From Verrucomicrobiia bacterium (GTDB lineage: Bacteria; Verrucomicrobiota; Verrucomicrobiia; Limisphaerales; UBA8199): a stretch of 64,000 bases of DNA. Below, piece by piece: positions 1-64,000 of this stretch (within the stretch, counting starts at the first letter, position 1; each line of letters begins with the position of its first letter). The position numbers and the translations under genes are program-made. The DNA lies in the NCBI GenBank assembly GCA_035946615.1, contig DASYZB010000103.1:1-64000 (forward strand), in the 5' to 3' direction. Below the pieces are notes generated by a model. The model made no database searches. It was given only the letters and a program-made list of their open reading frames with translations, and was not told where the DNA came from.

Positions 1-78
1 CTGCCCCCCCCCCCGCGTCAATAAATTTCATCAAAAACATTCTCATGCCCCTAATACGTGACCAGGTGCCTAAATCTT

Positions 79-357
79 TCACCAAAAATGAAAAAGTTTA
101 AAAACCTTTGACGATTGCGGAATAAGCAGAAAAGGACAGGGCGCAGGACAGCAAACCAGTTCGGCGCAACGGAGCCGCAACCAAACCGGTGAACCCAGTG
201 CCGTCAGGAACCAAGGCATCCTCTCCCCAACCCTCTCCTCCAAAGGAGGGGAGGGAGAATGCATGGCGGCTCTGCGTCCGGCAAAACCGTCCGTCCGGTA
301 TCCCACCCGGATATTCATCCGGTAGGCGTCCAACAGTAATGCATCAATTAACGCCAT
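79..357 (-). pseudogene. Truncated paralogue of the neighbouring 795-residue protein, interrupted by a palindromic repeat
   Basis: The first 27 residues (MALIDALLLDAYRMNIRVGY, then RTDGFAG) match the start of the 795-residue protein encoded at 1348-3735 (MSLMDALLLDPFALDVWIAP, then RTDGVAG). Right after the shared RTDG-AG segment the frame runs into a Ser/Pro/Glu-rich stretch that is the translation of a palindromic repeat at 221-261. It ends after 92 residues with a tail that has no resemblance to the long paralogue. The natural reading is a gene that lost almost all of its body, with a repeat element at or near the break. It lies on the same strand downstream of two related genes. It may still be translated as a short peptide, but no function can be assigned. 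Confidence 0.55.
221..261. repeat. Palindromic repeat, copy A (GC-rich CTCTCCCC/GGGGAG family)
   Basis: A run CTCTCCCCAACCCTCTCCTC is followed by its near-complement GGAGGGGAGGGAGA, giving a compact hairpin. The same pyrimidine/purine architecture recurs at 10715-10766, 46561-46692, 58440-58532 and 59601-59642. This copy lies inside the 92-residue reading frame on the minus strand. Confidence 0.7.
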
Positions 358-389
358 AGCTTTTTTGCTTTCCTATCAATCGAAACAAT

Positions 390-1331
390 TCACTGGCCCG
401 ATGGCCAGACCAGTCGGTAAAACCGGCTATTGGTGGTCGAATCGACCGGGAAGTAATAACGCTGAAAGAAAGCGCTGGGACCACTTCCAGCGTTTGTCAA
501 TAGCTGCCAAGACACGCTGCCTCCCGATAGAGAAGACGACTCCAGGACGAATACCGTGGGCTGGGTGGGCCACTCTATTGCAACCCAGTTGGTCGAGGTT
601 CCAAAGAAAGAAGTATAGATGCGCAATGCAGGGATCGGGCTAAACTGTATTGCAGTCAGCAGTCCGGTTGTATCCGATCCGTTAGCCGATAGGGCCGTCA
701 CGTTGGTTGCCCAAACGCGGGAGACTTCATCGGTTGGCGAGGCATAGGCGTCAAATGAAGGCACCGCAAAGTTGTAATTGACGGGTCCGCTGGCGTTAAA
801 CACGCGAATGTCCACCAGGAGATCGCCCAGCGGCGGTTTGTAATGAAATGGTCGGTCGAACGGAATCACTTGAGTGTCGCCACTGAGGCCGCCAGAAAAC
901 GTGTAGCTCTTGGGGCCAAAAACAACGGTATTGTCGGACCCAACGTTATTGGCGAAGACGGGATTCAAGCCATCTGCGCCGTTGGTGCAGGTTGAAAGGT
1001 TAATCTGTATGTTTGTGACGGTCCAGGGAGCTGCCCCCCGCCCATACACGGGGGTGAGTTGGAAGTGGAACGTCAAAGTGGTGATGTAAATGAAGTCGGA
1101 GCCTACGTTGGTGAAAAGCGAAGCGTTATAAATTTGCTGGTAGCGCATCGAGGAAAAACCGGCCCAGTTGATCGCAAAAGGCAAGACGCTCGGTGTTTCC
1201 ATTGGCCCGGGGCTGGGAGCACTCGGCGCACCAACGAACGCATCTGCCAAGGTCTGACCCAGGGGAACTGCGATTATGATGGCGATGAGGAGCAACTGCT
1301 CTGCCCGCTTGGTTCTCGGTTGCTTTCCCAT
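390..1331 (-). CDS. Secreted protein of unknown function
   Basis: A 313-residue protein with a basic N-terminus (MGKQPRTKR) and a hydrophobic segment at about residues 12-30 that fits a Sec signal peptide ending near ALADA-like sequence. The mature part is rich in Asn, Thr, Ser and aromatic residues and is predicted by eye to be mostly beta. It resembles the choice-of-anchor/PEP-type exported proteins common in Verrucomicrobiota, but I see no PEP-CTERM motif at the C-terminus, which ends FYRLVWPSGQ. This last stretch resembles the common verrucomicrobial ending in which a sequence close to FYRL closes a secreted protein. It lies 16 bp downstream of the 795-residue gene and is probably co-transcribed with it. 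No enzymatic motif was recognised. Confidence 0.7.
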   Translation of the reverse strand: MGKQPRTKRAEQLLLIAIIIAVPLGQTLADAFVGAPSAPSPGPMETPSVLPFAINWAGFSSMRYQQIYNASLFTNVGSDFIYITTLTFHFQLTPVYGRGAAPWTVTNIQINLSTCTNGADGLNPVFANNVGSDNTVVFGPKSYTFSGGLSGDTQVIPFDRPFHYKPPLGDLLVDIRVFNASGPVNYNFAVPSFDAYASPTDEVSRVWATNVTALSANGSDTTGLLTAIQFSPIPALRIYTSFFGTSTNWVAIEWPTQPTVFVLESSSLSGGSVSWQLLTNAGSGPSAFFQRYYFPVDSTTNSRFYRLVWPSGQ

Positions 1332-1347
1332 AAATTTGCTCTCGGCT

Positions 1348-3735
1348 CTAGAACGCGAGGATCACCGCATCATCGATATTCGTTTGGAGTTCGCTAGCAC
1401 TCATGTTCGTCGCAAGGTTGTAGCAAGGAATCAATGCTCCTTCCGGAGACTGGTTTGCGAAGAACTCGGTGTTAGTGCAGTACTCAAAATTGAGGGGTGT
1501 GGGTGAATTCAGGTCGATGGCATTCTCTTCGCTAATGAGTTCTTCACATCCATCAATGAGCATGGCCGTGGCCTGAGTCATACCTGATGGATCCGAAAGC
1601 CCATCAAGGTGCCGGATCCAGTTGTGACGGATTACAGATTCTTGAACCAGGGGCGGAGAACTGGAGATGGCGTAGCCTACCAGAATTCCATACGGAGAAC
1701 CCCAATTCGAAGGTGTTGGTACCAGTTCGATTTCGTTAGATTCAATTACCAGCCGATCACACTGCCACAATCTGGCGTAGTCCCCAGTCGGACTGGAGCC
1801 GGAGTTGTTGGGTGGGTTCGGGTTGCCCGCGAGATTGTATTTGAACGTTTGCTGATCCGCCGACAGGATCGTGAACACTCCGTTCAAATAGTCATAGATT
1901 TGCCCAGTGGCATTGGTGACCTTGACAGCATCCCCGGCTACGAAGCCGTGGGCATAGGAGGTCGAAGCCGTGGCAACATAAACACCGGTTTCCAAGTCAT
2001 ACGTCAGCGAGACCAGTGCTCTTGAAGAACTCAGCCCTCCCAGATTCTGGTATGGCCCAGTAACAACTGCCCTATAGAGATTCATGCGAACCGTCACGTC
2101 CCTCGAATTGTAGGTGTCATGGTAAGGCCCGCCGAACCTTGCGTTAAGGACCCGGTTTAGCTCCACGATGGCCGCTGCGCCCGCGTCAGCGGATAGAGTT
2201 TGAAATGGTACTCCAACAAACGCCGAACTCACCGAGGTGACGCTAGGAGGTGTCGTTGAGCTCGTGATGATAAATTGCAAAACAGTTGGGGTGGTGACAC
2301 TCGTGACCGTAAAGGCTCCATTGTACAAAGGGCTTGGACTTGTCGAACTGTTAGCGTCGTAAACATTTGAAACGACCACGTTGTTTCCTGGAATGCGGAA
2401 ATGCGGTGTGGCCGTGGTTAGTGTCACAGTATAATTGTTCCCTCCCGCCGATGCTACAGTCATGCCTATTATCGTGAGGTACTGACTCGAGAAGCGGTCC
2501 ACCCACATGTCGCCCGATGCATTGGTTGTGGGCGCGGGGGTCGCAACGTTATAGGTGAACGTGAAGCCGTCAATTACCGAGGCTATTGAATACGATCCGT
2601 TAAAGGAGTTATTCGCAGTTCCATTGACCAATGCTCCGCTTATCCTAACCACGTCGCCGGCCACATGGCCATGCGGCAAGCTCGTTTTTAGCGTAGCCGC
2701 CACCCCGGCGATGCTGATCGACGAGACGGGGACAGGGTTCACCCGGTACTCGCAATTCAAAAAGCAGCGTCGGATCACGCAAGCCCGGTGATAGGCCGTC
2801 AGCCCATCCGTAGGCCGCTCCCCACCCCCAATATTGATGCAGGTGGTCTCGCGAACGTTATTGATCGAAGGCTGCTCTAAAATGCAATCCTCGATGATAT
2901 CGTCGAAGCATTCAGGATTGTCCGGGTGCGCTCCGCCGGCGGTCAGCGGGAAGCATTCAAAACCTGGTGTCTGTGTGCCAAAATTGATCACCCGAATCCT
3001 CCTGGTGCGCGTGTGCTTGCCCACCACTTGGATGGCGCCGCAGGCGACGTTGGAAGACGCTTGGCCGGCCAGGTTGCAGTCCACCGTAAAGTCGGATGCC
3101 TCGAAGGAGTCAAGGTAATCGTTGTAGTTGCACCCGATGGCGGCGTATTCATAAGGCGCACTGGCCCCAACGAGCTGGAGAACCGTCACTTCCATCCCCG
3201 AGCCGAAAACCTTTAAGGCAGCGCCCGGCTGCCACTGGGTTTGTGAGGAAGTGGAACCCGGTGCAAAGCCCTGTGTTTGAAGAGTGCCTGGTCCCAGATG
3301 GACAGCGGCCGGAGGATTAAACGGGAGAGGAATCATCGCCCCGGCTGAGACCGCCAACCGGCACGTGATAGCGCCGTTGGGCAGGCCCTGGGGCTGAGTT
3401 GTGGTGTAGGAAAACTGACCGGTGGCAACATTGATCCCGAAAATCGAGAAGATACCGTTGAACGGGCCCCCGTTAGGCCCTGTCGCACCCGCTATCAGGA
3501 CCAAATCGCCATTCGAATACCCGTTGTCAAAAGCGGTGACAGTGACCGTGGTCCCGCTGTAGGAAACTCCCGTCACAGAAATCGGCAGCGCCAGCATGGC
3601 CCCATCGAACTTTGCCTGGGTGCTACCGTCCAGAGGATCACTCTCGGTACCGGTGCCGGCGACGCCGTCGGTCCGGGGCGCTATCCACACGTCGAGCGCG
3701 AAGGGGTCCAGCAGAAGAGCATCCATCAGGGACAT
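1348..3735 (-). CDS. Large beta-rich repeat protein, possible beta-helix with interspersed small domains
   Basis: A 795-residue protein without a signal peptide. The N-terminus has a distinctive MSLMDALLLDP...RTDGVAGTGTESDPLDGST motif. Four divergent copies of a roughly 55-70-residue module can be seen at about residues 55-110, 335-405, 420-500 and 570-650. Their shared features are a HG-VAGD-V-I-GA-like segment, then (Y/F)NG-F-I-SV, then F-Y at the end. Between modules 1 and 2, and after module 4, are stretches with regularly spaced Ile/Val/Asn/Cys (for example RTRRIRVINFG and IIEDCILEQ) that look like turns of a parallel beta-helix. Such modules are seen in phage tail-fibre-like and pectate-lyase-like proteins. 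The role is unknown; surface or carbohydrate binding is a guess. A truncated paralogue lies at 79-357. Confidence 0.75.
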   Translation of the reverse strand: MSLMDALLLDPFALDVWIAPRTDGVAGTGTESDPLDGSTQAKFDGAMLALPISVTGVSYSGTTVTVTAFDNGYSNGDLVLIAGATGPNGGPFNGIFSIFGINVATGQFSYTTTQPQGLPNGAITCRLAVSAGAMIPLPFNPPAAVHLGPGTLQTQGFAPGSTSSQTQWQPGAALKVFGSGMEVTVLQLVGASAPYEYAAIGCNYNDYLDSFEASDFTVDCNLAGQASSNVACGAIQVVGKHTRTRRIRVINFGTQTPGFECFPLTAGGAHPDNPECFDDIIEDCILEQPSINNVRETTCINIGGGERPTDGLTAYHRACVIRRCFLNCEYRVNPVPVSSISIAGVAATLKTSLPHGHVAGDVVRISGALVNGTANNSFNGSYSIASVIDGFTFTYNVATPAPTTNASGDMWVDRFSSQYLTIIGMTVASAGGNNYTVTLTTATPHFRIPGNNVVVSNVYDANSSTSPSPLYNGAFTVTSVTTPTVLQFIITSSTTPPSVTSVSSAFVGVPFQTLSADAGAAAIVELNRVLNARFGGPYHDTYNSRDVTVRMNLYRAVVTGPYQNLGGLSSSRALVSLTYDLETGVYVATASTSYAHGFVAGDAVKVTNATGQIYDYLNGVFTILSADQQTFKYNLAGNPNPPNNSGSSPTGDYARLWQCDRLVIESNEIELVPTPSNWGSPYGILVGYAISSSPPLVQESVIRHNWIRHLDGLSDPSGMTQATAMLIDGCEELISEENAIDLNSPTPLNFEYCTNTEFFANQSPEGALIPCYNLATNMSASELQTNIDDAVILAF

Positions 3736-4001
3736 AGACGTTCCTTTAGTTCACGGCTGAACACGATGCTACTCCGTTGCCCCGCCACAAGTCAATAAAT
3801 TTTTAGGAAATCTTGGAAGCATTTCCATGCGCAAGCAAGCGCTGAGCCGGCTGCAATACGTCTCCAACCCCTTTGCTAATGCGGGTGCGCTTGGGAACTG
3901 ATGAAGCGTAACGAAGGGTTTGGCGCGCAATTTAAACATTGGCAAGGCCGGTGTGTTGCGTATCGTTCTGCGCAAATTTTGTCCGAATTGAATTTTTATT
4001 T

Positions 4002-5210
4002 ATGGCTAAAGCGCACAAGAAACACGTCCGGTCTCGCGAAGATATTTCGGAACTGCCGGACTGGATGAAAGAAAAGCAATGCCCGCACAAGAAGCAGTAC
4101 ATGGCGGGCAAGCGGATTTTGCCAAAGAACATTACCGGCAGGCAAAAGCTCGACGATTTAATCGACGAGGTTTTTCTGGCCTATAACTCAGCGCGATTGA
4201 AGGAGGCCTGCCAGCTCTTCGCCAATAAGATGCTCGATGCGGATGTGACGATTGGCATGAGCATCTCAGGCGCGCTGACTCCGGCGGGCCTGGGTTGTTC
4301 GAGCATCATCCCGCTGATCAAGGCCGGGTTTGTCGATTGGATCGTGTCCACGGGGGCCAACCTCTATCACGACATGCATTTCGCCCTCAATTACCCGTTG
4401 CACGCCGGCAGCTTCAAATTCGATGACACCGATTTGCGCGATAATGATTTGGTCCGCGTCTATGACGTGGTCATTCCTTATTCGGACGGCTTAATGGCCA
4501 CCGACGACATCCTGCGCGAAATTCTCGTCCAGGCCGAGTTCCAGAAGGAGATGGGGACCGCCGAGTTGCACTATCTGCTGGGGCGATATTGCGCGGAATG
4601 GGAGCGCAAGAACCGGCTTAAGGACGTGTCGGTGCTCGCCGCCGCGTATCGGGCGGGAGTCCCTTGCTATACGTCATCGCCCGGCGATTCGACCATCGGG
4701 ATGAACGTGGCCGGAGTCGAATTGCGCGGCAACCGGCTTCGAGTCAATCCCTCGATTGACGTGAACGAGACGACTGCCTTCGTCCTGGCGGCCAAGCGCA
4801 GCGGGGGCAAAAGCGGCGTGGTCCTTTGGGGAGGGGGCAGCCCGAAGAATTTCATGCTCCAGACCGAGCCGCAAATCCAGGAGGTGCTGCGGATCAAAGA
4901 ATTCGGCCAGGACTTTTTTATTCAGGTCACCGACGCGCGGCCCGATACCGGGGGCCTCTCCGGCGCCACACCCAGCGAGGCCGTGAGTTGGGGGAAGGTC
5001 GATCCAACCAAGTTGCCCGACGCTATCGTGTGCTATACCGATACGACGATCGCCATGCCGCTGTTCACACATTACGCCCTTGCCCGGCACAAGCCGCGTA
5101 AATTGCGCCGGCTCTTTGACCAGCGCGGCGCCATGATGCGGGCATTGACCAAGGAGTACTTCCTCCACAACAAGGTCAAGATGCTCGACGGCAGCGCGCC
5201 CATTCTTTAG
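4002..5210 (+). CDS. Deoxyhypusine synthase-like protein
   Basis: A 402-residue protein matching the deoxyhypusine synthase fold family. Visible family features include [16 protein letters not shown], the [16 protein letters not shown] segment that forms part of the NAD site, and the C-terminal [16 protein letters not shown] segment. Eukaryotic and archaeal members transfer an aminobutyl group from spermidine to eIF-5A. Bacterial relatives mostly have unproven roles, and some act as homospermidine synthases. The catalytic-lysine region reads WGKVDP, so the Schiff-base lysine appears to be kept. An upstream in-frame ATG at 3939 would add 21 residues (CCVSFCANF-like) that do not fit the family, so I chose the ATG at 4002 that starts MAKAHKKH. 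A bacterial IF-5A homologue is not present in this window. Confidence 0.85.
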
Positions 5211-5266
5211 TCACCTGCCCACAAAAAGACTCGGATTTTGCATCAGGCCCGGTATTTTGCCCGGGG

Positions 5267-7360
5267 ATGACTGTTGCCAGTTCTACTGTCTCGCCCTTGA
5301 AACGCCCGGTGACGAGTCTATTTGGGGTTGGGCCCGAACGAGCCGGCCAGTTGGCGCGCCTGGAAGTCCGGACAATCGAGGATTTGCTCCTGCACCGGCC
5401 CCTGCGGTATGAAGACCGGCAACATCTGCGCCGAATCGCCGAACTGGAAAAGGGCAGCCCGGCGATTACCCACGGCAAGATCGTCGCCATGGGCACTAAA
5501 TGGTACAAGCAGCACTCCAAATCCATTTTCGAGATAATCCTCGATGACGGTTCGGCGCGCCTGCATTGCCGGTGGTGGAACTTGCTGTACATGGAAAAAT
5601 ACTTCAAACCCGGTGATGAAGTGCTCGTGTTCGGCAGACCAGTCTCGCTCAAGCCACGCACCATCGACCATGCGGAAACTGAAGTTCTCGAAGGAGGCGA
5701 GGAGAGCTTCATTCATCTCAACCGCATCACGCCGGTTTATCCGCTGACCGAAGGTCTGCCGCAACGCTGGTTGCGGGCAATGGTCTGGCGCACGTTGCAG
5801 GCGTTTGAAACCCGCATCGATGAGCCCTGGCCCCAACTGAACCTTGCAGCCCCGGCCAAAGCAGCTTCGAGTGCGCCAGACCCCCGCGCGCGAATGCTCG
5901 CCGCTAATTCTGCAGCAATAATGAGTTTCCCATCGCGCGCGCGCGCCATTCGGATGTTGCACTTCCCGGAAGCCCCCGGGGAGCCTGAGATAGCCCGGCG
6001 CCGGCTGGCACTGGATGAATTCATCGAACTGCAGCGGCGCATCCAGCTTCGGCGGCGAAACTTTGAAGCCAATGCCCAGTCACTGCCTTGCAGTGGCGAC
6101 AACCACCTCATCAAACCGTTTCTTGCCCGGCTCGGGTTCACGCTCACGGCTTCCCAAACGAAGGTGTTGCGCGAGTTGCGTAAAGACATGAGCGGAGCGC
6201 ATCCGATGCGGCGGCTCCTGCAGGGCGACGTCGGCTCGGGCAAGACGGTGGTTGCGGCCTGCTGCGCATTGATGGCTTTGGAAAGCGGCTACAGCGCTGC
6301 GCTCATGGCCCCGACGGAGATTCTGGCCGAGCAGCATTTTCTTACCTTCAGCGACTGGCTCAGGCCACTGGGGGTGCGCGTGGGACTTCGCACCGCAAGC
6401 CGCAAAACCGAAGCGCTGGCCCCAGCGCGAGAGGCTGCAAACCCCAACGCAAAATCATCCACTCCCCTGTCTCTGACCATCGGCACGCATGCGTTGATAC
6501 AGCCGGGGTTCATGGCCGAGAACCTCGGGCTTGTCATCATCGATGAGCAGCACCGGTTCGGCGTGGTCCAGCGCGAAGAGTTCGTGCGCAAAGGGCGCTA
6601 CCCCCATTTGCTGGTGATGACCGCCACACCCATCCCGCGCACGCTCGGCCTCACCCTTTACGGGGACCTGGACAGCTCGCGCATCGATGAACTGCCGCCC
6701 GGTCGAGGCCGCATCAAGACCTTCGTGCGCGGCGCCGATACGCTGCCCAAGGTTTGGGATTTTGTCCGGGGCAAATTGGCCGAAGGCCGGCAGGCCTATG
6801 TCATCTGCCCCCGTGTTGAAGACGGCGGAGTTAACGAGGTAAAGGCTGTCACGAAAGAATTCGACGCCCTGCGCCAACGGCTCGCCCCGTTTCACCTCGG
6901 CCTGCTCCATGGCCGGCTGGCCACGGGCGAGAAAGAGGACGTGATGAGGCGGTTCCGGGCCAACCAGGTCCAGGCCCTGCTCGCGACGACTCTGATCGAG
7001 GTCGGGGTCGATGTGCCTAACGCCACGCTGATGGTGATTGAAAACGCCGAGCAGTTCGGCCTGGCCCAACTGCACCAACTCCGCGGACGCATTGGCCGCG
7101 GGACGCATGATTCGTTTTGCGTCCTTGTGGCGCGGGCTGGGAGCAAAGAATCCCGGCGCCGCTTGCGCGTGCTCGAGGCCACTACCGATGGATTCGAGAT
7201 CGCGGAGGCGGACTTGAAACTGCGCGGGCCAGGCGAGTTGCTGGGCCAGGAGCAGAGCGGCGCGCCCCGATTTCGTTTTGGGAATCTGGCTGAGGATTTG
7301 AGGCTGATCGAGCAGGCCCGGCAACTGGCGACGGAAACTATAGAAACTGAGGGGCGTTGA
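5267..7360 (+). CDS. recG: ATP-dependent DNA helicase RecG
   Basis: A 697-residue protein, the usual length for RecG. It remodels stalled replication forks and Holliday junctions in the cytoplasm. The N-terminal wedge/OB domain starts with the family-typical GVGPERAGQLARL and LLLHRPLRYEDR segments. The helicase core shows Walker A GDVGSGKT near residue 320, the DEQH box near residue 425 (IIDEQHRFG), motif III MTATPIPRT, and the C-terminal GRIGRG and LRGPGELLGQEQSG signatures. It begins 56 bp downstream of the DHS-like gene, so it could share its transcript. Nothing is missing from the motif set. It has a somewhat long linker (about residues 195-225, Ala/Ser/Arg-rich) between the wedge and helicase domains. 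Confidence 0.97.
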   Translation: MTVASSTVSPLKRPVTSLFGVGPERAGQLARLEVRTIEDLLLHRPLRYEDRQHLRRIAELEKGSPAITHGKIVAMGTKWYKQHSKSIFEIILDDGSARLHCRWWNLLYMEKYFKPGDEVLVFGRPVSLKPRTIDHAETEVLEGGEESFIHLNRITPVYPLTEGLPQRWLRAMVWRTLQAFETRIDEPWPQLNLAAPAKAASSAPDPRARMLAANSAAIMSFPSRARAIRMLHFPEAPGEPEIARRRLALDEFIELQRRIQLRRRNFEANAQSLPCSGDNHLIKPFLARLGFTLTASQTKVLRELRKDMSGAHPMRRLLQGDVGSGKTVVAACCALMALESGYSAALMAPTEILAEQHFLTFSDWLRPLGVRVGLRTASRKTEALAPAREAANPNAKSSTPLSLTIGTHALIQPGFMAENLGLVIIDEQHRFGVVQREEFVRKGRYPHLLVMTATPIPRTLGLTLYGDLDSSRIDELPPGRGRIKTFVRGADTLPKVWDFVRGKLAEGRQAYVICPRVEDGGVNEVKAVTKEFDALRQRLAPFHLGLLHGRLATGEKEDVMRRFRANQVQALLATTLIEVGVDVPNATLMVIENAEQFGLAQLHQLRGRIGRGTHDSFCVLVARAGSKESRRRLRVLEATTDGFEIAEADLKLRGPGELLGQEQSGAPRFRFGNLAEDLRLIEQARQLATETIETEGR

Positions 7361-7434
7361 CGCCCCCAACAGCAGTCAGTACCCTGCGGCCATGCGACAA
7401 CGTGCGGATTCTCAGAAGCGCCTGGTCCTATAAT

Positions 7435-8061
7435 ATGCGCGAGCCCCTGCCTTCCACTGCGGCTCGAATCCGCGTTGGTCCTGCCCGGTTGCTGGGCCTT
7501 TGGGCGGTGCTGGCCACCTGCGCTTACGGCCTGCTGCTCATGGTGCCGGTGGTCATCTCGATGCTGCTCTTGAGCGTGATGAAGTTGAGCTTGCTGACTT
7601 TCCTCTGCCCGGTGGCGGTGATTGCCGCCAGCCTTTTCTTTCTCCCGTTCGGCTTTGGAAACCCTTATATTGCGAGGCTGGTCCGGCCTCTCATCCCGCC
7701 TGGGGCCAAAGACGGCTTTATAGCCCAGTTGACTTTGAGTCCGCGGATTCACTCCGGACTGCGAGCGTTGATCGAGGACGCCGATGATGTGGGCTGGCTT
7801 AGCTTTACCGAGAACGAATTGGTCTTTTCAGGCGATTCCGTCCAGTTGACCATCCCATTCGAAGAGATTCGTGAGCTGCGCTCCTGCAGCATTGGGTGGC
7901 GTGGTCTGTTTCTGTACGGGCAGCAAAGCGTGTTTTGTGTGTCGAGTTTGCCAGAGGTGAAATTGTTCCGGTTTGCCGAGCGTTCTTCCTGGCTGCTCCC
8001 GGCGTCGCGCAAAACAGCCGGCCAACTGCACAAGGCCCTTAAGGGGGAGCTGAGCCGTTAA
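7435..8061 (+). CDS. Small membrane protein of unknown function
   Basis: A 208-residue protein with two adjacent hydrophobic segments at about residues 17-42 and 45-68, followed by a soluble domain with alternating hydrophobic beta-strand pattern (LSFTENELVFSGDSVQLTIP). This resembles the YcxB-like or PH-like domains found after paired membrane helices, where the tail would lie in the cytoplasm, but the match is by pattern only. A TTG at 7357 overlapping the recG stop would give a 234-residue version; I prefer the ATG at 7435 because the extra residues are not hydrophobic or conserved-looking. Its last 23 bases overlap the end of the convergent kinase gene. Confidence 0.7.
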   Translation: MREPLPSTAARIRVGPARLLGLWAVLATCAYGLLLMVPVVISMLLLSVMKLSLLTFLCPVAVIAASLFFLPFGFGNPYIARLVRPLIPPGAKDGFIAQLTLSPRIHSGLRALIEDADDVGWLSFTENELVFSGDSVQLTIPFEEIRELRSCSIGWRGLFLYGQQSVFCVSSLPEVKLFRFAERSSWLLPASRKTAGQLHKALKGELSR

Positions 8062-9385
8062 TTGAGGGCGAGGCCGGGCTGTGAGAATTGCCCTGGCTCT
8101 CGATTGCGAGTGACACGGCGGGCAAATAGATGGAAAAGGTGGTGCCGACCCCAAGCTCGGTGTGCAGGTGGAGCGCGCCTTGCGCTTCTTTTGTCAGGCG
8201 TTGGACAATGTTCAGTCCCAGGCCGGTCCCCTGCCGGGCCCCCTTAGTCGAGAAATAGGGTTGGAAAATCTTCGGCAACAGCTCCGGGGGAATGCCCGGA
8301 CCCGCATCCCGCACGATTAACGCCAACAGCGGCGCGGTATTGTTAAAATTCTCGACATTCAGAAGCCGGTCCTGCGGCCCATCCTTAAAGGTGGCGAGGT
8401 CCAGCGGGCGGGCCAGGACCCTGCCTTCGATTTCTACAGAGTGTTGCTGGGGGGCGCACTGGAAGGCATTGACGGCCAGATTCAGCAGCACCTGGATGAC
8501 GTCGGTCCCATTCATGCGCACGGCGATGTCTTCGGCCAGCGGGTGAACGGCGAATGGATGATTCTGCCGGCTGGGATGCACGCGCACGAGGTGGCCAAGG
8601 TCCGCCAGGAGCTGATTAACCCCAACGCGCGGGGCGTCGTCCTGGTGCCGCCGTAGAAATCCCAAATACCGCCGCGAAATCTCGATGCAGTTGGTCACCT
8701 GCCGTGTGATAGTCTTGAGGCGGTCCTTGATGAACTCCAGGTCCTGCAGTTCGAGCTGGGTGGCGTTGCCGATTCGCTGGTTGAGAAGCTGAACGAACCC
8801 CGAAATCACTGTGAGCGGCCCGTTAATGTCATGGATGATGCTGGCGTAAATCTCTCCCCGGGTATGGGCCATCTGCTCCTCGATTTTGTGGTCCTGCAAT
8901 TCCGCCAGCAATTCCTGGAGCTGCTCGGCATTGTTATGAATCTCCCCTTCAAGGGTGCGCCGCTGCATCGCGTTGGCCACGGCCGCGCGCATGGTGGGCA
9001 CATCGAAGGGTTTGTTGATGTAATCGCATGCCCTCAGCCGCAGGGCCTGGCGCATCGTATCGGTGGTTTCGAAAGCGGTCATCATCACCACCTCGATGCC
9101 CGGCTCGACATACTTCAAGCGTTCCAGCACCTCGATGCCTGACATCCCATTCATCCGGATGTCCAGCACCGCCACATCCACCCGGTTCTGCTGGACTATC
9201 TGCACCGCTGTCGGGCCGTCATTGGCTATCAACAAATGGTAATCATCTTTGAAAATCACCCGCAGCGACTGCCGCGGCCCTTCTTCGTCATCGACAATCA
9301 GGAGGGTCCCCTTGCGCCGGGGCTGAACCGTTGGCTCGCTCGGCGCCAGCAGCGCGCTGCTTGTCAAAGGGGCCGGCATTGTCAA
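8039..9385 (-). CDS. Response regulator-histidine kinase hybrid
   Basis: A 448-residue soluble signalling protein with the receiver domain first. The REC domain (about residues 26-140) has the acidic pair in VDDEE, the phosphoacceptor Asp75 in VLDIRMNG, the conserved Thr in MMTAF and Lys in INKPFD. A coiled-coil linker (about 141-175) leads to a HisKA domain with His185 in IIHDINGPL. The HATPase domain has an N-box NLAVNAF, a G1 box DAGPGI, an F box (FQPYFSTK) and a G2 box GTGLGLNI. REC before kinase with no membrane segment means the input comes from another kinase or phosphotransfer protein, not from outside the cell. The tail is Ser/Pro-rich. It is convergent with and overlaps the preceding membrane-protein gene. 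The long region upstream carries TGTTACA boxes (9700-9771). Confidence 0.95.
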   Translation of the reverse strand: MTMPAPLTSSALLAPSEPTVQPRRKGTLLIVDDEEGPRQSLRVIFKDDYHLLIANDGPTAVQIVQQNRVDVAVLDIRMNGMSGIEVLERLKYVEPGIEVVMMTAFETTDTMRQALRLRACDYINKPFDVPTMRAAVANAMQRRTLEGEIHNNAEQLQELLAELQDHKIEEQMAHTRGEIYASIIHDINGPLTVISGFVQLLNQRIGNATQLELQDLEFIKDRLKTITRQVTNCIEISRRYLGFLRRHQDDAPRVGVNQLLADLGHLVRVHPSRQNHPFAVHPLAEDIAVRMNGTDVIQVLLNLAVNAFQCAPQQHSVEIEGRVLARPLDLATFKDGPQDRLLNVENFNNTAPLLALIVRDAGPGIPPELLPKIFQPYFSTKGARQGTGLGLNIVQRLTKEAQGALHLHTELGVGTTFSIYLPAVSLAIESQGNSHSPASPSINGSAPP

Positions 9386-9447
9386 ACAGTAAGCTGGCCG
9401 CCCTGGCGGCTGCTCACGGGATTCGGCAGTTTCAGCACGCCCTCATC

Positions 9448-9681
9448 CTACAGGAAGCTGCCGGGCCGACAAGCGAAAACAGGCGCCTGCCGCTTGGGCT
9501 CCCATCGGGGCGAGGTGGGAGGTTCACCCATTAGGGCGAACAGTGCTTGAATCTTGTTGCGGAAAGTGGCTGACCAGGACTCGTCAAGAATTACCTGAAT
9601 ACCGCCATCTTGCCATGGCCATACAGGCTCGACGACGAAGGAGCTGGTCGATACCCCGTGTACAGGCCAATAAGCCCGCTG
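9448..9681 (-). pseudogene. Possible remnant of a small gene
   Basis: A 77-codon open frame on the minus strand with no usable ATG, GTG or TTG near its beginning. Its translation looks protein-like, with WPWQDGGIQVILDESWSATF and then RNKIQALFALMGEPPTSPRW. The composition differs from the antisense noise nearby. It could be a decayed gene or the tail of one whose start has been lost. It could also be chance; the case rests only on composition. Confidence 0.3.
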
Positions 9682-9699
9682 TTAAATTATGAAGGGCGA

Positions 9700-9771
9700 T
9701 GTTACACTTCAAAAGTGTAACAGAAAATCCGCAGCATATCAGCAACTTTATCGTTAATGTTACATGTTACA
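9700..9771. promoter_or_regulatory. Cluster of TGTTACA boxes (possible operator)
   Basis: A perfect inverted repeat, GTTACACTT-CAA-AAGTGTAAC, occupies 9701-9721, so TGTTACA and its complement face each other. Two more TGTTACA heptamers stand in direct tandem at 9758-9764 and 9765-9771. Four copies of one heptamer in 72 AT-rich bases suggest a transcription-factor site. The only gene facing away from it nearby is the hybrid kinase, about 315 bp to the left. The regulator is unknown. Confidence 0.45.
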
Positions 9772-10030
9772 ATTTGTTTTCCCTTTCCCACGCGCACAAG
9801 CTTTTTCCCCCTTTTCCTCGCCGGACCGCCCAGCGCCCACCGGCCACCCAACAATCGCAAATCAAAAATCAAAATTCCCATACTCACTCCGGATCACTCC
9901 CGTTCCCGCCGGCCTAAGGTCTCGTCTGCTCTCCTTTCCTCTCGCCGCTCTCTCTCAAAAACGGGAGCAGGCGAGAGCAGGCGCGAGCAGCCGGGACCTA
10001 TTTCAGTTCCCTTTCAGAGTTCTGCCCTCC

Positions 10031-10158
10031 GATAGCCTCGGATAGCCTCGCGTCCGGCTCTTACTAGCCTCGGATCACCTTGGGTACCCTCGGTTTTGAA
10101 TCGTTAGGCTCCGCGCCTATCCGAAGTCATCCGAGCCCATCCGATTCTATCCGGGCAA
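10031..10158. repeat. Inverted array of 10-bp repeats (CGGAT words)
   Basis: On the left, GATAGCCTCG occurs twice in tandem at 10031-10050, followed at 10-bp steps by related words such as CGGATCACCT. On the right, ATCCG recurs four times with an exact 10-bp period at 10119-10153 (ATCCGAAGTC, ATCCGAGCCC, ATCCGATTCT, ATCCGGG). The right units are the reverse complement of the left ones, so the whole is an inverted arrangement of short tandem repeats with helical-turn spacing. Confidence 0.6.
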
Positions 10159-10257
10159 AAATGGCACTTACGTAATCGTCCACCCGACTCGGACGACTGT
10201 TGCTCGACCTGAACTCTCCTCTTGCGGTTGGACTTATAGTTGGGGCTTACCTGCCCA

Positions 10258-11643
10258 CTATGGGCCGCGCTTGTCTCCTGCAAAGGAATGGCGGCGCGCC
10301 TGGAAATGAAAGACGATGACGCCGGAGATGGCGAAAAGGAGAAGATAATAAAAGCTGAACGCGCTCTCAATCCAGGATGAATGCGGGCCGGTGACCAATT
10401 GGGCGAGGATGTTTTGGGTGACCAGGACAAGCCAAATGAGGCGGTAATCATGGGGGAAAACCTCCCCACGAAGCGGCGTGGGCAAGGGCCGAAAGCGGAG
10501 CCAAGCGGCCATGGCCAGCAGGCCGGCCAGCATCAGCGGACCGATAACGAGCCACAGGATGTGGTCCCAGTAATCTTCGTTTCCCAGGTAAAGATTGGCC
10601 CAGCCTTTCAGCCCATTTTTGACCGACAACCCCAAACCGAAAATGAGCGCCGAATAGCAGGCGAAGCGCTCGAGGTTGGCCGAGGTGGGTGAGAGGACGG
10701 TGGGACAGAGCCCTGGGAGGGACCCCCCTCCCCAACCCTCTCCCCTTGGGGAGGCGAGAGGGAGAAGAGAGGGAACTATGGGCCGGTTGACAAGGTAGAA
10801 GGCAACGCCATAAGCCATGCCGATGCTAATGCCTCCGCAGGATTCCCAGCAGCGCCACCAGTTGAAGGTTGCGTCCAGCCACAAGCGCGGGGCCCAGCGC
10901 CAGTTCTGGCAGAGCGCCCAGCCCATACCATTCAGCGTGCCGACGGTGGCAATTAAAGTGACATTCTTCCAATCGCGCCGGGCCAGTTCAAAGGCAAGGA
11001 AACCCAAATACAACCCTAGATGTTCGAGAGCGGCGCGGTTGTCGCGCATTAAGCGGCCCAGGTTGGGGTTGGCGAGCAGGTCGTGGTACTGGAGGTGAAG
11101 GCTTTTGTATAACGGCAGGCAAACCTCGGGGGAATGCTCGAAGAACAGTCTGGCCAGCAAAGCCCCGCCCAGGCCACAGGCAATGCGCAGAACCCAATCG
11201 CGGGTAAGCAGCGGGCGTTGTGGAGCCGACCATGCAAGCAAACAGGCGCCCAGACCCGCCCAGGGCATTCCCGCAATGAAGAGCCACACAAAACCATACC
11301 AGCGGGAGATGGGAACGAACCTCCCTTGTGCTGTGTTGGTCTGGAGGTGGCCGTCGAAAAAGCTAGGCCATTGCATCCAGCCTCTGCTGCCCGAGAGCCC
11401 GACGCCGATTGTCAGAGCCAAAATAATCCATCCCGAGCGGTATCTGCGAAATGGGGGCTCTTCTGGTCCGCGGGCAATGAACCACCAGGCGGTCCCCCAA
11501 GCGACCCCCGCAAAGATGCAGCCATCCATGCCGCCGAAACCGGAACAACCGCGAACGGCCCAGGTCATCCCGCCGAGCGCGGCAAAAAGGAGCGTGGGCA
11601 GGAGCAAATCGTGTGGGAGGTCACGGGCCGTTCCGGTGGTCAT
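10258..11643 (-). CDS. Polytopic membrane protein of unknown function
   Basis: A 461-residue protein with roughly ten hydrophobic segments and many Trp and Gly residues. The N-terminal part has a striking motif GGMTWAVRGCSGFGGMDGCIF that spans the first two membrane helices (split here as GGMTWAVRGCSGFGGM and DGCIF). No family with known function was recognised. The longer open frame reaches back to 12135, but everything before the Met at 11643 is antisense to the oxygenase gene and is not real. At about residues 288-305 the protein contains SLLPLASPRGEGWGGGSLPG, which is the translation of a palindromic repeat (10715-10766) inserted in frame between two hydrophobic segments. It is the last gene of a minus-strand run after infA and the oxygenase. 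Confidence 0.7.
   Translation of the reverse strand: MTTGTARDLPHDLLLPTLLFAALGGMTWAVRGCSGFGGMDGCIFAGVAWGTAWWFIARGPEEPPFRRYRSGWIILALTIGVGLSGSRGWMQWPSFFDGHLQTNTAQGRFVPISRWYGFVWLFIAGMPWAGLGACLLAWSAPQRPLLTRDWVLRIACGLGGALLARLFFEHSPEVCLPLYKSLHLQYHDLLANPNLGRLMRDNRAALEHLGLYLGFLAFELARRDWKNVTLIATVGTLNGMGWALCQNWRWAPRLWLDATFNWWRCWESCGGISIGMAYGVAFYLVNRPIVPSLLPLASPRGEGWGGGSLPGLCPTVLSPTSANLERFACYSALIFGLGLSVKNGLKGWANLYLGNEDYWDHILWLVIGPLMLAGLLAMAAWLRFRPLPTPLRGEVFPHDYRLIWLVLVTQNILAQLVTGPHSSWIESAFSFYYLLLFAISGVIVFHFQARRHSFAGDKRGP
10715..10766. repeat. Palindromic repeat, copy B, inside a membrane-protein gene
   Basis: GGGAGGGACC, a C-rich run and CCCTCTCCCCTTGGGGAG, then GCGAGAGGGAGAAG form a hairpin of the same family as the copies at 46561-46692 and 58440-58532. 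The frame of the membrane protein passes straight through it, adding a Gly/Pro/Ser-rich loop. Confidence 0.75.
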
Positions 11644-11776
11644 GGCGGAAGTGTATTCATGCCCATGGCGCTTGACCAGCGCTTCGGGTAAGTTAGGGGA
11701 ACGATTCAGGTAACAGAGGGAACAGAGGGTTTCGAAGGCAGCGGTCCAGGCGCCACAGCAAGCACCGGAGCACCGC

Positions 11777-13249
11777 TCACGCTTCCAAAGCTGCTGCGCC
11801 CGGGGACGGAGCGCACTCCGCTGAACATTCTGTGGAGACCAAGAGCTTGTCGAGCACGTCGGCGGCGGAGAAGGAATCGCAACCGGGGGCAAGGAACTGG
11901 GCGAGGGATACGAGATCGTCGCCGGCGGTGACCAAGGGCAGTTCGTCGGGGCTTTGGTCGCGGACCTGGGCGAACCCGATGGTGGCGGGCAGGCCGTTGC
12001 AGACGCACATGCGGCCAAGGGCTTGTTCGGCAGCGCCACCTTTGCGGAGGTATTGTTCGAGCGGTTCTGCGGGACAGCGGTAGCCGATGGAGCCATCGGC
12101 TTTGCGATAGAGATGGCGCAAATAGCCGAGGTCACAGATGCGATGGCGGGCGCGATAGTTGTCTGCGTTGGAAATGGTGTTTTTCAGTTGGGCGACTTTG
12201 AAGGGAAAGCCTGTGGGGGAGGCCACTGGGTCAGTGAAGACGCGAGCCTGGCCGAGACGGCTCAACGCAATGGTTTGTCGCCGAATCGCAGGCAGGATAC
12301 CGGATTCCTCACAGAAGGCAAAGGGGGTGCCGACCTGGATTCCGGTTGCGCCTAACCGGAGGGCCTGGGCGAGTTTGCCCGGCTGGCCATAACCGCCGGC
12401 GAGCCAAAAGGGCAAACCGAGCGCGCGGATTTTGTCCAATTCCGGGACGTCGCGAGGGCCGTAAAGGGGTTCGCCATCGGTGCTGAGCTGGAGCGGGCCG
12501 CGCGGTGGTGCGTTGTGGCCACCAGCGGTGGGGCCTTCCACGACAAAGCCATCGACGCGGCCATTGGCTTTTTTGGCGAGGGTAATGGCCAAGGTGGCGG
12601 AGGCGACGATGCCAAGAAAGAGCGGGCGCTTGAGTCGCGGCGCCGGGCCGCAGCAGAAGAGTTGCGGGTCAAAGGTGGAGGTTGTCTTTTCACCCGGGAG
12701 AGCGCCTTCAACATCAACCGGCAGAGAAGCGGGCTGGCCCTCGGCGAGAAGGTCTAAAGCTCCCGGAACGGTTCGTGGGATGCCCGCCCCCATGAGGATA
12801 TAGTCCGCGCCTGCGAGCATGGCCCCGTAGAGCGAGGGCAGGGTGGGAAGTTGGATTTTCTCGAGGTAATTGATGCCCACGAGGCCCGGGTGGCCTTCTT
12901 TGGCTAGAAAGACCTCAACAAAATTGGCGACGACGGTGAGCTCGACGAGGTTCCGGCGCGGGCGCAGGGCGGGCATCGGTGTGAGCTTGAAAGGGGCCCT
13001 GGGGGCCTTGCCGCCGTGGGTGAAATAGTCCTTGCGCACGCGAGCGGCCATCTCTGGGAATGGGAATCGGTCAAGGGCATGGCGCAAGACGCCGTCGGGG
13101 TCGCCAAGCTGGAGACGACGGGCCAGGACCACGGCCAGGGCGGTGCCAGAGACAACGCCAAGCTGGCCCAGGCGCGCTACGGCGCGGGCCAGGGGCCACC
13201 CGGAAACGGCAACGCCCATGCCGCCTTGGATAATGACGGGGTGCGTCAT
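11777..13249 (-). CDS. Nitronate monooxygenase-like FMN-dependent TIM-barrel protein
   Basis: A 490-residue protein of the nitronate monooxygenase (2-nitropropane dioxygenase) superfamily. Evidence is the N-terminal QGGMGVAVSG loop, the central VVEGPTAGGHN motif that binds FMN phosphate and carries the usual catalytic His, the FWLAGGYGQPGKL segment, and GATGIQVGTPFAFCEESG. At 490 residues it is longer than typical nitronate monooxygenases (310-380) and has a Cys-rich C-terminal third, so it is closer to the longer PfaD/enoyl-reductase-like branch of the superfamily. The true substrate cannot be told from sequence. It starts 10 bp after infA and is followed by the membrane-protein gene 133 bp further on. 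Confidence 0.85.
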   Translation of the reverse strand: MTHPVIIQGGMGVAVSGWPLARAVARLGQLGVVSGTALAVVLARRLQLGDPDGVLRHALDRFPFPEMAARVRKDYFTHGGKAPRAPFKLTPMPALRPRRNLVELTVVANFVEVFLAKEGHPGLVGINYLEKIQLPTLPSLYGAMLAGADYILMGAGIPRTVPGALDLLAEGQPASLPVDVEGALPGEKTTSTFDPQLFCCGPAPRLKRPLFLGIVASATLAITLAKKANGRVDGFVVEGPTAGGHNAPPRGPLQLSTDGEPLYGPRDVPELDKIRALGLPFWLAGGYGQPGKLAQALRLGATGIQVGTPFAFCEESGILPAIRRQTIALSRLGQARVFTDPVASPTGFPFKVAQLKNTISNADNYRARHRICDLGYLRHLYRKADGSIGYRCPAEPLEQYLRKGGAAEQALGRMCVCNGLPATIGFAQVRDQSPDELPLVTAGDDLVSLAQFLAPGCDSFSAADVLDKLLVSTECSAECAPSPGAAALEA

Positions 13250-13259
13250 AACTTTAGTG

Positions 13260-13475
13260 TTATTTCAGCCGCCAAACAATCCGGGCTTTATCCAAATCGT
13301 AGGGCGACATCTCCATTTTAACGCGGTCTCCAATCGTGAGCCGTACCCAGCGTTTGCGCATTTTTCCGGAGATGGTAGCCAGCACGAGATGTTTATTCTG
13401 CAGCTCGACTCTGAACATCGTTCCTGGCAGAACAGTATGGACTGTTCCTTCAATTTCGACAGGCATTTCTTTCAT
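13260..13475 (-). CDS. infA: Translation initiation factor IF-1
   Basis: A 71-residue S1/OB-fold protein that occupies the ribosomal A site during initiation. The family pattern is clear: [19 protein letters not shown] at the start, [19 protein letters not shown] in the middle and [18 protein letters not shown] at the end. The length is normal. It is the first gene of the minus-strand run, with the nitronate-monooxygenase-like gene 10 bp downstream, an uncommon partner for infA, which more often sits in a ribosomal-protein operon. Confidence 0.96.
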
Positions 13476-13593
13476 GGTGCGATCGGGTCTGACCGGTTCC
13501 CGCTCCCGAGCAACACCTCACAGACCAGCCGAAAGGAAGGCGCCGGGTAAACACAACCCTGACGGGCCCCGGCCCCGGCAGGATTTTTTGCAC

Positions 13594-13917
13594 TCAGTAG
13601 CGGTCTCGACGCCCTCCACCCCCTCCGCCGTAGCCGCGCCGCCCACCATCACCGCCACCGGAACGCTCCTCGCGTGGCCGCGCCAGATTAACGTTCAAGG
13701 CACGTCCGCCCAGCTCTTTGCCATTCAAAGCGTCGATGGCTTTTTGGGCCTCTTCGGGTGAACTCATCGTGACAAAGGCAAAACCGCGCGGACGCCCGGT
13801 GGTGCGGTCGGTAACAAGATTAGCCTCCTCGACATTGCCGTGGGCGGCAAAGGCGTCGCGGAGGTCGTTTTCGGTAACCTTGAAATCAAGATTCCCGACG
13901 AATAATTTGGTGCTCAT
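13594..13917 (-). CDS. RRM-type RNA-binding protein with Gly/Arg-rich tail
   Basis: A 107-residue protein made of a single RNA recognition motif (about residues 3-82) with RNP2 LFVGNL and RNP1 RGFAFVTM, followed by a 25-residue Gly/Arg-rich tail ([15 protein letters not shown]). This is the architecture of cyanobacterial Rbp and other bacterial glycine-rich RNA-binding proteins, which are often induced by cold. Its partner RNAs are unknown. It is transcribed alone, 118 bp upstream of infA on the same strand. Confidence 0.93.
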
Positions 13918-14140
13918 GGTCTGTTAAACTGCCCTGGACAGTTCTGCGCTCCATACTGTTCCCGAAGGTCGGGTCTCAAATCGTCATTGAACCAGGTTCA
14001 CCTGAAGATTTCCATGTCATGGAAGTGAAAAACGTATCAAGAGACAGGCAGAATGTGGCGTGTTTCGTGGGGATGGCAAGCGGCAAATAGACAGGGACAG
14101 GCAGGTTTCCAAGCCCAATACGAGGTCAGTTCCAAACCTT

Positions 14141-14242
14141 TGTAGGAGACGACGTAAGGAGTCTCTGATCAAAATTGTCAACTGGCCGCCTTTGGTTCAC
14201 CCGGAAGTTGCTGATCAGAGACTCCTTACCTCGTCTCCTACA
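14141..14242. repeat. 31-bp inverted repeat upstream of kdsA
   Basis: Two 31-base arms, 14141-14171 and 14212-14242, are reverse complements with a single mismatch (the arms begin TGTAGGAGACGA and end CTCTGATCA), separated by 40 bases. The arms contain AAGGAGTCTCTGATCA, which is close to but not the same as the end of the palindromic family at 46561-46692. The whole could form a cruciform or a long hairpin in the kdsA leader, or be a small mobile element without coding capacity. Confidence 0.75.
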
Positions 14243-14339
14243 CTCAGGAATGGTGGCTCGTTGCTCCGACTCTCTCATTGGCCCCGGGCAGGGTTCGTGG
14301 AGAATGCGAGCCACTACGAGCCACGGCTGGCCAGTTCCG

Positions 14340-15194
14340 ATGATTTACTTTCGCCTTCGGGGCTGCTACAACCGGGGGGTGCTGAGCGATTCCGGCCTTT
14401 GGAAATCCCTGAATACGCGAAACCGGCTGACGTTGATAGCCGGCCCGTGCGTCATCGAAAATGAGAAGCTCTGCCTTCGAGTGGCAGCGACCTTGAAGCG
14501 GGTTTGCGAGAGCTTGGGCATCTGCTACATCTTCAAAGCCAGCTACGACAAGGCCAACCGCACCTCTGGCAGCTCCTTTCGTGGGCCGGGCATCGAGGCT
14601 GGGCTGAGCGTCCTGTCGCGGGTGCGGGCCACAATCGGGGTGCCGGTCCTAACCGATGTCCACACTGAAGCACAGGCCCAACAGACCTCCGGGGTGGTGG
14701 ACATCCTGCAAATCCCGGCCTTTCTCTGTCGCCAAACCGATTTGATTGCTGCTGCAGCGCGCACCGGCAGGATTGTGAACTTGAAAAAAGGCCAGTTCCT
14801 TTCCCCGCTGGAAATGGGCCAGGTCGTGGAGAAGGCCCGAGGGGAGGGGGCAACGCGATTGCTGATAACCGAGCGGGGCACCACGTTTGGCTACAACAAC
14901 CTGGTGGCCGATATGCGTTCTATCCCTATCCTTCGGCGTTGCGGTTTTCCGGTTATCTTCGATGCGACGCATTCAGTTCAGTTGCCGGGTGCCGGCGGCC
15001 ATCAGTCCAGTGGCCAGCGCGAGTTTGCCCCGGTGCTTGCCCGCAGCGCCCTGGCTGCCGGCGCAACGGGCATCTTTGTCGAAACTCACCCCAAACCGGA
15101 TCGGGCGCTCAGCGACGGACCGAACATGATACCGCTTAGGGAGATGCCCCGGCTGCTTGTCAATTGGCTGAAGGTTTTTCACGCAACCCGATAA
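14340..15194 (+). CDS. kdsA: 3-deoxy-8-phosphooctulonate synthase (Kdo-8-phosphate synthase)
   Basis: KdsA condenses phosphoenolpyruvate with arabinose 5-phosphate to Kdo-8-phosphate for the LPS inner core. Family signatures are LIAGPCVIE near the start, FKASYDKANRTS, GVPVLTDVH, DILQIPAFLCRQTDL, NLKKGQFLSP, TERGTTFGYNNLV, FDATHSVQLPG and a C-terminal FVETHPKPDRALSDGPN. The start is uncertain: ATG at 14340 gives 284 residues, GTG at 14379 would give 271, and the long open frame to 14175 reads through the inverted repeat and is unlikely. Two bases separate it from the OstA-like gene, so they are one operon. Confidence 0.95.
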   Translation: MIYFRLRGCYNRGVLSDSGLWKSLNTRNRLTLIAGPCVIENEKLCLRVAATLKRVCESLGICYIFKASYDKANRTSGSSFRGPGIEAGLSVLSRVRATIGVPVLTDVHTEAQAQQTSGVVDILQIPAFLCRQTDLIAAAARTGRIVNLKKGQFLSPLEMGQVVEKARGEGATRLLITERGTTFGYNNLVADMRSIPILRRCGFPVIFDATHSVQLPGAGGHQSSGQREFAPVLARSALAAGATGIFVETHPKPDRALSDGPNMIPLREMPRLLVNWLKVFHATR

Positions 15195-15195
15195 A

Positions 15196-17100
15196 ATGCG
15201 GCGGAGCGCCCTCTTGATGGTTGTCGGCCTTAGAGCGAGCATGAGAACGACCACAGGCCCGTGCCCTACCGAAAGCCCGCTCTGCATCCCTCGTGTGGCA
15301 AGCATTCTCCTTTTGCTCCTGTTGGCGTTCACGGCGGCCGGCCAAAAGCTGGGTCCGGCAAAGAATTTCAAACTGGCTGACACTTATTCCGGGGCTCACG
15401 AAGGCCAATTGAAGTCGCTGATCGAGGGCGGCCAAGGCCAGCAGTTGCCGGACGGGCGATTCCTGCTGACCGGAAACGTCAAGCTGCACACCTTTCTGGA
15501 AAATGGCCAACCTGAGTTCGACGTCAAAACGCCACAATGTTTTCAAGACCCTAAAACGCAATCGGCCAATTCCTCTGAACGACTGCACGTGCAAACGGCT
15601 GATGGCAAGTTTTCTATTGAAGGAGAAGGTTTTCTGTGGCAACAGACGAATTCCAGCCTGTTTATTTCCAATCACGTGCATACGGTGATTGAGCCCGAGT
15701 TGCTTCAGGGTAGTGGGGCGCGCCCCAGCAGCTCCAACGCAGACTCATCCCCTGTCGAGATATTTTCAGATCGTTTTGCTTATGACCGCGATTCGGGTTT
15801 GGGCGTCTATACCGGTCACGTGCGAGTGGCGGGCACGAATCTTTTTCTGAGCGGGGGCAAGCTGGTTGTGAAGATGCCGATGACCGGGGCGCGGACCCCA
15901 ACGGGGTTGCAGGTCCTGACGGCTTTGGAGAACGTCTCGATGGATTACCTGATCACCAACTTTTTCCCTATCCACGCCACAGGCCAGCGCGTGGTTTACA
16001 CCCCTGCCACCGGCCTTGCCCGCTTTACGGGCAGCCCAGTCTGGCGCTCCGAACAGCGCGAGGGGCGTGGGGACGAATTGGTCATTGATCGAACCAACAA
16101 AATCTTCCAGGCAAACGGTAAGGCCTGGCTCAAGCTGCCGCGACAAAGCTTCGAGACCACTGGGTTGCTCTCGCGCTCCAATGCCCCGCGCGCCGGCACC
16201 CTGAGCGTGACAAATCAATTCGTCGAGATTCAATCGGACAGTTACGAATTTCGCACCAATTGGGGCAACTTTCTCGGACACGTCCGCGTCAGTGAACGGA
16301 ACGACGCGCTGCTTCAGGAGCGAATGAGCTGCGACCGGATGCTGGTGACCTTCGGCCAGAGCAATCAACTGCAGCGGATTGTCGCCGACCAGCATGTGGT
16401 GATCCAAGAGGAAGACAAACGCTTAACCGGCGGGCACGCCGTTTATACCGCCACCAATAATCTGCTCGAATTGACCGCTCGGCCGACCTGGCAGGCCGGG
16501 CGCCGCCAGGGCAAGGGGGATTTGGTGCGCATCAACACGCAATCCAACGAGATGTTCGTGCGCGGAGAGGCCTCGATGCGGCTGCCGGCGGATGAACTTC
16601 CTCAAACCGCCGGGGTAGGCCCCGCAGGCGCCAACACACCGCCAAATAAAGCCGCTACTAATCAATTCGCCCAAATCTTCAGCCAACAATATACTGTTCG
16701 CCCGGAATCGGCGGTGTTCCGCGGCGGGGTGTATGTCTCACATCCGCGCATGAACTGGATTTGCGAGAGCCTCACGGTGAAGGCCCCCACAAACGGGGCC
16801 AAGACGATTGTGGCCGAGGGAAAGGTCGTCTTCGACCTGATCGATGAGCACGGTCAGAAGGTCCATGGCCTGGGCGACCATTCTGTCTATTCCTATTCGG
16901 TTGTGGGAGGGCAAACCAACGATACAATCGAGGTCATCGGCAGACCGGCTCGGCTCGAGACGGCCAGTCTTACCAACGAAAACGGGACCATCATCCTGGA
17001 CCGCACTCACAACACGCTCAGCATGCCCGGGTCAGGTTACAAAATTATGGGGGCAGGCAAAGCGATCCCCACTAATACGTTTGTGTTGCCAAAGAAATGA
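15196..17100 (+). CDS. OstA/LptA-like LPS-transport protein (large, with LptC-like part)
   Basis: A 634-residue exported protein. A basic start and the hydrophobic VASILLLLLLAFTAAG at about residues 34-50 form a signal anchor. After it come many beta-jellyroll repeats of the OstA type, recognisable as G-(V)-YTG-VRV, GQRVVYTPATGLARFTGSP, GKAWLKLP, VRVSERN and TGGHAVYTATNNLLELTA. LptA proteins bridge lipopolysaccharide between inner-membrane LptC and outer-membrane LptD. Normal LptA is about 185 residues, so this one has room for an LptC-like N-terminal domain plus two or more LptA units. Its place directly between kdsA and lptB supports this. Whether it replaces both LptC and LptA is inference. 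Confidence 0.8.
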   Translation: MRRSALLMVVGLRASMRTTTGPCPTESPLCIPRVASILLLLLLAFTAAGQKLGPAKNFKLADTYSGAHEGQLKSLIEGGQGQQLPDGRFLLTGNVKLHTFLENGQPEFDVKTPQCFQDPKTQSANSSERLHVQTADGKFSIEGEGFLWQQTNSSLFISNHVHTVIEPELLQGSGARPSSSNADSSPVEIFSDRFAYDRDSGLGVYTGHVRVAGTNLFLSGGKLVVKMPMTGARTPTGLQVLTALENVSMDYLITNFFPIHATGQRVVYTPATGLARFTGSPVWRSEQREGRGDELVIDRTNKIFQANGKAWLKLPRQSFETTGLLSRSNAPRAGTLSVTNQFVEIQSDSYEFRTNWGNFLGHVRVSERNDALLQERMSCDRMLVTFGQSNQLQRIVADQHVVIQEEDKRLTGGHAVYTATNNLLELTARPTWQAGRRQGKGDLVRINTQSNEMFVRGEASMRLPADELPQTAGVGPAGANTPPNKAATNQFAQIFSQQYTVRPESAVFRGGVYVSHPRMNWICESLTVKAPTNGAKTIVAEGKVVFDLIDEHGQKVHGLGDHSVYSYSVVGGQTNDTIEVIGRPARLETASLTNENGTIILDRTHNTLSMPGSGYKIMGAGKAIPTNTFVLPKK

Positions 17101-17242
17101 TTCCACGAAACAATCTACTTGGCCTGCCTGCTGCTGTTTGGGCTCGACGCCACACGGGGCACGGTAATTGGACCAGCCCGGGAAAGTGGCCGGCCCACGC
17201 CATGCGGGGAGGCTTCGCCGGGCCGCCCGGTCCAAACTTTTA

Positions 17243-18040
17243 ATGAGCGAGCCATTAACCGAACCTCAGATGCAGAAGGCCGAACCCGGTCCATCACAGG
17301 CCGCCGATCTAAAGGAAACACCGCTGCTGACGGCCCAAAAGCTCGTCAAAGAATACCGCCACCGGCGGGTGGTCAACGGCGTCTCGATCTCAGTTGCCCC
17401 CGGCGAGATCGTCGGCCTTCTTGGGCCAAACGGCGCAGGTAAAACAACCACCTTCAACATTGTTGTGGGAGTTGTCCGGCCCAATGAAGGCCAGGTCCTG
17501 TTCCATGAACGCAACATCACCCGGCTGCCGATGCACCTGCGGGCCCGTTTGGGGATTGGTTATCTCACCCAGGAACCCTCCATTTTTCGCAAGCTCACAG
17601 TGGAACAAAACATCCTGGCGATTCTCGAGACGTGCCGCATGAGCCGCCAGGAACGCGCCGTGCGGTTGAAGTACCTGCTTGAAGAACTGGACATGGCGCG
17701 TCTTGCCAAGAGCATGGCCTACACATTAAGCGGCGGCGAGAAACGCCGCCTCGAAATCACTCGCGCCCTAGTGACCAGCCCGAAACTCCTCTTGCTGGAT
17801 GAACCCTTTAGCGGCATTGATCCGATAGCTGTTTATGAAGTCCAAAAAATCATCCGCCGCCTCAAGGAGCGGGGTTTGGGCATTTTGATAACGGACCATA
17901 ACGTGCGGGAAACACTCAAATTGGTTGATCGGGCTTATCTGATCCACAAAGGCGAGGTCGTCTATGAAGGAAACGCCGAGCAGTTGGTCAACGACCCTAA
18001 AGCCCGCGAGATTTACCTCGGACCGGAATTTAACCTCTAA
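17243..18040 (+). CDS. lptB: LPS export ABC transporter ATP-binding protein LptB
   Basis: A 265-residue ATPase that powers extraction of LPS from the inner membrane by LptFG. It has Walker A GPNGAGKTT, the Q-loop GYLTQEPSIFRKLTVEQN that is typical of LptB, the signature LSGGEKRR, Walker B LLLLDEPFSGIDP and the switch His in ITDHNVRET. The frame runs back to a TTG at 17168, but the ATG at 17243 is better because the residues from there on (MSEPLTEP) precede the domain normally. It follows the OstA-like gene by about 140 bp and precedes hprK by 6 bp. LptF, LptG and LptD are not in the window. Confidence 0.95.
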   Translation: MSEPLTEPQMQKAEPGPSQAADLKETPLLTAQKLVKEYRHRRVVNGVSISVAPGEIVGLLGPNGAGKTTTFNIVVGVVRPNEGQVLFHERNITRLPMHLRARLGIGYLTQEPSIFRKLTVEQNILAILETCRMSRQERAVRLKYLLEELDMARLAKSMAYTLSGGEKRRLEITRALVTSPKLLLLDEPFSGIDPIAVYEVQKIIRRLKERGLGILITDHNVRETLKLVDRAYLIHKGEVVYEGNAEQLVNDPKAREIYLGPEFNL

Positions 18041-18046
18041 GATGCC

Positions 18047-18994
18047 ATGCAACGCGATGTGGTCACTGTCGAGCGCTTCTACACCGAACATGCCAGCGCC
18101 CTTGAACTCCACCTGCTGGCGGGAGCCACGGGCCTTAAGCGGCTCATCCGCGAGCCAACCGTCAATCGCCCCGGCCTTGTGCTCTCGGGTTTTACCCGCT
18201 ATTTCGCTTTTAAACGGGTGCAGGTCATCGGTAATGCCGAGGCATTCTTCCTCAAATCCCTTCCTGCAGACGAAGCCTCTCTGCGCTACCAGACACTTTT
18301 CTCCTACAAACTGCCGTGTGTCGTTTTCTCCCGCAACCTGCACGCCGACCGTCATTTTCTGAAAGCGGCCGAAGACGCCCAAGTCCCTATCTTTCGCACG
18401 CCCCTGGTCACGATGAAGTTCATTAACCTGGCGACCCTGGCTCTCGAAATGATGTTCGCTGAGCGCGGAACGGAGATGGGGACCATGGTCGATATCCTCG
18501 GGGTAGGGGTCATCCTTAAGGGAGAGAGCGGCATCGGCAAGAGCGAGAGCGTCCTGGCCCTGATCGAGCGCGGTTACAGCCTGGTGGCCGACGATATCAC
18601 CAAGGTGATGCTGGTGGATGGCCGCGAGGTCGTGGGCACAAGCGCCGAAGTCACCCGTAATCACATGGAAGTGCGCGGTATCGGCATTATCAACGTGGCC
18701 GCCATGTTCGGTGTGCGCAGCATTCGCCATGAAAAAAGAGTGGACCTGGTCATTACCTTAAAGGCCTGGAACGATGTCCAGGATGTGGATCGGCTCGGAA
18801 TGGAGCAGGAATACGTCAAGATTCTCGGTATCGATATCCCCCATATCACCATCCCCGTGCGACCGGGCCGGGATTTGGCGCGCCTTATCGAGGTGGCGGC
18901 TTTTCAGACTAAGCTTAAATCCGCCGGGTTCAATCCCGCCAAAGAACTCAATGATCGGCTTATCTCGCGGATGGCGGCGGCTGCGAAGATTTAA
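18047..18994 (+). CDS. hprK: HPr kinase/phosphorylase
   Basis: A 315-residue protein matching bifunctional HprK/P, which phosphorylates HPr on a serine using ATP and removes the phosphate again. Walker A is GESGIGKSE near residue 160. The family hallmark RNHMEVRGIGIINVAAMFG follows at about residues 205-223, along with LADDI-like VADDIT and the C-terminal ITIPVRPGRDLARLIEVAA. HPr is encoded 134 bp downstream, so substrate and kinase are together. In Proteobacteria without a sugar PTS, hprK also sits near lpt or rpoN genes, where it belongs to a regulatory phosphorelay; the placement after lptB is consistent with that. No sugar-specific EII gene is present. Confidence 0.95.
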   Translation: MQRDVVTVERFYTEHASALELHLLAGATGLKRLIREPTVNRPGLVLSGFTRYFAFKRVQVIGNAEAFFLKSLPADEASLRYQTLFSYKLPCVVFSRNLHADRHFLKAAEDAQVPIFRTPLVTMKFINLATLALEMMFAERGTEMGTMVDILGVGVILKGESGIGKSESVLALIERGYSLVADDITKVMLVDGREVVGTSAEVTRNHMEVRGIGIINVAAMFGVRSIRHEKRVDLVITLKAWNDVQDVDRLGMEQEYVKILGIDIPHITIPVRPGRDLARLIEVAAFQTKLKSAGFNPAKELNDRLISRMAAAAKI

Positions 18995-19128
18995 CCTCAA
19001 ATCGACGCAAATGAACGCGTGAGAGTCGCACAGCCCTGAAGAATCCTGCCGTGCGTCCGGTTGACCAAGTATTCCAGATTTTATTGGCAAAAGCATCCTG
19101 TTTCGGCTAACTATAATCGGAACGCCAA

Positions 19129-19428
19129 ATGAGCGCGAAGAAGCTAGCTGTGAGCAGTGCAATCATGACCAAAGATTTCATGGTCGTCAATAAGCTGGGC
19201 ATCCATGCCCGGCCGGCGGCCATGTTTGTCAAAACTGCTAATCGCTTTGCTTGCGAAATCTTCGTCGAAAAAGACGGCGAGAAGGTCAATGGCAAGAGCA
19301 TCATGGGGCTGATGATGCTCGCCGCAGGGCCTGGCAGCAAATTAACCGTCCATGCCCATGGTCAGGATGCCTCCCAGGCGCTGGACGAAATCGAGACGCT
19401 TCTTAAACGCAAGTTCGACGAAGACTGA
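19129..19428 (+). CDS. ptsH: Phosphocarrier protein HPr
   Basis: HPr carries a phosphate on histidine from enzyme I and can be phosphorylated on serine by HprK. The active-site segment is KLGIHARPAAMFV and the regulatory-serine segment is VNGKSIMGLMMLAA. If translation starts at the first ATG the protein has 99 residues and these are His26 and Ser57. If it starts at the ATG at 19165 (MTKDFMVVNK) they are His14 and Ser45, very near the canonical His15 and Ser46, so the second start is attractive. The segment upstream lacks any strong Shine-Dalgarno sequence for either. Located between hprK and gatC. Confidence 0.95.
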   Translation: MSAKKLAVSSAIMTKDFMVVNKLGIHARPAAMFVKTANRFACEIFVEKDGEKVNGKSIMGLMMLAAGPGSKLTVHAHGQDASQALDEIETLLKRKFDED

Positions 19429-19451
19429 TCGCCGACTTTCTCTTGAGCGCC

Positions 19452-19739
19452 ATGCCGGCTCCTGAAATCAATGTCAAATACGTCGCGCACCTGGCGCGCC
19501 TGGCCCTCTCGGCAGAGGAAGAGCAAAAGTTCGCCACCCAGCTCGAGCATGTTCTTGGATACATTAAGAAACTCGAGGAAGTCGATGTCAGCGGTGTCGA
19601 ACCGACGGCCCATGCGTTCCCGCTGGTCAATGTGATGCGTCCAGACGTTGTCCGCCCTTCGATGTCTCAGGAAGAGGCGCTGAGGAACGCCCCAGCCCAG
19701 GCCAATGGCCTGTTCATCGTGCCAAAAATTGTCGAGTAG
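19452..19739 (+). CDS. gatC: Aspartyl/glutamyl-tRNA amidotransferase subunit C
   Basis: A 95-residue protein that stabilises GatA in the GatCAB complex, which converts misacylated Glu-tRNA(Gln) or Asp-tRNA(Asn) to the correct amidated form. The pattern is typical: VKYVAHLARLALSAEEE, LEHVLGYIKKLEEVDVSGVEPTAH and a C-terminal NAPAQANGLFIVPKIVE. A TTG nine bases upstream gives three more residues, but the ATG at 19452 is the better start. It follows ptsH by 23 bp. gatA and gatB are not in the window, so the complex is encoded at more than one place. Confidence 0.95.
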   Translation: MPAPEINVKYVAHLARLALSAEEEQKFATQLEHVLGYIKKLEEVDVSGVEPTAHAFPLVNVMRPDVVRPSMSQEEALRNAPAQANGLFIVPKIVE

Positions 19740-19799
19740 CACTGAGGGGTTCCTCGCGCTGTGGCGTATATTAAGAGTGACTGAATTAAAACCATAAAA

Positions 19800-20096
19800 A
19801 TGAACACGATCAAAAAAATCACCGCCGGCGCCCTTGCACTGGCTCTACTGGCTGGCCCGTTGACAACTTTGGGTGCTGACCAGAACGCCGAAAAGAAGGC
19901 CAAACCCTATCCGCTTAAGACCTGCATCGTCTCTGGCGAGAAGCTGGGAAAGATGGACAAGCCGTATGTCTTTGTTTATAAGGGACAGGAAATCAAGCTC
20001 TGCTGCAAGGATTGTCTCAAGGATTTCAACAAGAATCCGGCCAAGTACATGAAAGAAATCCAAACGGCTGGCGAGAAGGAAAAAGCCAAGAAATAA
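19800..20096 (+). CDS. Small exported Cys-rich protein, YHS/TRASH-like
   Basis: A 98-residue protein with a signal peptide (MNTIKKITAGALALALLAGP, cleaved near GADQ) and a Lys-rich mature part. The mature core CIVSGEKLGKMDKPYVFVYK and LCCKDCLKDFNKNPAKY has four Cys residues with the spacing and the closing (F)-NP-KY motif of YHS- or TRASH-type metal-binding domains. A role in periplasmic metal handling is inferred from this pattern. It is preceded by a TAAAAACC-like spacer and followed by a hairpin at 20101-20124. Confidence 0.75.
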   Translation: MNTIKKITAGALALALLAGPLTTLGADQNAEKKAKPYPLKTCIVSGEKLGKMDKPYVFVYKGQEIKLCCKDCLKDFNKNPAKYMKEIQTAGEKEKAKK

Positions 20097-20100
20097 AAAG

Positions 20101-20124
20101 ACCGCCCCTCCTTGGAAAGGCGGT
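20101..20124 (-). terminator. Hairpin with U-tract on the minus strand
   Basis: ACCGCC (20101-20106) pairs with GGCGGT (20119-20124), with a possible inner TCC/GGA stem. Read on the minus strand, the stem is followed by CTTTTTATTTC, so it looks like a rho-independent terminator in that direction. No minus-strand gene ends here, so its use is unclear; on the plus strand it follows the small exported protein but lacks a U-tract. Confidence 0.45.
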
Positions 20125-20301
20125 TGAGAATCTGTTGGCAGAGCTTTTCTAACTCATCCATCCTGCCGGTGAAATAGGGAGTTCACCCCAGAGGGAAATT
20201 TGGTCCCGGGATTTAAGGGCAAAGTAAAACGGTTCAGCCAGCTTGTTTCAAAAGGGTCAAAGAAATGCCTCGGGAAATCCCGGCGCGCGGTGCCAGGAGA
20301 A

Positions 20302-21330
20302 ATGAACGAGTCGCTGCAGCGCGAGACCGAACGGCTGACGAGGTCATGGATGCGGCATGAGGCGGCCTGGCTGCGTGATTACATGGTGGCCGGCGTCGAG
20401 GACCCGCGGATCAACATCCAGAGCATTCTCACCCGCCAATTCCTGGTGCGCGGGTTTTCCGGCGAACGCTTTGCTGGTTTGATGCAGCAGGAGCTGCGTT
20501 TCGGGGCGGTCATGAACTGGCTTAGGAAACTAGCTGGGCAAACCAGCGAACCCGAGGAGTTCGAGAACGTGCTCTATGCCCTCCGCCGTGGTGCCGATAA
20601 CGCAGAGGGGATTGAGATTCCTGCTTTTATTGCGCAGCTATTCGCCCGCCTTCCGGCTGAGATTCGGGAACTCACCGTCACTGTCACAAATTACGTGGAA
20701 CGGTTCCTTTCTGGCACGGAATTTATCGAGCGTCGAGCGCGCCACCCCGAGGCAACGCTGAATCTGTTCCAGAATTTGTGGAATACCGCGCTGTCACCCG
20801 GCGGTTTTGGAGCCGTTCCGTCGGTTTTGGAGCCGGCCTGCGGGTCGGCCAGTGATTACCGGTTTATTGAGGCATATGGCATGGCCCGGTTCATCGATTA
20901 CACCGGCTTGGACCTCTGCCCCAGGAACATCGATAATGCCCGGGCGTTGTTTCCGTCGGCGCAGGTCCGCGTGGGCAACGTCTTTGAAATCGATGCGCCC
21001 GAAAAGGCCTACGATTTTTGCATCATTCACGACCTGTTCGAGCACCTATCGATTGAGGGAATGCAAGAGGCGGTTGGGGAAGTTTGCCGGGTAACTCGTA
21101 GTGGGCTGTGCGTGGGTTTTTTCCAAATGGATGAGATTCCCGAACATGTGGCGCGCCCTGTGGAGGAGTATCATTGGAACCTTTTGAGCATGGCACGGAT
21201 GAAGCAGTTGTTTCTAGCCCATGGTTTCGCGGCCCAGGCGATAAATATCGGAAGCTTTTTACACCAGGAGATTGGCTGCGAGCAGACGCATAATCCGAAT
21301 GCCTATACGTTCTTTTTGCGCCGCAGTTAG
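20302..21330 (+). CDS. SAM-dependent methyltransferase, class I
   Basis: A 342-residue protein. The C-terminal half is a class I methyltransferase domain with a motif I-like [14 protein letters not shown], an acidic motif II ([15 protein letters not shown]) and the post-motif segment [12 protein letters not shown], which resembles the D-LEH motif of UbiG/Methyltransf_11 proteins. The N-terminal 180 residues are helical and unrecognised. The frame extends back to a TTG at 20200, but the ATG at 20302 has a good AGGAGA Shine-Dalgarno six bases before it. A 12-base duplication (GGTTTTGGAGCC at 20803-20814 and 20823-20834) lies just before motif I. The substrate is unknown. Confidence 0.8.
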
Positions 21331-21377
21331 GCGGGCTCCTTCTCGACTGGGGCGCCTTAGCCGGTTATCCTGTCCCA

Positions 21378-22592
21378 ATGACAGATATTGATACCAGGGT
21401 GGTTCCCGATGCCCAGGGCCATTTCGGCCCGTATGGCGGGCGTTATGTCCCGGAGACGCTCATGCACCCGTTGCAGGAGCTCGAGGCAGAGTATTTGCGT
21501 TGCCAAAACGATCCCTCGTTCATCCGGGAGCTTCAATACTATTTGAAAGAGTTCTGTGGCCGGCCGACGCCTCTTTATTTCGCCGAGCGCCTGACTCGCG
21601 AGCTGGGCGGGGCAAAGATTTACCTCAAGCGGGAGGACCTCCTGCACACAGGCGCCCACAAAATCAATAATTGCGTCGGCCAGATACTGGTGGCGCGCCG
21701 GATGGGCAAAACGCGGATCATTGCCGAAACGGGGGCGGGACAGCATGGGGTGGCAACGGCCACGGTGGCGGCCATGTTCGGCTTGAAGTGCGTCGTGTAC
21801 ATGGGGGCGGTGGACTGCCAAAGGCAGGCGCTGAATGTGTTTCGGATGAAGATGCTCGGGGCGGAGGTCGTCCCGGTCAAAGCGGGCCAGCAAACGCTTA
21901 AGGAAGCGGTCAACGAAGCGATGCGCGATTGGGTGACCAATGTGCGCACCACTCATTACATCCTGGGCACGGTTTATGGCGCGCATCCTTACCCGCTGAT
22001 GGTGCGGAATTTTCAGAGGGTAATTGGGGATGAAGCCCGGGAGCAGATACTGCAAAAGGAGCAGCGCCTGCCTGATGCCCTGGTTGCGTGTGTGGGTGGA
22101 GGCTCCAACGCGATGGGCCTGTTCTATGCGTTTCTCAAGGATGAATCGGTCGAAATGATCGGCGTCGAGGCGGGCGGGGAAGGAATCGAGGCCGGCAAAC
22201 ACGCAGCTCGATTCCAGGGCGGTTCACTGGGAGTGCTGCAGGGGACGCGCTCGTTTCTGTTGCAGGACGAGTTCGGCCAGGTGCAGATTACGCACAGCGT
22301 TTCAGCGGGGTTGGACTACGCGGCGGTTGGTCCAGAGCATGCCTGGCTGCGCGAACAGAAACGTGTCCAATACACCTATGCAAAAGATGACCAGGCGCTG
22401 CAGGCATTCATGAAACTGGCGCATTTGGAGGGGATCATTCCCGCTTTGGAGAGCGCGCATGCCGTCGCGGAGGTCATCAAACGCGCGCCGCAAATGGGTA
22501 AGAGCCGTGTTATTATAGTGAACCTCAGTGGCCGCGGAGATAAGGATGTGGCGCAAGTCGCTGCAAAGCTGGGTTTGCAAATGCCCGGATAA
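21378..22592 (+). CDS. trpB: Tryptophan synthase beta chain
   Basis: A 404-residue PLP enzyme that joins indole and serine to make tryptophan. Features are the N-terminal [17 protein letters not shown], the PLP-lysine segment HTGAHKINN (Lys near residue 95), [17 protein letters not shown], the phosphate-binding GGGSNAMG and the C-terminal NLSGRGDKD. This is the TrpB1 type that normally pairs with TrpA. No trpA gene lies next to it. It is followed by convergent galE. Confidence 0.97.
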
Positions 22593-22618
22593 AACGCGCC
22601 GGGTGTTGATTTCTCTTC

Positions 22619-23590
22619 TCAATCCGGGTAGCCGTGCGGATGTTGCTTTTGCCATGCCCAAGCCGTCGCGATGATCTGTTCCAATTTCGGGTATTTCGAC
22701 TTCCACCCCAGTTCGCGGATGGCTTTGGTGGCGGCTGCGACTAATCGCGGGGGATCGCCGGGTCTGCGGGGCTTAGGGACCGCTGGGATTTTCGCGCCGG
22801 TCACCTTTTCGCAAGTGGCAATCACCTCGCGCACTGAGTAGCCGTCGCCGTTGCCGAGATTGAAGAACCCCTGCTTGCCGGGTTCGAGCGCCAGGATATG
22901 GGCCTGCGCCAGGTCCACAATGTGGATGTAATCCCGAATGCAGGTCCCATCGGGGGTGGGATAGTCCGTCCCGTAGATAGCACACTGACTGGCGTGGCCC
23001 AAGGGGACCTTTAATACGTTGGGGATCAGATGCGTCTCGGTCCGATGATGCTCGCCGAACTTGCCGGTCGCGCCTGCGGCGTTGAAATAACGAAACGCGA
23101 CAAATTCCAGCCCGCGCAGTTGATGGTACCAATGCAGGATGCGTTCGAACATTAGTTTCGACTCGCCATACGGGTTGATTGGTCGCTGAGGTAAATCCTC
23201 CGTGATAGGCACCCGGTCGGGGGGGCCGTACGTGGCGCACGTCGAGCTGAAAACAAACTTTTTAACGCCCGATGTGACCGCCGCATCCAGCAGCTTAAGG
23301 CCGTTGACCACATTGTTATGAAAGTACTTCTCCGGTCGCTCCATGGACTCACCCACCAGGGCGAAGGCGGCGAAATGCAGGATGGCCTCGGGGCGCGCCT
23401 CTTGCACCGCGCGCAGAATATCGCCGCTTTCCTCAGGATGACCGAGGATAAAACGGGCGCGCGCATCCACTGCGGAGCGGTGGCCTTCGCTTAAATCATC
23501 GTAAACCGTGACGGCATGCCCCGCGTTGAGCAACTCTTCGGTGCAAATGGACCCGATATAACCCGCCCCACCTGTGACCAAGACGTTCAT
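22619..23590 (-). CDS. galE: UDP-glucose 4-epimerase
   Basis: A 323-residue short-chain dehydrogenase-type epimerase that interconverts UDP-glucose and UDP-galactose using NAD. The Rossmann motif is TGGAGYIGS, the catalytic Tyr-Lys pair is in NPYGESKLMFE, with FSSTCATYG giving the Ser/Thr. The family segment FRYFNAAGA and the substrate-binding DGTCIRDYIHIVDLA are present. The start at 23590 (MNVLVTGGAG) is preferred over an ATG 36 bases upstream because GalE proteins start at the first strand. It probably provides sugars for LPS and exopolysaccharide. Confidence 0.96.
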   Translation of the reverse strand: MNVLVTGGAGYIGSICTEELLNAGHAVTVYDDLSEGHRSAVDARARFILGHPEESGDILRAVQEARPEAILHFAAFALVGESMERPEKYFHNNVVNGLKLLDAAVTSGVKKFVFSSTCATYGPPDRVPITEDLPQRPINPYGESKLMFERILHWYHQLRGLEFVAFRYFNAAGATGKFGEHHRTETHLIPNVLKVPLGHASQCAIYGTDYPTPDGTCIRDYIHIVDLAQAHILALEPGKQGFFNLGNGDGYSVREVIATCEKVTGAKIPAVPKPRRPGDPPRLVAAATKAIRELGWKSKYPKLEQIIATAWAWQKQHPHGYPD

Positions 23591-23668
23591 GGGCCAGAAG
23601 CTAATGGCCGCTTGGGATTGGCTCAATCCTCATTTTTATCGCATCGCTCCCTTGGCGTTCATTCGCGG

Positions 23669-24463
23669 TTACTCCTTCCCTTCGGGCGCCAGATGTTCCT
23701 GCGCTCCCGCCTCGTTGCGGAACCGCACCTTGACGGGATAGTTCTTTCCATCGGTAAAGGATTTGGCCAGCCAGTTCCGGACAAAGGCCTCCGTCTGCCT
23801 GCGGCCCGTCTCGCGCACCAGGTCGATATTGTTTTGAGCCTTCTTGAACGAAAGCCACGTAATCGAGCTCTTCAGGTTGTCCAGAGCTTCGCTCGTGTTG
23901 CGGATAAGGCTGTTTTTTTTGACCTCATAAGTTATCTTCGAAACATCCACTGAGGGCTTGTTGTACTTGATCTTTGGGGCGGTCACGTAAATGATGCCGT
24001 CCTTAAGGAGGAAATCCCAGCGGTCTCTCAAATCCAGGTAATAGGTATAGGTAACAGGCGCGGAGGCCTCGACGATGACGTCCGGCAGGGGGATATAGCC
24101 GAAGGCGACGCTGGATTCGTCTGTGCGCGTAAAGACCTCCCGTTGCGACAGAGTTGCGAACTGAAAGTACTGGCTGCCGCTGATGGTCGTGGCGTAGCTG
24201 GTAAAGGTGGTGGTGACGGTCCCTTGTTTGAAGGCAGAGGCAACCTGCTGCACCTCCTGCGCGATTTGCTTTACCAATTCACCGGTCCCTTCGAGCGTCT
24301 CGCTCGGGACCCTCGTGCAGGCATGAAAGCAGTACAGGCCGGCGCCGGCTACGATCAACAGGCTTGCCATCCAGGTGATAGGCCAAGCCCACGAATTTCC
24401 CGCAACAGGCGCCTGCCGCTGCGGGGAGGCTTCCTTCGAGGCGGGCGATTCGGGCGCGCTCAT
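23669..24463 (-). CDS. Membrane-anchored protein, DUF4230-like
   Basis: A 264-residue protein with one N-terminal hydrophobic segment at about residues 25-46 (TWMASLLIVAGAGLYCFHA) and a large domain beyond it. The domain has the run VTYTYYLDLRDRWDF, then GIIYVTAPKIKYNKPSVDVS and a helical C-terminal part with EALDNLK and ARNWLAK-like words. This order resembles DUF4230 proteins, but the match is by eye. It is on the same strand as galE, 78 bp upstream of its start, so they may be co-transcribed. Confidence 0.6.
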   Translation of the reverse strand: MSAPESPASKEASPQRQAPVAGNSWAWPITWMASLLIVAGAGLYCFHACTRVPSETLEGTGELVKQIAQEVQQVASAFKQGTVTTTFTSYATTISGSQYFQFATLSQREVFTRTDESSVAFGYIPLPDVIVEASAPVTYTYYLDLRDRWDFLLKDGIIYVTAPKIKYNKPSVDVSKITYEVKKNSLIRNTSEALDNLKSSITWLSFKKAQNNIDLVRETGRRQTEAFVRNWLAKSFTDGKNYPVKVRFRNEAGAQEHLAPEGKE

Positions 24464-24566
24464 ACGCTTCCGGCAAATAGCTTGCCGCCCAAAACCGATT
24501 AATCAAGTTGAATAGTGTTCAGAGCAGGCCCGTCAAATTTTGCGTTGGGTTCTTATAGACTGCCTC

Positions 24567-24656
24567 AGTGGGGGCGCTGCTTTGAAGGCTCCGCCCCCAC
24601 TCTTCTTGCCAGCAGACGGTCCAAATCGCTTTAGAGCCTGTTTTTAAACAGGCTCT
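24567..24656. terminator. Two strong hairpins before the DUF1080 gene
   Basis: AGTGGGGGCG (24567-24576) pairs perfectly with CGCCCCCACT (24592-24601), followed by a CTTCTT run. A second hairpin follows: AGAGCCTGTTT (24633-24643) and AAACAGGCTCT (24646-24656), an 11-bp perfect repeat with a 2-base loop followed by TAAT. They lie between two divergent genes, so they are not clear terminators of either; they may act as barriers or be repeat elements. Confidence 0.5.
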
Positions 24657-24717
24657 TAATGTTCCGTAAGCCATTTCAATATTGCGCAGGGGACGGTATT
24701 TCTTTAGGCATAAGCAC

Positions 24718-26052
24718 ATGAATCAACAATTCACCCGCCCCTTTTTCGTCACTTCCTTTTTCTGCTGCATCGCCTTTGCCGGGTGTCGCGCGCCTCTTGC
24801 TTCTTCAAAATCTCCGCCGGCTGGTTTTACGCCCCTTTTCAATGGAACTGACCTTTCCGGGTGGTGGGGGGCCGACACAGAAGACCCTCGAAAGTACATG
24901 GCGCTGTCTCCAGAGGACTTTCAGAAGAAACACGACGCCAGCCTCGATGACATCCGGCAGCATTGGCGCGTCGAGAACGGCGAACTGGTTAACGACGGCA
25001 AAGGACTTTACCTGACAACAGACAAGTTCTACGGCGATTTCGAGTTACTCATTGATTACAAAACCGTTCCCCTCGCTGATAGCGGGATCTATCTGCGGGG
25101 CTGCCCACAGGTGCAAATCTGGGACTCGACTGAACGGGCTAAATTCAGTCTTGGGGCCGACAAAGGCTCCGGCGGCCTTTGGAATAACAGCCCCGGCGCA
25201 CCGGGCAAAGACCCTCTGGTGAAGGCGGACAAACCATTTGGTCAATGGAACCATTTTCGGGTTATCATGGTTGGTTCCCGCGTTTGGGTGTGGCTCAATG
25301 GACGCCAAACCGTCAACGGCGCCAACATGGAGGATTATTACGACCGCAAGCTGCCGGTGCCCCCTAAGGGCCCGTTGCAGCTTCAAACCCACGGCGGCGA
25401 AATCCGCTGGCGCAACCTGTTCATCCGCGAAATAGGGTCAGATGAAGCGGACAAACGGCTCCGCGGCAAGGACCCGGCTGGATTCGAGTCTGTTTTTGAC
25501 GGAAAGGATTTTAATGGTTGGGCTGGGCCTGTTGAGGAGTACCAGGTAAAGGATGGCGCCATCACTTGCAGGCCAGGCAAAGGTGGCACGATTTATACAA
25601 AAGCCGAGTACGGCGATTTCCTCGCGCGCCTGGAGTTTAAACTGCCTCCGGGTGGCAATAATGGCCTTGCAATCCGTTACCCGGGCCACGGAGACACGGC
25701 CTACGTCGGCATGTGCGAAATCCAGGTTCTGGATGACAATTACGAAAAGGCGACGGGCGAAAAGATCGATCCCCGGCAGGCGCACGGGTCGGCCTATGGT
25801 ATGGTGGCTGCCCAGCGCGGCTACCAGCATCCCATCGGCGAATGGAATTATGAAGAGGTCACCATCAAAGGGCCGACCATCAAAGTCGAACTGAACGGGA
25901 CGGTCATTCTGGACTGCGACCTCAGCCAGGTGCACGATTATATGCATGGCAGCGCTCATCCGGGCAAAGACCGAACAAGCGGCTACTTCGGGTTCGCCGG
26001 CCACAATGACCCGGTCATGTTCCGCGATATTTCCATCAAACGCCTGAACTGA
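24718..26052 (+). CDS. Lipoprotein with two DUF1080 (3-keto-disaccharide hydrolase-like) domains
   Basis: A 444-residue lipoprotein. The N-terminal TSFFCCIAFAGC has a lipobox with Cys at about residue 22. Two jelly-roll domains of the DUF1080 family follow. The first spans about residues 35-245, starting FTPLFNGTDLSGWW, and the second about residues 260-444, starting FESVFDGKDFNGWAG. Both carry the family's D-GIYLRG/NGLAIRYPGHGD and Q-LDD-type segments. DUF1080 domains have been linked to 3-keto-glycoside hydrolysis and are abundant in Planctomycetes and Verrucomicrobia. The start at 24718 is used because the longer frame has twelve unlikely residues before it. It is the kind of protein that works on the cell surface on plant-type glycosides. 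Confidence 0.85.
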   Translation: MNQQFTRPFFVTSFFCCIAFAGCRAPLASSKSPPAGFTPLFNGTDLSGWWGADTEDPRKYMALSPEDFQKKHDASLDDIRQHWRVENGELVNDGKGLYLTTDKFYGDFELLIDYKTVPLADSGIYLRGCPQVQIWDSTERAKFSLGADKGSGGLWNNSPGAPGKDPLVKADKPFGQWNHFRVIMVGSRVWVWLNGRQTVNGANMEDYYDRKLPVPPKGPLQLQTHGGEIRWRNLFIREIGSDEADKRLRGKDPAGFESVFDGKDFNGWAGPVEEYQVKDGAITCRPGKGGTIYTKAEYGDFLARLEFKLPPGGNNGLAIRYPGHGDTAYVGMCEIQVLDDNYEKATGEKIDPRQAHGSAYGMVAAQRGYQHPIGEWNYEEVTIKGPTIKVELNGTVILDCDLSQVHDYMHGSAHPGKDRTSGYFGFAGHNDPVMFRDISIKRLN

Positions 26053-26055
26053 CCC

Positions 26056-26124
26056 AAGGAGGAATTCTGGAACGATGAATTAAGAAAGTGACCTGGCTCA
26101 ACAGGATTTCCATAATTCCTCCTT
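26056..26124. repeat. 11-bp inverted repeat after the DUF1080 gene
   Basis: AAGGAGGAATT (26056-26066) and AATTCCTCCTT (26114-26124) are perfect complements separated by 47 bases. They directly follow the stop of the DUF1080 lipoprotein, so they could fold into a terminator-like hairpin, though the loop is long. The left arm looks like a strong ribosome-binding site, but the ATG after it is stopped after two codons. Confidence 0.4.
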
Positions 26125-26163
26125 CTTTGTTGACGCCCGGCAGCGGGTGGCTAAGTTCGCGCG

Positions 26164-26356
26164 GTGACGCCAGAAGAAAAGCAGATGCTCGAGACGGCTA
26201 TCCTGACCATTTGCGATCCCCCAGGGAAACTGGAATTACGGCTGGAAACTCATCTGCGACATGGCGGAAATTGACCCTAAGTTTCACCCTGCCCCTTTCA
26301 AGGACCGCTCCATCGAGGAGATGCTCCGTCCCGGCGAACAGGAGCCGCAGGCATAG
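26164..26356 (+). pseudogene. Small gene split by a frameshift at a CCCCC run
   Basis: From GTG at 26164 one frame reads VTPEEKQMLETAILTICDPP before becoming nonsense. From the CCCCC run at about 26218 a second frame reads GNWNYGWKLICDMAEIDPKF and HPAPFKDRSIEEMLRPGEQE, stopping with TAG at 26354-26356. Together they give a plausible protein of about 63 residues with a helical start and a Trp/Tyr-rich core. A one-base change in a homopolymer is the simplest explanation, either a real mutation or a sequencing error. Confidence 0.5.
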
Positions 26357-26421
26357 CGCTCCGCGGCCGTCCGGGTTTCCCATTTTAGGACAGCAGAAAG
26401 GTGACTGAGGCGACGAGCCGC

Positions 26422-27882
26422 CTAGTACCTGTAGTGCTCCGCCTTGTACGGCCCCTCGATCGGCACGCCGATATAGTCAGCCTGTTTACGGGAAAGCTTG
26501 GTGAGCTTTACCCCGATTTTATCGAGGTGCAACCGGGCGACTTCTTCATCGAGCTTCTTGGCCAGGCGGTACACGCCGGGCTTGTACTTGTCCCGATTGC
26601 TCCACAGGTCAAGTTGCGCCAGGACCTGGTTGGTGAAGGAGTTGGACATGACGAAGCTGGGGTGGCCTTCGGCGCAACCCAGGTTCACCAGGCGCCCTTC
26701 GGCCAGCAGGTAAATGCTGCGATCACCGGGCAAGTCATACCGATCCACTTGCGGCTTGATGTTCACACGCGAAACGCCCTTGGCCGTATTCAATCGCTCC
26801 ACCTGAATCTCGTTATCGAAGTGCCCGATGTTACACACAATGGCCTGATCCTTCATCTTGAGGATGTACTCGAGCGTGATGACATCACAATTGCCGGTGC
26901 AGGTAACGTAAATGTCCGCCTCGCCGAGCGTCTCTTCGATGGTGGTCACCTCGAATCCTTCCATGGCGGCTTGGAGGGCGTTAATCGGGTCGATCTCGGT
27001 GACAATGACCCGGCAGCCAAACCCGCGCAGGCTGTGCGCGCTGCCCTTGCCCACATCGCCATAGCCGCAAACGACGGCGGTTTTGCCCGCGATCATGACC
27101 CCCAGGGCCCGCTTGAGGCCGTCCGCAAGCGACTCCCGGCACCCATACAGGTTGTCGAACTTGGATTTCGTCACCGAATCATTGACGTTGATGGCCGGCA
27201 CCAGCAGCTTGCCCGCTTCGAGCATTTGGTACAGACGATGCACCCCGGTGGTGGTTTCTTCACTGACGCCCTTCCATTCCTTCACCGCCTGGGTGAACCA
27301 GCCGGGGCGTTCCTTGGCGCAGGTCTTTAAGAGTTTCTTGATGACTTCCTCTTCGTGGCTCGAGCTCGGTGTGTTCACCCAGTCGCTGCCATGCTCCATC
27401 TCGTAACCCTTATGCAACAGCAAGGTGGCGTCTCCGCCGTCATCCACTATCAGCTCCGGCCCTTTGCCCCCGGGATGCGTCAGCGCCAAGAGCGTAAAGT
27501 CCCAATACTGTTCAAGTGATTCACCTTTAAATGCGAACACCGGAAAACCCGCCTTGGCAATCGCTGCAGCGGCATGGTCCTGCGTGCTGAAGATATTGCA
27601 GCTTGCCCAGCGCACGGATGCGCCGAGCTCGGCCAGTGTTTCAATGAGAACTGCCGTCTCGATGGTCATGTGCAGCGAGCCCGATAAGCGCAAGCCGCTG
27701 AATGGTTTTTGCGCGCCATATTTCTCCCGCACTGCCATCAAGCCCGGCATCTCCTGCTCTGCCACGGAGATTTCCTTGCGACCCCATTCCGCCAGGCTGA
27801 GGTCCTTTACGTTGAAATCGGTCCGGGTCTTGCCGCTGGTTGGCGCGGCCTTTTTACCGTTGTTTTTTGTGATCGTTGGCAT
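26422..27882 (-). CDS. ahcY: Adenosylhomocysteinase (SAH hydrolase)
   Basis: A 486-residue enzyme that cleaves S-adenosylhomocysteine to homocysteine and adenosine, recycling the inhibitor formed by methyltransferases. It shows [22 protein letters not shown], the NAD-binding [13 protein letters not shown], the TGNCDVIT segment, the [11 protein letters not shown] segment and the C-terminal PYKAEHYRY closing the active site. The length and the insert typical of bacterial and plant enzymes (about residues 150-190) are both present. It starts 36 bp after metK, which makes an operon and gives a complete supply-and-recycle pair for the methyl cycle. Confidence 0.98.
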
Positions 27883-27918
27883 AATGAAAAGCTAAAGTTC
27901 TTTTAAAATCAAATCGTT

Positions 27919-29217
27919 TCAGGCGCTGACTTGCGGACGAGCGCCTGCCGATTGGCCGGGACGCGACCCCGCGGGAGCGCTCGGACGGCCATTGGCTAGC
28001 GCGGCGGCGCGCTTCAAAGAGACCGCCGCCACCGGTTGGGCGTAGCGGGCCACCGCCCGGCGCAGGGCATCCACTTTATCGGTTTTTTCCCATGTGATGT
28101 CCGGGTCGTTCTTGCCGAAGTGCCCGTAGTTGGTGGTCTTGGAGTAAATCGGACGCAGCAGGTTGAGCTGCTTGATAATCTGGGCCGGTTTGAAACTGAA
28201 GACTTCGCAAACGGCCCGCTCGATGTCCTCGTCGCTCACAACGCCCGTCCCAAAGGTATTCACGCAGACGGAGACCGGGTCGGGATAGCCAATCGCGTAG
28301 GCGAACTGAATCTCGGCGCTCGAAGCCAGTCCAGATGCGACAATGTTCTTCGCCACATACCGGCCCATGTAGGCCGCGCTGCGGTCCACCTTTGAAGGGT
28401 CCTTGCCGCTAAAAGCCCCGCCCCCGTGCCGCCCCATCCCGCCGTAGCTGTCCACGATAATCTTGCGCCCGGTCAAACCCGTATCACCCTGAGGGCCGCC
28501 GGTGACAAAGCGGCCAGTCGGATTGATCAGGTACTTCGTCTCACGGGTCAATAAATCCTTTGGCAATGTCTTTTTAATGACCTCTTCGATGCAGAATTCC
28601 TTGATGGTGTTATGCTCGACATCCGCGCTGTGCTGGGTGGAAATCACCACGTTGGTAATCTCGACCGGCTGGTCTTTCGCATACCGCACCGAGACCTGGC
28701 TCTTGGCATCGGGTCGGAGCCATTTGACCTTCCCGTTCTTGCGAATCCGGGTTAACGCCCGGCCCAATTGGTGGGCATACATGATGGGCGCGGGCATCAG
28801 CTCGGGCGTCTCGTTGGTCGCGTAACCGAACATCAAACCTTGGTCGCCGGCCCCCTGTTCAGCCGTTTCCTTGCCCTTGGCTTTGCGCGCATCGACACCC
28901 TGCGCAATGTCGGAGCTTTGCGAAGTAATCGCGTTCAGGATGAGGACCTTGTCCGCATGAAACACATCATCGGCATGGGTATAACCGATGTCACGAATCG
29001 CCTGCCGGGCGATCTCATTGTAGTCCAGCTTGGCTTTGGTGGTGATTTCCCCGCCCACCACCACTAAATTGCACTTGGCGTACGTCTCGCATGCCACCCG
29101 GCTGTAGGGGTCCTGCGCCAGGCAGGCGTCCAGCACCGCATCGGAAATCGTATCGCAGACTTTGTCCGGGTGGCCCTCGCCGACGGACTCGGAAGAAAAG
29201 ATAAAGTTTTTGCTCAT
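27919..29217 (-). CDS. metK: S-adenosylmethionine synthetase
   Basis: A 432-residue enzyme that makes SAM from methionine and ATP. Motifs are [16 protein letters not shown] at the start, [16 protein letters not shown], the phosphate-binding [16 protein letters not shown] and the C-terminal AYAIG-P-PVS. At the end there is a 35-residue Ala/Pro/Arg-rich tail ([18 protein letters not shown]) that is unusual for MetK. An ATG 21 bases upstream gives MQPQPNL extra; the start at 29217 ([11 protein letters not shown]) fits the family. Transcription is expected from a promoter at about 29265-29292, overlapped by a palindrome. ahcY follows 36 bp downstream. Confidence 0.97.
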
Positions 29218-29251
29218 GAGATTAGGCTGTGGCTGCAAGTTTCATATTGAC

Positions 29252-29292
29252 GTATCAGGATAAGATGATACATGACCCACTGTATCCGTCAA
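29252..29292 (-). promoter_or_regulatory. Predicted metK promoter overlapped by a palindromic operator
   Basis: On the minus strand TTGACG (plus coordinates 29287-29292) and TATCAT (29265-29270) are separated by 16 bp, giving a good -35/-10 pair aimed at metK. A perfect 6-bp inverted repeat, GTATCA-N8-TGATAC (29252-29271), covers the -10 box and probable start site, the classic place for a repressor. The wider region also forms an 8-bp closed stem TATTGACG/CGTCAATA (29245-29252 and 29287-29294). Confidence 0.6.
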
Positions 29293-29450
29293 TAGGCAAA
29301 GCGGCTTTTTAACAGCTTTTTATTTGCCGAGAACTGCCTGTCGGAAGGCCGAGTTCCACGAGGGCCTACTTTTTCGGCACAGGTAATGAGGACTATAGAA
29401 GTAATTAAATGACCTTGCGGTAATGCAAAGAAGCATGTTAGGTTTTCGGC

Positions 29451-29708
29451 ATGGTGACATCCACATTAACGGATAAGGGACAGACCACCGTTCCGCAAGA
29501 AATTCGGGATGCGCTCAAGGTGAAACCTCGCCAGCGCCTGACCTGGTCGTTGCGAGAAGATGGCTCGGCCATTGTGCGGCCACAGCGCAGTGCCCTCGAG
29601 TTGTTTGGCAGCCTCCGGTCCGCCAAAAAATTTCCGGGCCGCGCGGTTGAGCGGGAAAGCGCAGCACGAGCGGCCAGCCTGCAGGCTGCTCGAGAAGGTT
29701 TGGAATAA
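29451..29708 (+). CDS. vapB: AbrB/SpoVT-type antitoxin (VapB-like)
   Basis: An 85-residue protein with an N-terminal swapped-hairpin DNA-binding domain: TSTLTDKGQTTVPQEIRDAL and then KVKPRQRLTWSLREDGSAIV. The C-terminal part, rich in Ala and Arg, would hold the toxin. The stop codon is followed at once by the start codon of the PIN-domain gene, the normal toxin-antitoxin order. It is divergent from metK, about 230 bp from its start codon. Confidence 0.9.
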   Translation: MVTSTLTDKGQTTVPQEIRDALKVKPRQRLTWSLREDGSAIVRPQRSALELFGSLRSAKKFPGRAVERESAARAASLQAAREGLE

Positions 29709-30125
29709 ATGGCCTCCCAGCACCAGTTGGTGGATACGAATGTTTTGATTCGGTTTTTCACTGGAGACCCTCCCGAGATGGCGCAGAAGGCCCGCCGTCT
29801 GGTTGAGCGAGCCGACAGAGGAGAGGTCCTTGTGACAATCTTGCCTCTCATCCTTGCCGAAGCGTTTTATACCCTCGAATCTTTTTACGAAATGAAACGG
29901 GCGCCCATTGCTCAAAAGTTCTTGGATTTTCTGCAAGCTCGTGGCATCCAGGCCATGGAGTTGTCGCGTCTGTTGGATGCCCTGAAGAGATGCCGCGACG
30001 GCAATGCTCATTTTGCAGATGCTTATCTGGCGGCCTCGGCGGTGGAATTAAAACATCCTATTGCGTCCTTTGATACGGATTTTGACAAATTCAAAGGCGT
30101 GCAGCGCGTCGAGCCAGAGAATTAG
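29709..30125 (+). CDS. vapC: PIN-domain ribonuclease toxin (VapC-like)
   Basis: A 138-residue PIN-domain nuclease. The acidic metal-binding set is visible as Asp9 in LVDTNVLIRF, Glu in ILAEAFYTLE, Asp in HFADAYLAA and the closing SFDTDFDKF. VapC toxins cut tRNA or rRNA when the antitoxin is lost. It starts directly after vapB and ends two bases before the GTG of the ArsR-methyltransferase gene, so the three genes form one transcription unit. Confidence 0.92.
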   Translation: MASQHQLVDTNVLIRFFTGDPPEMAQKARRLVERADRGEVLVTILPLILAEAFYTLESFYEMKRAPIAQKFLDFLQARGIQAMELSRLLDALKRCRDGNAHFADAYLAASAVELKHPIASFDTDFDKFKGVQRVEPEN

Positions 30126-30127
30126 CC

Positions 30128-31057
30128 GTGTCCTCGACCCTTAAATCCCTTCGGGCGCTGTCGGACCCGACGCGGCTGCGCATTGTAGCATGTCTCGAGA
30201 AGGACGAATTGTCGGTCAACGAGCTGCAGGAAATCACGCGGATGGGCCAGTCGCGGATTTCGACCCACTTAGGATTATTGCAGGATTCGGGGCTGGTCCA
30301 GTCCCGACGGGAGGGCAAGCGGACCTTTTACAAACTGAATGCGCAGGCCAACGGGACGGTGCGCGAGTTTATTCAGCTTGCCATTCGGGGGGCGCGGGAA
30401 CTGCCTGAACACGGCGGGGACGAGATCAACCTCAAGCGAGTTCTCAATAGACGGCGGGAACAGGCGCAGGTCTATTTCAATCAGGTGGCGGGCCGTTTTG
30501 ACCGGGTGTATGGGCCTGGGCGTTCGTGGCAGGCTTTTGGCCATCTGCTGTTGCGAATTCTGCCGCCGCTGGTAGTAGCCGACCTCGGGGCCGGTGAAGG
30601 ACTGCTCAGCGAGTTGCTGGCGCGGCGGTGCAGAAAGGTCATCGCCGTCGATAATTCAGAGAAGATCGTCGCCTTTGGCGCCGCCAAAGCCAAAAAGAAT
30701 AATCTCAAGAATCTCGAATTCCGTCTCGGGGACCTGCAGAACCCGCCCATTGAGGCGGAAAGCGTGGACCTGGTTATTCTGAGCCAGGCATTGCATCACG
30801 CGGAGGAGCCGTCCAAAGCGGTAGCGGGCGTCTATAAGATTCTCAAACCAGGCGGGCAGATATTGATTCTGGACTTAGCCCGGCACCATTTTGAAAGCGC
30901 GCACCAACTGTATGGGGACCGCTGGCTGGGGTTTGCCGAGAGCGACCTGAATCGCTGGCTGGAGGCGGCGGGGTTCAAGAAGATTGAAATCAATATTGTC
31001 GCGCGCGAGGAGCAACCTCCTCATTTTGAGACGATTCTGGCAGGCGGCCACAAATAG
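30128..31057 (+). CDS. ArsR-type regulator fused to a SAM methyltransferase domain
   Basis: A 309-residue two-domain protein starting with GTG. Residues about 5-75 form an ArsR-type winged helix (LRALSDPTRLRIVACLEKDE, then MGQSRISTHLGLLQDSGLV). Residues about 100-309 form a class I methyltransferase fold with motif I VVADLGAGEGLLSELLA, an acidic motif II (VIAVDNSEKIV) and SQALHHAEEP. Fusions of this type include SahR, which in Proteobacteria senses SAH and controls methionine-cycle genes. The position near metK-ahcY fits that role. No metal-binding Cys pair of classical ArsR is seen in the HTH. Whether the C-terminal domain has methyltransferase activity or only senses SAM/SAH is open. Confidence 0.88.
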   Translation: MSSTLKSLRALSDPTRLRIVACLEKDELSVNELQEITRMGQSRISTHLGLLQDSGLVQSRREGKRTFYKLNAQANGTVREFIQLAIRGARELPEHGGDEINLKRVLNRRREQAQVYFNQVAGRFDRVYGPGRSWQAFGHLLLRILPPLVVADLGAGEGLLSELLARRCRKVIAVDNSEKIVAFGAAKAKKNNLKNLEFRLGDLQNPPIEAESVDLVILSQALHHAEEPSKAVAGVYKILKPGGQILILDLARHHFESAHQLYGDRWLGFAESDLNRWLEAAGFKKIEINIVAREEQPPHFETILAGGHK

Positions 31058-31246
31058 CCTCGGCGGGACCGCCGCTCCATATCTCATCAGCAGGCGAATC
31101 GCTCAGGGGCTCGTGGACCTCGTCCTGCCCCATTTGAAGATGCTGGATTGAAGTTTACGGGTTTTCCCCTAGGCTTTCGGGCTACGAGATCGCGGGTTGC
31201 GGGCCGGCGCCGCGGGGCGGGCCTCTGATTCGAGCGCTCGTTTTTT

Positions 31247-33133
31247 ATGGAAGGCAAGCAGGCCACCGGCCGCTATCTTGGAATCCTGACTTTAGGCGCT
31301 TTGGGCGTCGTCTATGGCGACATCGGCACCAGCCCACTATATGCGCTGCGCGAATGTTTCGGCGGCACGCACCCGCTGCCTCCGACCCATGAGAACGTCC
31401 TGGGAGTCCTGTCGCTTATCTTCTGGTCGTTGCTGCTGATAGTTTCGTTCAAGTACCTCTCGATTATCTTGCGCGCGACCAATAAAGGAGAAGGCGGCAT
31501 CCTGGCCATTATGGCCCTGGCATTTTCGAGACATTCTCCGGGAGCAGGGCGGCGGCGGGCGCTGCTGGTGGGCTTGGGCGTGTTTGGCGCCGCCCTGCTT
31601 TATGGCGATGGAATGATAACGCCGGCCATCTCGGTGCTCAGCGCTATCGAGGGGCTCGAGGTGGCCACTCCCACTTTCGAGCCCTTTATCATACCATTGA
31701 CCATCCTGACGCTCATTTTCTTGTTCGCAGCCCAGAGCCATGGGACCGGGCGAGTGGGGGCCATTTTCGGCCCGATTATGACGGTGTGGTTTGGGTCGCT
31801 TGCAGTGTTGGGGATTGCGGGAATCCGCCACCAGCCGCAGGTGCTCTTCTCGCTCAACCCGGCCCTGGGTCTGCGGTTCCTGGTCACCAACGGATGGGAC
31901 GGCTTTGTCGTATTGGGGGCGGTGTTTCTTGCCGTCACCGGCGCCGAGGCACTCTACGCCGACGTGGGCCATTTTGGGGCCAGGCCAATTCGGATTGCCT
32001 GGTTTTCCATCGTGCTGCCGGGGTTGTTCCTCAATTACCTCGGCCAGGGCGCTCTTATTTTACACGACCCCAAAGCCATCGAGAACCCCTTTTACATCCT
32101 TGCGCCGCACTCGGCTCTGTATCCGCTGGTTGTTCTCTCGACGGCTGCTACCGTGATTGCGTCGCAGGCACTCATTTCGGGGGCTTTTTCTCTCACCATC
32201 CAGGCGATTCAATTGGGGTATCTGCCGCGGATGGCTGTCAAGCACACCTCGTCGCTGGAGCGGGGCCAGATATATCTGCCGCATGTGAACTGGGCCCTCA
32301 TGGTGGCCTGCATTGGTCTGGTGTTGGGATTCCAATCTTCCAGCAACATGGCCGCCGCCTACGGCATCGCAGTGACCCTCACGATGCTTTGCACGACGGT
32401 GCTGTTTTATTTCGCAGCCCGGAGAGTTTGGGAATGGAGCGCCGTGCGCGCCGGGTCGCTCTGCGCCTTATTCCTCATTGTCGAGAGCGCATTTTTTGCC
32501 GCCAACCTGTTGAAGGTGCTTAACGGAGGTTGGTTCCCTCTGGCGATGGGACTTATCATTTTTACCCTGATGGCCACTTGGAAGAAGGGACGGCGCCTGG
32601 TCTGGAACAAGCTGCGCCCGGCTTCGATGCCGCTGGAAATGTTCCTGGATAATATCGAGTCGAGCAAAAACATCTCGCGCGTTCCCGGCACCGCTTTATT
32701 CATGACCGCCAATCCCGAAGGCACCCCCATCGCGCTGCTGCATAATCTCAAACACAATAAGGTCCTCCATGAGCGCAATCTCATTCTCACCATTCTCACC
32801 GATGAAGTGCCCCAGGTGAATCCTGAAAAGCGTGTTGAAATAGAAGAACTGGCCGCCGGTTTTCATCGCATGATTGCCCATTACGGGTTTATGGAGGAGC
32901 CCAATGTGCCGGACCTTCTAGCCGGGGCGCGCCTGGAAGGAAAGCCAATCAGCCTGAATAACACCACATTCTTTTTGAGCCGCGAAACCATTGTCCCGAA
33001 CCGGTCCGAGTCGATGGCGCGCTGGAGGCAATGGCTCTTTGCGCTGATGGGCCGCAACGCGCAATCGGCCAGTTCGTTCTACCGCATCCCGGCCAACCGC
33101 GTGGTTGAATTAGGCATGCAAGTGGAGATTTAG
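31247..33133 (+). CDS. kup: Kup-type low-affinity potassium transporter
   Basis: A 628-residue inner-membrane potassium/proton symporter. It begins with the family signature LGALGVVYGDIGTSPLYALRECF. Twelve hydrophobic segments follow up to about residue 430, including NKGEGGILAIMAL and LLYGDGMITPAISVLSAIEGLEVATP, and the C-terminal cytoplasmic domain (about 450-628) contains MTANPEGTPIALLHNLKHNK, typical of the family. The length is normal. It is monocistronic between the ArsR-methyltransferase gene and a convergent membrane-protein gene. Confidence 0.97.
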   Translation: MEGKQATGRYLGILTLGALGVVYGDIGTSPLYALRECFGGTHPLPPTHENVLGVLSLIFWSLLLIVSFKYLSIILRATNKGEGGILAIMALAFSRHSPGAGRRRALLVGLGVFGAALLYGDGMITPAISVLSAIEGLEVATPTFEPFIIPLTILTLIFLFAAQSHGTGRVGAIFGPIMTVWFGSLAVLGIAGIRHQPQVLFSLNPALGLRFLVTNGWDGFVVLGAVFLAVTGAEALYADVGHFGARPIRIAWFSIVLPGLFLNYLGQGALILHDPKAIENPFYILAPHSALYPLVVLSTAATVIASQALISGAFSLTIQAIQLGYLPRMAVKHTSSLERGQIYLPHVNWALMVACIGLVLGFQSSSNMAAAYGIAVTLTMLCTTVLFYFAARRVWEWSAVRAGSLCALFLIVESAFFAANLLKVLNGGWFPLAMGLIIFTLMATWKKGRRLVWNKLRPASMPLEMFLDNIESSKNISRVPGTALFMTANPEGTPIALLHNLKHNKVLHERNLILTILTDEVPQVNPEKRVEIEELAAGFHRMIAHYGFMEEPNVPDLLAGARLEGKPISLNNTTFFLSRETIVPNRSESMARWRQWLFALMGRNAQSASSFYRIPANRVVELGMQVEI

Positions 33134-33161
33134 CAGTTGGGAAAGGATGAGGGAGGAGAGG

Positions 33162-34211
33162 CTAGACTCCCACCAAATTGCGCTGGCAATCGAGTTTCTC
33201 TCGCGTATCGGCTCGCCCAATCTGCCGGAGCAAAACGAACAAAATCAGCCCGTCCACCGCTGCGGTGATGAGCGCTCGCACGGGGTCCTTTCCAGGAATG
33301 CTTACAAAGACCGTAGCCTGCGCCGCGTTGTGCAAATACCACCCAACCCCAAAGAACAAGAAGCTCGGCAGAGCAAGCCAATGCTGTCGCCGCAGGAGCC
33401 AGGCATACAGCACGATGACGGCCACCCAGGCCAGGAAGAATCCCGCCGGCGGTGCTTTGGCCGAGGCGAGCGCCCCTAATCCCCAGAACGGAATTAAAAT
33501 GCTGAACCCAAGAAGGAGCGGTTTGATTGCCAAATGGGAAGGGCGGTTGAGCACTGTCCCTTTCAACGCCCCTCCCAAAAGGAACCCTGCACTCATCAAC
33601 GCCAACAGGACCACGAGCTGCCTGGGGGTCCCTTTCAATCCCTTGGCTGAGGCGCCCAAAAAGACGGCACAAGCCAGGAGCATTACCAGACAACCAACAG
33701 CCAGCGCGATTTTGCCATTGAGCCACGGCCGGTCTTTTGTTTGCGGAAAAAAATGGTGCGTCAGAAGAATTGGGAACATCACTGAGGCGCAGGCATGCCA
33801 GGCGCCTATACCTGCCGCCCAGGGAAAGCTAATCCCCAGCCAGTAGCCGTAATGGTCGTAGAGCGCAATGGGAAGATTTCTTTCAACAATAAGCGTCTTT
33901 GCGAGCAGTCCCTCGTTAAACACCGAGTAGGCCAGTCCCAACAAAAACAGACCCGCCAAACCAATGCGGCAGCGGACGGCCAATTCCCGCACCAGCAAGA
34001 CGGCCATTCCGTATCCGACGAAAAGAAAGAGCAAAAGCCCGGGGTTCGGGAAGCCGGCCAGGGGCGTGCTGCCGGAAAACAATTCGGGAAGGACCGTGGC
34101 AAGCACCAGCAGGGTGGCAATTGGCCGGGCCCGGCCCGCGGCCCGATGTGATTGCTCTGAGAGTCCGGTGGAATTCATAGTTAGGGACGATTGCAAAATC
34201 CCCGTGTTCAT
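33162..34211 (-). CDS. Polytopic membrane protein of unknown function
   Basis: A 349-residue protein with about ten hydrophobic segments after a 30-residue polar start. The motif LAYSVFNEGLLAKTLIVERN and the following ALYDHYGYWLGISFPWA are distinctive but match no family I recognise. The ATG at 34178 (MNSTGLSEQ) would give 338 residues and is an equally good start. It lies convergent to kup with a gap of 28 bp, and about 50 bp after the UbiB-like gene on the same strand. Confidence 0.65.
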   Translation of the reverse strand: MNTGILQSSLTMNSTGLSEQSHRAAGRARPIATLLVLATVLPELFSGSTPLAGFPNPGLLLFLFVGYGMAVLLVRELAVRCRIGLAGLFLLGLAYSVFNEGLLAKTLIVERNLPIALYDHYGYWLGISFPWAAGIGAWHACASVMFPILLTHHFFPQTKDRPWLNGKIALAVGCLVMLLACAVFLGASAKGLKGTPRQLVVLLALMSAGFLLGGALKGTVLNRPSHLAIKPLLLGFSILIPFWGLGALASAKAPPAGFFLAWVAVIVLYAWLLRRQHWLALPSFLFFGVGWYLHNAAQATVFVSIPGKDPVRALITAAVDGLILFVLLRQIGRADTREKLDCQRNLVGV

Positions 34212-34264
34212 TCAAGAGCAGCAAGTCCTGCATGCTCCGTGCTGAGTCGTCCATGGCCTTCCCT

Positions 34265-35581
34265 TTACTTTGGGCCCATCCCTTCCACCCTCCGCCACAC
34301 TGTCGCTACGTCCACTTTGGAGCCCAGACGGTGCAACAAGCTGTAGAGCCCAAGCTCTGCCCTGGAGACGAATGCGAACTCGGGATTGGTTATCTTGTCC
34401 TTCACAGCTCTTCTGAGGGCGCGGCTGAGCATGTTGAGCGATTCCGCTTTGCCAAAATCGACTTTCGATCCTGTAGCGCGGCCTTCGGGGAAAAGGATAG
34501 CCGCCATCTCTTCGAGTGTGGACAACATCTTTCGCGCCCGGGCATAGGGCGCCTTGGTTCCGAACACGTGCCGCAGCACCCGTTGGGCGTCCTTGTCGCC
34601 CCGCCTCCAGGCCCGCTCGACACACGAGCGGATCAGGTCCCCTGCATCAAAACCAATGCCCTTGACACAGCCAAAATCCACCAGGCCAATTTGGCCGCCG
34701 GGCGCGAACAGGTAATTGCCCGGATGATGATCGGCATGCAGTGCCTTAAGCCAATGCAGTTGGAAATAAAACAACTCGATCAGCCGTTCCCCGAGCAGGT
34801 CCCGCACCGATGGGGAGGGCCGTTTCTTCAAGAATTCCCCCACGTTTTCTCCTTCGACGAACGACATGGTCAGGACCCGCTCGGCTGTCAGCCCCGGATG
34901 AACTTTGGGAATGCTCAGATACTCGAACCGGCGCAATCCGCTGGCGAAGGATTCGATGTTCCTGGCCTCGTGAATATAGTCGGTTTCCTCCAGAAAACCG
35001 CGCTGCACCTCGTCCAGGATGGCTTTTGGCAAATGCCCGCTGGCCCGGGCCGGAAGCATGGCTGACCTCAGCAATTTGAAATCGCTTTCAATGGAAGACC
35101 GAATGGCCGGATACTGAATCTTCACGGCTGCCTTTTCGCCCTCTTTGGTCCGCGCGCGATGGACCTGCCCCAGCGAGGCGGCGGCAAAGGGCTCGGGTTC
35201 AAACTCTGCCAGCACTTCTTCAGGGTATTTGCCCAGGGCAGCCTTGAATTGAGCCCGGGCCAGAGTGGGATGCATGGCCGGAGCGCTCATTTGAAGTTGG
35301 CTGAGTTCCTCGATAGCTTCGGCGGGCAAGGCATGGGTTTGCAGACTCAACAATTGGCCCAGTTTCATCGCCGCGCCTTTGAGCGAGCCCAACTCCCGGC
35401 GCACCTGCTTCGAGGCCCGCTCCTCAAAGGCCCGCTGGCGTTTGTCCCGCGTTGCTTCGCCCCAGAAAAGATTCTGCGCCTGGTAACCCAGGTAGCTGCC
35501 GGTCAGGCTCAATCCCAGCCGGCCCAGGCGCAAGCCACGGCTCACGATGCCGGCAGAAGCCCCTTTCCTTACCATTCCCAT
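34265..35581 (-). CDS. UbiB/ABC1/AarF-family atypical kinase
   Basis: A 438-residue protein of the UbiB (ABC1/ADCK) protein-kinase-like family. The KxGQ motif is LKGAAMKLGQLLSLQT at about residues 68-85. The Ala-rich loop reads EPFAAASLGQVHRA, the ATP Lys is in AAVKIQYP, and the catalytic and metal segments are ALHADHHPGNY and LVDFGCVKG. These proteins are linked to ubiquinone or other isoprenoid-lipid biology and have ATPase activity. Its start overlaps the end of the TetR gene by 13 bases, so they are translationally linked. The TetR protein therefore probably controls it. Ubiquinone biosynthesis genes are not near. Confidence 0.92.
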   Translation of the reverse strand: MGMVRKGASAGIVSRGLRLGRLGLSLTGSYLGYQAQNLFWGEATRDKRQRAFEERASKQVRRELGSLKGAAMKLGQLLSLQTHALPAEAIEELSQLQMSAPAMHPTLARAQFKAALGKYPEEVLAEFEPEPFAAASLGQVHRARTKEGEKAAVKIQYPAIRSSIESDFKLLRSAMLPARASGHLPKAILDEVQRGFLEETDYIHEARNIESFASGLRRFEYLSIPKVHPGLTAERVLTMSFVEGENVGEFLKKRPSPSVRDLLGERLIELFYFQLHWLKALHADHHPGNYLFAPGGQIGLVDFGCVKGIGFDAGDLIRSCVERAWRRGDKDAQRVLRHVFGTKAPYARARKMLSTLEEMAAILFPEGRATGSKVDFGKAESLNMLSRALRRAVKDKITNPEFAFVSRAELGLYSLLHRLGSKVDVATVWRRVEGMGPK

Positions 35582-36237
35582 CCTCCCTTTTTCAGCAGGT
35601 GGTCCGCCAGCTTGAGGCAGCGGTCCAGCAACGCCAGGGTCTGTTCCTTGCCCGCCGAACGGTCCTGCAGCCAGTAAGTAATGATCGCCAGGTGAAAGAG
35701 GCCGAATGCGTAAGCGCCCAGGTCACCCACCTCGGGCAGTTCCCCTTGCGCGCTCGACTCGGCCAGCACATCGCGAATAAAGCGCAAATAGCGCAAATTG
35801 TGTTCCTGCGATTGGAGACTCAACGGGCTGAGCTTGGACGAGGGTTGAAGCGCGCGCAAATAGACCGCTCCAATAAACTCCTCGTATGGGGCAAGCCGTT
35901 CCAGCAGATGATGGATAATCCCAAAGAGTTTTTCAGCCAAAGGCGACCGCTGCAGCCGTTTCTCGCGATGATACCACTCGATTATCTCGAGCAGCTCCCG
36001 CTCAAAGAAATAGAGCGCCAGGTCTTCCTTGGTTTGAAAATAGTTAAACAGGGTGCCCTCAGCTATTTTTGCCCGGCGGGAAATGGCCTGGGTCGTTGTG
36101 CGATAAAACCCCCGCTGCGCGAACAGGTCCAGCGCGGCGCGGAGAATGGCCAGCCTGGTCCGCTCTTTGTTGGCCAGCCGTTTGCCGCGCGCGGGCGCCT
36201 CGGATGAGCGAGCCGTCCGGAGTGAGCGCTTCTTCAT
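35569..36237 (-). CDS. TetR-family transcriptional regulator
   Basis: A 222-residue protein with a TetR-type HTH at about residues 28-75 (RLAILRAALDLFAQRGFYRT, TTQAISRRAKIAEGTLFNYF). The rest is a helical ligand domain with EELIGAVYLRAL-like and LFHLAIITYWLQDR segments. It heads a two-gene operon with the UbiB-like kinase. The upstream frame reaches to 36366, but the start at 36237 (MKKRSLRTARS) is better because the extra 43 residues read through the operator palindromes. Two 14-bp palindromic copies at 36247-36260 and 36311-36324 lie just upstream and are likely its own operators. Confidence 0.92.
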   Translation of the reverse strand: MKKRSLRTARSSEAPARGKRLANKERTRLAILRAALDLFAQRGFYRTTTQAISRRAKIAEGTLFNYFQTKEDLALYFFERELLEIIEWYHREKRLQRSPLAEKLFGIIHHLLERLAPYEEFIGAVYLRALQPSSKLSPLSLQSQEHNLRYLRFIRDVLAESSAQGELPEVGDLGAYAFGLFHLAIITYWLQDRSAGKEQTLALLDRCLKLADHLLKKGGWEW

Positions 36238-36246
36238 AGGATAAAG

Positions 36247-36324
36247 ATGAGTAAGCTCATGTTTACTAAAGACACCTTGCGCCTCCGGCTCGGTTTTGTC
36301 AAAAAGAATTATGAGCTTACTCAT
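36247..36324. promoter_or_regulatory. Paired operator-like palindromes between TetR and the glycosidase gene
   Basis: ATGAGTAAGCTCAT (36247-36260) has ATGAG and CTCAT half-sites. Its exact reverse complement ATGAGCTTACTCAT lies at 36311-36324, with 64 bp between the two. The first begins nine bases upstream of the TetR start codon. Both copies sit in the divergent region between the TetR operon and the large secreted protein gene, so one regulator may control both. Confidence 0.65.
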
Positions 36325-36438
36325 GGTTTTTGCGCGGGTATCACGCCTCCCTTTGGTTTGAGGCATTGCGAATCTCGGCCTCCCGCGTCATGTGAATTGA
36401 CGATAGCCCGCAGGGGTGCTTTTTGGTATCAAAACACA

Positions 36439-39400
36439 ATGCCGGTCAAAAACTGGATTCAGGGCGGGCTTCTTTTGTGGCTGCTGGCCTGCGCCTTTCA
36501 TGGGGCGATTGGCGTGGGTGTCTATTCGCGCAGTGAAGCGTCATTCGCCGTTACGAATCTCACATCAGACCCCTTTGATTACACGGTCACCGATGTGCGG
36601 GCGCAGATTCTGCAGCCAGACGGCTCGACGGTTTCGCTCCCGGCGTTCTATGACGGGGGCACGACCTGGCGGGTGCGCCACACGCCGGGGATGGCCGGGT
36701 TGTACCAGGTCACGGGCGTGACCTTGAACGGCCAACCGCTATCGGTGGGTAATTTACAGCCCAGCTCATGGACAGTCGCCGGCTGGCCGAACAGCCGCGG
36801 GTTTGTGGCGGTTGATCCGGCCAACACGAATCATTTTATCACCACCGATAGCCATCGTTACTACCCTCTAGGCCAGGATGTCGCTTGGGACACCACCGCC
36901 ACAACCAATGTGGTCAGTATCATGACCAAACTCGGCGCGACGCACGAGAACTGGTCTCGGGTCTGGATGGACCATTGGGACGGCAAAAACCTCGATTGGC
37001 CAAAAGTTGGGGGGAACTTCGGCACTCTCAGCCTTGCGGTGGCGCAAAAATGGGATGCGATTGTGTTCGCGGCGGAACAGAGCGGCGTCGCTCTTCAAAT
37101 GACTCTTCAGCATCACGGCCAGTATTCATCCAGTGTGGACTCGAACTGGGGGCAGAATCCGTACAATGCTGCCAATGGCGGTTTTCTTTCCGATGCGACG
37201 CAGTTTTTTACGAACGCGACGGCCAAGGCGCTCACCAAACGCAAGCTGCGCTACGCGGTCGCGCGGTGGGGCTACTCCCCGGCTATCATGGGCTGGGAAT
37301 TGTTTAACGAGGTTCAATACACCGATGCCGCGCTGGCGGGACAATGGGCCAACATTGGTGCCTGGCATAATGAGATGGCGCAGTTCATCCGCTTGCAGGA
37401 TGCTTATCATCATCTCATCACCACCAGTTCCGACCTTAATGAGCCGATTTGGAATCAATGCGATTACTATCAGCATCATGATTATCCCGCCGACCTCATT
37501 TCGGCGTTGCGCGACCCGGCCGGCGTGCCCGCCGGCCAGCCTGTGAAACCGATCTTCGGTGGCGAATGCGGCATGGACAGCACGCCGTACCTGGGCTTTC
37601 ACGCGCCGCTTTGGGCTGGCTTGATGGCCGGCCAATCCGGCGCCGCCCAGCAATGGTACTGGGACCAGGTCGATGCCGATAACGCCTATCCCCTCTTTCG
37701 CTCCGCAGCCGACTTTGTCCGAATGGCTGGTCTTTCGGAGCAGGATGCGCTCGCCAGGGCTGCCCCGCATGTAAGTTGCCCGGTCAGCAGCAGCCTGGTG
37801 TTTGCGCCGGGCGGCGGTTGGGGCACGGCAACTCAGGATACTTTCACCGTGGGCGACAACGCGCCAAACGGCATCGGCACATTGCCGAGTTATTTGCAGG
37901 GGAATTACCACCGGTCAATGACCCCGAATGGATTTACTTTTCTGGTCAATTACCCACCCGGCGGAGGCTCCTTTTCCGCCCAGGTCCTAACCATTGCTGC
38001 CTCGGGGGCGGGTCTCACCATCTTGGTGGACGGTCTCACGGCATCTTCTGTGGCCTGGCCTGCGCCCGGCTCGGACCTGAACACAAATTTTACACTCTCA
38101 GCGAACATCACAGCCGGACAGCATTCGATCAAGCTTTGGAACCCGGGCCAGGATTGGGTAAACCTTGGCAATCTGACGTTCAATCCCTACACGTCGATTC
38201 TGGGGGCCTATCAGTTGGGCAATACGAATTTCGCCGCCCTTTGGATATGGCATCGCACCAATATCTATAATCCAAACGCAACCCTCGCCGTCAGCGGCTC
38301 TTTAGTATTGGCTGGTCTTCAATCAGGAACGTACGCCGGCGCCTGGTGGGACACCTTTGCCGGCGAGGCGCTGAGCAACTTTACTTTTACCGTAACGGAT
38401 ACAAATGGAGTGACCCTCTCGATACCGCCTGTCCTTCGCTCAGTCGCGTTCTATGCCGGACCACCGCCCCAGGCAACCGTTGTTCCGCCGGCGCTCAACC
38501 AAATCCTGACCACCAACTCGCCGGCCCTTGCCCTGCCGCTGGTTATTACAAATGCAGGCGGGTTGCCGCTGGCTTACTCAATCTGCGTGACCGGTGTTTC
38601 TCCGGTCGCTTACAGCGCTCTTAATTCCACCCAGACCGGCGGTCCGGTTTTTGCCTGGACCGATATTTCGGCCATTGGCCGCGAGCTCACCACCAATTTC
38701 ACCGCCCTCACCACCAAGAGCTCGCGCGACGAGGGCATTGCCGGCCCGATTGATATCGGTTTCAATTTCCCATTCTTCAGCGGCAGCCAGGTCCCCGGGC
38801 TCTTCAACAAACTTTTTATCTCACCCAATGGTTTCGTTACGTTCACGCCGTTTGCCGGGGATACCTCGACGAATGCCTCGTTACCCAACGTCTTGGCCCC
38901 CTCAAACTGCATCGCCTTTTTCTGGAAGGACATGGTCCTGAACGCGGCGGCCCATGTCTATTGCGCCACCGATTCAATTGCCGGCGCCTTCACGCTCCAG
39001 TTCCAGAATGTCTCGATAAAAGGGACATCCACAAACGTTTCCTGCCAGCTCATTCTCAAAACCTCAGGCGAAATCCTGATGCAATACAAAACGGTTGGAA
39101 TCTCCAACGCCTGCACCGTAGGGATTCAAAATGCCGCGGCAGACCAGGGGCTGCAGGTTGCCTTCAATCAAAACTATCTCAACAGCGGTTTTGCCATCAG
39201 CCTTAAACCGGCGTCATGGCTTGATGTCTCCGCCAACTCCGACCTGGTGCCCCGATGGAAGGCGGAGCATCTGACTTTGGCGCTCAGTCCCGAGGGCAAA
39301 CCGGAGGGAATTTACAGCGCTACACTCTTGCTCGTCACGGCGGACCCGGCACTTCCGTTGACGGTGCTGCCAGTCAGTCTCACCGTTCTGGACCCGATCG

Positions 39401-39792
39401 ATGCGTGGCGCCTCAACCAATTCGGCACTTGGACAAACGCCGGGCTGGCCGCTGACGCCGCCGACCCTGACCACGACGGCCTGGTGAACCTGATCGAGTA
39501 CGCTCTCGGCCTGAACCCAAATTCACCGGACCCCAATCCTGTAACCTTCTCGATCTCGGCGGGCCATTTGAAGGTCCAATACAAGCGCCCGCACCCTGCC
39601 CCGATTGATGTTGCCTGCACCGCCGAAACTGCGGGTGATCTGTCCTCTGTCTCCTGGAATTCGGGTCCGTTGTACCTCAGCCAGACGTCGTCCATCAATG
39701 GGGATGGCACCGAAACGGTGACGGTTACCGATTTGGCCGATCTCTCCACCGCTCCCGCGCATTACCTGCGGCTTCGGTTCAGCAGGCAATAA
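36439..39792 (+). CDS. Large secreted glycoside-hydrolase-like protein with DUF5060-type N-terminus
   Basis: A 1117-residue protein with a signal peptide (LLLWLLACAFHGAIG, about residues 11-25). The N-terminal beta domain (about 28-110; VYSRSEASFAVTNLTSDPFDY) resembles DUF5060. A TIM-barrel domain follows (about 130-440), with WELFNEVQY at about residue 290 giving the likely acid/base Glu and FGGECGMD at about residue 375 a likely nucleophile Glu. The rest is made of beta domains. Near the C-terminus (about 1007-1030) DAADPDHDGLVNLIEYALGL is a calcium-binding, sorting-like motif common at the end of secreted verrucomicrobial proteins. The first ATG at 36247 lies in the operator and reads Cys/Arg-rich residues, so I chose 36439. 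The substrate is unknown. Confidence 0.82.
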   Translation: MPVKNWIQGGLLLWLLACAFHGAIGVGVYSRSEASFAVTNLTSDPFDYTVTDVRAQILQPDGSTVSLPAFYDGGTTWRVRHTPGMAGLYQVTGVTLNGQPLSVGNLQPSSWTVAGWPNSRGFVAVDPANTNHFITTDSHRYYPLGQDVAWDTTATTNVVSIMTKLGATHENWSRVWMDHWDGKNLDWPKVGGNFGTLSLAVAQKWDAIVFAAEQSGVALQMTLQHHGQYSSSVDSNWGQNPYNAANGGFLSDATQFFTNATAKALTKRKLRYAVARWGYSPAIMGWELFNEVQYTDAALAGQWANIGAWHNEMAQFIRLQDAYHHLITTSSDLNEPIWNQCDYYQHHDYPADLISALRDPAGVPAGQPVKPIFGGECGMDSTPYLGFHAPLWAGLMAGQSGAAQQWYWDQVDADNAYPLFRSAADFVRMAGLSEQDALARAAPHVSCPVSSSLVFAPGGGWGTATQDTFTVGDNAPNGIGTLPSYLQGNYHRSMTPNGFTFLVNYPPGGGSFSAQVLTIAASGAGLTILVDGLTASSVAWPAPGSDLNTNFTLSANITAGQHSIKLWNPGQDWVNLGNLTFNPYTSILGAYQLGNTNFAALWIWHRTNIYNPNATLAVSGSLVLAGLQSGTYAGAWWDTFAGEALSNFTFTVTDTNGVTLSIPPVLRSVAFYAGPPPQATVVPPALNQILTTNSPALALPLVITNAGGLPLAYSICVTGVSPVAYSALNSTQTGGPVFAWTDISAIGRELTTNFTALTTKSSRDEGIAGPIDIGFNFPFFSGSQVPGLFNKLFISPNGFVTFTPFAGDTSTNASLPNVLAPSNCIAFFWKDMVLNAAAHVYCATDSIAGAFTLQFQNVSIKGTSTNVSCQLILKTSGEILMQYKTVGISNACTVGIQNAAADQGLQVAFNQNYLNSGFAISLKPASWLDVSANSDLVPRWKAEHLTLALSPEGKPEGIYSATLLLVTADPALPLTVLPVSLTVLDPIDAWRLNQFGTWTNAGLAADAADPDHDGLVNLIEYALGLNPNSPDPNPVTFSISAGHLKVQYKRPHPAPIDVACTAETAGDLSSVSWNSGPLYLSQTSSINGDGTETVTVTDLADLSTAPAHYLRLRFSRQ

Positions 39793-39885
39793 TGCGAGCG
39801 AGCCGGAGCCTCAGACCGTGGCTCGATCGTCTTGCCCGAGCCCTGGAGTTTGGACATTTAGCAGGCGCCTTTTGCGTTCCTTATT

Positions 39886-40021
39886 CGGAAACTTTGTCGA
39901 GTGGTTTGGTCACGCACGAGACTGATTACTCACGCATCTTGAGCCGAGTGGTTGCCATGCTCAGCAGGTTCTGAGGTTCAGCGGGGGGTTGGGCGTTGAA
40001 AAGTTTCCGACAAAGTTTCCG
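39886..40021. repeat. 14-bp inverted repeat with a partial direct duplication
   Basis: CGGAAACTTTGTCG at 39886-39899 is the exact complement of CGACAAAGTTTCCG at 40008-40021. The right arm lies in a direct duplication, AAGTTTCCGACA repeated twice in a row from 40001. This element fills most of the gap between the glycosidase gene and the response regulator. Apart from it I see nothing in the 415-base gap (39793-40208). Confidence 0.6.
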
Positions 40022-40208
40022 ACAATGGGAGATGAGATCGTTATGAAAATGTCCAAACTCCACGGCAAAAACTTGACCTGACAGCAACGACTTTCATTGT
40101 CCAAGGACTCTAGCAGTCACCGTCCTGCACCTCCCGGTGAAACCCTGGTGATGCTTTCGGTTTTGCCCCGGATTGAAGCCACAGCCAAAGAAGTGTTACC
40201 CTGCAGCA

Positions 40209-40628
40209 ATGTCCGCATTGCGGCCAATTCTGATTGCTGAAGATGGAGAAGACGATGCCTTCCTCATCACCAAGGCCCTTGAAGAGATTCAAGTGCCGAA
40301 CCCCATCCGGCTGGTGCGGAACGGAGCCGACGCCATCACTTACCTGGAGCATCTTGGTAAGGGGCCGCTTTCCTCGGAAATCCCTGCGCTCTTGTTGCTG
40401 GACCTTCGAATGCCGGCGAAGGACGGGTTTGATGTGCTCGCCTGGCTCAACCAGCACCCGGCCCTTAAAGCCAGCCTGCCGGCGGTCGTTTTAAGCTCAT
40501 CTCTGGTTGCCGCTGAGGTAAAGGCGGCCTGCGACCTTGGCGCCCGCGAGTTCGTGGAAAAGCCCCTAGCCTATCACAAACTGAAGGAAGCCCTCCTTTC
40601 AGTCAAAGAGAAATGGCTCGATACCTGA
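40209..40628 (+). CDS. Single-domain response regulator (Rcp1-like)
   Basis: A 139-residue receiver domain without an output domain. The acidic pair is in LIAEDGEDDAF, the phosphoacceptor in LLLLDLRMPAKDG, the Ser/Thr switch in VVLSSS and the Lys in REFVEKP. The insertion with IPALLLL and KGPLSSEIP between beta-2 and beta-3 is typical of the Rcp1 type that serves bacteriophytochromes and other hybrid kinases. ATG at 40209 is preferred to one 36 bases upstream. No kinase is next to it. Confidence 0.94.
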   Translation: MSALRPILIAEDGEDDAFLITKALEEIQVPNPIRLVRNGADAITYLEHLGKGPLSSEIPALLLLDLRMPAKDGFDVLAWLNQHPALKASLPAVVLSSSLVAAEVKAACDLGAREFVEKPLAYHKLKEALLSVKEKWLDT

Positions 40629-40797
40629 GGGCGTGCCGCCTCCACCAAGCCCCGCCTTGTGGAACTGCCGTAAGGAGGCGCTGTTTTCATAGTGCTTCTG
40701 CGTGGCTCGGAGCCAAAAGCATCCCGCCGGCTCCTACGATTAAGACGCGCGCTTACGCGCTTACCTGGATATTTCCCGAGCGTGTGCCTATCATTAA

Positions 40798-40818
40798 CAC
40801 CGGGGCTTTAGCCCGGTG
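40798..40818. repeat. Small REP-like hairpin
   Basis: CACCGGG and CCCGGTG pair with a GCTTTAG loop. The CCGGGGCTTTAGCCC core is a word commonly found in dispersed palindromic elements of many genomes. It lies between two convergent genes, so it may terminate transcription. Confidence 0.4.
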
Positions 40819-40901
40819 GTGCGCGGCCCTGGCGAGGATCGAGCAGTTTCAACGGCTTCTCGGCCCAATGAGACGCGAAATCGAGTATGAAATGTCCAGG
40901 C

Positions 40902-41318
40902 TTAGTGATGGCAGCCGCAGCCTTCATGGCCGCAGCCGCCGCCGCTGAGTTCCTCTGGCGTGGGCAGGCGCCCTAATTCCAGGGTCTTGTTCACGTATTG
41001 GTGGACCGATTGCTGGACCTGCTGCAGCTCCTCCTGCGCATCGAAAAACCCGCGCGCCACCGGGTTGCGCATCAGTTCGTCCCGGTGCTGTTCGAAATCG
41101 GCAATCTCCTCACCGCTCAGCGGCATGGAGGCCTGCTGCTTTTGCTGAAGCGCCTGGCCCTTGCTCACCAGCCCATCATATTGCGAGCGCACCTGGTCGT
41201 CGCCCATAAAGGTGTCAATCCGCTGCCGGATGGATTGCATGTTGGGCTGGTCCAGTATCGTCTGGCAGAGTTCGCGCGTCTTTTGCGCCACAGGGGTTTC
41301 TTCGATTGTCGTTTGCAT
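40902..41318 (-). CDS. YlbF/YmcA-family protein with a Cys/His-rich tail
   Basis: A 138-residue, almost fully helical protein. The body (about residues 8-120) matches the YlbF/YmcA pattern (KTRELCQTILDQPNMQSIRQ, ADFEQHRDELMRNPVARGFF, VQQSVHQYVNKTLELGRLP). In Firmicutes these proteins form a complex tied to RNase Y and cell-fate decisions. The C-terminus ends GGGCGHEGCGCHH, which could bind a metal ion and, in known YlbF/YmcA proteins, Fe-S ligation has been reported. The start at 41318 is used; the longer frame adds 47 residues of unlike composition. Confidence 0.8.
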   Translation of the reverse strand: MQTTIEETPVAQKTRELCQTILDQPNMQSIRQRIDTFMGDDQVRSQYDGLVSKGQALQQKQQASMPLSGEEIADFEQHRDELMRNPVARGFFDAQEELQQVQQSVHQYVNKTLELGRLPTPEELSGGGCGHEGCGCHH

Positions 41319-42027
41319 AAATGTTCTTCTTTGCCTGGCGCGGGCATCTCTGCCAATTGGCGCGCACCTGTTTTCCATACACCACTGGGCCGCCAAACGC
41401 AAACCATGCCAAAATTTCCAAATCTTCAGCGGAATTGATACTAAGAAATTTAAGGACATTATATTCCCGTCGCGTAGCGAGGATCTCCTGTGGAAGGGGT
41501 GTCTCGGCTGGCCACAAGAACCCCTTCAACATCGGTCTGGAGGCGACGTCCAATTGTCTCCCACCCAAAGCCCCACAAAATAAAGAGACCGGAGACAACC
41601 CGCACCACGCGTTCCGCTTCATGGCGACATAGCCGCTCTCTAGCCCTGGCTCACGGACGACGCTCCTTCACCGGCTCCGGAACCTACAGGCGGCTCCGCC
41701 GGACCGGCCCCAGCGTGAGCGCCCGGTTCGGCGGCATCTTTTCCATCGTGAATAAGATAGGGGGAGCGTCGCAACCTGAAACACGACCTTCCGGGTCATG
41801 GACGACCGTTGCTCGGCTTTTTCGCGTAAGAACCCGGTGCAAATCGGGGTCCAGGACTCGCAATCGCTCGATTGAAGAACTACACAGCTTAACAAAATCC
41901 GCATCTCCCCACACCGAGAGCTTGCCCGCTCGGACATGGCGAAGCCTCTCTTCCTTGGCAGCCAGGCGGAACGCCAGGAAAAGCAAAGGAAAAACCGCCT
42001 CACCAGGGGCTACTCTAAACCGAGCCA
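41319..42027. other. Gene-poor stretch between YlbF-like and GH5 genes
   Basis: About 700 bases. Open frames exist on both strands, but only the minus-strand 114-codon frame (41684-42028) has a plausible composition. A plus-strand frame at 41490-42137 is Arg/Ser/Pro-rich and looks like a shadow. No RNA gene or hairpin stands out. Confidence 0.5.
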
Positions 42028-42028
42028 A
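41684..42028 (-). CDS. Possible small protein of unknown function
   Basis: A 114-residue frame whose start overlaps the end of the GH5 gene, as in a translationally coupled pair. It has a hydrophobic N-terminus (MARFRVAPGEAVFPLLFLAF) and then a mixed helical part (FVKLCSSSIERLRVLDPDLH). No family is recognised. It could be a chance frame; the downstream half is Arg-rich. Confidence 0.35.
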   Translation of the reverse strand: MARFRVAPGEAVFPLLFLAFRLAAKEERLRHVRAGKLSVWGDADFVKLCSSSIERLRVLDPDLHRVLTRKSRATVVHDPEGRVSGCDAPPILFTMEKMPPNRALTLGPVRRSRL

Positions 42029-43674
42029 TCGAAACAGACGACCCCGCGCGTTACCTGAAGTTTCAGCCGGTTCGCCCCATCCAACAAATCAACCGGTTCC
42101 AATTTCAGTTCCACCCAGTCGTTGCCCTCCACATTGACCTTCTGGGCCTTGCCGTTTACCAACAAATCGAAACTTGCCGGCAGTCTCTCTGCCCTGACAC
42201 GAACGGTTACCTGGAAGGCTCTTCCTTGCTGGCTGTTCGCCATATATCCGGCCCACTCGTCCGGCCCCAGCCGGATGCCCTGGCCGGATTGGCGGCGCCT
42301 GCCGCCTCCATCAATTTCTTCAACCGGCACCGGTTCCGATGCGCGGTAATTTCTGGCCTTTTGCGACGGGTCCTTGACGAAATAAGATTTGCCCGGCCCT
42401 TCGTGTCCGTAATTCTCTGCCTCGATCTTTCCGGGGACCCGCCGGAACAGGGCGTTCACCACATCAGGGTAGTACACACAGTTCTCGAGCCGGATATTCT
42501 TCAGCAAGCCGTCGAAGGCCTTTTGGGAAGTCTCTTTGGAAGGCGTGGCCGCGCCTGGCCGCGAAGACGCCGTCACCGTTTCCCAATTTTCTGGCGCTTT
42601 GATCGAATAAGGGGCGTTCCTGGCGTCGAGCTTTTTCCAGGGCCAGAACGACCAGCCCACGTTGTTGGCCTCGAAATAATCCGTGGTGGCCCAGTAAATG
42701 GCGTCGTCCCTTTCACCGGTTTCGCCTGCCCAAATTGGGGTTCCAAAGCGCTTGCGATAATCCAGGTATTGGTTGATGCCCTTCAGCCTGGCGGGCCGGT
42801 CCCAGCAATAGTAATGAAACTGGTAAACCAAGTTGTCATCAAACGGGCCGGTGAATACCGACCACTCGTTCGCCCAGTCCGCCCCCTCGATGGTAATCGT
42901 ATGCCGCTTATCCACCTTGCGGATGGCCGCCGTTATCCGGCGATATAACGGTTCTAGGTCCTGTTTGAATTTGGCCGCCGCCCCCGTGCGCTCCGGCAGC
43001 GGCTCGTTCAGCAAGTCGTAGGCGGCCACCGCCGGCTCGTCTTTATACTGGGTCGCTATCTTGACCCAGAGATTCACCAGGAGGTCCTGGTTCTTGCTGT
43101 CCATAAAGAGCCGCGGCTGGTCATCGGCGCTGTCGTCAATATTGGCCCCCGTCTGACCGCCGGGCGCTGCGTGCATATCAATGATCACATAAACCCCCGC
43201 TTCTTTACACCAGCCAACCAGGTTCTCGAGCAGCTCGAATCCCTCTGGGCGGTACGTCGGATTTACACCTTCAGTCAAAAGCAACCGTGCATTGAGAACG
43301 GCCCGCACCGAATTGAATCCGACCGCCGCGATTTTCTGGATATCGGCCTGGGTAATGTACTCGCGCCGATACTCCGACCAAAACCGCGCGGCCCCCTCGG
43401 GGCCGAGCAGGTCGCGAATCAGTTTCTCGATCGTGCGCGGGCGGTCGGCTTCTTTTCCGAATTTCCACATATAGCCCTCCGGCAGCAGCCAGTTGCCCAG
43501 CCCGACCCCGCGCAGCATGATTTTGTGGCCTTGTTCGTCAACAATGTCCTGCCCCTGGGTATGAAGAAAACCCGTCGCGCTGAGGTTTGCGGCCGAGCAC
43601 AGGACGAATGCTGCAATAAAGCGGAGGACTTGAAAGGAAGGTCTCACTTTTTGCCTTGGGTCGTCAGACGCCAA
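42010..43674 (-). CDS. Secreted GH5-type cellulase-like glycosidase
   Basis: A 554-residue protein with an N-terminal hydrophobic segment (FIAAFVLCSAANLSA). The catalytic domain covers about residues 35-400 with the GH5 marks: GLGNW, an Asn-Glu acid/base in DLLNEPLPE near residue 221, and a nucleophile Glu in WAGETGE near residue 318. It ends in a beta-sandwich domain (about 430-554; IEAENYGHEGPG, DLLVNG) typical of CBM6-like carbohydrate-binding modules. It starts inside the end of the sialate-esterase gene, overlapping by 31 bases. The two are probably co-regulated and act outside the cytoplasm on plant or algal polysaccharide. Confidence 0.88.
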   Translation of the reverse strand: MASDDPRQKVRPSFQVLRFIAAFVLCSAANLSATGFLHTQGQDIVDEQGHKIMLRGVGLGNWLLPEGYMWKFGKEADRPRTIEKLIRDLLGPEGAARFWSEYRREYITQADIQKIAAVGFNSVRAVLNARLLLTEGVNPTYRPEGFELLENLVGWCKEAGVYVIIDMHAAPGGQTGANIDDSADDQPRLFMDSKNQDLLVNLWVKIATQYKDEPAVAAYDLLNEPLPERTGAAAKFKQDLEPLYRRITAAIRKVDKRHTITIEGADWANEWSVFTGPFDDNLVYQFHYYCWDRPARLKGINQYLDYRKRFGTPIWAGETGERDDAIYWATTDYFEANNVGWSFWPWKKLDARNAPYSIKAPENWETVTASSRPGAATPSKETSQKAFDGLLKNIRLENCVYYPDVVNALFRRVPGKIEAENYGHEGPGKSYFVKDPSQKARNYRASEPVPVEEIDGGGRRRQSGQGIRLGPDEWAGYMANSQQGRAFQVTVRVRAERLPASFDLLVNGKAQKVNVEGNDWVELKLEPVDLLDGANRLKLQVTRGVVCFDWLGLE

Positions 43675-45167
43675 TCATCAGTGCGAAACGGGACAGCAGG
43701 CAGCCCGACGCGGTTGTAAAGATTGCACACCGGATCGATGTCCCAGGCATAGCGCACCGCCACTGGGTTGGGGACATCGGGAGAGGAGACTACCACGGTG
43801 TTGCCCGCAATGACGGCATTGGCCCAGACAAAGTGGTGATCCTCACCGGCAACGGCGAAGCCCTTCAAGTCATCACCGTGCGCGACCAGACCGCCATCGA
43901 CGTGATCGAATTTGAGCCGGACACGGCTCCCGTCCTTTTTCATACCTTTGTACCATGGGCCTGCATACTCGATTCTTCTTCCGTAGGTTGTTGCCAGGGC
44001 GCAAAGGGCCAGACGCCGGCCCACCTCCGCCTTGTTCTTGGGATGAATGTCCTTGGCATTGCCGATATCGATCGCCACGGCCAAGCCGCAATGGAGCGCG
44101 TTGCGCGCCGTCAGGGCCTGGGCTTCGCGCAATTCGGCCCAATCATTGTCCCGCGGCTCGGAGTTAGTGGCCTGGAAGGCGGCTAATTGAACGATGTAAA
44201 ATGGAAAAGCCTTTTCGTCAAAGCCCCTGCGCCAATCCTGTATCAACGCCGGCAGTAACGCGCGATATTGATACGCCCGGCCCGCATTCGACTCGCCCTG
44301 ATACCAAATGGCCCCTCGAATCGCAAAGGGCTGCAGCGGCGCAATCATCCCGTTATACAGGACGGTCACAATGTTGGGATTCTTTTTCGAGCCTTCCGCT
44401 GTTGTGTCCATCTGCGACTCTTTTTCAAGGCGATTATCGAAATCGCCCAACGGTTTGAGGCCCTCGGCGCTTGTCCAGGCCTCCGCCACAGTCCCGCCCC
44501 ACGAACTATGAATTAACCCAATCGGCACGCCCAGCTCCCGGTGCAACTCGCGTCCGAAGAAAAAGCCCGCTGCGGAAAAGCCGTTCCAAACGCCCTGCAT
44601 GATGTTGGACGGGCTGCACGGCAGCCAGTGGCATGACGCCGAGCGGACAGGCTGGACCGCAATCAGGCGCGGAACGGTTAGCAGCCGAATCTCGGGAAAA
44701 TTTGCGGTGGCGATGTCATCCGGGACATTGCAATTGCCAATGCCCATTTCCATGTTGGATTGGCCTGTGCAAAGCCAGACATCTCCTACAAGCACGTCTT
44801 CGACCTTCACCGTCCCTTCAGCGCCCGAACTGCCGATGGTCAACTCCCGCGGCTCGGTGGAGGCTTTGAGCTTATCGAGATGGACCATCCATTTGCCGTC
44901 CGCGTCCGCCACTGCGGTTTTTGTCTGGCCGGCGAATTGCACGGTGACCTTTGTGCCCGGGCTGGCCCAGCCCCACACCGGCGCCTTCATCCCACGCTGT
45001 AGGACCATGTGGTCCGAAAACAGCGGATGTACAAAGGGCCGCTCTGTTTCAGGCGCTGCGTTGAGGGCGTTTGGGAACAGAGCCAGGACGCACACCAGCG
45101 CCAGCAAAGCTCCAGGGGTATTGATTCTACAGAAACCTCTCTTTTGAACTAACTCGCGCATTTTCAT
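43644..45167 (-). CDS. Sialate O-acetylesterase-like SGNH hydrolase
   Basis: A 507-residue exported protein. The signal peptide is TPGALLALVCVLALFPNALN. A beta domain (PLFSDHMVLQRGMKAPVWGW) opens the mature protein. The SGNH blocks are GQSNMEMG (catalytic Ser), IHSSWGGT with the oxyanion Gly and IWYQGESN with Asn. The catalytic Asp-His pair is expected near DIHPKNKAEVG. It takes acetyl groups from sialic acids or plant glycans such as acetylated xylan; the precise substrate is not visible. The longer frame starts at 45224, but Met at 45167 leads directly into the signal peptide. Overlap with the GH5 gene suggests one operon. Confidence 0.9.
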   Translation of the reverse strand: MKMRELVQKRGFCRINTPGALLALVCVLALFPNALNAAPETERPFVHPLFSDHMVLQRGMKAPVWGWASPGTKVTVQFAGQTKTAVADADGKWMVHLDKLKASTEPRELTIGSSGAEGTVKVEDVLVGDVWLCTGQSNMEMGIGNCNVPDDIATANFPEIRLLTVPRLIAVQPVRSASCHWLPCSPSNIMQGVWNGFSAAGFFFGRELHRELGVPIGLIHSSWGGTVAEAWTSAEGLKPLGDFDNRLEKESQMDTTAEGSKKNPNIVTVLYNGMIAPLQPFAIRGAIWYQGESNAGRAYQYRALLPALIQDWRRGFDEKAFPFYIVQLAAFQATNSEPRDNDWAELREAQALTARNALHCGLAVAIDIGNAKDIHPKNKAEVGRRLALCALATTYGRRIEYAGPWYKGMKKDGSRVRLKFDHVDGGLVAHGDDLKGFAVAGEDHHFVWANAVIAGNTVVVSSPDVPNPVAVRYAWDIDPVCNLYNRVGLPAVPFRTDDWRLTTQGKK

Positions 45168-45225
45168 CGTTGCGATTGATGCCTGGAACCCGCAGGAATT
45201 GCAAAGGAAATACTGCGGCTGCAAT

Positions 45226-46149
45226 TCACCGATCCCGCCTGAGAAGGAAATCGGCTAGGGCCTCCAGGGCGGCGGCCTTGCCGCGAAAAGGCTTCAGGGC
45301 AGAGAAGGCGCGATTTGTAAGTGTTTGAGCGATTCGCCGGGAGCGTTCGATGCCGACGATAGATGGATAAGTCGCCTTTTGCGCCTTGGTATCCTTGCCT
45401 GCAGTTTTGCCCAACTGCTCGCTGGTCTGGGTAACATCCAGGATGTCGTCAATGACCTGAAAGGCCAAGCCGACGTGATAGCCGAAATCGGTTAATGTTT
45501 TGAGTTGGGCAGCGGTGCAATTGGCGCTCATGCCTCCCAGGCGGACCGCGCAGCAAAGCAGAGCGGAGGTTTTGCGCTCATGAATATAGCGCAGGTGAGC
45601 GGCGGAGATGGCCCTGCCTTCGGCTTCCAGATCGGCCACCTGGCCGGCGATCAACTGAAGGGAGCCGGCTGCCCGGGCCAGTTCAAGCAGAAGCGCCTGG
45701 TGGGGATAACGTGGCCAGCCTTTGGATTGCGCCGCGATTTCGAAGGCCTGCGTCAATAGCGCATCCCCAGCCAGAACGGCTATCCCTTCACCGAAGACCT
45801 TGTGATTGGTGAGTTTGCCGCGGCGATAATCATCGTTATCCATCGCCGGCAAATCATCATGGACAAGAGAATAGGTGTGGATGCACTCGACGGCGCAGGC
45901 CAGCGGCATTGCTTCGGTCTCTTTGCCGCCGCAAGCGCCGGCGGCTGCCAGACAGAGGGCGGGGCGGATGCGCTTGCCGCCCGCGAAGAGCGAATAGCGC
46001 ATGGCCTTGTGGATAGTCGCCGGGCGGGTGAATGCCTTGGGCAGAAACCAGTCGAGGGCGGCATTGACGGCGGCAGTCCGGCCAGCCAAAAACCCTTGCA
46101 AATCAAAGCCGTTAGCCGATTGTTCCTTTTTTTTGGCGCCTGCAGGCAT
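45226..46149 (-). CDS. ispA: Short-chain polyprenyl diphosphate synthase (farnesyl/geranylgeranyl type)
   Basis: A 307-residue enzyme that condenses isopentenyl diphosphate with allylic diphosphates. The first Asp-rich motif is DDLPAMDNDDYRRG and the second is DDILD. GGKRIRPALCLAAA near residue 47 carries the substrate-binding Lys/Arg. The five-residue DDxxxxD pattern with Pro-Ala between the aspartates is that of bacterial farnesyl/geranylgeranyl enzymes. The frame is open back to 46515, but that part is antisense to rpoZ; the Met at 46149 (MPAGAKKKEQ) fits. Its initiation codon lies one base from a plus-strand ATG at 46148. Confidence 0.93.
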   Translation of the reverse strand: MPAGAKKKEQSANGFDLQGFLAGRTAAVNAALDWFLPKAFTRPATIHKAMRYSLFAGGKRIRPALCLAAAGACGGKETEAMPLACAVECIHTYSLVHDDLPAMDNDDYRRGKLTNHKVFGEGIAVLAGDALLTQAFEIAAQSKGWPRYPHQALLLELARAAGSLQLIAGQVADLEAEGRAISAAHLRYIHERKTSALLCCAVRLGGMSANCTAAQLKTLTDFGYHVGLAFQVIDDILDVTQTSEQLGKTAGKDTKAQKATYPSIVGIERSRRIAQTLTNRAFSALKPFRGKAAALEALADFLLRRDR

Positions 46150-46270
46150 GGGCCGTTTTGTAAAGAAGCCGATTGCCCTGCGCAAGGAAGATTTGCCGAT
46201 TTTTGGTATTGCTTTTGCTGCCCAAACTATTAATATACCCCGCTCGATTCGATTCGACCTTGGAAACGCC

Positions 46271-46525
46271 TTGAACGCTGAACTAACAAAAAAAGCATTG
46301 GAGAAAGTTGGCAATCCCAACGTTCTGGTCAACCTCATCTCCCGCAGGGTGCGGCAACTCAACTCCGGCTCCGGCGGCTTGAGCCGCCCTTTGGTGGCCG
46401 AGACCGGCAACCTGGGAGCCGCTGATATCGCCTTGCTGGAAATCATCGAGGATAAAATGGGATTCGAGATGCCCGAGATAACTGCTCTGACACGGCCAGT
46501 GGGCAAAAAACGCAAGAAGCATTAG
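46271..46525 (+). CDS. rpoZ: RNA polymerase omega subunit-like protein
   Basis: An 84-residue protein. The central part VLVNLISRRVRQLNSG and ADIALLEIIEDKMGFE corresponds to the conserved core of omega, which helps assemble beta-prime. I place the start at TTG 46271, reading LNAELTKKALEKVGNPN; an ATG at 46148 upstream would give a 125-residue protein whose extra part is antisense to ispA. The C-terminal Lys-rich tail (GKKRKKH) is unusual. Divergent from ispA. Confidence is limited by the non-ATG start. Confidence 0.75.
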   Translation: MNAELTKKALEKVGNPNVLVNLISRRVRQLNSGSGGLSRPLVAETGNLGAADIALLEIIEDKMGFEMPEITALTRPVGKKRKKH

Positions 46526-46560
46526 GAGGTCCGGCAGCAGCGGCTCATAGGCTGTGCATA

Positions 46561-46692
46561 GACTACAGGGAGGGACCCCTCTCCCCGGGCCCTCTCCCCT
46601 CCCGCTGCGACGGCGCGACAGCGCGGCGAGTCGGAAGGGGAGAGGGAGAAGCATCGGCAGATTAACGATGTAGTTCCTATTAGGGACTCCTC
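46561..46692. repeat. Palindromic repeat, copy C (longest)
   Basis: The core AGGGACCCCTCTCCCC and TCGGAAGGGGAGAGGGAGAA matches copy D in hemW nearly base for base, and so do the flanks ending TTAGGGACTCCTCA. It differs by an extra GC-rich stretch in the loop (about 46590-46635). It lies between rpoZ and smpB and carries no gene. Confidence 0.8.
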
Positions 46693-46796
46693 AGGTATTT
46701 TAAGCAGCCTGCAAGGGCTCGGCTCTCTCTGTGCTTCGAGGAGGATTGAAGAAGTTCCTGAAATTTATTAGTTATCCATTTTAGCAGCGGCGCCAT

Positions 46797-47258
46797 ATGG
46801 CCGACATCCTCACCAATTCAAAAGCACGCCGGGACTACCATCTCCTCGATACATTCGAGGCAGGCATCGTCTTGCACGGAACCGAAGTGAAGGCATTGCG
46901 GGCGGGCAAAGGCCAAATTCGGGATGCGTTCGCGCGCGTGGAGAATGGCGAGGTTTATCTTCACAATGCCCATATCGAGGAGTACTCGCACGGGAACTTG
47001 CAAAACCACGAACCCAAGGCCGTTCGGAAGCTGCTTCTTCACAAATCCGAAATCCGCAAGCTCTTTGAGTTGGCGGCGGTAAAGGGCAATGCCCTGGTGC
47101 CCCTCTCGTTCTATTGGAAGAACGGAAAAGTGAAAGTGGCGCTGGCGGTCGGCAAAGGCAAAGCCCAGTTCGATAAGCGCGAAGACCTGAAGAAGCGGCA
47201 GGCAGACCTGGAATTGAAGCGGGCGATGATGAAGCCAGGACGGAGCCGGAGCGGTTGA
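46797..47258 (+). CDS. smpB: SsrA-binding protein SmpB
   Basis: A 153-residue protein that binds tmRNA and delivers it to stalled ribosomes. It has NSKARRDYHLLDTFEAGIVL, TEVKALRAGKGQIRDAFARV, the HNAHIEEYSHGN segment and PLSFYWKNGKVKVALAVGKG and a basic C-terminal tail. The tmRNA gene (ssrA), sometimes next to smpB, is not seen here. It is preceded by palindromic copy C and followed 72 bp later by the secretin gene. Confidence 0.97.
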   Translation: MADILTNSKARRDYHLLDTFEAGIVLHGTEVKALRAGKGQIRDAFARVENGEVYLHNAHIEEYSHGNLQNHEPKAVRKLLLHKSEIRKLFELAAVKGNALVPLSFYWKNGKVKVALAVGKGKAQFDKREDLKKRQADLELKRAMMKPGRSRSG

Positions 47259-47330
47259 AACGGTCTTTCTTCACTTTTCTTCGATTTTCAGAAAAAACAG
47301 TTGCCAAAGGGTGCTGCCCCTGAATTTAAT

Positions 47331-49367
47331 ATGACAGTTCTTCGTCATTTTTTTTCCATGCTTTTACGACGACGGCCGACCACCACCAGACGGGCCGCAG
47401 CGACGCTGCTGCTGCTCGCTTTGAATGCCTGCCAACATACCCCGCCGCAAGCCCCTCCGCCGGCCCAGCATGAGCAGGTGAAGTATAGCGAGAACTACGA
47501 CCCGCAGGTAAAGGAAATCATGGCTCTGGCAAACCAGAACCAGTGGGAAGAGGCCGAGAGGAAAGCCGATGCGCTCAAGGCCGTAGCCCCCCAGAATCCG
47601 ATTGTGGCACGCGTACAGACCTGGATCCAACAACAAGCCCAGCAGCGCCGAGCTCAGGCGCTGGAAGACAAAATCCGCACGATTGACGCCAAGAACTCCG
47701 TTTTTAACCCCACGCCCAAAAGCCTGCTAACGGAGCAAAAAGACCGCGGGCTGCCGGCGCGCAAAGATGTGCGCGACGCGGTGGATGCAATCGAGAACAC
47801 ACCCTATGTCCCCGATACCTACGGCAAGACCGTCCATGAAGAAGGGCCGCTGTTCGATTTCGAAAGCACCAAAGGCCGCATGGCCAAGGTGCTTGAAAAG
47901 GAGGTCTCGATTCACCTGGATAACGTCCCGCTGGAAACTATTTTAATCAACCTTAGCCAAAGCTCCGGGGTCAACATCGTTGCCGACAAATCGCTTCCGG
48001 CCCTCAAGCAGGTCTTGAGCGTCAATCTGGACAAGGTCAAATTGAGCGAGTTCTTCCGCTATGTCGCCCGTAATTATGACCTGCAATTCCAGGTAGGCGA
48101 CGAGTTGGTCTGGGTGGTGGATGGCAAAGACCCCAAGAAGCTCATGGAGGAAACGCGCTTTTACAAGCTGCGCAAAGGATTCGTGTTGCCGGCGGAATTT
48201 GGCGCGCCAGAGGTCACAAAGCAGGAGGTGATGGCTAACAACGTAAAGACCACGACCGAAACGCAGCAATTCAGGAAATTTGTGAACGACGAGGCGCCGG
48301 TCTCTCCCTCGCTCGAGAGTGCAATCAAAGAGCTGTTTACCGGCTCGAAATACATGATCGATTACGAGCGCAACCTGGTTGTCGCCCGGGGCACGCCCGA
48401 GCAACTGGATGTGATGGAATCGATCATCAAGGAGTTCGATAAACCCATACAGCAGGTCTTGATTGAAGCCCGGTTCGTCACCATTTCCAAGCCCGCCTTC
48501 ATGCAATTGGGGGTCTTGTGGGAATCGGACCGCCAAAGCCCCAGCGCCGGCGTCCAGGCCACGACCGTTCCGCAGGACTTTACCGGGCTCATAAGCGGCC
48601 AGAATTTTCCCAGCAGTATCAGCCAGAATCCGGCGTTAACCGGCGTCAATCCCGCCGTGGGCATTGGGATTCAAAATGCGTTCACTAAAGTCTTTGGAGC
48701 CCAAAACCTCAGCGCCACACTCAGCGCCCTGGAACAGAGCGGGGAGAGCCAGACCTTGAGCGCGCCGCGCCTGACGGTTCTGAATAATCGTCCAGCCTCC
48801 ATCAGTGACGGCCTGGTCCAATATTATTATGAGGAATACACGGTGGCAGTCACTTCCCAGCAATACTATCAGTCCTCAAGTTGGGTGCCCAGCGGCAAAC
48901 CGACAAAGATTACCGCCGGCCCGGTCCTCAACGTCCTGGCAAGCATCAGCGGGGACGGCTCAAGCATCCTCCTGGCGTTGAATCCTGTCGTCAATACCGA
49001 CGTGCAACTGGTCAAATACGCCACTCTCAGCCAATACGGGGTCGGCACCAATGTCGAGAGCACCTTCGATATCAAACTGCCGCAGTACCGAACGGAGGAG
49101 ATTTCGACGCGTGTCGTGGTTAAATCGGGTGAAACGGTTGTAATGGGGGGTGTCCTGGAACGTGAACGCTCGACCTATGTCGAATCGGTGCCGGTCCTTG
49201 GAGACCTTCCCCTGCTGGGCCCCCTGTTCCGCCGCCGAACCGAAATCGATACTCCCCGATACCTGCTTATCTTCGTCACTGCCACCATCGTGAAGGATAA
49301 CGGCGAATTCCTCGTGTATGACGACAAGGCTCCCGCCGCCACCAATTCAGTGGCCAGTCCGAAATGA
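47331..49367 (+). CDS. Secretin (GspD/PilQ family), lipoprotein
   Basis: A 678-residue outer-membrane channel protein. The N-terminal LLLLALNACQHT has a lipobox with Cys, so it is probably lipid-anchored. After a Gln-rich spacer come secretin N-domains (VPLETILINLSQSSGVNIVA, LVVARGTPEQLDVMESIIKE), then the secretin barrel with SATLSALEQSGESQTLSAPRL, VLNNRPAS, TRVVVKSGETVVMGGVLERE, VPVLGDLPLLGPLFRRR and LIFVTATIV. These are the type II secretion/type IV pilus hallmarks. The ATG at 47331 was chosen; the TTG at 47301 adds an unlikely ten residues. Its end overlaps the PilM/N gene by four bases. Confidence 0.94.
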   Translation: MTVLRHFFSMLLRRRPTTTRRAAATLLLLALNACQHTPPQAPPPAQHEQVKYSENYDPQVKEIMALANQNQWEEAERKADALKAVAPQNPIVARVQTWIQQQAQQRRAQALEDKIRTIDAKNSVFNPTPKSLLTEQKDRGLPARKDVRDAVDAIENTPYVPDTYGKTVHEEGPLFDFESTKGRMAKVLEKEVSIHLDNVPLETILINLSQSSGVNIVADKSLPALKQVLSVNLDKVKLSEFFRYVARNYDLQFQVGDELVWVVDGKDPKKLMEETRFYKLRKGFVLPAEFGAPEVTKQEVMANNVKTTTETQQFRKFVNDEAPVSPSLESAIKELFTGSKYMIDYERNLVVARGTPEQLDVMESIIKEFDKPIQQVLIEARFVTISKPAFMQLGVLWESDRQSPSAGVQATTVPQDFTGLISGQNFPSSISQNPALTGVNPAVGIGIQNAFTKVFGAQNLSATLSALEQSGESQTLSAPRLTVLNNRPASISDGLVQYYYEEYTVAVTSQQYYQSSSWVPSGKPTKITAGPVLNVLASISGDGSSILLALNPVVNTDVQLVKYATLSQYGVGTNVESTFDIKLPQYRTEEISTRVVVKSGETVVMGGVLERERSTYVESVPVLGDLPLLGPLFRRRTEIDTPRYLLIFVTATIVKDNGEFLVYDDKAPAATNSVASPK

Positions 49368-51232
49368 GCCGCTCGTCCAGCCCCCCCCAATGGCCGCGTC
49401 TGCGCCTGGTCACTCAGCGGGTGCTGGCTATCGACGCAGGCAGCCGCCGCATTAAACTGCTCCTGGCCGACAGCCATTTTGGCCGGTTTCGAGTTCGCAA
49501 GCAGGAGCTGCTGGATTTGCACGCGGAGGGATTGGTCTCGGCTGAGGAGACCAAAAGCCATCTTCATGAATTGCTGGATGACTGGGGGTGTCCGCCGCTG
49601 GCCCTGGTGTTGCCCCAGCACCTCTGCATCTCCCAGGTGGTCGATCTGCCGCTGGCCCCGGAAAGCGAAGTAGATAAGCTCATCGCTGATGAATCCATTA
49701 AGCTCAGCGGTGTCAGTGAGAGCCGGATTGTCTATGATTTTGTCCCCAACAAAACAACGGCCAAGAACCGGCAGCAATTCTGGGTCACCCTCTCCCGGGA
49801 AGGGGAAATCCGGGAGCGCATCAGCGCTCTTGACCTCGAGCCGGAAGAGCTATGCGACCTGACGACCACTGCCAACGCGTTGATAGCCGCCTTCCGGGTG
49901 GCCTGTCCCGCGTGCTCCCGCGCCGTGCTGGTGCATGCCGGGGCCCAAACAACGGTGCTGGTCATCCTGGTTGCGGGCCAGGGGGCCTTTGCTTCCAGTT
50001 TCCAGATGGGGGGCGATTTTTTCACACGGGCACTGGCGCGGCTCAACGATTGCCGCGAAGAAGAGGCCGAGACACTTAAGAAGACCCAGAATCTCTTCAG
50101 CGGGCCAAAGGCATCGAGTGAGTTTGCTGCGGTCGTGGATGGCTGGGTTTCGGAACTCAAGCGGCAATTGACTGAATGGTTCCGGGAAAACCCATCCGCC
50201 TCCTCTGAATCGTCCGCGTTCGAGCTAATCGCCAGTGGCGGAGTTTTCGACCAGCCGGGTTTGTTGCAATTCCTTAAAGAGCAGGCAGCCCTCGAACTGA
50301 AGCCCTGGCCCAAAGGACCGGATGAAAATGAACCGCTTCATGAACCGGGTTTCGAGGTGGCCTTCGGGACAGCCCTTCAGGCCTTGGGCTACAGCCCACA
50401 GCCGGTTTCGCTCCTGCCTGAGGATTATCGACTCGCCTGGAAAAAGCGCCAAAGCCGGCAGTATCTGGATGTGGCCAGCCTGGCCCTGGTGGCAGCTTGC
50501 GTGCTGTTGCTGGCGTTGGGCACCTGGCATAAGCTCTCGCTCATCGATACCAAAACCGCTCTGCTGGCAAAAGTCCAGGCCAGCCAGGTGGCCGTCGATG
50601 AAAACGATGCCCTGACGACCGACTTGGCTGCGGAGTATGAGACCCTCAGGCCGGTTTTTGCTGCCCAGCAGAATACCCTGGACACGCTCAAATCTCTGGC
50701 GTTACTCGAACAATCCCGCAGCAATCGCAACCTCTGGTACGTGTTGCTTGCCGACCAGCAAAGCTACTTCAGCCAGCCTGCCTTCCTAACCACCAACCAC
50801 CCCGTTAAAACCAATCTGCTCTCGTTTGATGCCTCGGCCCCTTTTCCTCTCGGGCTCAAGTCCGCATCGGCGGTGCTCACGAACCTGGTTGCCGCCAAAC
50901 CGGGATTAATAGCCGAGTTGTGCGTGCCCGGTGATGCCGAAGCCGCTCGGCAGGTCCTCAGCGGCCTGGTCAACAGCCTCAAACGCCAAACCCTCTTTTC
51001 CAAGGCGGACCTGCTCTCGGACGACTTGCGCCGCAACCTGGCTGATCCCAAGGTGGTCGTCACCGACCGCGATTACGTCCTCTCGCTCGATTTCGCCGCG
51101 AGCGATTTTCAACAACCGGTCCGAATCAAAAGGCCGGCCGCCGGCCTGCCTCGCGCGGGACTTCGCCGCCCGGCGCGCGCGAATGGAGGGGACATCAACG
51201 GCGAGGACAATGTAATGGAAGCCATGCCATGA
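49364..51232 (+). CDS. PilM-PilN-like fusion protein
   Basis: A 622-residue protein. The first part (about residues 18-330) is an actin-like ATPase of the PilM type: VLAIDAGSRRIKLLLA, SQVVDLPLAPESEVDKLIAD and FELIASGGVF. One hydrophobic segment at about 370-392 (LDVASLALVAACVLLLALG) crosses the membrane, followed by a coiled coil (TALLAKVQASQVAVDENDAL) and a periplasmic PilN-like domain. PilM and PilN are separate in most type IV pilus systems; here they are one chain, like the GspL architecture. It overlaps the secretin gene by an ATGA junction. The C-terminus is Arg/Pro/Asn-rich. Confidence 0.85.
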   Translation: MSRSSSPPQWPRLRLVTQRVLAIDAGSRRIKLLLADSHFGRFRVRKQELLDLHAEGLVSAEETKSHLHELLDDWGCPPLALVLPQHLCISQVVDLPLAPESEVDKLIADESIKLSGVSESRIVYDFVPNKTTAKNRQQFWVTLSREGEIRERISALDLEPEELCDLTTTANALIAAFRVACPACSRAVLVHAGAQTTVLVILVAGQGAFASSFQMGGDFFTRALARLNDCREEEAETLKKTQNLFSGPKASSEFAAVVDGWVSELKRQLTEWFRENPSASSESSAFELIASGGVFDQPGLLQFLKEQAALELKPWPKGPDENEPLHEPGFEVAFGTALQALGYSPQPVSLLPEDYRLAWKKRQSRQYLDVASLALVAACVLLLALGTWHKLSLIDTKTALLAKVQASQVAVDENDALTTDLAAEYETLRPVFAAQQNTLDTLKSLALLEQSRSNRNLWYVLLADQQSYFSQPAFLTTNHPVKTNLLSFDASAPFPLGLKSASAVLTNLVAAKPGLIAELCVPGDAEAARQVLSGLVNSLKRQTLFSKADLLSDDLRRNLADPKVVVTDRDYVLSLDFAASDFQQPVRIKRPAAGLPRAGLRRPARANGGDINGEDNVMEAMP

Positions 51233-51319
51233 TGGAGCAACTCCCAGGCCCATTGGCCCAACGCTCAACCTGTCCGAATCAGGGATAAACCCGGTTCTGC
51301 GCGTTCAAACCCGCACACG

Positions 51320-52138
51320 ATGGCGTCTTTCGGTGAATATAAACGGCGGTTGCTCCTTCCGGTGGTTGGGCTGATCCTGGCCGGCTATTACCTGCTGGTT
51401 TTTTTGCCTGTCTCACGCCATCTGCGCACCCTGGACGGCCCGTTGCAAAAGGCCTGGACGAAGCTGGCGGTTTCCTTGGACCAAACCAACGCCACGACGC
51501 TGGATTTCCTCCATATTACAAATCAGCTTAACGAGACACTCCAGGCCCGGGCCATACTGGAAGATACCAAAATGCAGGCGGCCTCGCGCATCGAGCTGAG
51601 CCCCGGATTGCGCGCCAAACTCAATACTCCATTTCAGCTCCTCGATTATCAGAATGAGCGCAGCAAACAAATGGATGACCTGGATACCCAGGCCCGGCTC
51701 GACAAAATCATCGTCGAACCCTCTGTCTATGCCGGGTTTCCCGAGCATACAGCAGACCTGAAGGAGCCGGTGTTGCTTTGGCCGGCGCTGGCATTTACCG
51801 ACGACCTCCTTCAAAGCGCGCTGCGCTGCAAGGTCGCTGCCCTGCATTCCCTCGATGTAGCCCTGGCCCTGACCAATTCACCCGCCACGGACACCGCCGG
51901 GCGATTAGCCCAGATTCCCATCCAGGTCGAGTTTACCGCTACGGCCCGAGCCGCCGCGCAAGTTATCGAGAGCTTGCCTTTGCGCGCTGAGGAAATTCGC
52001 GCCGCCGGTCTGCCCGAGGCGCCTCATGACAAGATGCCTTTATTCATCGACCGCTTAATCATACGGAAGCAGTCCCCCGAAAAGCCCGACGAGGTGCGGG
52101 TCTGGCTGCGAGTGGTCGGATTTGTTTTGCGCGATTAA
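51320..52138 (+). CDS. PilO/GspM-like inner-membrane protein
   Basis: A 272-residue protein with one N-terminal membrane helix (LLLPVVGLILAGYYLLVFL) and a periplasmic helical then alpha/beta part. The pattern, order and size fit PilO/GspM: short cytoplasmic N-terminus, helix, then a coiled coil (AVSLDQTNATTLDFLHIT) and a ferredoxin-like domain. It would align the inner-membrane platform with the PilM/N fusion. It is separated by about 88 bp from that gene. Confidence 0.7.
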   Translation: MASFGEYKRRLLLPVVGLILAGYYLLVFLPVSRHLRTLDGPLQKAWTKLAVSLDQTNATTLDFLHITNQLNETLQARAILEDTKMQAASRIELSPGLRAKLNTPFQLLDYQNERSKQMDDLDTQARLDKIIVEPSVYAGFPEHTADLKEPVLLWPALAFTDDLLQSALRCKVAALHSLDVALALTNSPATDTAGRLAQIPIQVEFTATARAAAQVIESLPLRAEEIRAAGLPEAPHDKMPLFIDRLIIRKQSPEKPDEVRVWLRVVGFVLRD

Positions 52139-52139
52139 T

Positions 52140-52658
52140 ATGTCCCCCTCTTTAGTCCATGCCTTGCGCGGTCGGTGGTTCTCTCTACTGGTCCATCTTG
52201 GCCTCTGGGTGCTGTTTTATCTGGCGCTGATCAATCTGGGAGGCAAAACGCCCGATTATCGCGACGCGGCGGCCTCCTCCCAGCCGGCGGATAGTCCTTT
52301 GCCAGTCGCCAAACTCGGCTCTCTGTTCTCAACAGCCCAATGGCCAAAAATCCCCGCTTCGACTAACCTCGATAATCCCTTTTACACCCTGTATTTTTTC
52401 CCCCAACCGGGACCACCGCCGACGACTCAAAAAATCGAAGTTAGTTACCAGGGGTTTTATCAAACCGGCGACAGCGCGAAATCCGCTGTGATCAAGGTCG
52501 CCGATTCCTTTGTCATCGCGTCGCTGGGGATGCGCGTGGTGACCAATTGGTTTGTCGCCGACGCGAGCATGCAAACCCTGACGTTGACGAATCTGACCGC
52601 TCAAACCAATCTCCTTCTGTTGAACGCAAAGAAAGAGATTGAAGTGCCGGTCCGATGA
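52140..52658 (+). CDS. PilP/GspC-like protein
   Basis: A 172-residue protein with one N-terminal membrane segment (FSLLVHLGLWVLFYLALINL) and a small beta domain (VSYQGFYQTGDSAKSAVIKV, VVTNWFVADASMQTLTLTNL). This order matches the HR/PDZ-lacking GspC or PilP proteins that link the platform to the secretin. It begins one base after the PilO-like stop and overlaps the ATPase gene by four bases. Confidence 0.65.
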   Translation: MSPSLVHALRGRWFSLLVHLGLWVLFYLALINLGGKTPDYRDAAASSQPADSPLPVAKLGSLFSTAQWPKIPASTNLDNPFYTLYFFPQPGPPPTTQKIEVSYQGFYQTGDSAKSAVIKVADSFVIASLGMRVVTNWFVADASMQTLTLTNLTAQTNLLLLNAKKEIEVPVR

Positions 52659-54415
52659 GCGTCCAGTCAGCCATTGAGCCTGGCGAGTTGTTGCTGGCGG
52701 AAGGCAAAATCAGCAGCCAACAGCTTGATCAGGTCCGCCGCCGCCAACAGCGGCTCAGCCTGCCACAGCATCGCGCCATCCTCGACCTCAACTTCGCCTC
52801 CGAAGAAGACACCTGGCGCGCCCTGGCCAAGGCGCACAATTTCGAGTTTGTGGACCCGGTGGCGCTGGACCCCAGCCGCCAAACGCTGGAATTGGTCCCC
52901 ATCAAGCTCATCTTTCATTACCACCTCCTGCCGCTGGGTCTTGAGGACGATTGCATCACGCTGGCTTTCAGCGAACCTCCGCGCCAGATGGAACAAGGCA
53001 ACCTGCGCTTGCTTTTAGGCAAACGCTTCAAAATCGTGCTTGCCACCCCGAGCTCGATTCATGCCCTAATCAAAAAGAATTTCGGTCTGGGCGCCGAGAC
53101 AATCCAAAAGCTGCGCGAGGAACGCGGCGGAGCCGACCTCAACCACGAAATCGTTTTTGACGTGCAGGGAAAGGAGAGCGATTCGGCGCTCGAAGCCACC
53201 GTCTCGATGTTTGTGGACCAAATCATTCAGGAAGCGCTGCGCCTCAACGCAACGGATATTCACCTCGAACCTTACGCCAACGCCATCCGGTTGCGTTATC
53301 GGGTGGATGGTATTCTTGAATCGGTGCCGGTCCCGGTGGACATGCGTCACTTGCACTCGGCCGTGGTGTCGCGCCTCAAAATAATGGCCGGGTTGAATAT
53401 CGCCGAGAAACGCCTGCCGCATGACGGGCGGATTGCGATGAAGACCGGCGAGGAAGAATACGATCTGCGCGTCTCGATTCTGCCCACAAAATTCGGAGAG
53501 GCGGCCTGCCTTCGCATCCTGGGCCGGCAGAACCTCTTTCTGGACCTGGCCCAGCTTGGCATGGAATCCAACCAGGAACGGGTGTTCTCCCAATTGATTC
53601 AGCTTCCCCAAGGCATGGTTCTGCTCACCGGCCCCACCGGCAGCGGCAAGACCACCACTCTTTACACCGCCCTGGCCCAGGCGAACGACGAAAACCGCAA
53701 GCTGATCACCTTCGAAGACCCCATTGAATACACCCTCGAGGGCGCCGTGCAAATCCCGGTTCGGGAACAGATCGGCCTTACTTTTGCCACCGGCCTGCGT
53801 TCGGTGCTGCGTCACGACCCCGACGTGGTGCTCGTCGGCGAGATTCGTGACTTTGAAACGGCTGAAATAGCCGTCCGCGCCGCACAGACCGGGCACCTGG
53901 TCTTTTCCACGTTGCATACCAATGACAGCATCAGCGCCGTAACGCGCCTGCTGGAAATGCGGATTGAGTCGTACCTGATCGCCTCGTCGCTGGTCTGCAG
54001 CGTTTCTCAACGCCTGGCCCGGCGCATCTGCCGCCATTGCGCCGAAGAAGACCGGACCATTCCGGATGCGACTCGCGAGGAAATGGCGGCCCAACTCGGC
54101 CTTGCGCCGGACCAAATCCGCGCCTGGAAAGGCCGCGGTTGCGTCGAGTGCAACCAAAAAGGCCACCGCGGGCGTGTCGCCATTTACGAGTTTTTCCTGC
54201 TCAACCAGGAGATAGGCGACCTCATCCAACCCGGGCTGCGCACGGGCGAACTGCGCGAAGCCGCGCGCAAATACGGCTGGCGCTCGCTCCGGGAGATGGC
54301 GTGGCTCAAGGTGCAACAAGGCCTGATTCCCATTTCTGAGCAGGAACGATGGACCCGTGTCATTGATCCCGCCGCCCTCGCCCCCACGAAAGACCAAAAA
54401 CTCCAGAACACCTGA
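52655..54415 (+). CDS. GspE/PilB-family assembly ATPase
   Basis: A 586-residue hexameric ATPase. The N-terminal GspE_N-like domain has RRQQRLSLPQHRAILDLNFA. The catalytic core has Walker A GPTGSGKTTTL near residue 326, the Asp box ITFEDPIEYTLEGAVQ, Walker B DVVLVGEIRD and the His box GHLVFSTLHTND. A four-Cys zinc motif (CRHC, then CVEC about 35 residues later, residues about 459-500) is typical of GspE. It is the last gene of the secretion operon. A GspF/PilC-type membrane protein and pseudopilin genes are not present here, so they must lie elsewhere. Confidence 0.96.
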   Translation: MSVQSAIEPGELLLAEGKISSQQLDQVRRRQQRLSLPQHRAILDLNFASEEDTWRALAKAHNFEFVDPVALDPSRQTLELVPIKLIFHYHLLPLGLEDDCITLAFSEPPRQMEQGNLRLLLGKRFKIVLATPSSIHALIKKNFGLGAETIQKLREERGGADLNHEIVFDVQGKESDSALEATVSMFVDQIIQEALRLNATDIHLEPYANAIRLRYRVDGILESVPVPVDMRHLHSAVVSRLKIMAGLNIAEKRLPHDGRIAMKTGEEEYDLRVSILPTKFGEAACLRILGRQNLFLDLAQLGMESNQERVFSQLIQLPQGMVLLTGPTGSGKTTTLYTALAQANDENRKLITFEDPIEYTLEGAVQIPVREQIGLTFATGLRSVLRHDPDVVLVGEIRDFETAEIAVRAAQTGHLVFSTLHTNDSISAVTRLLEMRIESYLIASSLVCSVSQRLARRICRHCAEEDRTIPDATREEMAAQLGLAPDQIRAWKGRGCVECNQKGHRGRVAIYEFFLLNQEIGDLIQPGLRTGELREAARKYGWRSLREMAWLKVQQGLIPISEQERWTRVIDPAALAPTKDQKLQNT

Positions 54416-54463
54416 TCCCGATTCGGAGTTCTGCGACGTGCAGGGAGCTAGCATGGGATCAAA

Positions 54464-54524
54464 ACGGAGTGATGGAGTGTTGGAGTAGTGGGTTTCCCAT
54501 CACTCCAATACTCCGTCACTCCGT
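54464..54524. terminator. Long near-perfect hairpin made of 8-bp repeats
   Basis: Arms 54464-54492 and 54496-54524 are 29 bases each with a TTT loop and only about four mismatches, some of them G-U pairs in RNA. The left arm is made of repeating GGAGTGAT, GGAGTGTT and GGAGTAGT words, period 8. It follows the secretion operon by 48 bp and could end its transcript, but there is no U-tract. Confidence 0.6.
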
Positions 54525-54616
54525 CTCGCTCGTTTTCCACGGAATCAGGAAGTCTGAAGCTTCGGGGTGCGCCTTGCCCGGACGCAGCAATGTTGGAACC
54601 CCACTCCTACCCTTAT

Positions 54617-55327
54617 CTATGCCCCTGCTACGCGCCGCCGACGGCGCCCGCTCAGGATACCCGCCAAGAGCACGGCCACAATGCCAGTCAGGAAAATGCC
54701 GTCGAACTTGCCTGCCCCGCCGATGGAAGCGACCGGCGCGCCCAGCCCGCGGACCTTGTTCAAGTTTAAAAGGTCCGCCCCGATGAGTGTGCCCAAGCTC
54801 CCGGCGATATAGGCCAGGGGCGCAGGGTTATATGGCGAGAGGATCAAGGCTATAATAGCGGTAATGATAGGCGGGATGAAAATGGGCACCGCGATTCCTA
54901 CGCCTTGGACGGGTTTGGCCATCAGGTGAACCACCAATGTGACGACGCCCACAGCCACAAGGCTCTTTTCAAACAACCGGTGTTTGAAAATCAAATAAAC
55001 CGAAAGTATGAAAGGAATCACCGCCCCGCCCAGGTTGACAGCCAGCACTGTGCCGGGCGAATTCAGGAGGACCGGGACAACGTATTGTACGCCAAAGAAA
55101 TCGACGACCTCGCCGGCATGCACGTGCTCGCCGGGTAATTGAGCAATAGGGATATTGACATAGCTGCCCAGCAAACAGAGCACCAGCAAGGCGAACATAT
55201 AGCGCCGGCCCACTCCCATGCTCTCGAAGGCGTATTGGAGGATGCCGATCTGGATTAGCCCGACTATCAGGGCGAATAAAAACCATATCCCCACCAAAAA
55301 CAGCAGGCCGATTGGGCTATAGATCAT
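54617..55327 (-). CDS. DUF1614-family membrane protein
   Basis: A 236-residue protein with about seven membrane segments. It matches the DUF1614 pattern: IPFILSVYLIFKHRLFEKSL, a block QGVGIAVPIFIPPIITAIIA and NPAPLAYIAGSLGTLIGADL, then GGAGKFDGIFLTGIVAVLLA. DUF1614 proteins occur widely without a known role. It overlaps the zinc-ribbon gene by four bases (start within the stop of that gene), so they are probably co-translated. The C-terminus is Arg-rich. Confidence 0.85.
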   Translation of the reverse strand: MIYSPIGLLFLVGIWFLFALIVGLIQIGILQYAFESMGVGRRYMFALLVLCLLGSYVNIPIAQLPGEHVHAGEVVDFFGVQYVVPVLLNSPGTVLAVNLGGAVIPFILSVYLIFKHRLFEKSLVAVGVVTLVVHLMAKPVQGVGIAVPIFIPPIITAIIALILSPYNPAPLAYIAGSLGTLIGADLLNLNKVRGLGAPVASIGGAGKFDGIFLTGIVAVLLAGILSGRRRRRVAGA

Positions 55328-55674
55328 TTGGGTTGCTCGGAGCTATCGGCGCCCTCGTTGAGAACCTCCAAGGCCGCCTGGTAATCTTTTGCGGCAACCC
55401 GCACGGTCAGGCGTGTTAAGGGAATGATTCCAGAAAAGACTTGCTCGTATTCCTCGGGTATCGTCGCTTCAATGCCCGCTGCTGCCAACCGGTCCACCAG
55501 GATGCTTGCCTCCTGGAGGCTGCTGAAGGTGGCAACCACCAGCGGCGCAAGGGCGGGGTCGCGCAAGTCAGGGGCGGGGTCCGGCGCCCGCGCCGCATCA
55601 AGGGGCTTGCCGCACCCGGAGCAGGCAATCGCCGCATCGGCGTTCTCTCGCCCGCAATAATTGCATTTCTTCAT
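55324..55674 (-). CDS. Zinc-ribbon plus DUF2007-type protein
   Basis: A 116-residue protein. The start is a zinc-ribbon with two CxxC pairs (KKCNYCGREN and ACSGCGKP), followed by an Ala/Pro-rich spacer and a DUF2007-like domain (VVATFSSLQEASILVDRLAA, then RLTVRVAAKDYQAALEVLNE). DUF2007 proteins are small signal-transducing or regulatory proteins of unknown mechanism. It is upstream of and overlapping the DUF1614 gene. Confidence 0.8.
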   Translation of the reverse strand: MKKCNYCGRENADAAIACSGCGKPLDAARAPDPAPDLRDPALAPLVVATFSSLQEASILVDRLAAAGIEATIPEEYEQVFSGIIPLTRLTVRVAAKDYQAALEVLNEGADSSEQPK

Positions 55675-55726
55675 AACTCAGGTTGCCGCAGTGTCGCTAC
55701 TGCTCGAGCTATTACAAGGCCGGACT

Positions 55727-56332
55727 TCATACGGCCTGGTGTTTGGCGCATTCAGGCCATTCCACCAGTTGGAAGGCGAGCGCGCCAAACCGGCGCATCT
55801 CTTGCTCGGCGTTGCGGCCATCTTCAGGCCGCAGGTTCACCGCGCGAACAGCGTCTTTCAATAAGAACACCCTGAAACCCTTGTTTAAAGCATCTTTCAC
55901 TGTGTTCAACACGCAATAATCGGTCGCCAACCCGCCCACGTACAACGTGCCCACTCCCGCCCCGTGCAACCGCTCTTCCAATGCTGTCCCTTCAAACCCC
56001 GAATAGGCCTCCTTATCCGGCAGCATTCCTTTTGATATCAGCACCGCGCGCGACGGCAGCCGCAGCGAAGCTGGAAAACCTGCCCCCTCCGTCTCCATCA
56101 CGCAGTGGACAGGCCATTGGCCGCCTTGGGTCCTAAAAGAACAGTGGTTTGGCGGGTGCCAGTCCCGCGTCGCAAAAATAGGCAAGTGGTCCCGCTCGGC
56201 GCCGGCTATGTAACGGTTGAGAACGGGAATGACCTCATCGCCCCCGGGCACGGCCAGCCGGCCTCCGGGCAGGAAATCGTTCTGAACGTCCACAATGACC
56301 AGCGCCTCTTTGCCTTGTTCCAATTGGACCAT
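55727..56332 (-). CDS. pncA: Nicotinamidase
   Basis: A 201-residue hydrolase that converts nicotinamide to nicotinic acid in NAD salvage. The catalytic triad is Asp15 (VIVDVQNDF), Lys in [14 protein letters not shown] and Cys in GLATDYCV. Metal-binding residues are in [12 protein letters not shown]. The start at 56332 ([10 protein letters not shown]) is chosen over a further-upstream ATG. It diverges from nuoB, with about 90 bases between the start codons. Length is normal for bacterial PncA. Confidence 0.95.
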
Positions 56333-56421
56333 GTTCGGCCTGTATTGGCAGTTCACCCTATTCAATGCACGCTCAAGCAAGAAGTATGTTACTCTATGGT
56401 GCTGGGCCGCGCGTCATAAAA

Positions 56422-56922
56422 ATGAAAACTGAACTGGGCTATAATCCAAAAATCGAGGGGGACGTTATTGTGACCCGTTTAGACGCGGTGCTGAACTGGT
56501 GCCGTAAGAACTCGCTCTGGCCGATGCCGATGGGTTTGGCCTGTTGCGCCATCGAATTGATGGGCGCCGCCGCCAGCCGATTCGACATCGCCCGGTTTGG
56601 CGCTGAAGTCATGCGCTTTTCTCCGCGACAATCCGATGTCATGATTGTGGCCGGCACGGTTTGCTACAAGACGGCCCTGGCTGTGAAGCGGATTTACCAG
56701 CAAATGCCCGAGCCAAAGTGGGTCATCGCCATGGGCGCTTGCGCCGCCACCGGCGGTATGTACCGCAGCTACGCCGTATTGCAAGGTGTGGACAAGATTA
56801 TCCCGGTAGATGTGTATGTAGCGGGTTGTCCGCCGCGCCCCGAGGCCTTGCTGGATGCCCTCATCCGGCTTCAGGAGAAGGTTTCAAAAGAACCGGCTTT
56901 GGAAGCCTTAAAAGCGGCTTGA
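56422..56922 (+). CDS. nuoB: NADH-quinone oxidoreductase subunit B, orphan
   Basis: A 166-residue protein that holds the N2 cluster of complex I. The four Cys ligands are in [23 protein letters not shown] and [34 protein letters not shown] and [20 protein letters not shown] are typical. The start at 56422 ([10 protein letters not shown]) gives a normal length. No other nuo genes are near, unlike the usual nuoA-N operon. It could be a spare copy, or part of a scattered complex I. Confidence 0.93.
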
Positions 56923-57260
56923 TGGACTGCAGTTTAAAACGCCCTAAATCGCCCCTAACGCTGCCCTAACCCGCATATTTCGCAGCCCGGCGGGGGCAGC
57001 TCTCATTACCCGCATCTTCGCGCGAAGAGATTCAACAAAACTGACTGTAAAGCGTTCAACTTGGCGCCGATCGGGTTGCTTCGCGCGTGTGCCAGAGCCG
57101 CCGACGGTGTGGCCGATTCCTGGCCCGGTTCCCACCGTCGCTACGTCTTTCGGGGGCCAACTGCCCCCGTGAATTGGGCTGGTCTCCCCATTGGTCGTAA
57201 GGCCGAAGACAAACAGGTTTAAACAGGAGGAATAGAAGAGTTTAGAAACAAAGGAGAACT
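56923..57260. other. Intergenic region without a gene
   Basis: About 340 bases between nuoB and the Gly-rich gene. The first 50 bases have a loose GCCCTAA/GCCCCTAA repetition. The rest has no open frame with a good start and no hairpin that stands out. An AGGAGG-like site at about 57222-57229 precedes no usable start codon. Confidence 0.55.
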
Positions 57261-57881
57261 ATGAAGAATCTGATTGGCGCATTGGCATTGGCGGGGCTGC
57301 TTGTGACCTGGACCGCACAAAATTGTGAAGGTCAGGCAGGCGGAGGTGGGGGTGGGGGCGCAGGCGGCGCCGGAGGAGCGGGCGGTGCTGCTGGTGGAAC
57401 AGCGGCAGGTGGGGCCGCACCAGGGACGGCGGGGCAGGTTGGAACTGGCCCCGGCACGACCATCGGCAATCCCAACACGGGAGTGAACCCAAATACACGG
57501 ATTATGAACCCCGCTACCAGCATCCCCTCTGGCATAGGGACCAACGGCTTATTGAGTGGCACAAATTTAGGCGCACTAGGGACTAATGTGTTGTCCGGTG
57601 GCGTTAGCGCCACAAACTCAGGGTTGCTTGGCACCAACGGGTTGGCAGGCAGCACGAATGCCTTGGGAACCAACAGCCAGATAGGGCCTCCGGGCACCTT
57701 CAATAGCGGGGTGGGCGGCGCCCTGGGAAATAGCGTCCAACCCGGCACGGGCGCCGCTGGAACCGGCGGCGGCACCAGCCCGGGTGGCGTCGTGGGCGGG
57801 GTTGGCGCCGGGCCCGACGGGATTGGCGCCGGTTACACCAGCAACACAGTTCCGGTGAACCCCGGCGGCTTGGGCCGCTAG
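57261..57881 (+). CDS. Secreted Gly-rich repeat protein
   Basis: A 206-residue protein with a signal peptide (MKNLIGALALAGLLVTWTAQ, cut after EGQA). A long stretch of Gly and Ala repeats (about residues 27-55, GGAGGAGGAGG) is followed by repeats built on GTN, such as GTNGLLSGTN, GALGTNVL and LLGTNGL (about residues 85-150), then a Gly/Pro/Asn-rich tail. A good AAAGGAGA ribosome site precedes the ATG. It may be a surface or matrix protein. It is low-complexity, so homology cannot guide function. Confidence 0.8.
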   Translation: MKNLIGALALAGLLVTWTAQNCEGQAGGGGGGGAGGAGGAGGAAGGTAAGGAAPGTAGQVGTGPGTTIGNPNTGVNPNTRIMNPATSIPSGIGTNGLLSGTNLGALGTNVLSGGVSATNSGLLGTNGLAGSTNALGTNSQIGPPGTFNSGVGGALGNSVQPGTGAAGTGGGTSPGGVVGGVGAGPDGIGAGYTSNTVPVNPGGLGR

Positions 57882-57925
57882 AGTCCTGAACCATAAAAGT
57901 CGTTGTTTGTCAGATTAACTTTGGG

Positions 57926-57978
57926 CCGTGGCACGGCGTCTCGCCCGTGGGGCCTCGGACAAGATGCCCGTGCCACGG
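57926..57978. terminator. 11-bp inverted repeat between convergent genes
   Basis: CCGTGGCACGG (57926-57936) and CCGTGCCACGG (57968-57978) are perfect complements, separated by 31 bases. They lie between the stop of the Gly-rich gene and the hemW stop, the usual place for a bidirectional terminator or REP element. No U-tract follows. Confidence 0.5.
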
Positions 57979-57980
57979 TC

Positions 57981-59360
57981 TCATCGCAGAAACTCTTGCG
58001 CTGCGGCATCTGCGAATCGCAATCCCAAACGAGTCAACTTGAAATGATCGGGCATGAGCACGCCCCAGCCCTGGTGTTCGAGGCGCTCCATAGCGGTTGC
58101 CCATTCCCGCCGCAAGTCCTGGCCTGTCACGCGTCGAAACTCTTCGAAAGGCCAGCCGGCTACCATTCTCAAGCCAAACGCCGCAGTCTCGCCCGCCCGG
58201 CGCAGGGGTGATAATTCCTCGGTCGATTCAACCGCCCTCCGGCCTCGTTCGAGCTGCTCGCAATAAAGCGGCGTATTAGCCCAGTTCTTGGTTCGAAGCC
58301 CGCGCACATAACTGGTTGCGCTCGGCCCGGCGCCGTAAAACGAGCCGCCACGCCAATAGTTCACATTGTGGCGGCAGGCGTATTGAGGCACGGCGGGCTG
58401 GTTAGTCCCGGCGCTTTCCATAGAGCACTTTGGTCTTATTGAGGAGTCCCTAACATGAACTACGTCTTTAATCTGCCGAGGCTTCTCCCTCTCCCCTTCC
58501 GAAGGGGAGAGGGGTCCCTCTGTGTGTAGTCCATCCCACGGTCCTCCCAGTATCTCGATTCCGCACCCACTGCTGGCCGGTTCAAAGGATTCCGGCTGCG
58601 GATTCTTTTTAAATGCGTCTGGCTTGCCGGCCCGCCGCGCAAAATTTGCCACCTCGTACTGCTCGAATCCGGCTCGCGCGGTTTGTTCCACCAACTCTTC
58701 GTACATGGCGCAAGCCAAGTCATCATCCTGGTCGAATTCCCCTGCCTGCAACTGCTGGTAGAGGACCGTGTCTTCCTCATAAATGACTTCATAGCTGGAG
58801 AGATGCTCGCTCCCCATGGCCAGCGTCTCTCGCAGCGTATCGCGCCAGGCCCGCAGCGACTGCCCCGGAATCGCAAACATCAGATCGAGATTCACGTTGT
58901 CAAAACCCGCCTGGCGCAGGATGTCGTAGGATTTGAAAACCATCTCCGGCGTGTGGATGCGCCCAAGCCGCTCGAGCAAAGCCGCCTCGAGCGATTGAAC
59001 ACCCATCGAAATGCGGTTTACTCCCCAAGCCCGCAAGAGCCTGGCTTTATCCAGCGACACGGTGGCCGGGTTGCATTCGACAGTCCATTCGGATGCCCCA
59101 AGCAGCCCCAACCGTTGCATTGCTCCCAGGATTTGCTCCCATTGCCGCACATTGAGCAGCGACGGCGTCCCGCCCCCGAAGAAAACGGTGGCAGGCCTTA
59201 CATCGGGCGCAATCAACTCCAACTCGCCGATCAGCGCGCGAACATAACGGTTGATAAGCTCGCCGCTCGACGGCTCGGAATAAAAGGCGCAATAGGAACA
59301 CTTGTGCGCGCAGAACGGCACATGCACATACATGCTGGTGATTGGGGCAGCGGCAGACAT
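57981..59360 (-). CDS. hemW: HemW-like radical SAM protein with an in-frame repeat insert
   Basis: A 459-residue member of the HemW/HemN radical SAM family, thought to act as a heme chaperone. The 4Fe-4S motif CAHKCSYCAF (Cys-x3-Cys-x2-Cys) is at about residues 17-26, followed by VFFGGGTPSLL, VECNPATV, RISMGVQSLE and LMFAIPGQ. The C-terminal HemW part (YACRHNVNYWRGGSFYGAGP) is also conserved. Between FARRAGKPD and YACRHN there are about 80 extra residues. Part of them, DGLHTEGPLSPSEGEREK, is the translation of palindromic copy D (58440-58532). Other family members have only a short linker here. The frame is intact on both sides, so the protein is likely still made. Confidence 0.9.
   Translation of the reverse strand: MSAAAPITSMYVHVPFCAHKCSYCAFYSEPSSGELINRYVRALIGELELIAPDVRPATVFFGGGTPSLLNVRQWEQILGAMQRLGLLGASEWTVECNPATVSLDKARLLRAWGVNRISMGVQSLEAALLERLGRIHTPEMVFKSYDILRQAGFDNVNLDLMFAIPGQSLRAWRDTLRETLAMGSEHLSSYEVIYEEDTVLYQQLQAGEFDQDDDLACAMYEELVEQTARAGFEQYEVANFARRAGKPDAFKKNPQPESFEPASSGCGIEILGGPWDGLHTEGPLSPSEGEREKPRQIKDVVHVRDSSIRPKCSMESAGTNQPAVPQYACRHNVNYWRGGSFYGAGPSATSYVRGLRTKNWANTPLYCEQLERGRRAVESTEELSPLRRAGETAAFGLRMVAGWPFEEFRRVTGQDLRREWATAMERLEHQGWGVLMPDHFKLTRLGLRFADAAAQEFLR
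58440..58532. repeat. Palindromic repeat, copy D, inside hemW
   Basis: The hairpin CTTCTCCCTCTCCCCTTCCG and GGGGAGAGGGGTCCC has flanks TGAGGAGTCCCTAA at one end and GTGTGTAGTCC at the other. Its reverse complement matches copy C (46561-46692) over almost its whole length. It lies in the hemW coding frame without a stop codon. Confidence 0.85.
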
Positions 59361-59425
59361 CCTAATTACATTAGTGTTGTGTGGGCCAAAGCGCCATCCA
59401 ATTATCCCGAAGGTCGTAACGCCTC

Positions 59426-59506
59426 AGTGACTACGGGGCTGCCGGCTGAAGCCGGCGTTCCGGACGCGCGGAACGCCGCCTTTAGGCGGCAGCGCCCGCC
59501 GTCACT
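59426..59506. repeat. REP-like multi-hairpin element
   Basis: AGTGAC (59426-59431) and GTCACT (59501-59506) close a structure containing hairpins GCCGGC-TGAA-GCCGGC, GTTCC-N8-GGAAC and GCCGCC-TTTA-GGCGGC. An alternative long pairing (GGGCTGCC with GGCAG..CCC) is also possible. It lies 65 bp upstream of the hemW start on the opposite side from argG, and looks like a compact cloverleaf-type REP element. Confidence 0.7.
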
Positions 59507-59600
59507 AACCGATTACCGAAGGTCCACCTGGACACGGCCAGGGACAAAGTCGGTACAAAGGGCTTGCGGCCATACCGCCGGTTGGGCTGGCTGACAGTCT

Positions 59601-59642
59601 GCCCCCCTCTCCTCCCTTGGAGGAGAGGGCCGGGGAGAGGAG
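59601..59642. repeat. Palindromic repeat, copy E
   Basis: CCCCCCTCTCCTCCCTTGGA, then GGAGAGGGCCGGGGAGAGGA, belongs to the CTCTCC/GGAGAG family. It precedes argG by about 80 bp. The long frame that includes it upstream of argG is not expected to be translated. Confidence 0.6.
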
Positions 59643-59719
59643 GCCCTTTACCTCGCCGCACGCCCAGGCGCCTTAACGTTTTATTGCGTTTCGGGCCGCT
59701 TCGCTTAAGTTGCGCGATC

Positions 59720-60952
59720 ATGAAAATTGTCTTGGCATATTCAGGCGGGCTGGACACCTCGGTTATTTTGTCCTGGCTCAAGGAAAAGTATGACGCGGAG
59801 ATTATCGCCTTCTGCGCCAATATCGGCCAGGAGGAGGAACTCAAAGGCTTGGAAGCCAAGGCGAAAAAGACCGGGGCGTCCAAGTGCTACATCGTCGATC
59901 TCCAGGAGGAATTCGCCCGCGATTTCATTTTCCCAATGATGCAGGCCGAGGCGGTTTACGAGGGCCAGTACTTTCTGGGGACCAGCATCGCCCGGCCACT
60001 TATCGCCAAGGGTATGATCGAAGTCGCTCGCAAAGAAAAGGCGGGCGCCCTGGCCCATGGCGCAACGGGCAAAGGCAACGACCAGGTCCGCTTCGAACTC
60101 ACCGCTGCGGCCCTCGCGCCCCAATTGCAGGTCATTGCCCCCTGGCGCGACGCCCGGTTCCGGGAGCAATTCCCTGGCCGCGCCGAGATGATTGCCTATT
60201 GCGACGAGAAGAAAATCCCGGTGCAGGCCTCGGCAAAGAAGCCTTATTCCATGGACCGTAATCTCCTGCACATCTCCTTTGAGGCGGGCATTCTCGAAGA
60301 CCCCTGGATGGATGCCTTTGCCCCCGAAAATAAAGACATGTTCAAGCTGAGCGTTGCTCCTGAAGACGCCCCGGACCGCCCTGAGCACGTGACGCTTGAT
60401 TTTGAGAACGGCAACTGCATCGCCGTCAACGGCAAGAGCCTCACCCCTTTGGGCGTGATGCAAACGCTCAACCGGCTGGGTGGCAAACACGGCATTGGGC
60501 GGGTGGATATGGTCGAGAACCGCTACGTCGGGATGAAATCGCGCGGCGTTTATGAGACCCCAGGTGGCGCCATCCTCCACTTCGCCCATCGGCAGATGGA
60601 AACCCTCACGATGGACCGCGAGGTGATGCACCTGCGCGATTCACTCATTCCGCGTTATGCCGAGCTGGTCTATTACGGCTATTGGTTCGCTCCCGAACGG
60701 CTGGCCTTGCAAGCCTTTGTCAGTGAAAGCCAGAAAAACGTCACGGGCACGGTGCGAGTAAAGCTGTACAAAGGCAACCTCCTGGTCGCTGGCCGCAAAT
60801 CACCCGTGAGCTTGTATAATCCGGCCATTGCCACCATGGAAGCCGACCCCACCCGCGCCTACAACCAGGACGACGCCACCGGGTTTATCCGGCTCAACGC
60901 ACTGAGATTGAAGGTGGGCGCCAGCGTTCAGACCAAAAAGCCGAAAGGCTAA
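59720..60952 (+). CDS. argG: Argininosuccinate synthase
   Basis: A 410-residue enzyme that joins citrulline and aspartate using ATP in arginine biosynthesis. The PP-loop is [15 protein letters not shown], the Asp/Cit-binding segment is [17 protein letters not shown], and [34 protein letters not shown] and [20 protein letters not shown] follow. All family motifs are intact. The start ATG at 59720 ([10 protein letters not shown]) is the usual one; the longer frame at 59564 reads through repeat E. It stands alone, without argH or argF. Confidence 0.98.
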
Positions 60953-60972
60953 AGCCCTGGGCTGCCGGGATG

Positions 60973-62616
60973 TCAGTGCTTTTGAAAGAAGGCGGCGCCT
61001 TGCAGCTTGCGAGCGTCGATGGCCTTGGTCAATACGTCGTCGAGAGCGGTTAACTGGTTGGGTTTCAGAAAACTCCCGGCTTGCTGCAAAATGCGCTGGT
61101 TGCTGTCGGTGACCTGTTGCAGGAAAGTGTCGATGTCCGCCTGAGACCTCAAGAAGGCCTTGTCCGGCCCGCCCAACATGCCGCGGGTCAGGTCCATCGG
61201 CTCGGTCTTGATGACCTGGATGAGTTTGGCGCGTTGCTCCTCGCTCAGCGCGCTCTCCCCCAATTGATTATTCAGCAGCGTGAGCGTGGCGCGGGCAGGT
61301 GTTTCCTGGCTGAACTCCTGGAAGCGGACGCACCCCGCATCACCCAACAAGGCCCGCAATTGATTTCCCGTGTCCTGGGCAGAGTTGTCGGAAGCCGCAG
61401 CGGGGGAGCCCTGGGCCTCAGCGGTGAGCTGGGCCAGGTTTTTCGTGCCGGCCTCGGTGAGCAATTGGAGGAATTGTTCCGTCTGCTGCGGAGAGAGCTT
61501 CAGTTCCTGGATCAGATCGCCGTAGATGGACCTCATTTTTTCCGCCATCGCCTTGCGCATGTATTCCTTCATCGCGGGATCACTCAGCATTTTGGCCAAT
61601 CCGCCGGCCGGTTGAGCGCTCCTCGCGCCGTTGGCGGCGGCCTGCTGCCGGAGCGTGCCAACCTGGCCGCGCAGTTTTAGAATCTCAGCCTCGGTTCGGC
61701 TGGATTTCAGCCGCGCGTTTTCCTCGCTCAGCGCGGCCAATTGGTTGGAGGTTTCCCCGCGCTCCTGTTCCAAGAGCTGGAGCTGGGCCCGCAGGGGCGC
61801 CTGCTGTTGTTCGAGCGTTTGGACCTGGGCCTTGAGCTGCGAGCCCTGGTGAAAGGCGTAGAACCCGGTCCCGATGGCCGCGGCCAATGCCGCGGCGACG
61901 ACTGTTTTCTGGAGGGTAGTCATGGCTAGAGTTTTGGTTAAGGCAACGAGGGTTGAAGCTTGAACTGCGCTGGCGCCGATGGCAGCGGCGGAAAGCGCGG
62001 CGGCAAAACCAGCCGGCGCGGCCTGGACGGCTTGGGCTGAGACCATGGCCGCCAACGCGGCGGCGGTGGTCGTGATGCCTCGCCGCGCCAGTTTGCCGCG
62101 CAGTCTTTCGAGGGCCCGCTCAACTCGCATCCGCGCGGCGTTTTCGGTCAGGTTCAGGGCCTGGCCGACCTGGTTGAGCGTTTGGTTCTGAAAAAAGCGG
62201 AGCAGGACGGCATGACGGTCCTTTTCGTCCAGTTCGTGCATGGCTTCCTCGAGCACCGGACGGAGTTGGTCCCAATCGGCTGGAGGAGCGTCCCCGTGGA
62301 GAAGTTCGTTCATGGTGGTGGCCTCCTGTTCGCGCGCCTTGCGTCGCTGCTCGGTGCGGTTGACCCGCAACGCCATCAACCGGGTAGTGGTGTAAAGCCA
62401 GCCCACCAGCGCGGGATGCCTGGCCAACCGTTTTGCGTGCCGGGCGCCCTCGGTAAAGACCTGCTGAGTTATGTCCTGGGCCGACTCAATGTCGCCGTGG
62501 ACCAGCCGCAACCCGGCCGAATAGACCAAGTCCACGTGCCGGCGGGTGAATTCGGCGAAGGCCGCTTCCGATTGCTCGGCGGAATACCGGCTCAACAGTT
62601 CAGCGTCTTCTGTCAT
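60973..62616 (-). CDS. ECF sigma factor fused to a membrane-spanning, periplasmic extension
   Basis: A 547-residue protein. Residues about 5-80 form sigma region 2 (EAAFAEFTRRHVDLVYSAGL, DITQQVFTEGARHAKRL) and about 115-175 region 4 (DRHAVLLRFFQNQTLNQVGQ, NLTENAARMRVERALERLRG). An Ala-rich stretch leads to a hydrophobic segment at about 238-257 (TVVAAALAAAIGTGFYAFH). A coiled coil (TLEQQQAPLRAQLQLLEQER) and a C-terminal helical part (about 345-547) with a Spy/CpxP-like feel follow. If the hydrophobic segment spans the membrane, the sigma domains are inside and the helical domain outside, so one chain could act as both sensor and sigma factor. No separate anti-sigma gene is seen near. Confidence 0.85.
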   Translation of the reverse strand: MTEDAELLSRYSAEQSEAAFAEFTRRHVDLVYSAGLRLVHGDIESAQDITQQVFTEGARHAKRLARHPALVGWLYTTTRLMALRVNRTEQRRKAREQEATTMNELLHGDAPPADWDQLRPVLEEAMHELDEKDRHAVLLRFFQNQTLNQVGQALNLTENAARMRVERALERLRGKLARRGITTTAAALAAMVSAQAVQAAPAGFAAALSAAAIGASAVQASTLVALTKTLAMTTLQKTVVAAALAAAIGTGFYAFHQGSQLKAQVQTLEQQQAPLRAQLQLLEQERGETSNQLAALSEENARLKSSRTEAEILKLRGQVGTLRQQAAANGARSAQPAGGLAKMLSDPAMKEYMRKAMAEKMRSIYGDLIQELKLSPQQTEQFLQLLTEAGTKNLAQLTAEAQGSPAAASDNSAQDTGNQLRALLGDAGCVRFQEFSQETPARATLTLLNNQLGESALSEEQRAKLIQVIKTEPMDLTRGMLGGPDKAFLRSQADIDTFLQQVTDSNQRILQQAGSFLKPNQLTALDDVLTKAIDARKLQGAAFFQKH

Positions 62617-62696
62617 CGCGTCTCATAAGGTAATGCCCGCAGCCGAGAAAACCGCACAGAAAAAAATGCGCTGACACGAAATCCCTGAACCTGGTC

Positions 62697-63029
62697 TGCT
62701 GTAAAAAGCTCCAGCCACAATGTCATGTCCGTGTCATTCTGCTCACCCCCACGCCCGGCTTGAATGCGCGGCTGGATGACCCGGCTGATCCTCTAAATCA
62801 GCATGCGGAGCAGATTCGCAGATTGGCCCGGGAGTATGGAGTGGGGTTAGCGGACAGCCTCGCCGCGTTTAAGGCCAAGCCTGCCGGCGGCTGCCGATTG
62901 GAGACATTAATGGCCCAATCGAATCATCCGAATCGAAAAGGCCACGAACTGGTCGCCGGGGTTTTGCTGAAGTGGTTCCCACAAATCGATCTTTCGCAAG
63001 GGCCGGCGCTTCGAAGACCCTCGCGGTAA
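62697..63029 (+). pseudogene. C-terminal remnant of an SGNH/GDSL hydrolase
   Basis: The frame reads RVILLTPTPG, then RRLAREYGVGLADSLAAFK and SNHPNRKGHELVAGVLLKWF. The first is block III-like (a VLLTPTP strand) and the last is the catalytic block V with the His of Asp-x-x-His-Pro-Asn. Block I with the catalytic Ser (GDS) and the Gly block are missing upstream, and no good start codon is present in the frame except a TTG at 62760. So it is a 5'-truncated gene. Its neighbour, the GxGYxYP-type gene, follows 94 bp later. Confidence 0.65.
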
Positions 63030-63122
63030 TCGGTAGCAATGAAATGCAGCAAATCAAAGGGTGACCGTTTACTGGATTACCGCTTTGTAGAGCCGGCAAG
63101 AAGCCACTATAGTCATTGCAGA

Positions 63123-64000
63123 ATGAACTGGTTTGGCGCCCGATTTGGCCGTAATCGAATTATCCTGGTCGCATGTTCTGCTGCGGCGTTGTTGTTCTAT
63201 TCCTCATTGCCAAACCCAGCCGCCGAACTGGATTGGCCGCCTGGCCGCTTGCTGCCGGCAATTCCCGCGGCGGCCACGTCTGTTGATGCCATCGATCTGA
63301 AACAGGCCACAGGCGCGCAGGTCGATTTGTTCGCCTCGCTCGAAGGCCTTGTCAATCGCAAGCGGCCACGGCTTGCTTGTATCGGGCCAAGCGATGCGGA
63401 GGGCGACCTCTTTTGGCTGAGGATTCATCACTTAACCACGAACCCGATCGACGGATTCGCCGCTGTTGAAAAATACAAAGCAGAGCTGAATGGTCTGGTG
63501 GTGGTGGACCCGGCGCGCCCCGAAACACGGAATGTAGCCACCACACTCGCCGGCTTGGATAGCGCCCTGATTTGCGAGCCGGAGCTGCTGGTAAAATTGA
63601 CCAACGCGCCATTTAACTTAAAAGTCCGCCAGGACTTGCGTGGGCGGTTTGCCGACCGCGCGGAGGTTTATGATTATCTGCTAAGAGACGTTTGGCCGCG
63701 CTGTACGCGGCATGTCCTGGCTGGCCTGAGTCCACGCGCCCATGGGAGCCTGCGTGATTTCCTGGTGGCCGCCAACGCCGCCGTGGTCTGGCTGGACCCC
63801 AAAAAGCCCGAGGACGCCGCGCTGCTTGGCCGGTTCGCACCCGATTTGAAACCGGCCCAGGCGCTTTATATGGGATGGTGGCCGGATGAGGATGCTGGTC
63901 TCAAATGGATTGGCCAGTTTGGAGTCCCGGTTTTGGCCAGCGATTTCTTTCATAATGGCTCTCTGCTCGGCGGCGTGCATGAACAAATTATTCCGCCACC
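63123..64000 (+). CDS. GxGYxYP-type putative glycoside hydrolase, N-terminal part (runs off the window)
   Basis: The first 292 residues of a longer protein that continues past the window end. The N-terminus has a signal-type segment (RIILVACSAAALLFYSS). The following VDLFASLEGLVNRKRPRLAC fits the start of the N-terminal domain of GxGYxYP proteins, where this LVNR-PRL pattern is usual. GLVVVDPARPETRN and ALYMGWWPDEDAGLKWIGQF are consistent with that family. The catalytic part with the GxGYxYP motif itself lies beyond the window, so the assignment rests on the N-terminal part only. Confidence 0.6.
   Translation, partial: MNWFGARFGRNRIILVACSAAALLFYSSLPNPAAELDWPPGRLLPAIPAAATSVDAIDLKQATGAQVDLFASLEGLVNRKRPRLACIGPSDAEGDLFWLRIHHLTTNPIDGFAAVEKYKAELNGLVVVDPARPETRNVATTLAGLDSALICEPELLVKLTNAPFNLKVRQDLRGRFADRAEVYDYLLRDVWPRCTRHVLAGLSPRAHGSLRDFLVAANAAVVWLDPKKPEDAALLGRFAPDLKPAQALYMGWWPDEDAGLKWIGQFGVPVLASDFFHNGSLLGGVHEQIIPP

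What the first reader, a model, noticed from the sequence alone, without database searches (positions are those of the whole stretch)
58440..58532. Palindromic repeat inserted in frame in hemW
HemW proteins go from the conserved FAR segment almost directly to RHN-NYW. Here about 80 extra residues lie between them, and part of this insert is the translation of a repeat that also occurs between rpoZ and smpB. The frame is open on both sides and the catalytic motifs are intact, so the insert seems tolerated. Rickettsia palindromic elements do the same, but the sequence is different, so this may be an independent case of protein-embedded mobile repeats.
Basis: partly seen in the sequence, partly recalled or inferred. 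Interest (0 to 1): 0.7.

Follow-up and report, generated by a model that had tools for sequence, protein, structure and literature searches.

The report
Mobile DNA repeat embedded in proteins
A short hairpin-forming jumping DNA, present in about a hundred copies in this Verrucomicrobia genome, has landed in the middle of the gene hemW and at least eight other conserved genes without breaking them, so the cell probably makes proteins that contain a piece of translated mobile DNA, as was described in Rickettsia.

Summary
HemW (window 57981-59360, minus) carries an in-frame copy of a dispersed palindromic repeat. The true copy is larger than reported: 58437-58552, 116 bp bounded by TA at both ends, adding 114 bp = 38 residues (271-308). 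Only these 38 of the 88 linker residues come from the repeat; the rest is unique in the genome. About 100 matches exist in the 5.6-Mb MAG. The element has imperfect terminal inverted repeats and TA ends. An IS630-family transposon in the same genome has related ends, so this is most likely an IS630-type MITE. Copies sit in frame in HemW, HypF, UvrA, a glycogen-debranching enzyme, KdpB, MidA, a heptose-kinase-like PfkB protein, a GDSL/TPR protein and one unknown protein, while same-family relatives lack the segment (empty sites). The commonest subtype is open in only one of six frames, the one most protein copies use. AlphaFold keeps the HemW core intact, with the insert disordered. It works like Rickettsia palindromic elements but belongs to an unrelated phylum and has a candidate parent. 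Other repeats occupy the same HemW linker in some relatives. That the protein is expressed and functional was not shown.

The parts
57981..59360 (-). hemW, 459 aa, radical SAM heme chaperone; host gene of the insertion
   Evidence: ORF; Pfam Radical_SAM 11-177 and HemN_C 383-449; TIGR00539 above cut-off; best solved fold HemN 1olt
58437..58552 (-). In-frame MITE copy, 116 bp incl. TA at both ends; codes residues 271-308 LGGPWDGLHTEGPLSPSEGEREKPRQIKDVVHVRDSSI; 3 substitutions, 0 indels from consensus
58487..58513 (.). Perfect 13-bp inverted repeat around 1 nt (CCCTCTCCCCTTC/GAAGGGGAGAGGG), core of the palindrome
   Evidence: RNA fold of the whole copy -52.9 kcal/mol, z -4.4
58551..58552 (.). 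TA, left border in hemW orientation; codon positions 2-3 of ATA (Ile270)
   Evidence: sequence; alignment of copies
58437..58438 (.). TA, right border; codon positions 2-3 of ATA (Ile308): the inferred duplicated target
   Evidence: sequence; alignment of copies
58553..58645 (-). Remainder of the variable HemW linker upstream of the insertion; unique in the genome
58369..58436 (-). Remainder of the variable HemW linker downstream of the insertion, up to RHN-NYW; unique in the genome
46546..46696 (+).
   Evidence: model match 1-128, E 1e-19
10687..10812 (+). Weak, strongly diverged candidate copy (45 substitutions) inside ORF 10261-12183 (-)
   Evidence: E 6e-10; relatives lack most of this stretch; divergence

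Best explanation
The insert is a non-autonomous transposon (MITE) of the IS630/Tc1-mariner type. A transposase from an IS630-family element acts in trans on its ends and inserts it at TA, duplicating the TA (inferred from anatomy). The intact element adds 114 or 126 bp, both multiples of three. Its commonest subtype (A) is stop-free in exactly one of six frames, entered when the target TA fills codon positions 2-3; subtype B opens two more. An insertion in an open frame at a tolerant surface loop lengthens the protein by 38 or 42 residues instead of destroying it, and such copies survive. In HemW the codon ATA was the target, and the 38 residues form a disordered loop between the radical-SAM core and the RHN-NYW motif. 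Shown: repeat family, TA ends, related IS ends, in-frame position in nine conserved proteins, empty sites in relatives. Inferred: the transposition mechanism, translation of the segment, and that the proteins still work.
For: (1) 101 model matches in the genome. (2) Among 85 copies of >=100 bp, TA at the left end in 50, right end in 41, both in 28 (23 of the best 40), against 2-7 at positions just outside (the model itself contains TA ends, so counts are slightly favoured). (3) Ends are imperfect inverted repeats (19/28). (4) An IS630-family element (DDE_3, 133 bits) on contig C49, 1107 bp TA to TA, has ends matching the MITE right end at 22/28 each and the left end at 18-19/28; the best of 14,716 TA sites in relatives' HemW loci gives 17. 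A 72%-identical transposase in MITE-bearing G007 has an upstream end at 21/28. (5) In-frame copies with conserved protein on both sides: HypF (within HypF_C; 750 bits), UvrA (806 bits), KdpB (1039 bits), debranching enzyme, GDSL/TPR, PfkB kinase, MidA, one unknown; same-family relatives align across the junction without the insert. (6) Subtype A: one open frame of six; B: three. (7) HemW model: core pLDDT mostly >90, residues 250-320 below 50. (8) Frame-broken copies checked lie between different genes.
Against: Translation and function were not tested. The TIR match to the IS630 element is partial (18-22 of 28), so the exact mobiliser is not proven. Frame retention alone is weak evidence of selection: 15 of 48 other near-full copies also keep the frame, and a copy as diverged as UvrA's would keep it about half the time by chance. 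Low pLDDT of the insert partly reflects gaps in the alignment. The genome is a MAG, and no close strain was available to see an empty TA site.
Confidence: 0.86

Rival explanations
1. The segment is removed before the protein is finished, by RNA splicing or by ribosome bypass at the strong hairpin, so the protein does not contain it.
For: The RNA hairpin is very stable, and hairpin-containing mobile bypass elements are known in yeast mitochondria (own knowledge).
Against: All nine protein copies keep the frame and lack stops, which would not be needed if the segment were removed. Frame-broken copies that were tested lie between different genes, none inside one. No Rfam intron; only a sub-threshold RT-19 hit at E 0.3.
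Confidence: 0.04
2. The genes are being inactivated: hemW and the others are young pseudogenes in which the frame happens to be open.
For: The HemW copy is young (3 substitutions). Several hosts (HypF, KdpB, UvrA, HemW) are only needed under some conditions (own knowledge).
Against: Host ORFs are otherwise full length and HemW, HypF, UvrA and KdpB score above equivalog cut-offs; HypF and UvrA copies are older (13 and 18 substitutions) with no stop. HemW motifs are intact and only one HemW was found in the genome.
Confidence: 0.06
3. Chance or assembly artefact: a repeat joined wrongly by the short-read assembler.
For: MAG with 161 contigs; repeats of this length can cause wrong joins.
Against: In nine genes both sides of the repeat belong to the same protein in the same frame, with orthologues in relatives continuous across the junction. 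A wrong join would bring different genes together.
Confidence: 0.02
4. The repeat is a REP/REPIN-like element moved by a RAYT (HUH) transposase, not an IS630 MITE.
For: GC-rich hairpin, high copy number; a Verrucomicrobium (O. terrae) is highly enriched in GTAG-type REPs (PMC3733652).
Against: Full-length unit of 116-128 bp with inverted ends and TA borders, ends shared with an IS630 element. RAYT genes were not searched.
Confidence: 0.05

Closest known systems
Rickettsia palindromic elements (RPE; Ogata et al. 2000, 2002, as summarised in PMC10969869)
   Same: Palindromic repeats of roughly 100-150 bp inserted in frame in many unrelated protein genes, coding a recurrent peptide
   Different: Different phylum (Verrucomicrobiota), 5.6-Mb genome that is not reduced; TA-bounded, with an IS630 element of related ends in the same genome; sequence not compared here with RPEs directly
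IS630/Tc1-mariner-type MITEs of bacteria (RUP, Correia/NEMIS); also QMITEs of Coxiella (PMC5896051)
   Same: Short, inverted ends, TA borders, no transposase, mobilised in trans; occasional in-frame insertions reported for QMITEs
   Different: Here internal, domain-embedded insertions in at least nine conserved proteins, with a net length that keeps the frame
REP/REPIN repeats (PMC3733652)
   Same: GC-rich hairpin, many intergenic copies
   Different: TA-bounded 116-128 bp unit with inverted ends; no GTAG/CGTC tag directly at the hairpin

Membership tests
IS630-type MITE | Terminal inverted repeats | tested here: met
   19 of 28 terminal bases match between ends; the consensus folds end to end as single-stranded DNA, z -3.6
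IS630-type MITE | TA target-site duplication | tested here: inconclusive
   TA at both ends in 23 of the best 40 copies and the segment is absent in relatives, but relatives are too distant to show a single TA at the empty site
IS630-type MITE | No transposase of its own | tested here: met
   116-128 bp; frames code only the short repeat peptide
IS630-type MITE | Autonomous IS630 element with matching ends in the genome | tested here: inconclusive
   C49 element, ends 22/28 (right) and 18-19/28 (left), background maximum 17: related, not identical
Rickettsia palindromic elements | In-frame copies in several unrelated protein genes | tested here: met
   nine proteins
Rickettsia palindromic elements | Homologous sequence to an RPE family | not tested
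Rickettsia palindromic elements | Occurrence in Rickettsia | tested here: not met
   Named HemW relatives are Verrucomicrobia subdivision 3/Limisphaerales; element found in 5 of 13 family genomes and 3 of 146 order genomes at a stricter cut-off
REP/REPIN | Short hairpin tagged by GTAG/CGTC with a RAYT transposase | tested here: inconclusive
   Unit is TA-bounded and longer; RAYT genes were not searched

The most novel reading that the evidence does not exclude
Protein-embedded mobile repeats are a general, repeated process in Limisphaerales: several unrelated repeat families, including an IS630-type MITE whose length and open frame make it protein-compatible, independently colonise the same tolerant loops (HemW linker, possibly HypF, UvrA and debranching-enzyme loops) in different species, adding translated sequence to housekeeping proteins.
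Probability: 0.5. Interest if true: 0.75.

Novelty: new variant of a known kind. Interest (0 to 1): 0.64.

Why it matters
[quoted passage not shown] Here the same thing appears in a distant phylum with larger, non-reduced genomes, together with a candidate parent transposon and empty sites in relatives. This makes the old question of how mobile DNA becomes protein sequence, and which loops accept it, testable by comparison across many species. It also warns that such segments pass as ordinary protein in automatic annotation.

Tried and rejected
A codon-usage test for classifying each copy as genic or not was too weak and was dropped. Frame retention as proof of selection: rejected, not discriminating. 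The weak copy in window ORF 10261-12183 was not counted among the nine because it differs from the consensus at 45 positions. N-terminal cases (NtrC-like C150, IlvD C101, peptidase S8 C28, DUF4159 C136) were not counted, since the true start may lie downstream of the repeat. The first control for repeats in HemW linkers contained the own HemW locus and was rerun. Rfam gave no RNA family above threshold. No paper found describes such a case in Verrucomicrobia (open-access papers only, so this is weak).

Full report
OBSERVATION. The window lies on contig C103 of a 5.6-Mb, 161-contig MAG whose closest named HemW relatives are Verrucomicrobia subdivision 3 / Limisphaerales. HemW is a single 459-aa frame on the minus strand, passes the HemW equivalog model, and its best solved fold is HemN 1olt. 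Between FAR and RHN-NYW lie 88 residues. In about 80 relatives the same linker is 13-63 residues, and in other genomes of the same family the range is similar, none with this segment. Window 58440-58502 matches the rpoZ-smpB repeat at 92% over 63 bp.

ANATOMY. Aligning copies gives a 116-bp consensus with TA at both ends, TACTGGGAGGACCGTGGGATGGACTAC...GTAGTTCATGTTAGGGACTCCTCAGTA, an imperfect palindrome around CCCTCTCCCCTTCGGAAGGGGAGAGGG. A 128-bp subtype has 12 extra bases and others have a longer core. The HemW copy is 58437-58552, differs from the consensus at 3 positions, and has no indel. Because one TA is target, the net gain is 114 bp (126 in the longer subtype), both multiples of three. 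In HemW the TA is codon positions 2-3 of ATA (Ile270 and Ile308), so the repeat codes exactly residues 271-308. The rest of the linker is unique in the genome; hence about half of the 'extra' residues are not repeat.

FAMILY. A covariance model of the element finds 101 matches at E<=1e-6 in the genome (E-values rough). Related elements occur in 5 of 13 genomes of the family and in 3 of 146 genomes sampled from the order at a stricter cut-off, with full-length TA-bounded copies in G004 and G007. TA is enriched at both borders compared with positions just outside.

PARENT. The genome has four DDE_3 (IS630-type) genes. The one on C49 lies in a 1107-bp TA-bounded element whose 28-nt ends match each other at 24/28, and match the MITE right end at 22/28 and the left end at 18-19/28. 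The best score at 14,716 TA sites in relatives' HemW loci is 17. A 72%-identical transposase is found in G007, which also carries the repeat, with an upstream end at 21/28. This supports, but does not prove, mobilisation by an IS630-type transposase.

PROTEIN COPIES. A protein search of the genome with HemW hit the insert in many other frames. Fetching flanks of about 90 copies and scanning the ORFs gave in-frame copies in HypF (inside HypF_C), UvrA, a glycogen-debranching enzyme, KdpB (inside the HAD domain), MidA (rearranged copy), a heptose-kinase-like PfkB protein, a GDSL/TPR protein and one unknown protein. For each, same-family orthologues align through the junction without the segment. 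In several, relatives show length variation or another insert at the same point (HypF in G007 and G002, UvrA in G008, debranching enzyme in G001, G002 and G008), so the sites are tolerant loops.

FRAMES. The A subtype consensus is stop-free only in sense frame +2; the B subtype also in +1 and -1. HemW, HypF, UvrA, debranching enzyme, PfkB and GDSL copies read the +2 peptide (LGGPWDGLHTEGPLSPSEGERE...VVHVRDSS-like), KdpB and the unknown protein the -1 peptide, MidA parts of both in its rearranged copy. Copies with broken frames that were checked lie between different genes. Frame retention itself is not strong evidence of selection: 15 of 48 other near-full copies keep it too, and simulation gives roughly 0.5-0.8.

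STRUCTURE. AlphaFold on 46 HemW sequences gives mean pLDDT 82.7; residues 250-320 are below 50 while the radical SAM and C-terminal parts are mostly above 90. The insert is predicted as a flexible loop, with the caveat that few aligned sequences cover it.

HOT SPOT. In 7 of 41 longer HemW linkers of relatives, the linker DNA matches dispersed repeats elsewhere in the pooled sequences, against 10 of 328 control segments from the same genes (Fisher p = 0.001; control segments overlap and genes are related, so p is approximate). The four best linker matches (E 4e-8 to 2e-5) have no equal in the controls. They belong to other repeats (CTCTCCC hairpin/TCAACCC, GGAGTGATGGAG), so the same linker seems to take different repeats in different species. 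The pool is small and these repeats were not characterised further.

VERDICT. Most likely a genuine IS630-type MITE embedded in frame in HemW and at least eight other proteins. It works like the Rickettsia palindromic elements, whose in-frame insertions are described in PMC10969869, but is not filed as one: the host phylum differs and sequence homology was not tested. Translation, function and the act of transposition are inferred.

Noticed in passing
L091, L096, L098, L101, L146, L147, L155 (HemW linkers): HemW linkers of other Verrucomicrobia contain other dispersed repeats (e.g. GGAGTGATGGAGTGATGGAG, TCAACCCTCAACCC, GAATGTCGAATGACGAAT), suggesting a shared insertion hot spot.
   Followed up: partly
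L289 (HypF, G007), L290 (UvrA, G008), L293-L295 (debranching enzyme): Relatives carry different in-frame inserts at the same loops, some resembling repeat peptides such as NTKHQTPNT or PSTLNPQ.
   Followed up: partly
window 10261-12183 (-): Unknown 641-aa protein with a 42-residue segment, mostly missing in relatives, that weakly resembles the same repeat.
   Followed up: partly
L282 around 2030-2260: Directly beside the IS630 element lies another repeat (GTTACCCCTACGGGGTTTGAA...) and then a truncated MITE copy; a similar block is nested in the MITE copy of L023.
   Followed up: no
window 57261-57881 (+): Gly/Ala/Asn-rich secreted-looking low-complexity protein next to hemW.
   Followed up: no
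window 54465-54485: Copy of the GGAGTGATGGAG repeat that also occurs in HemW linkers of relatives.
   Followed up: no
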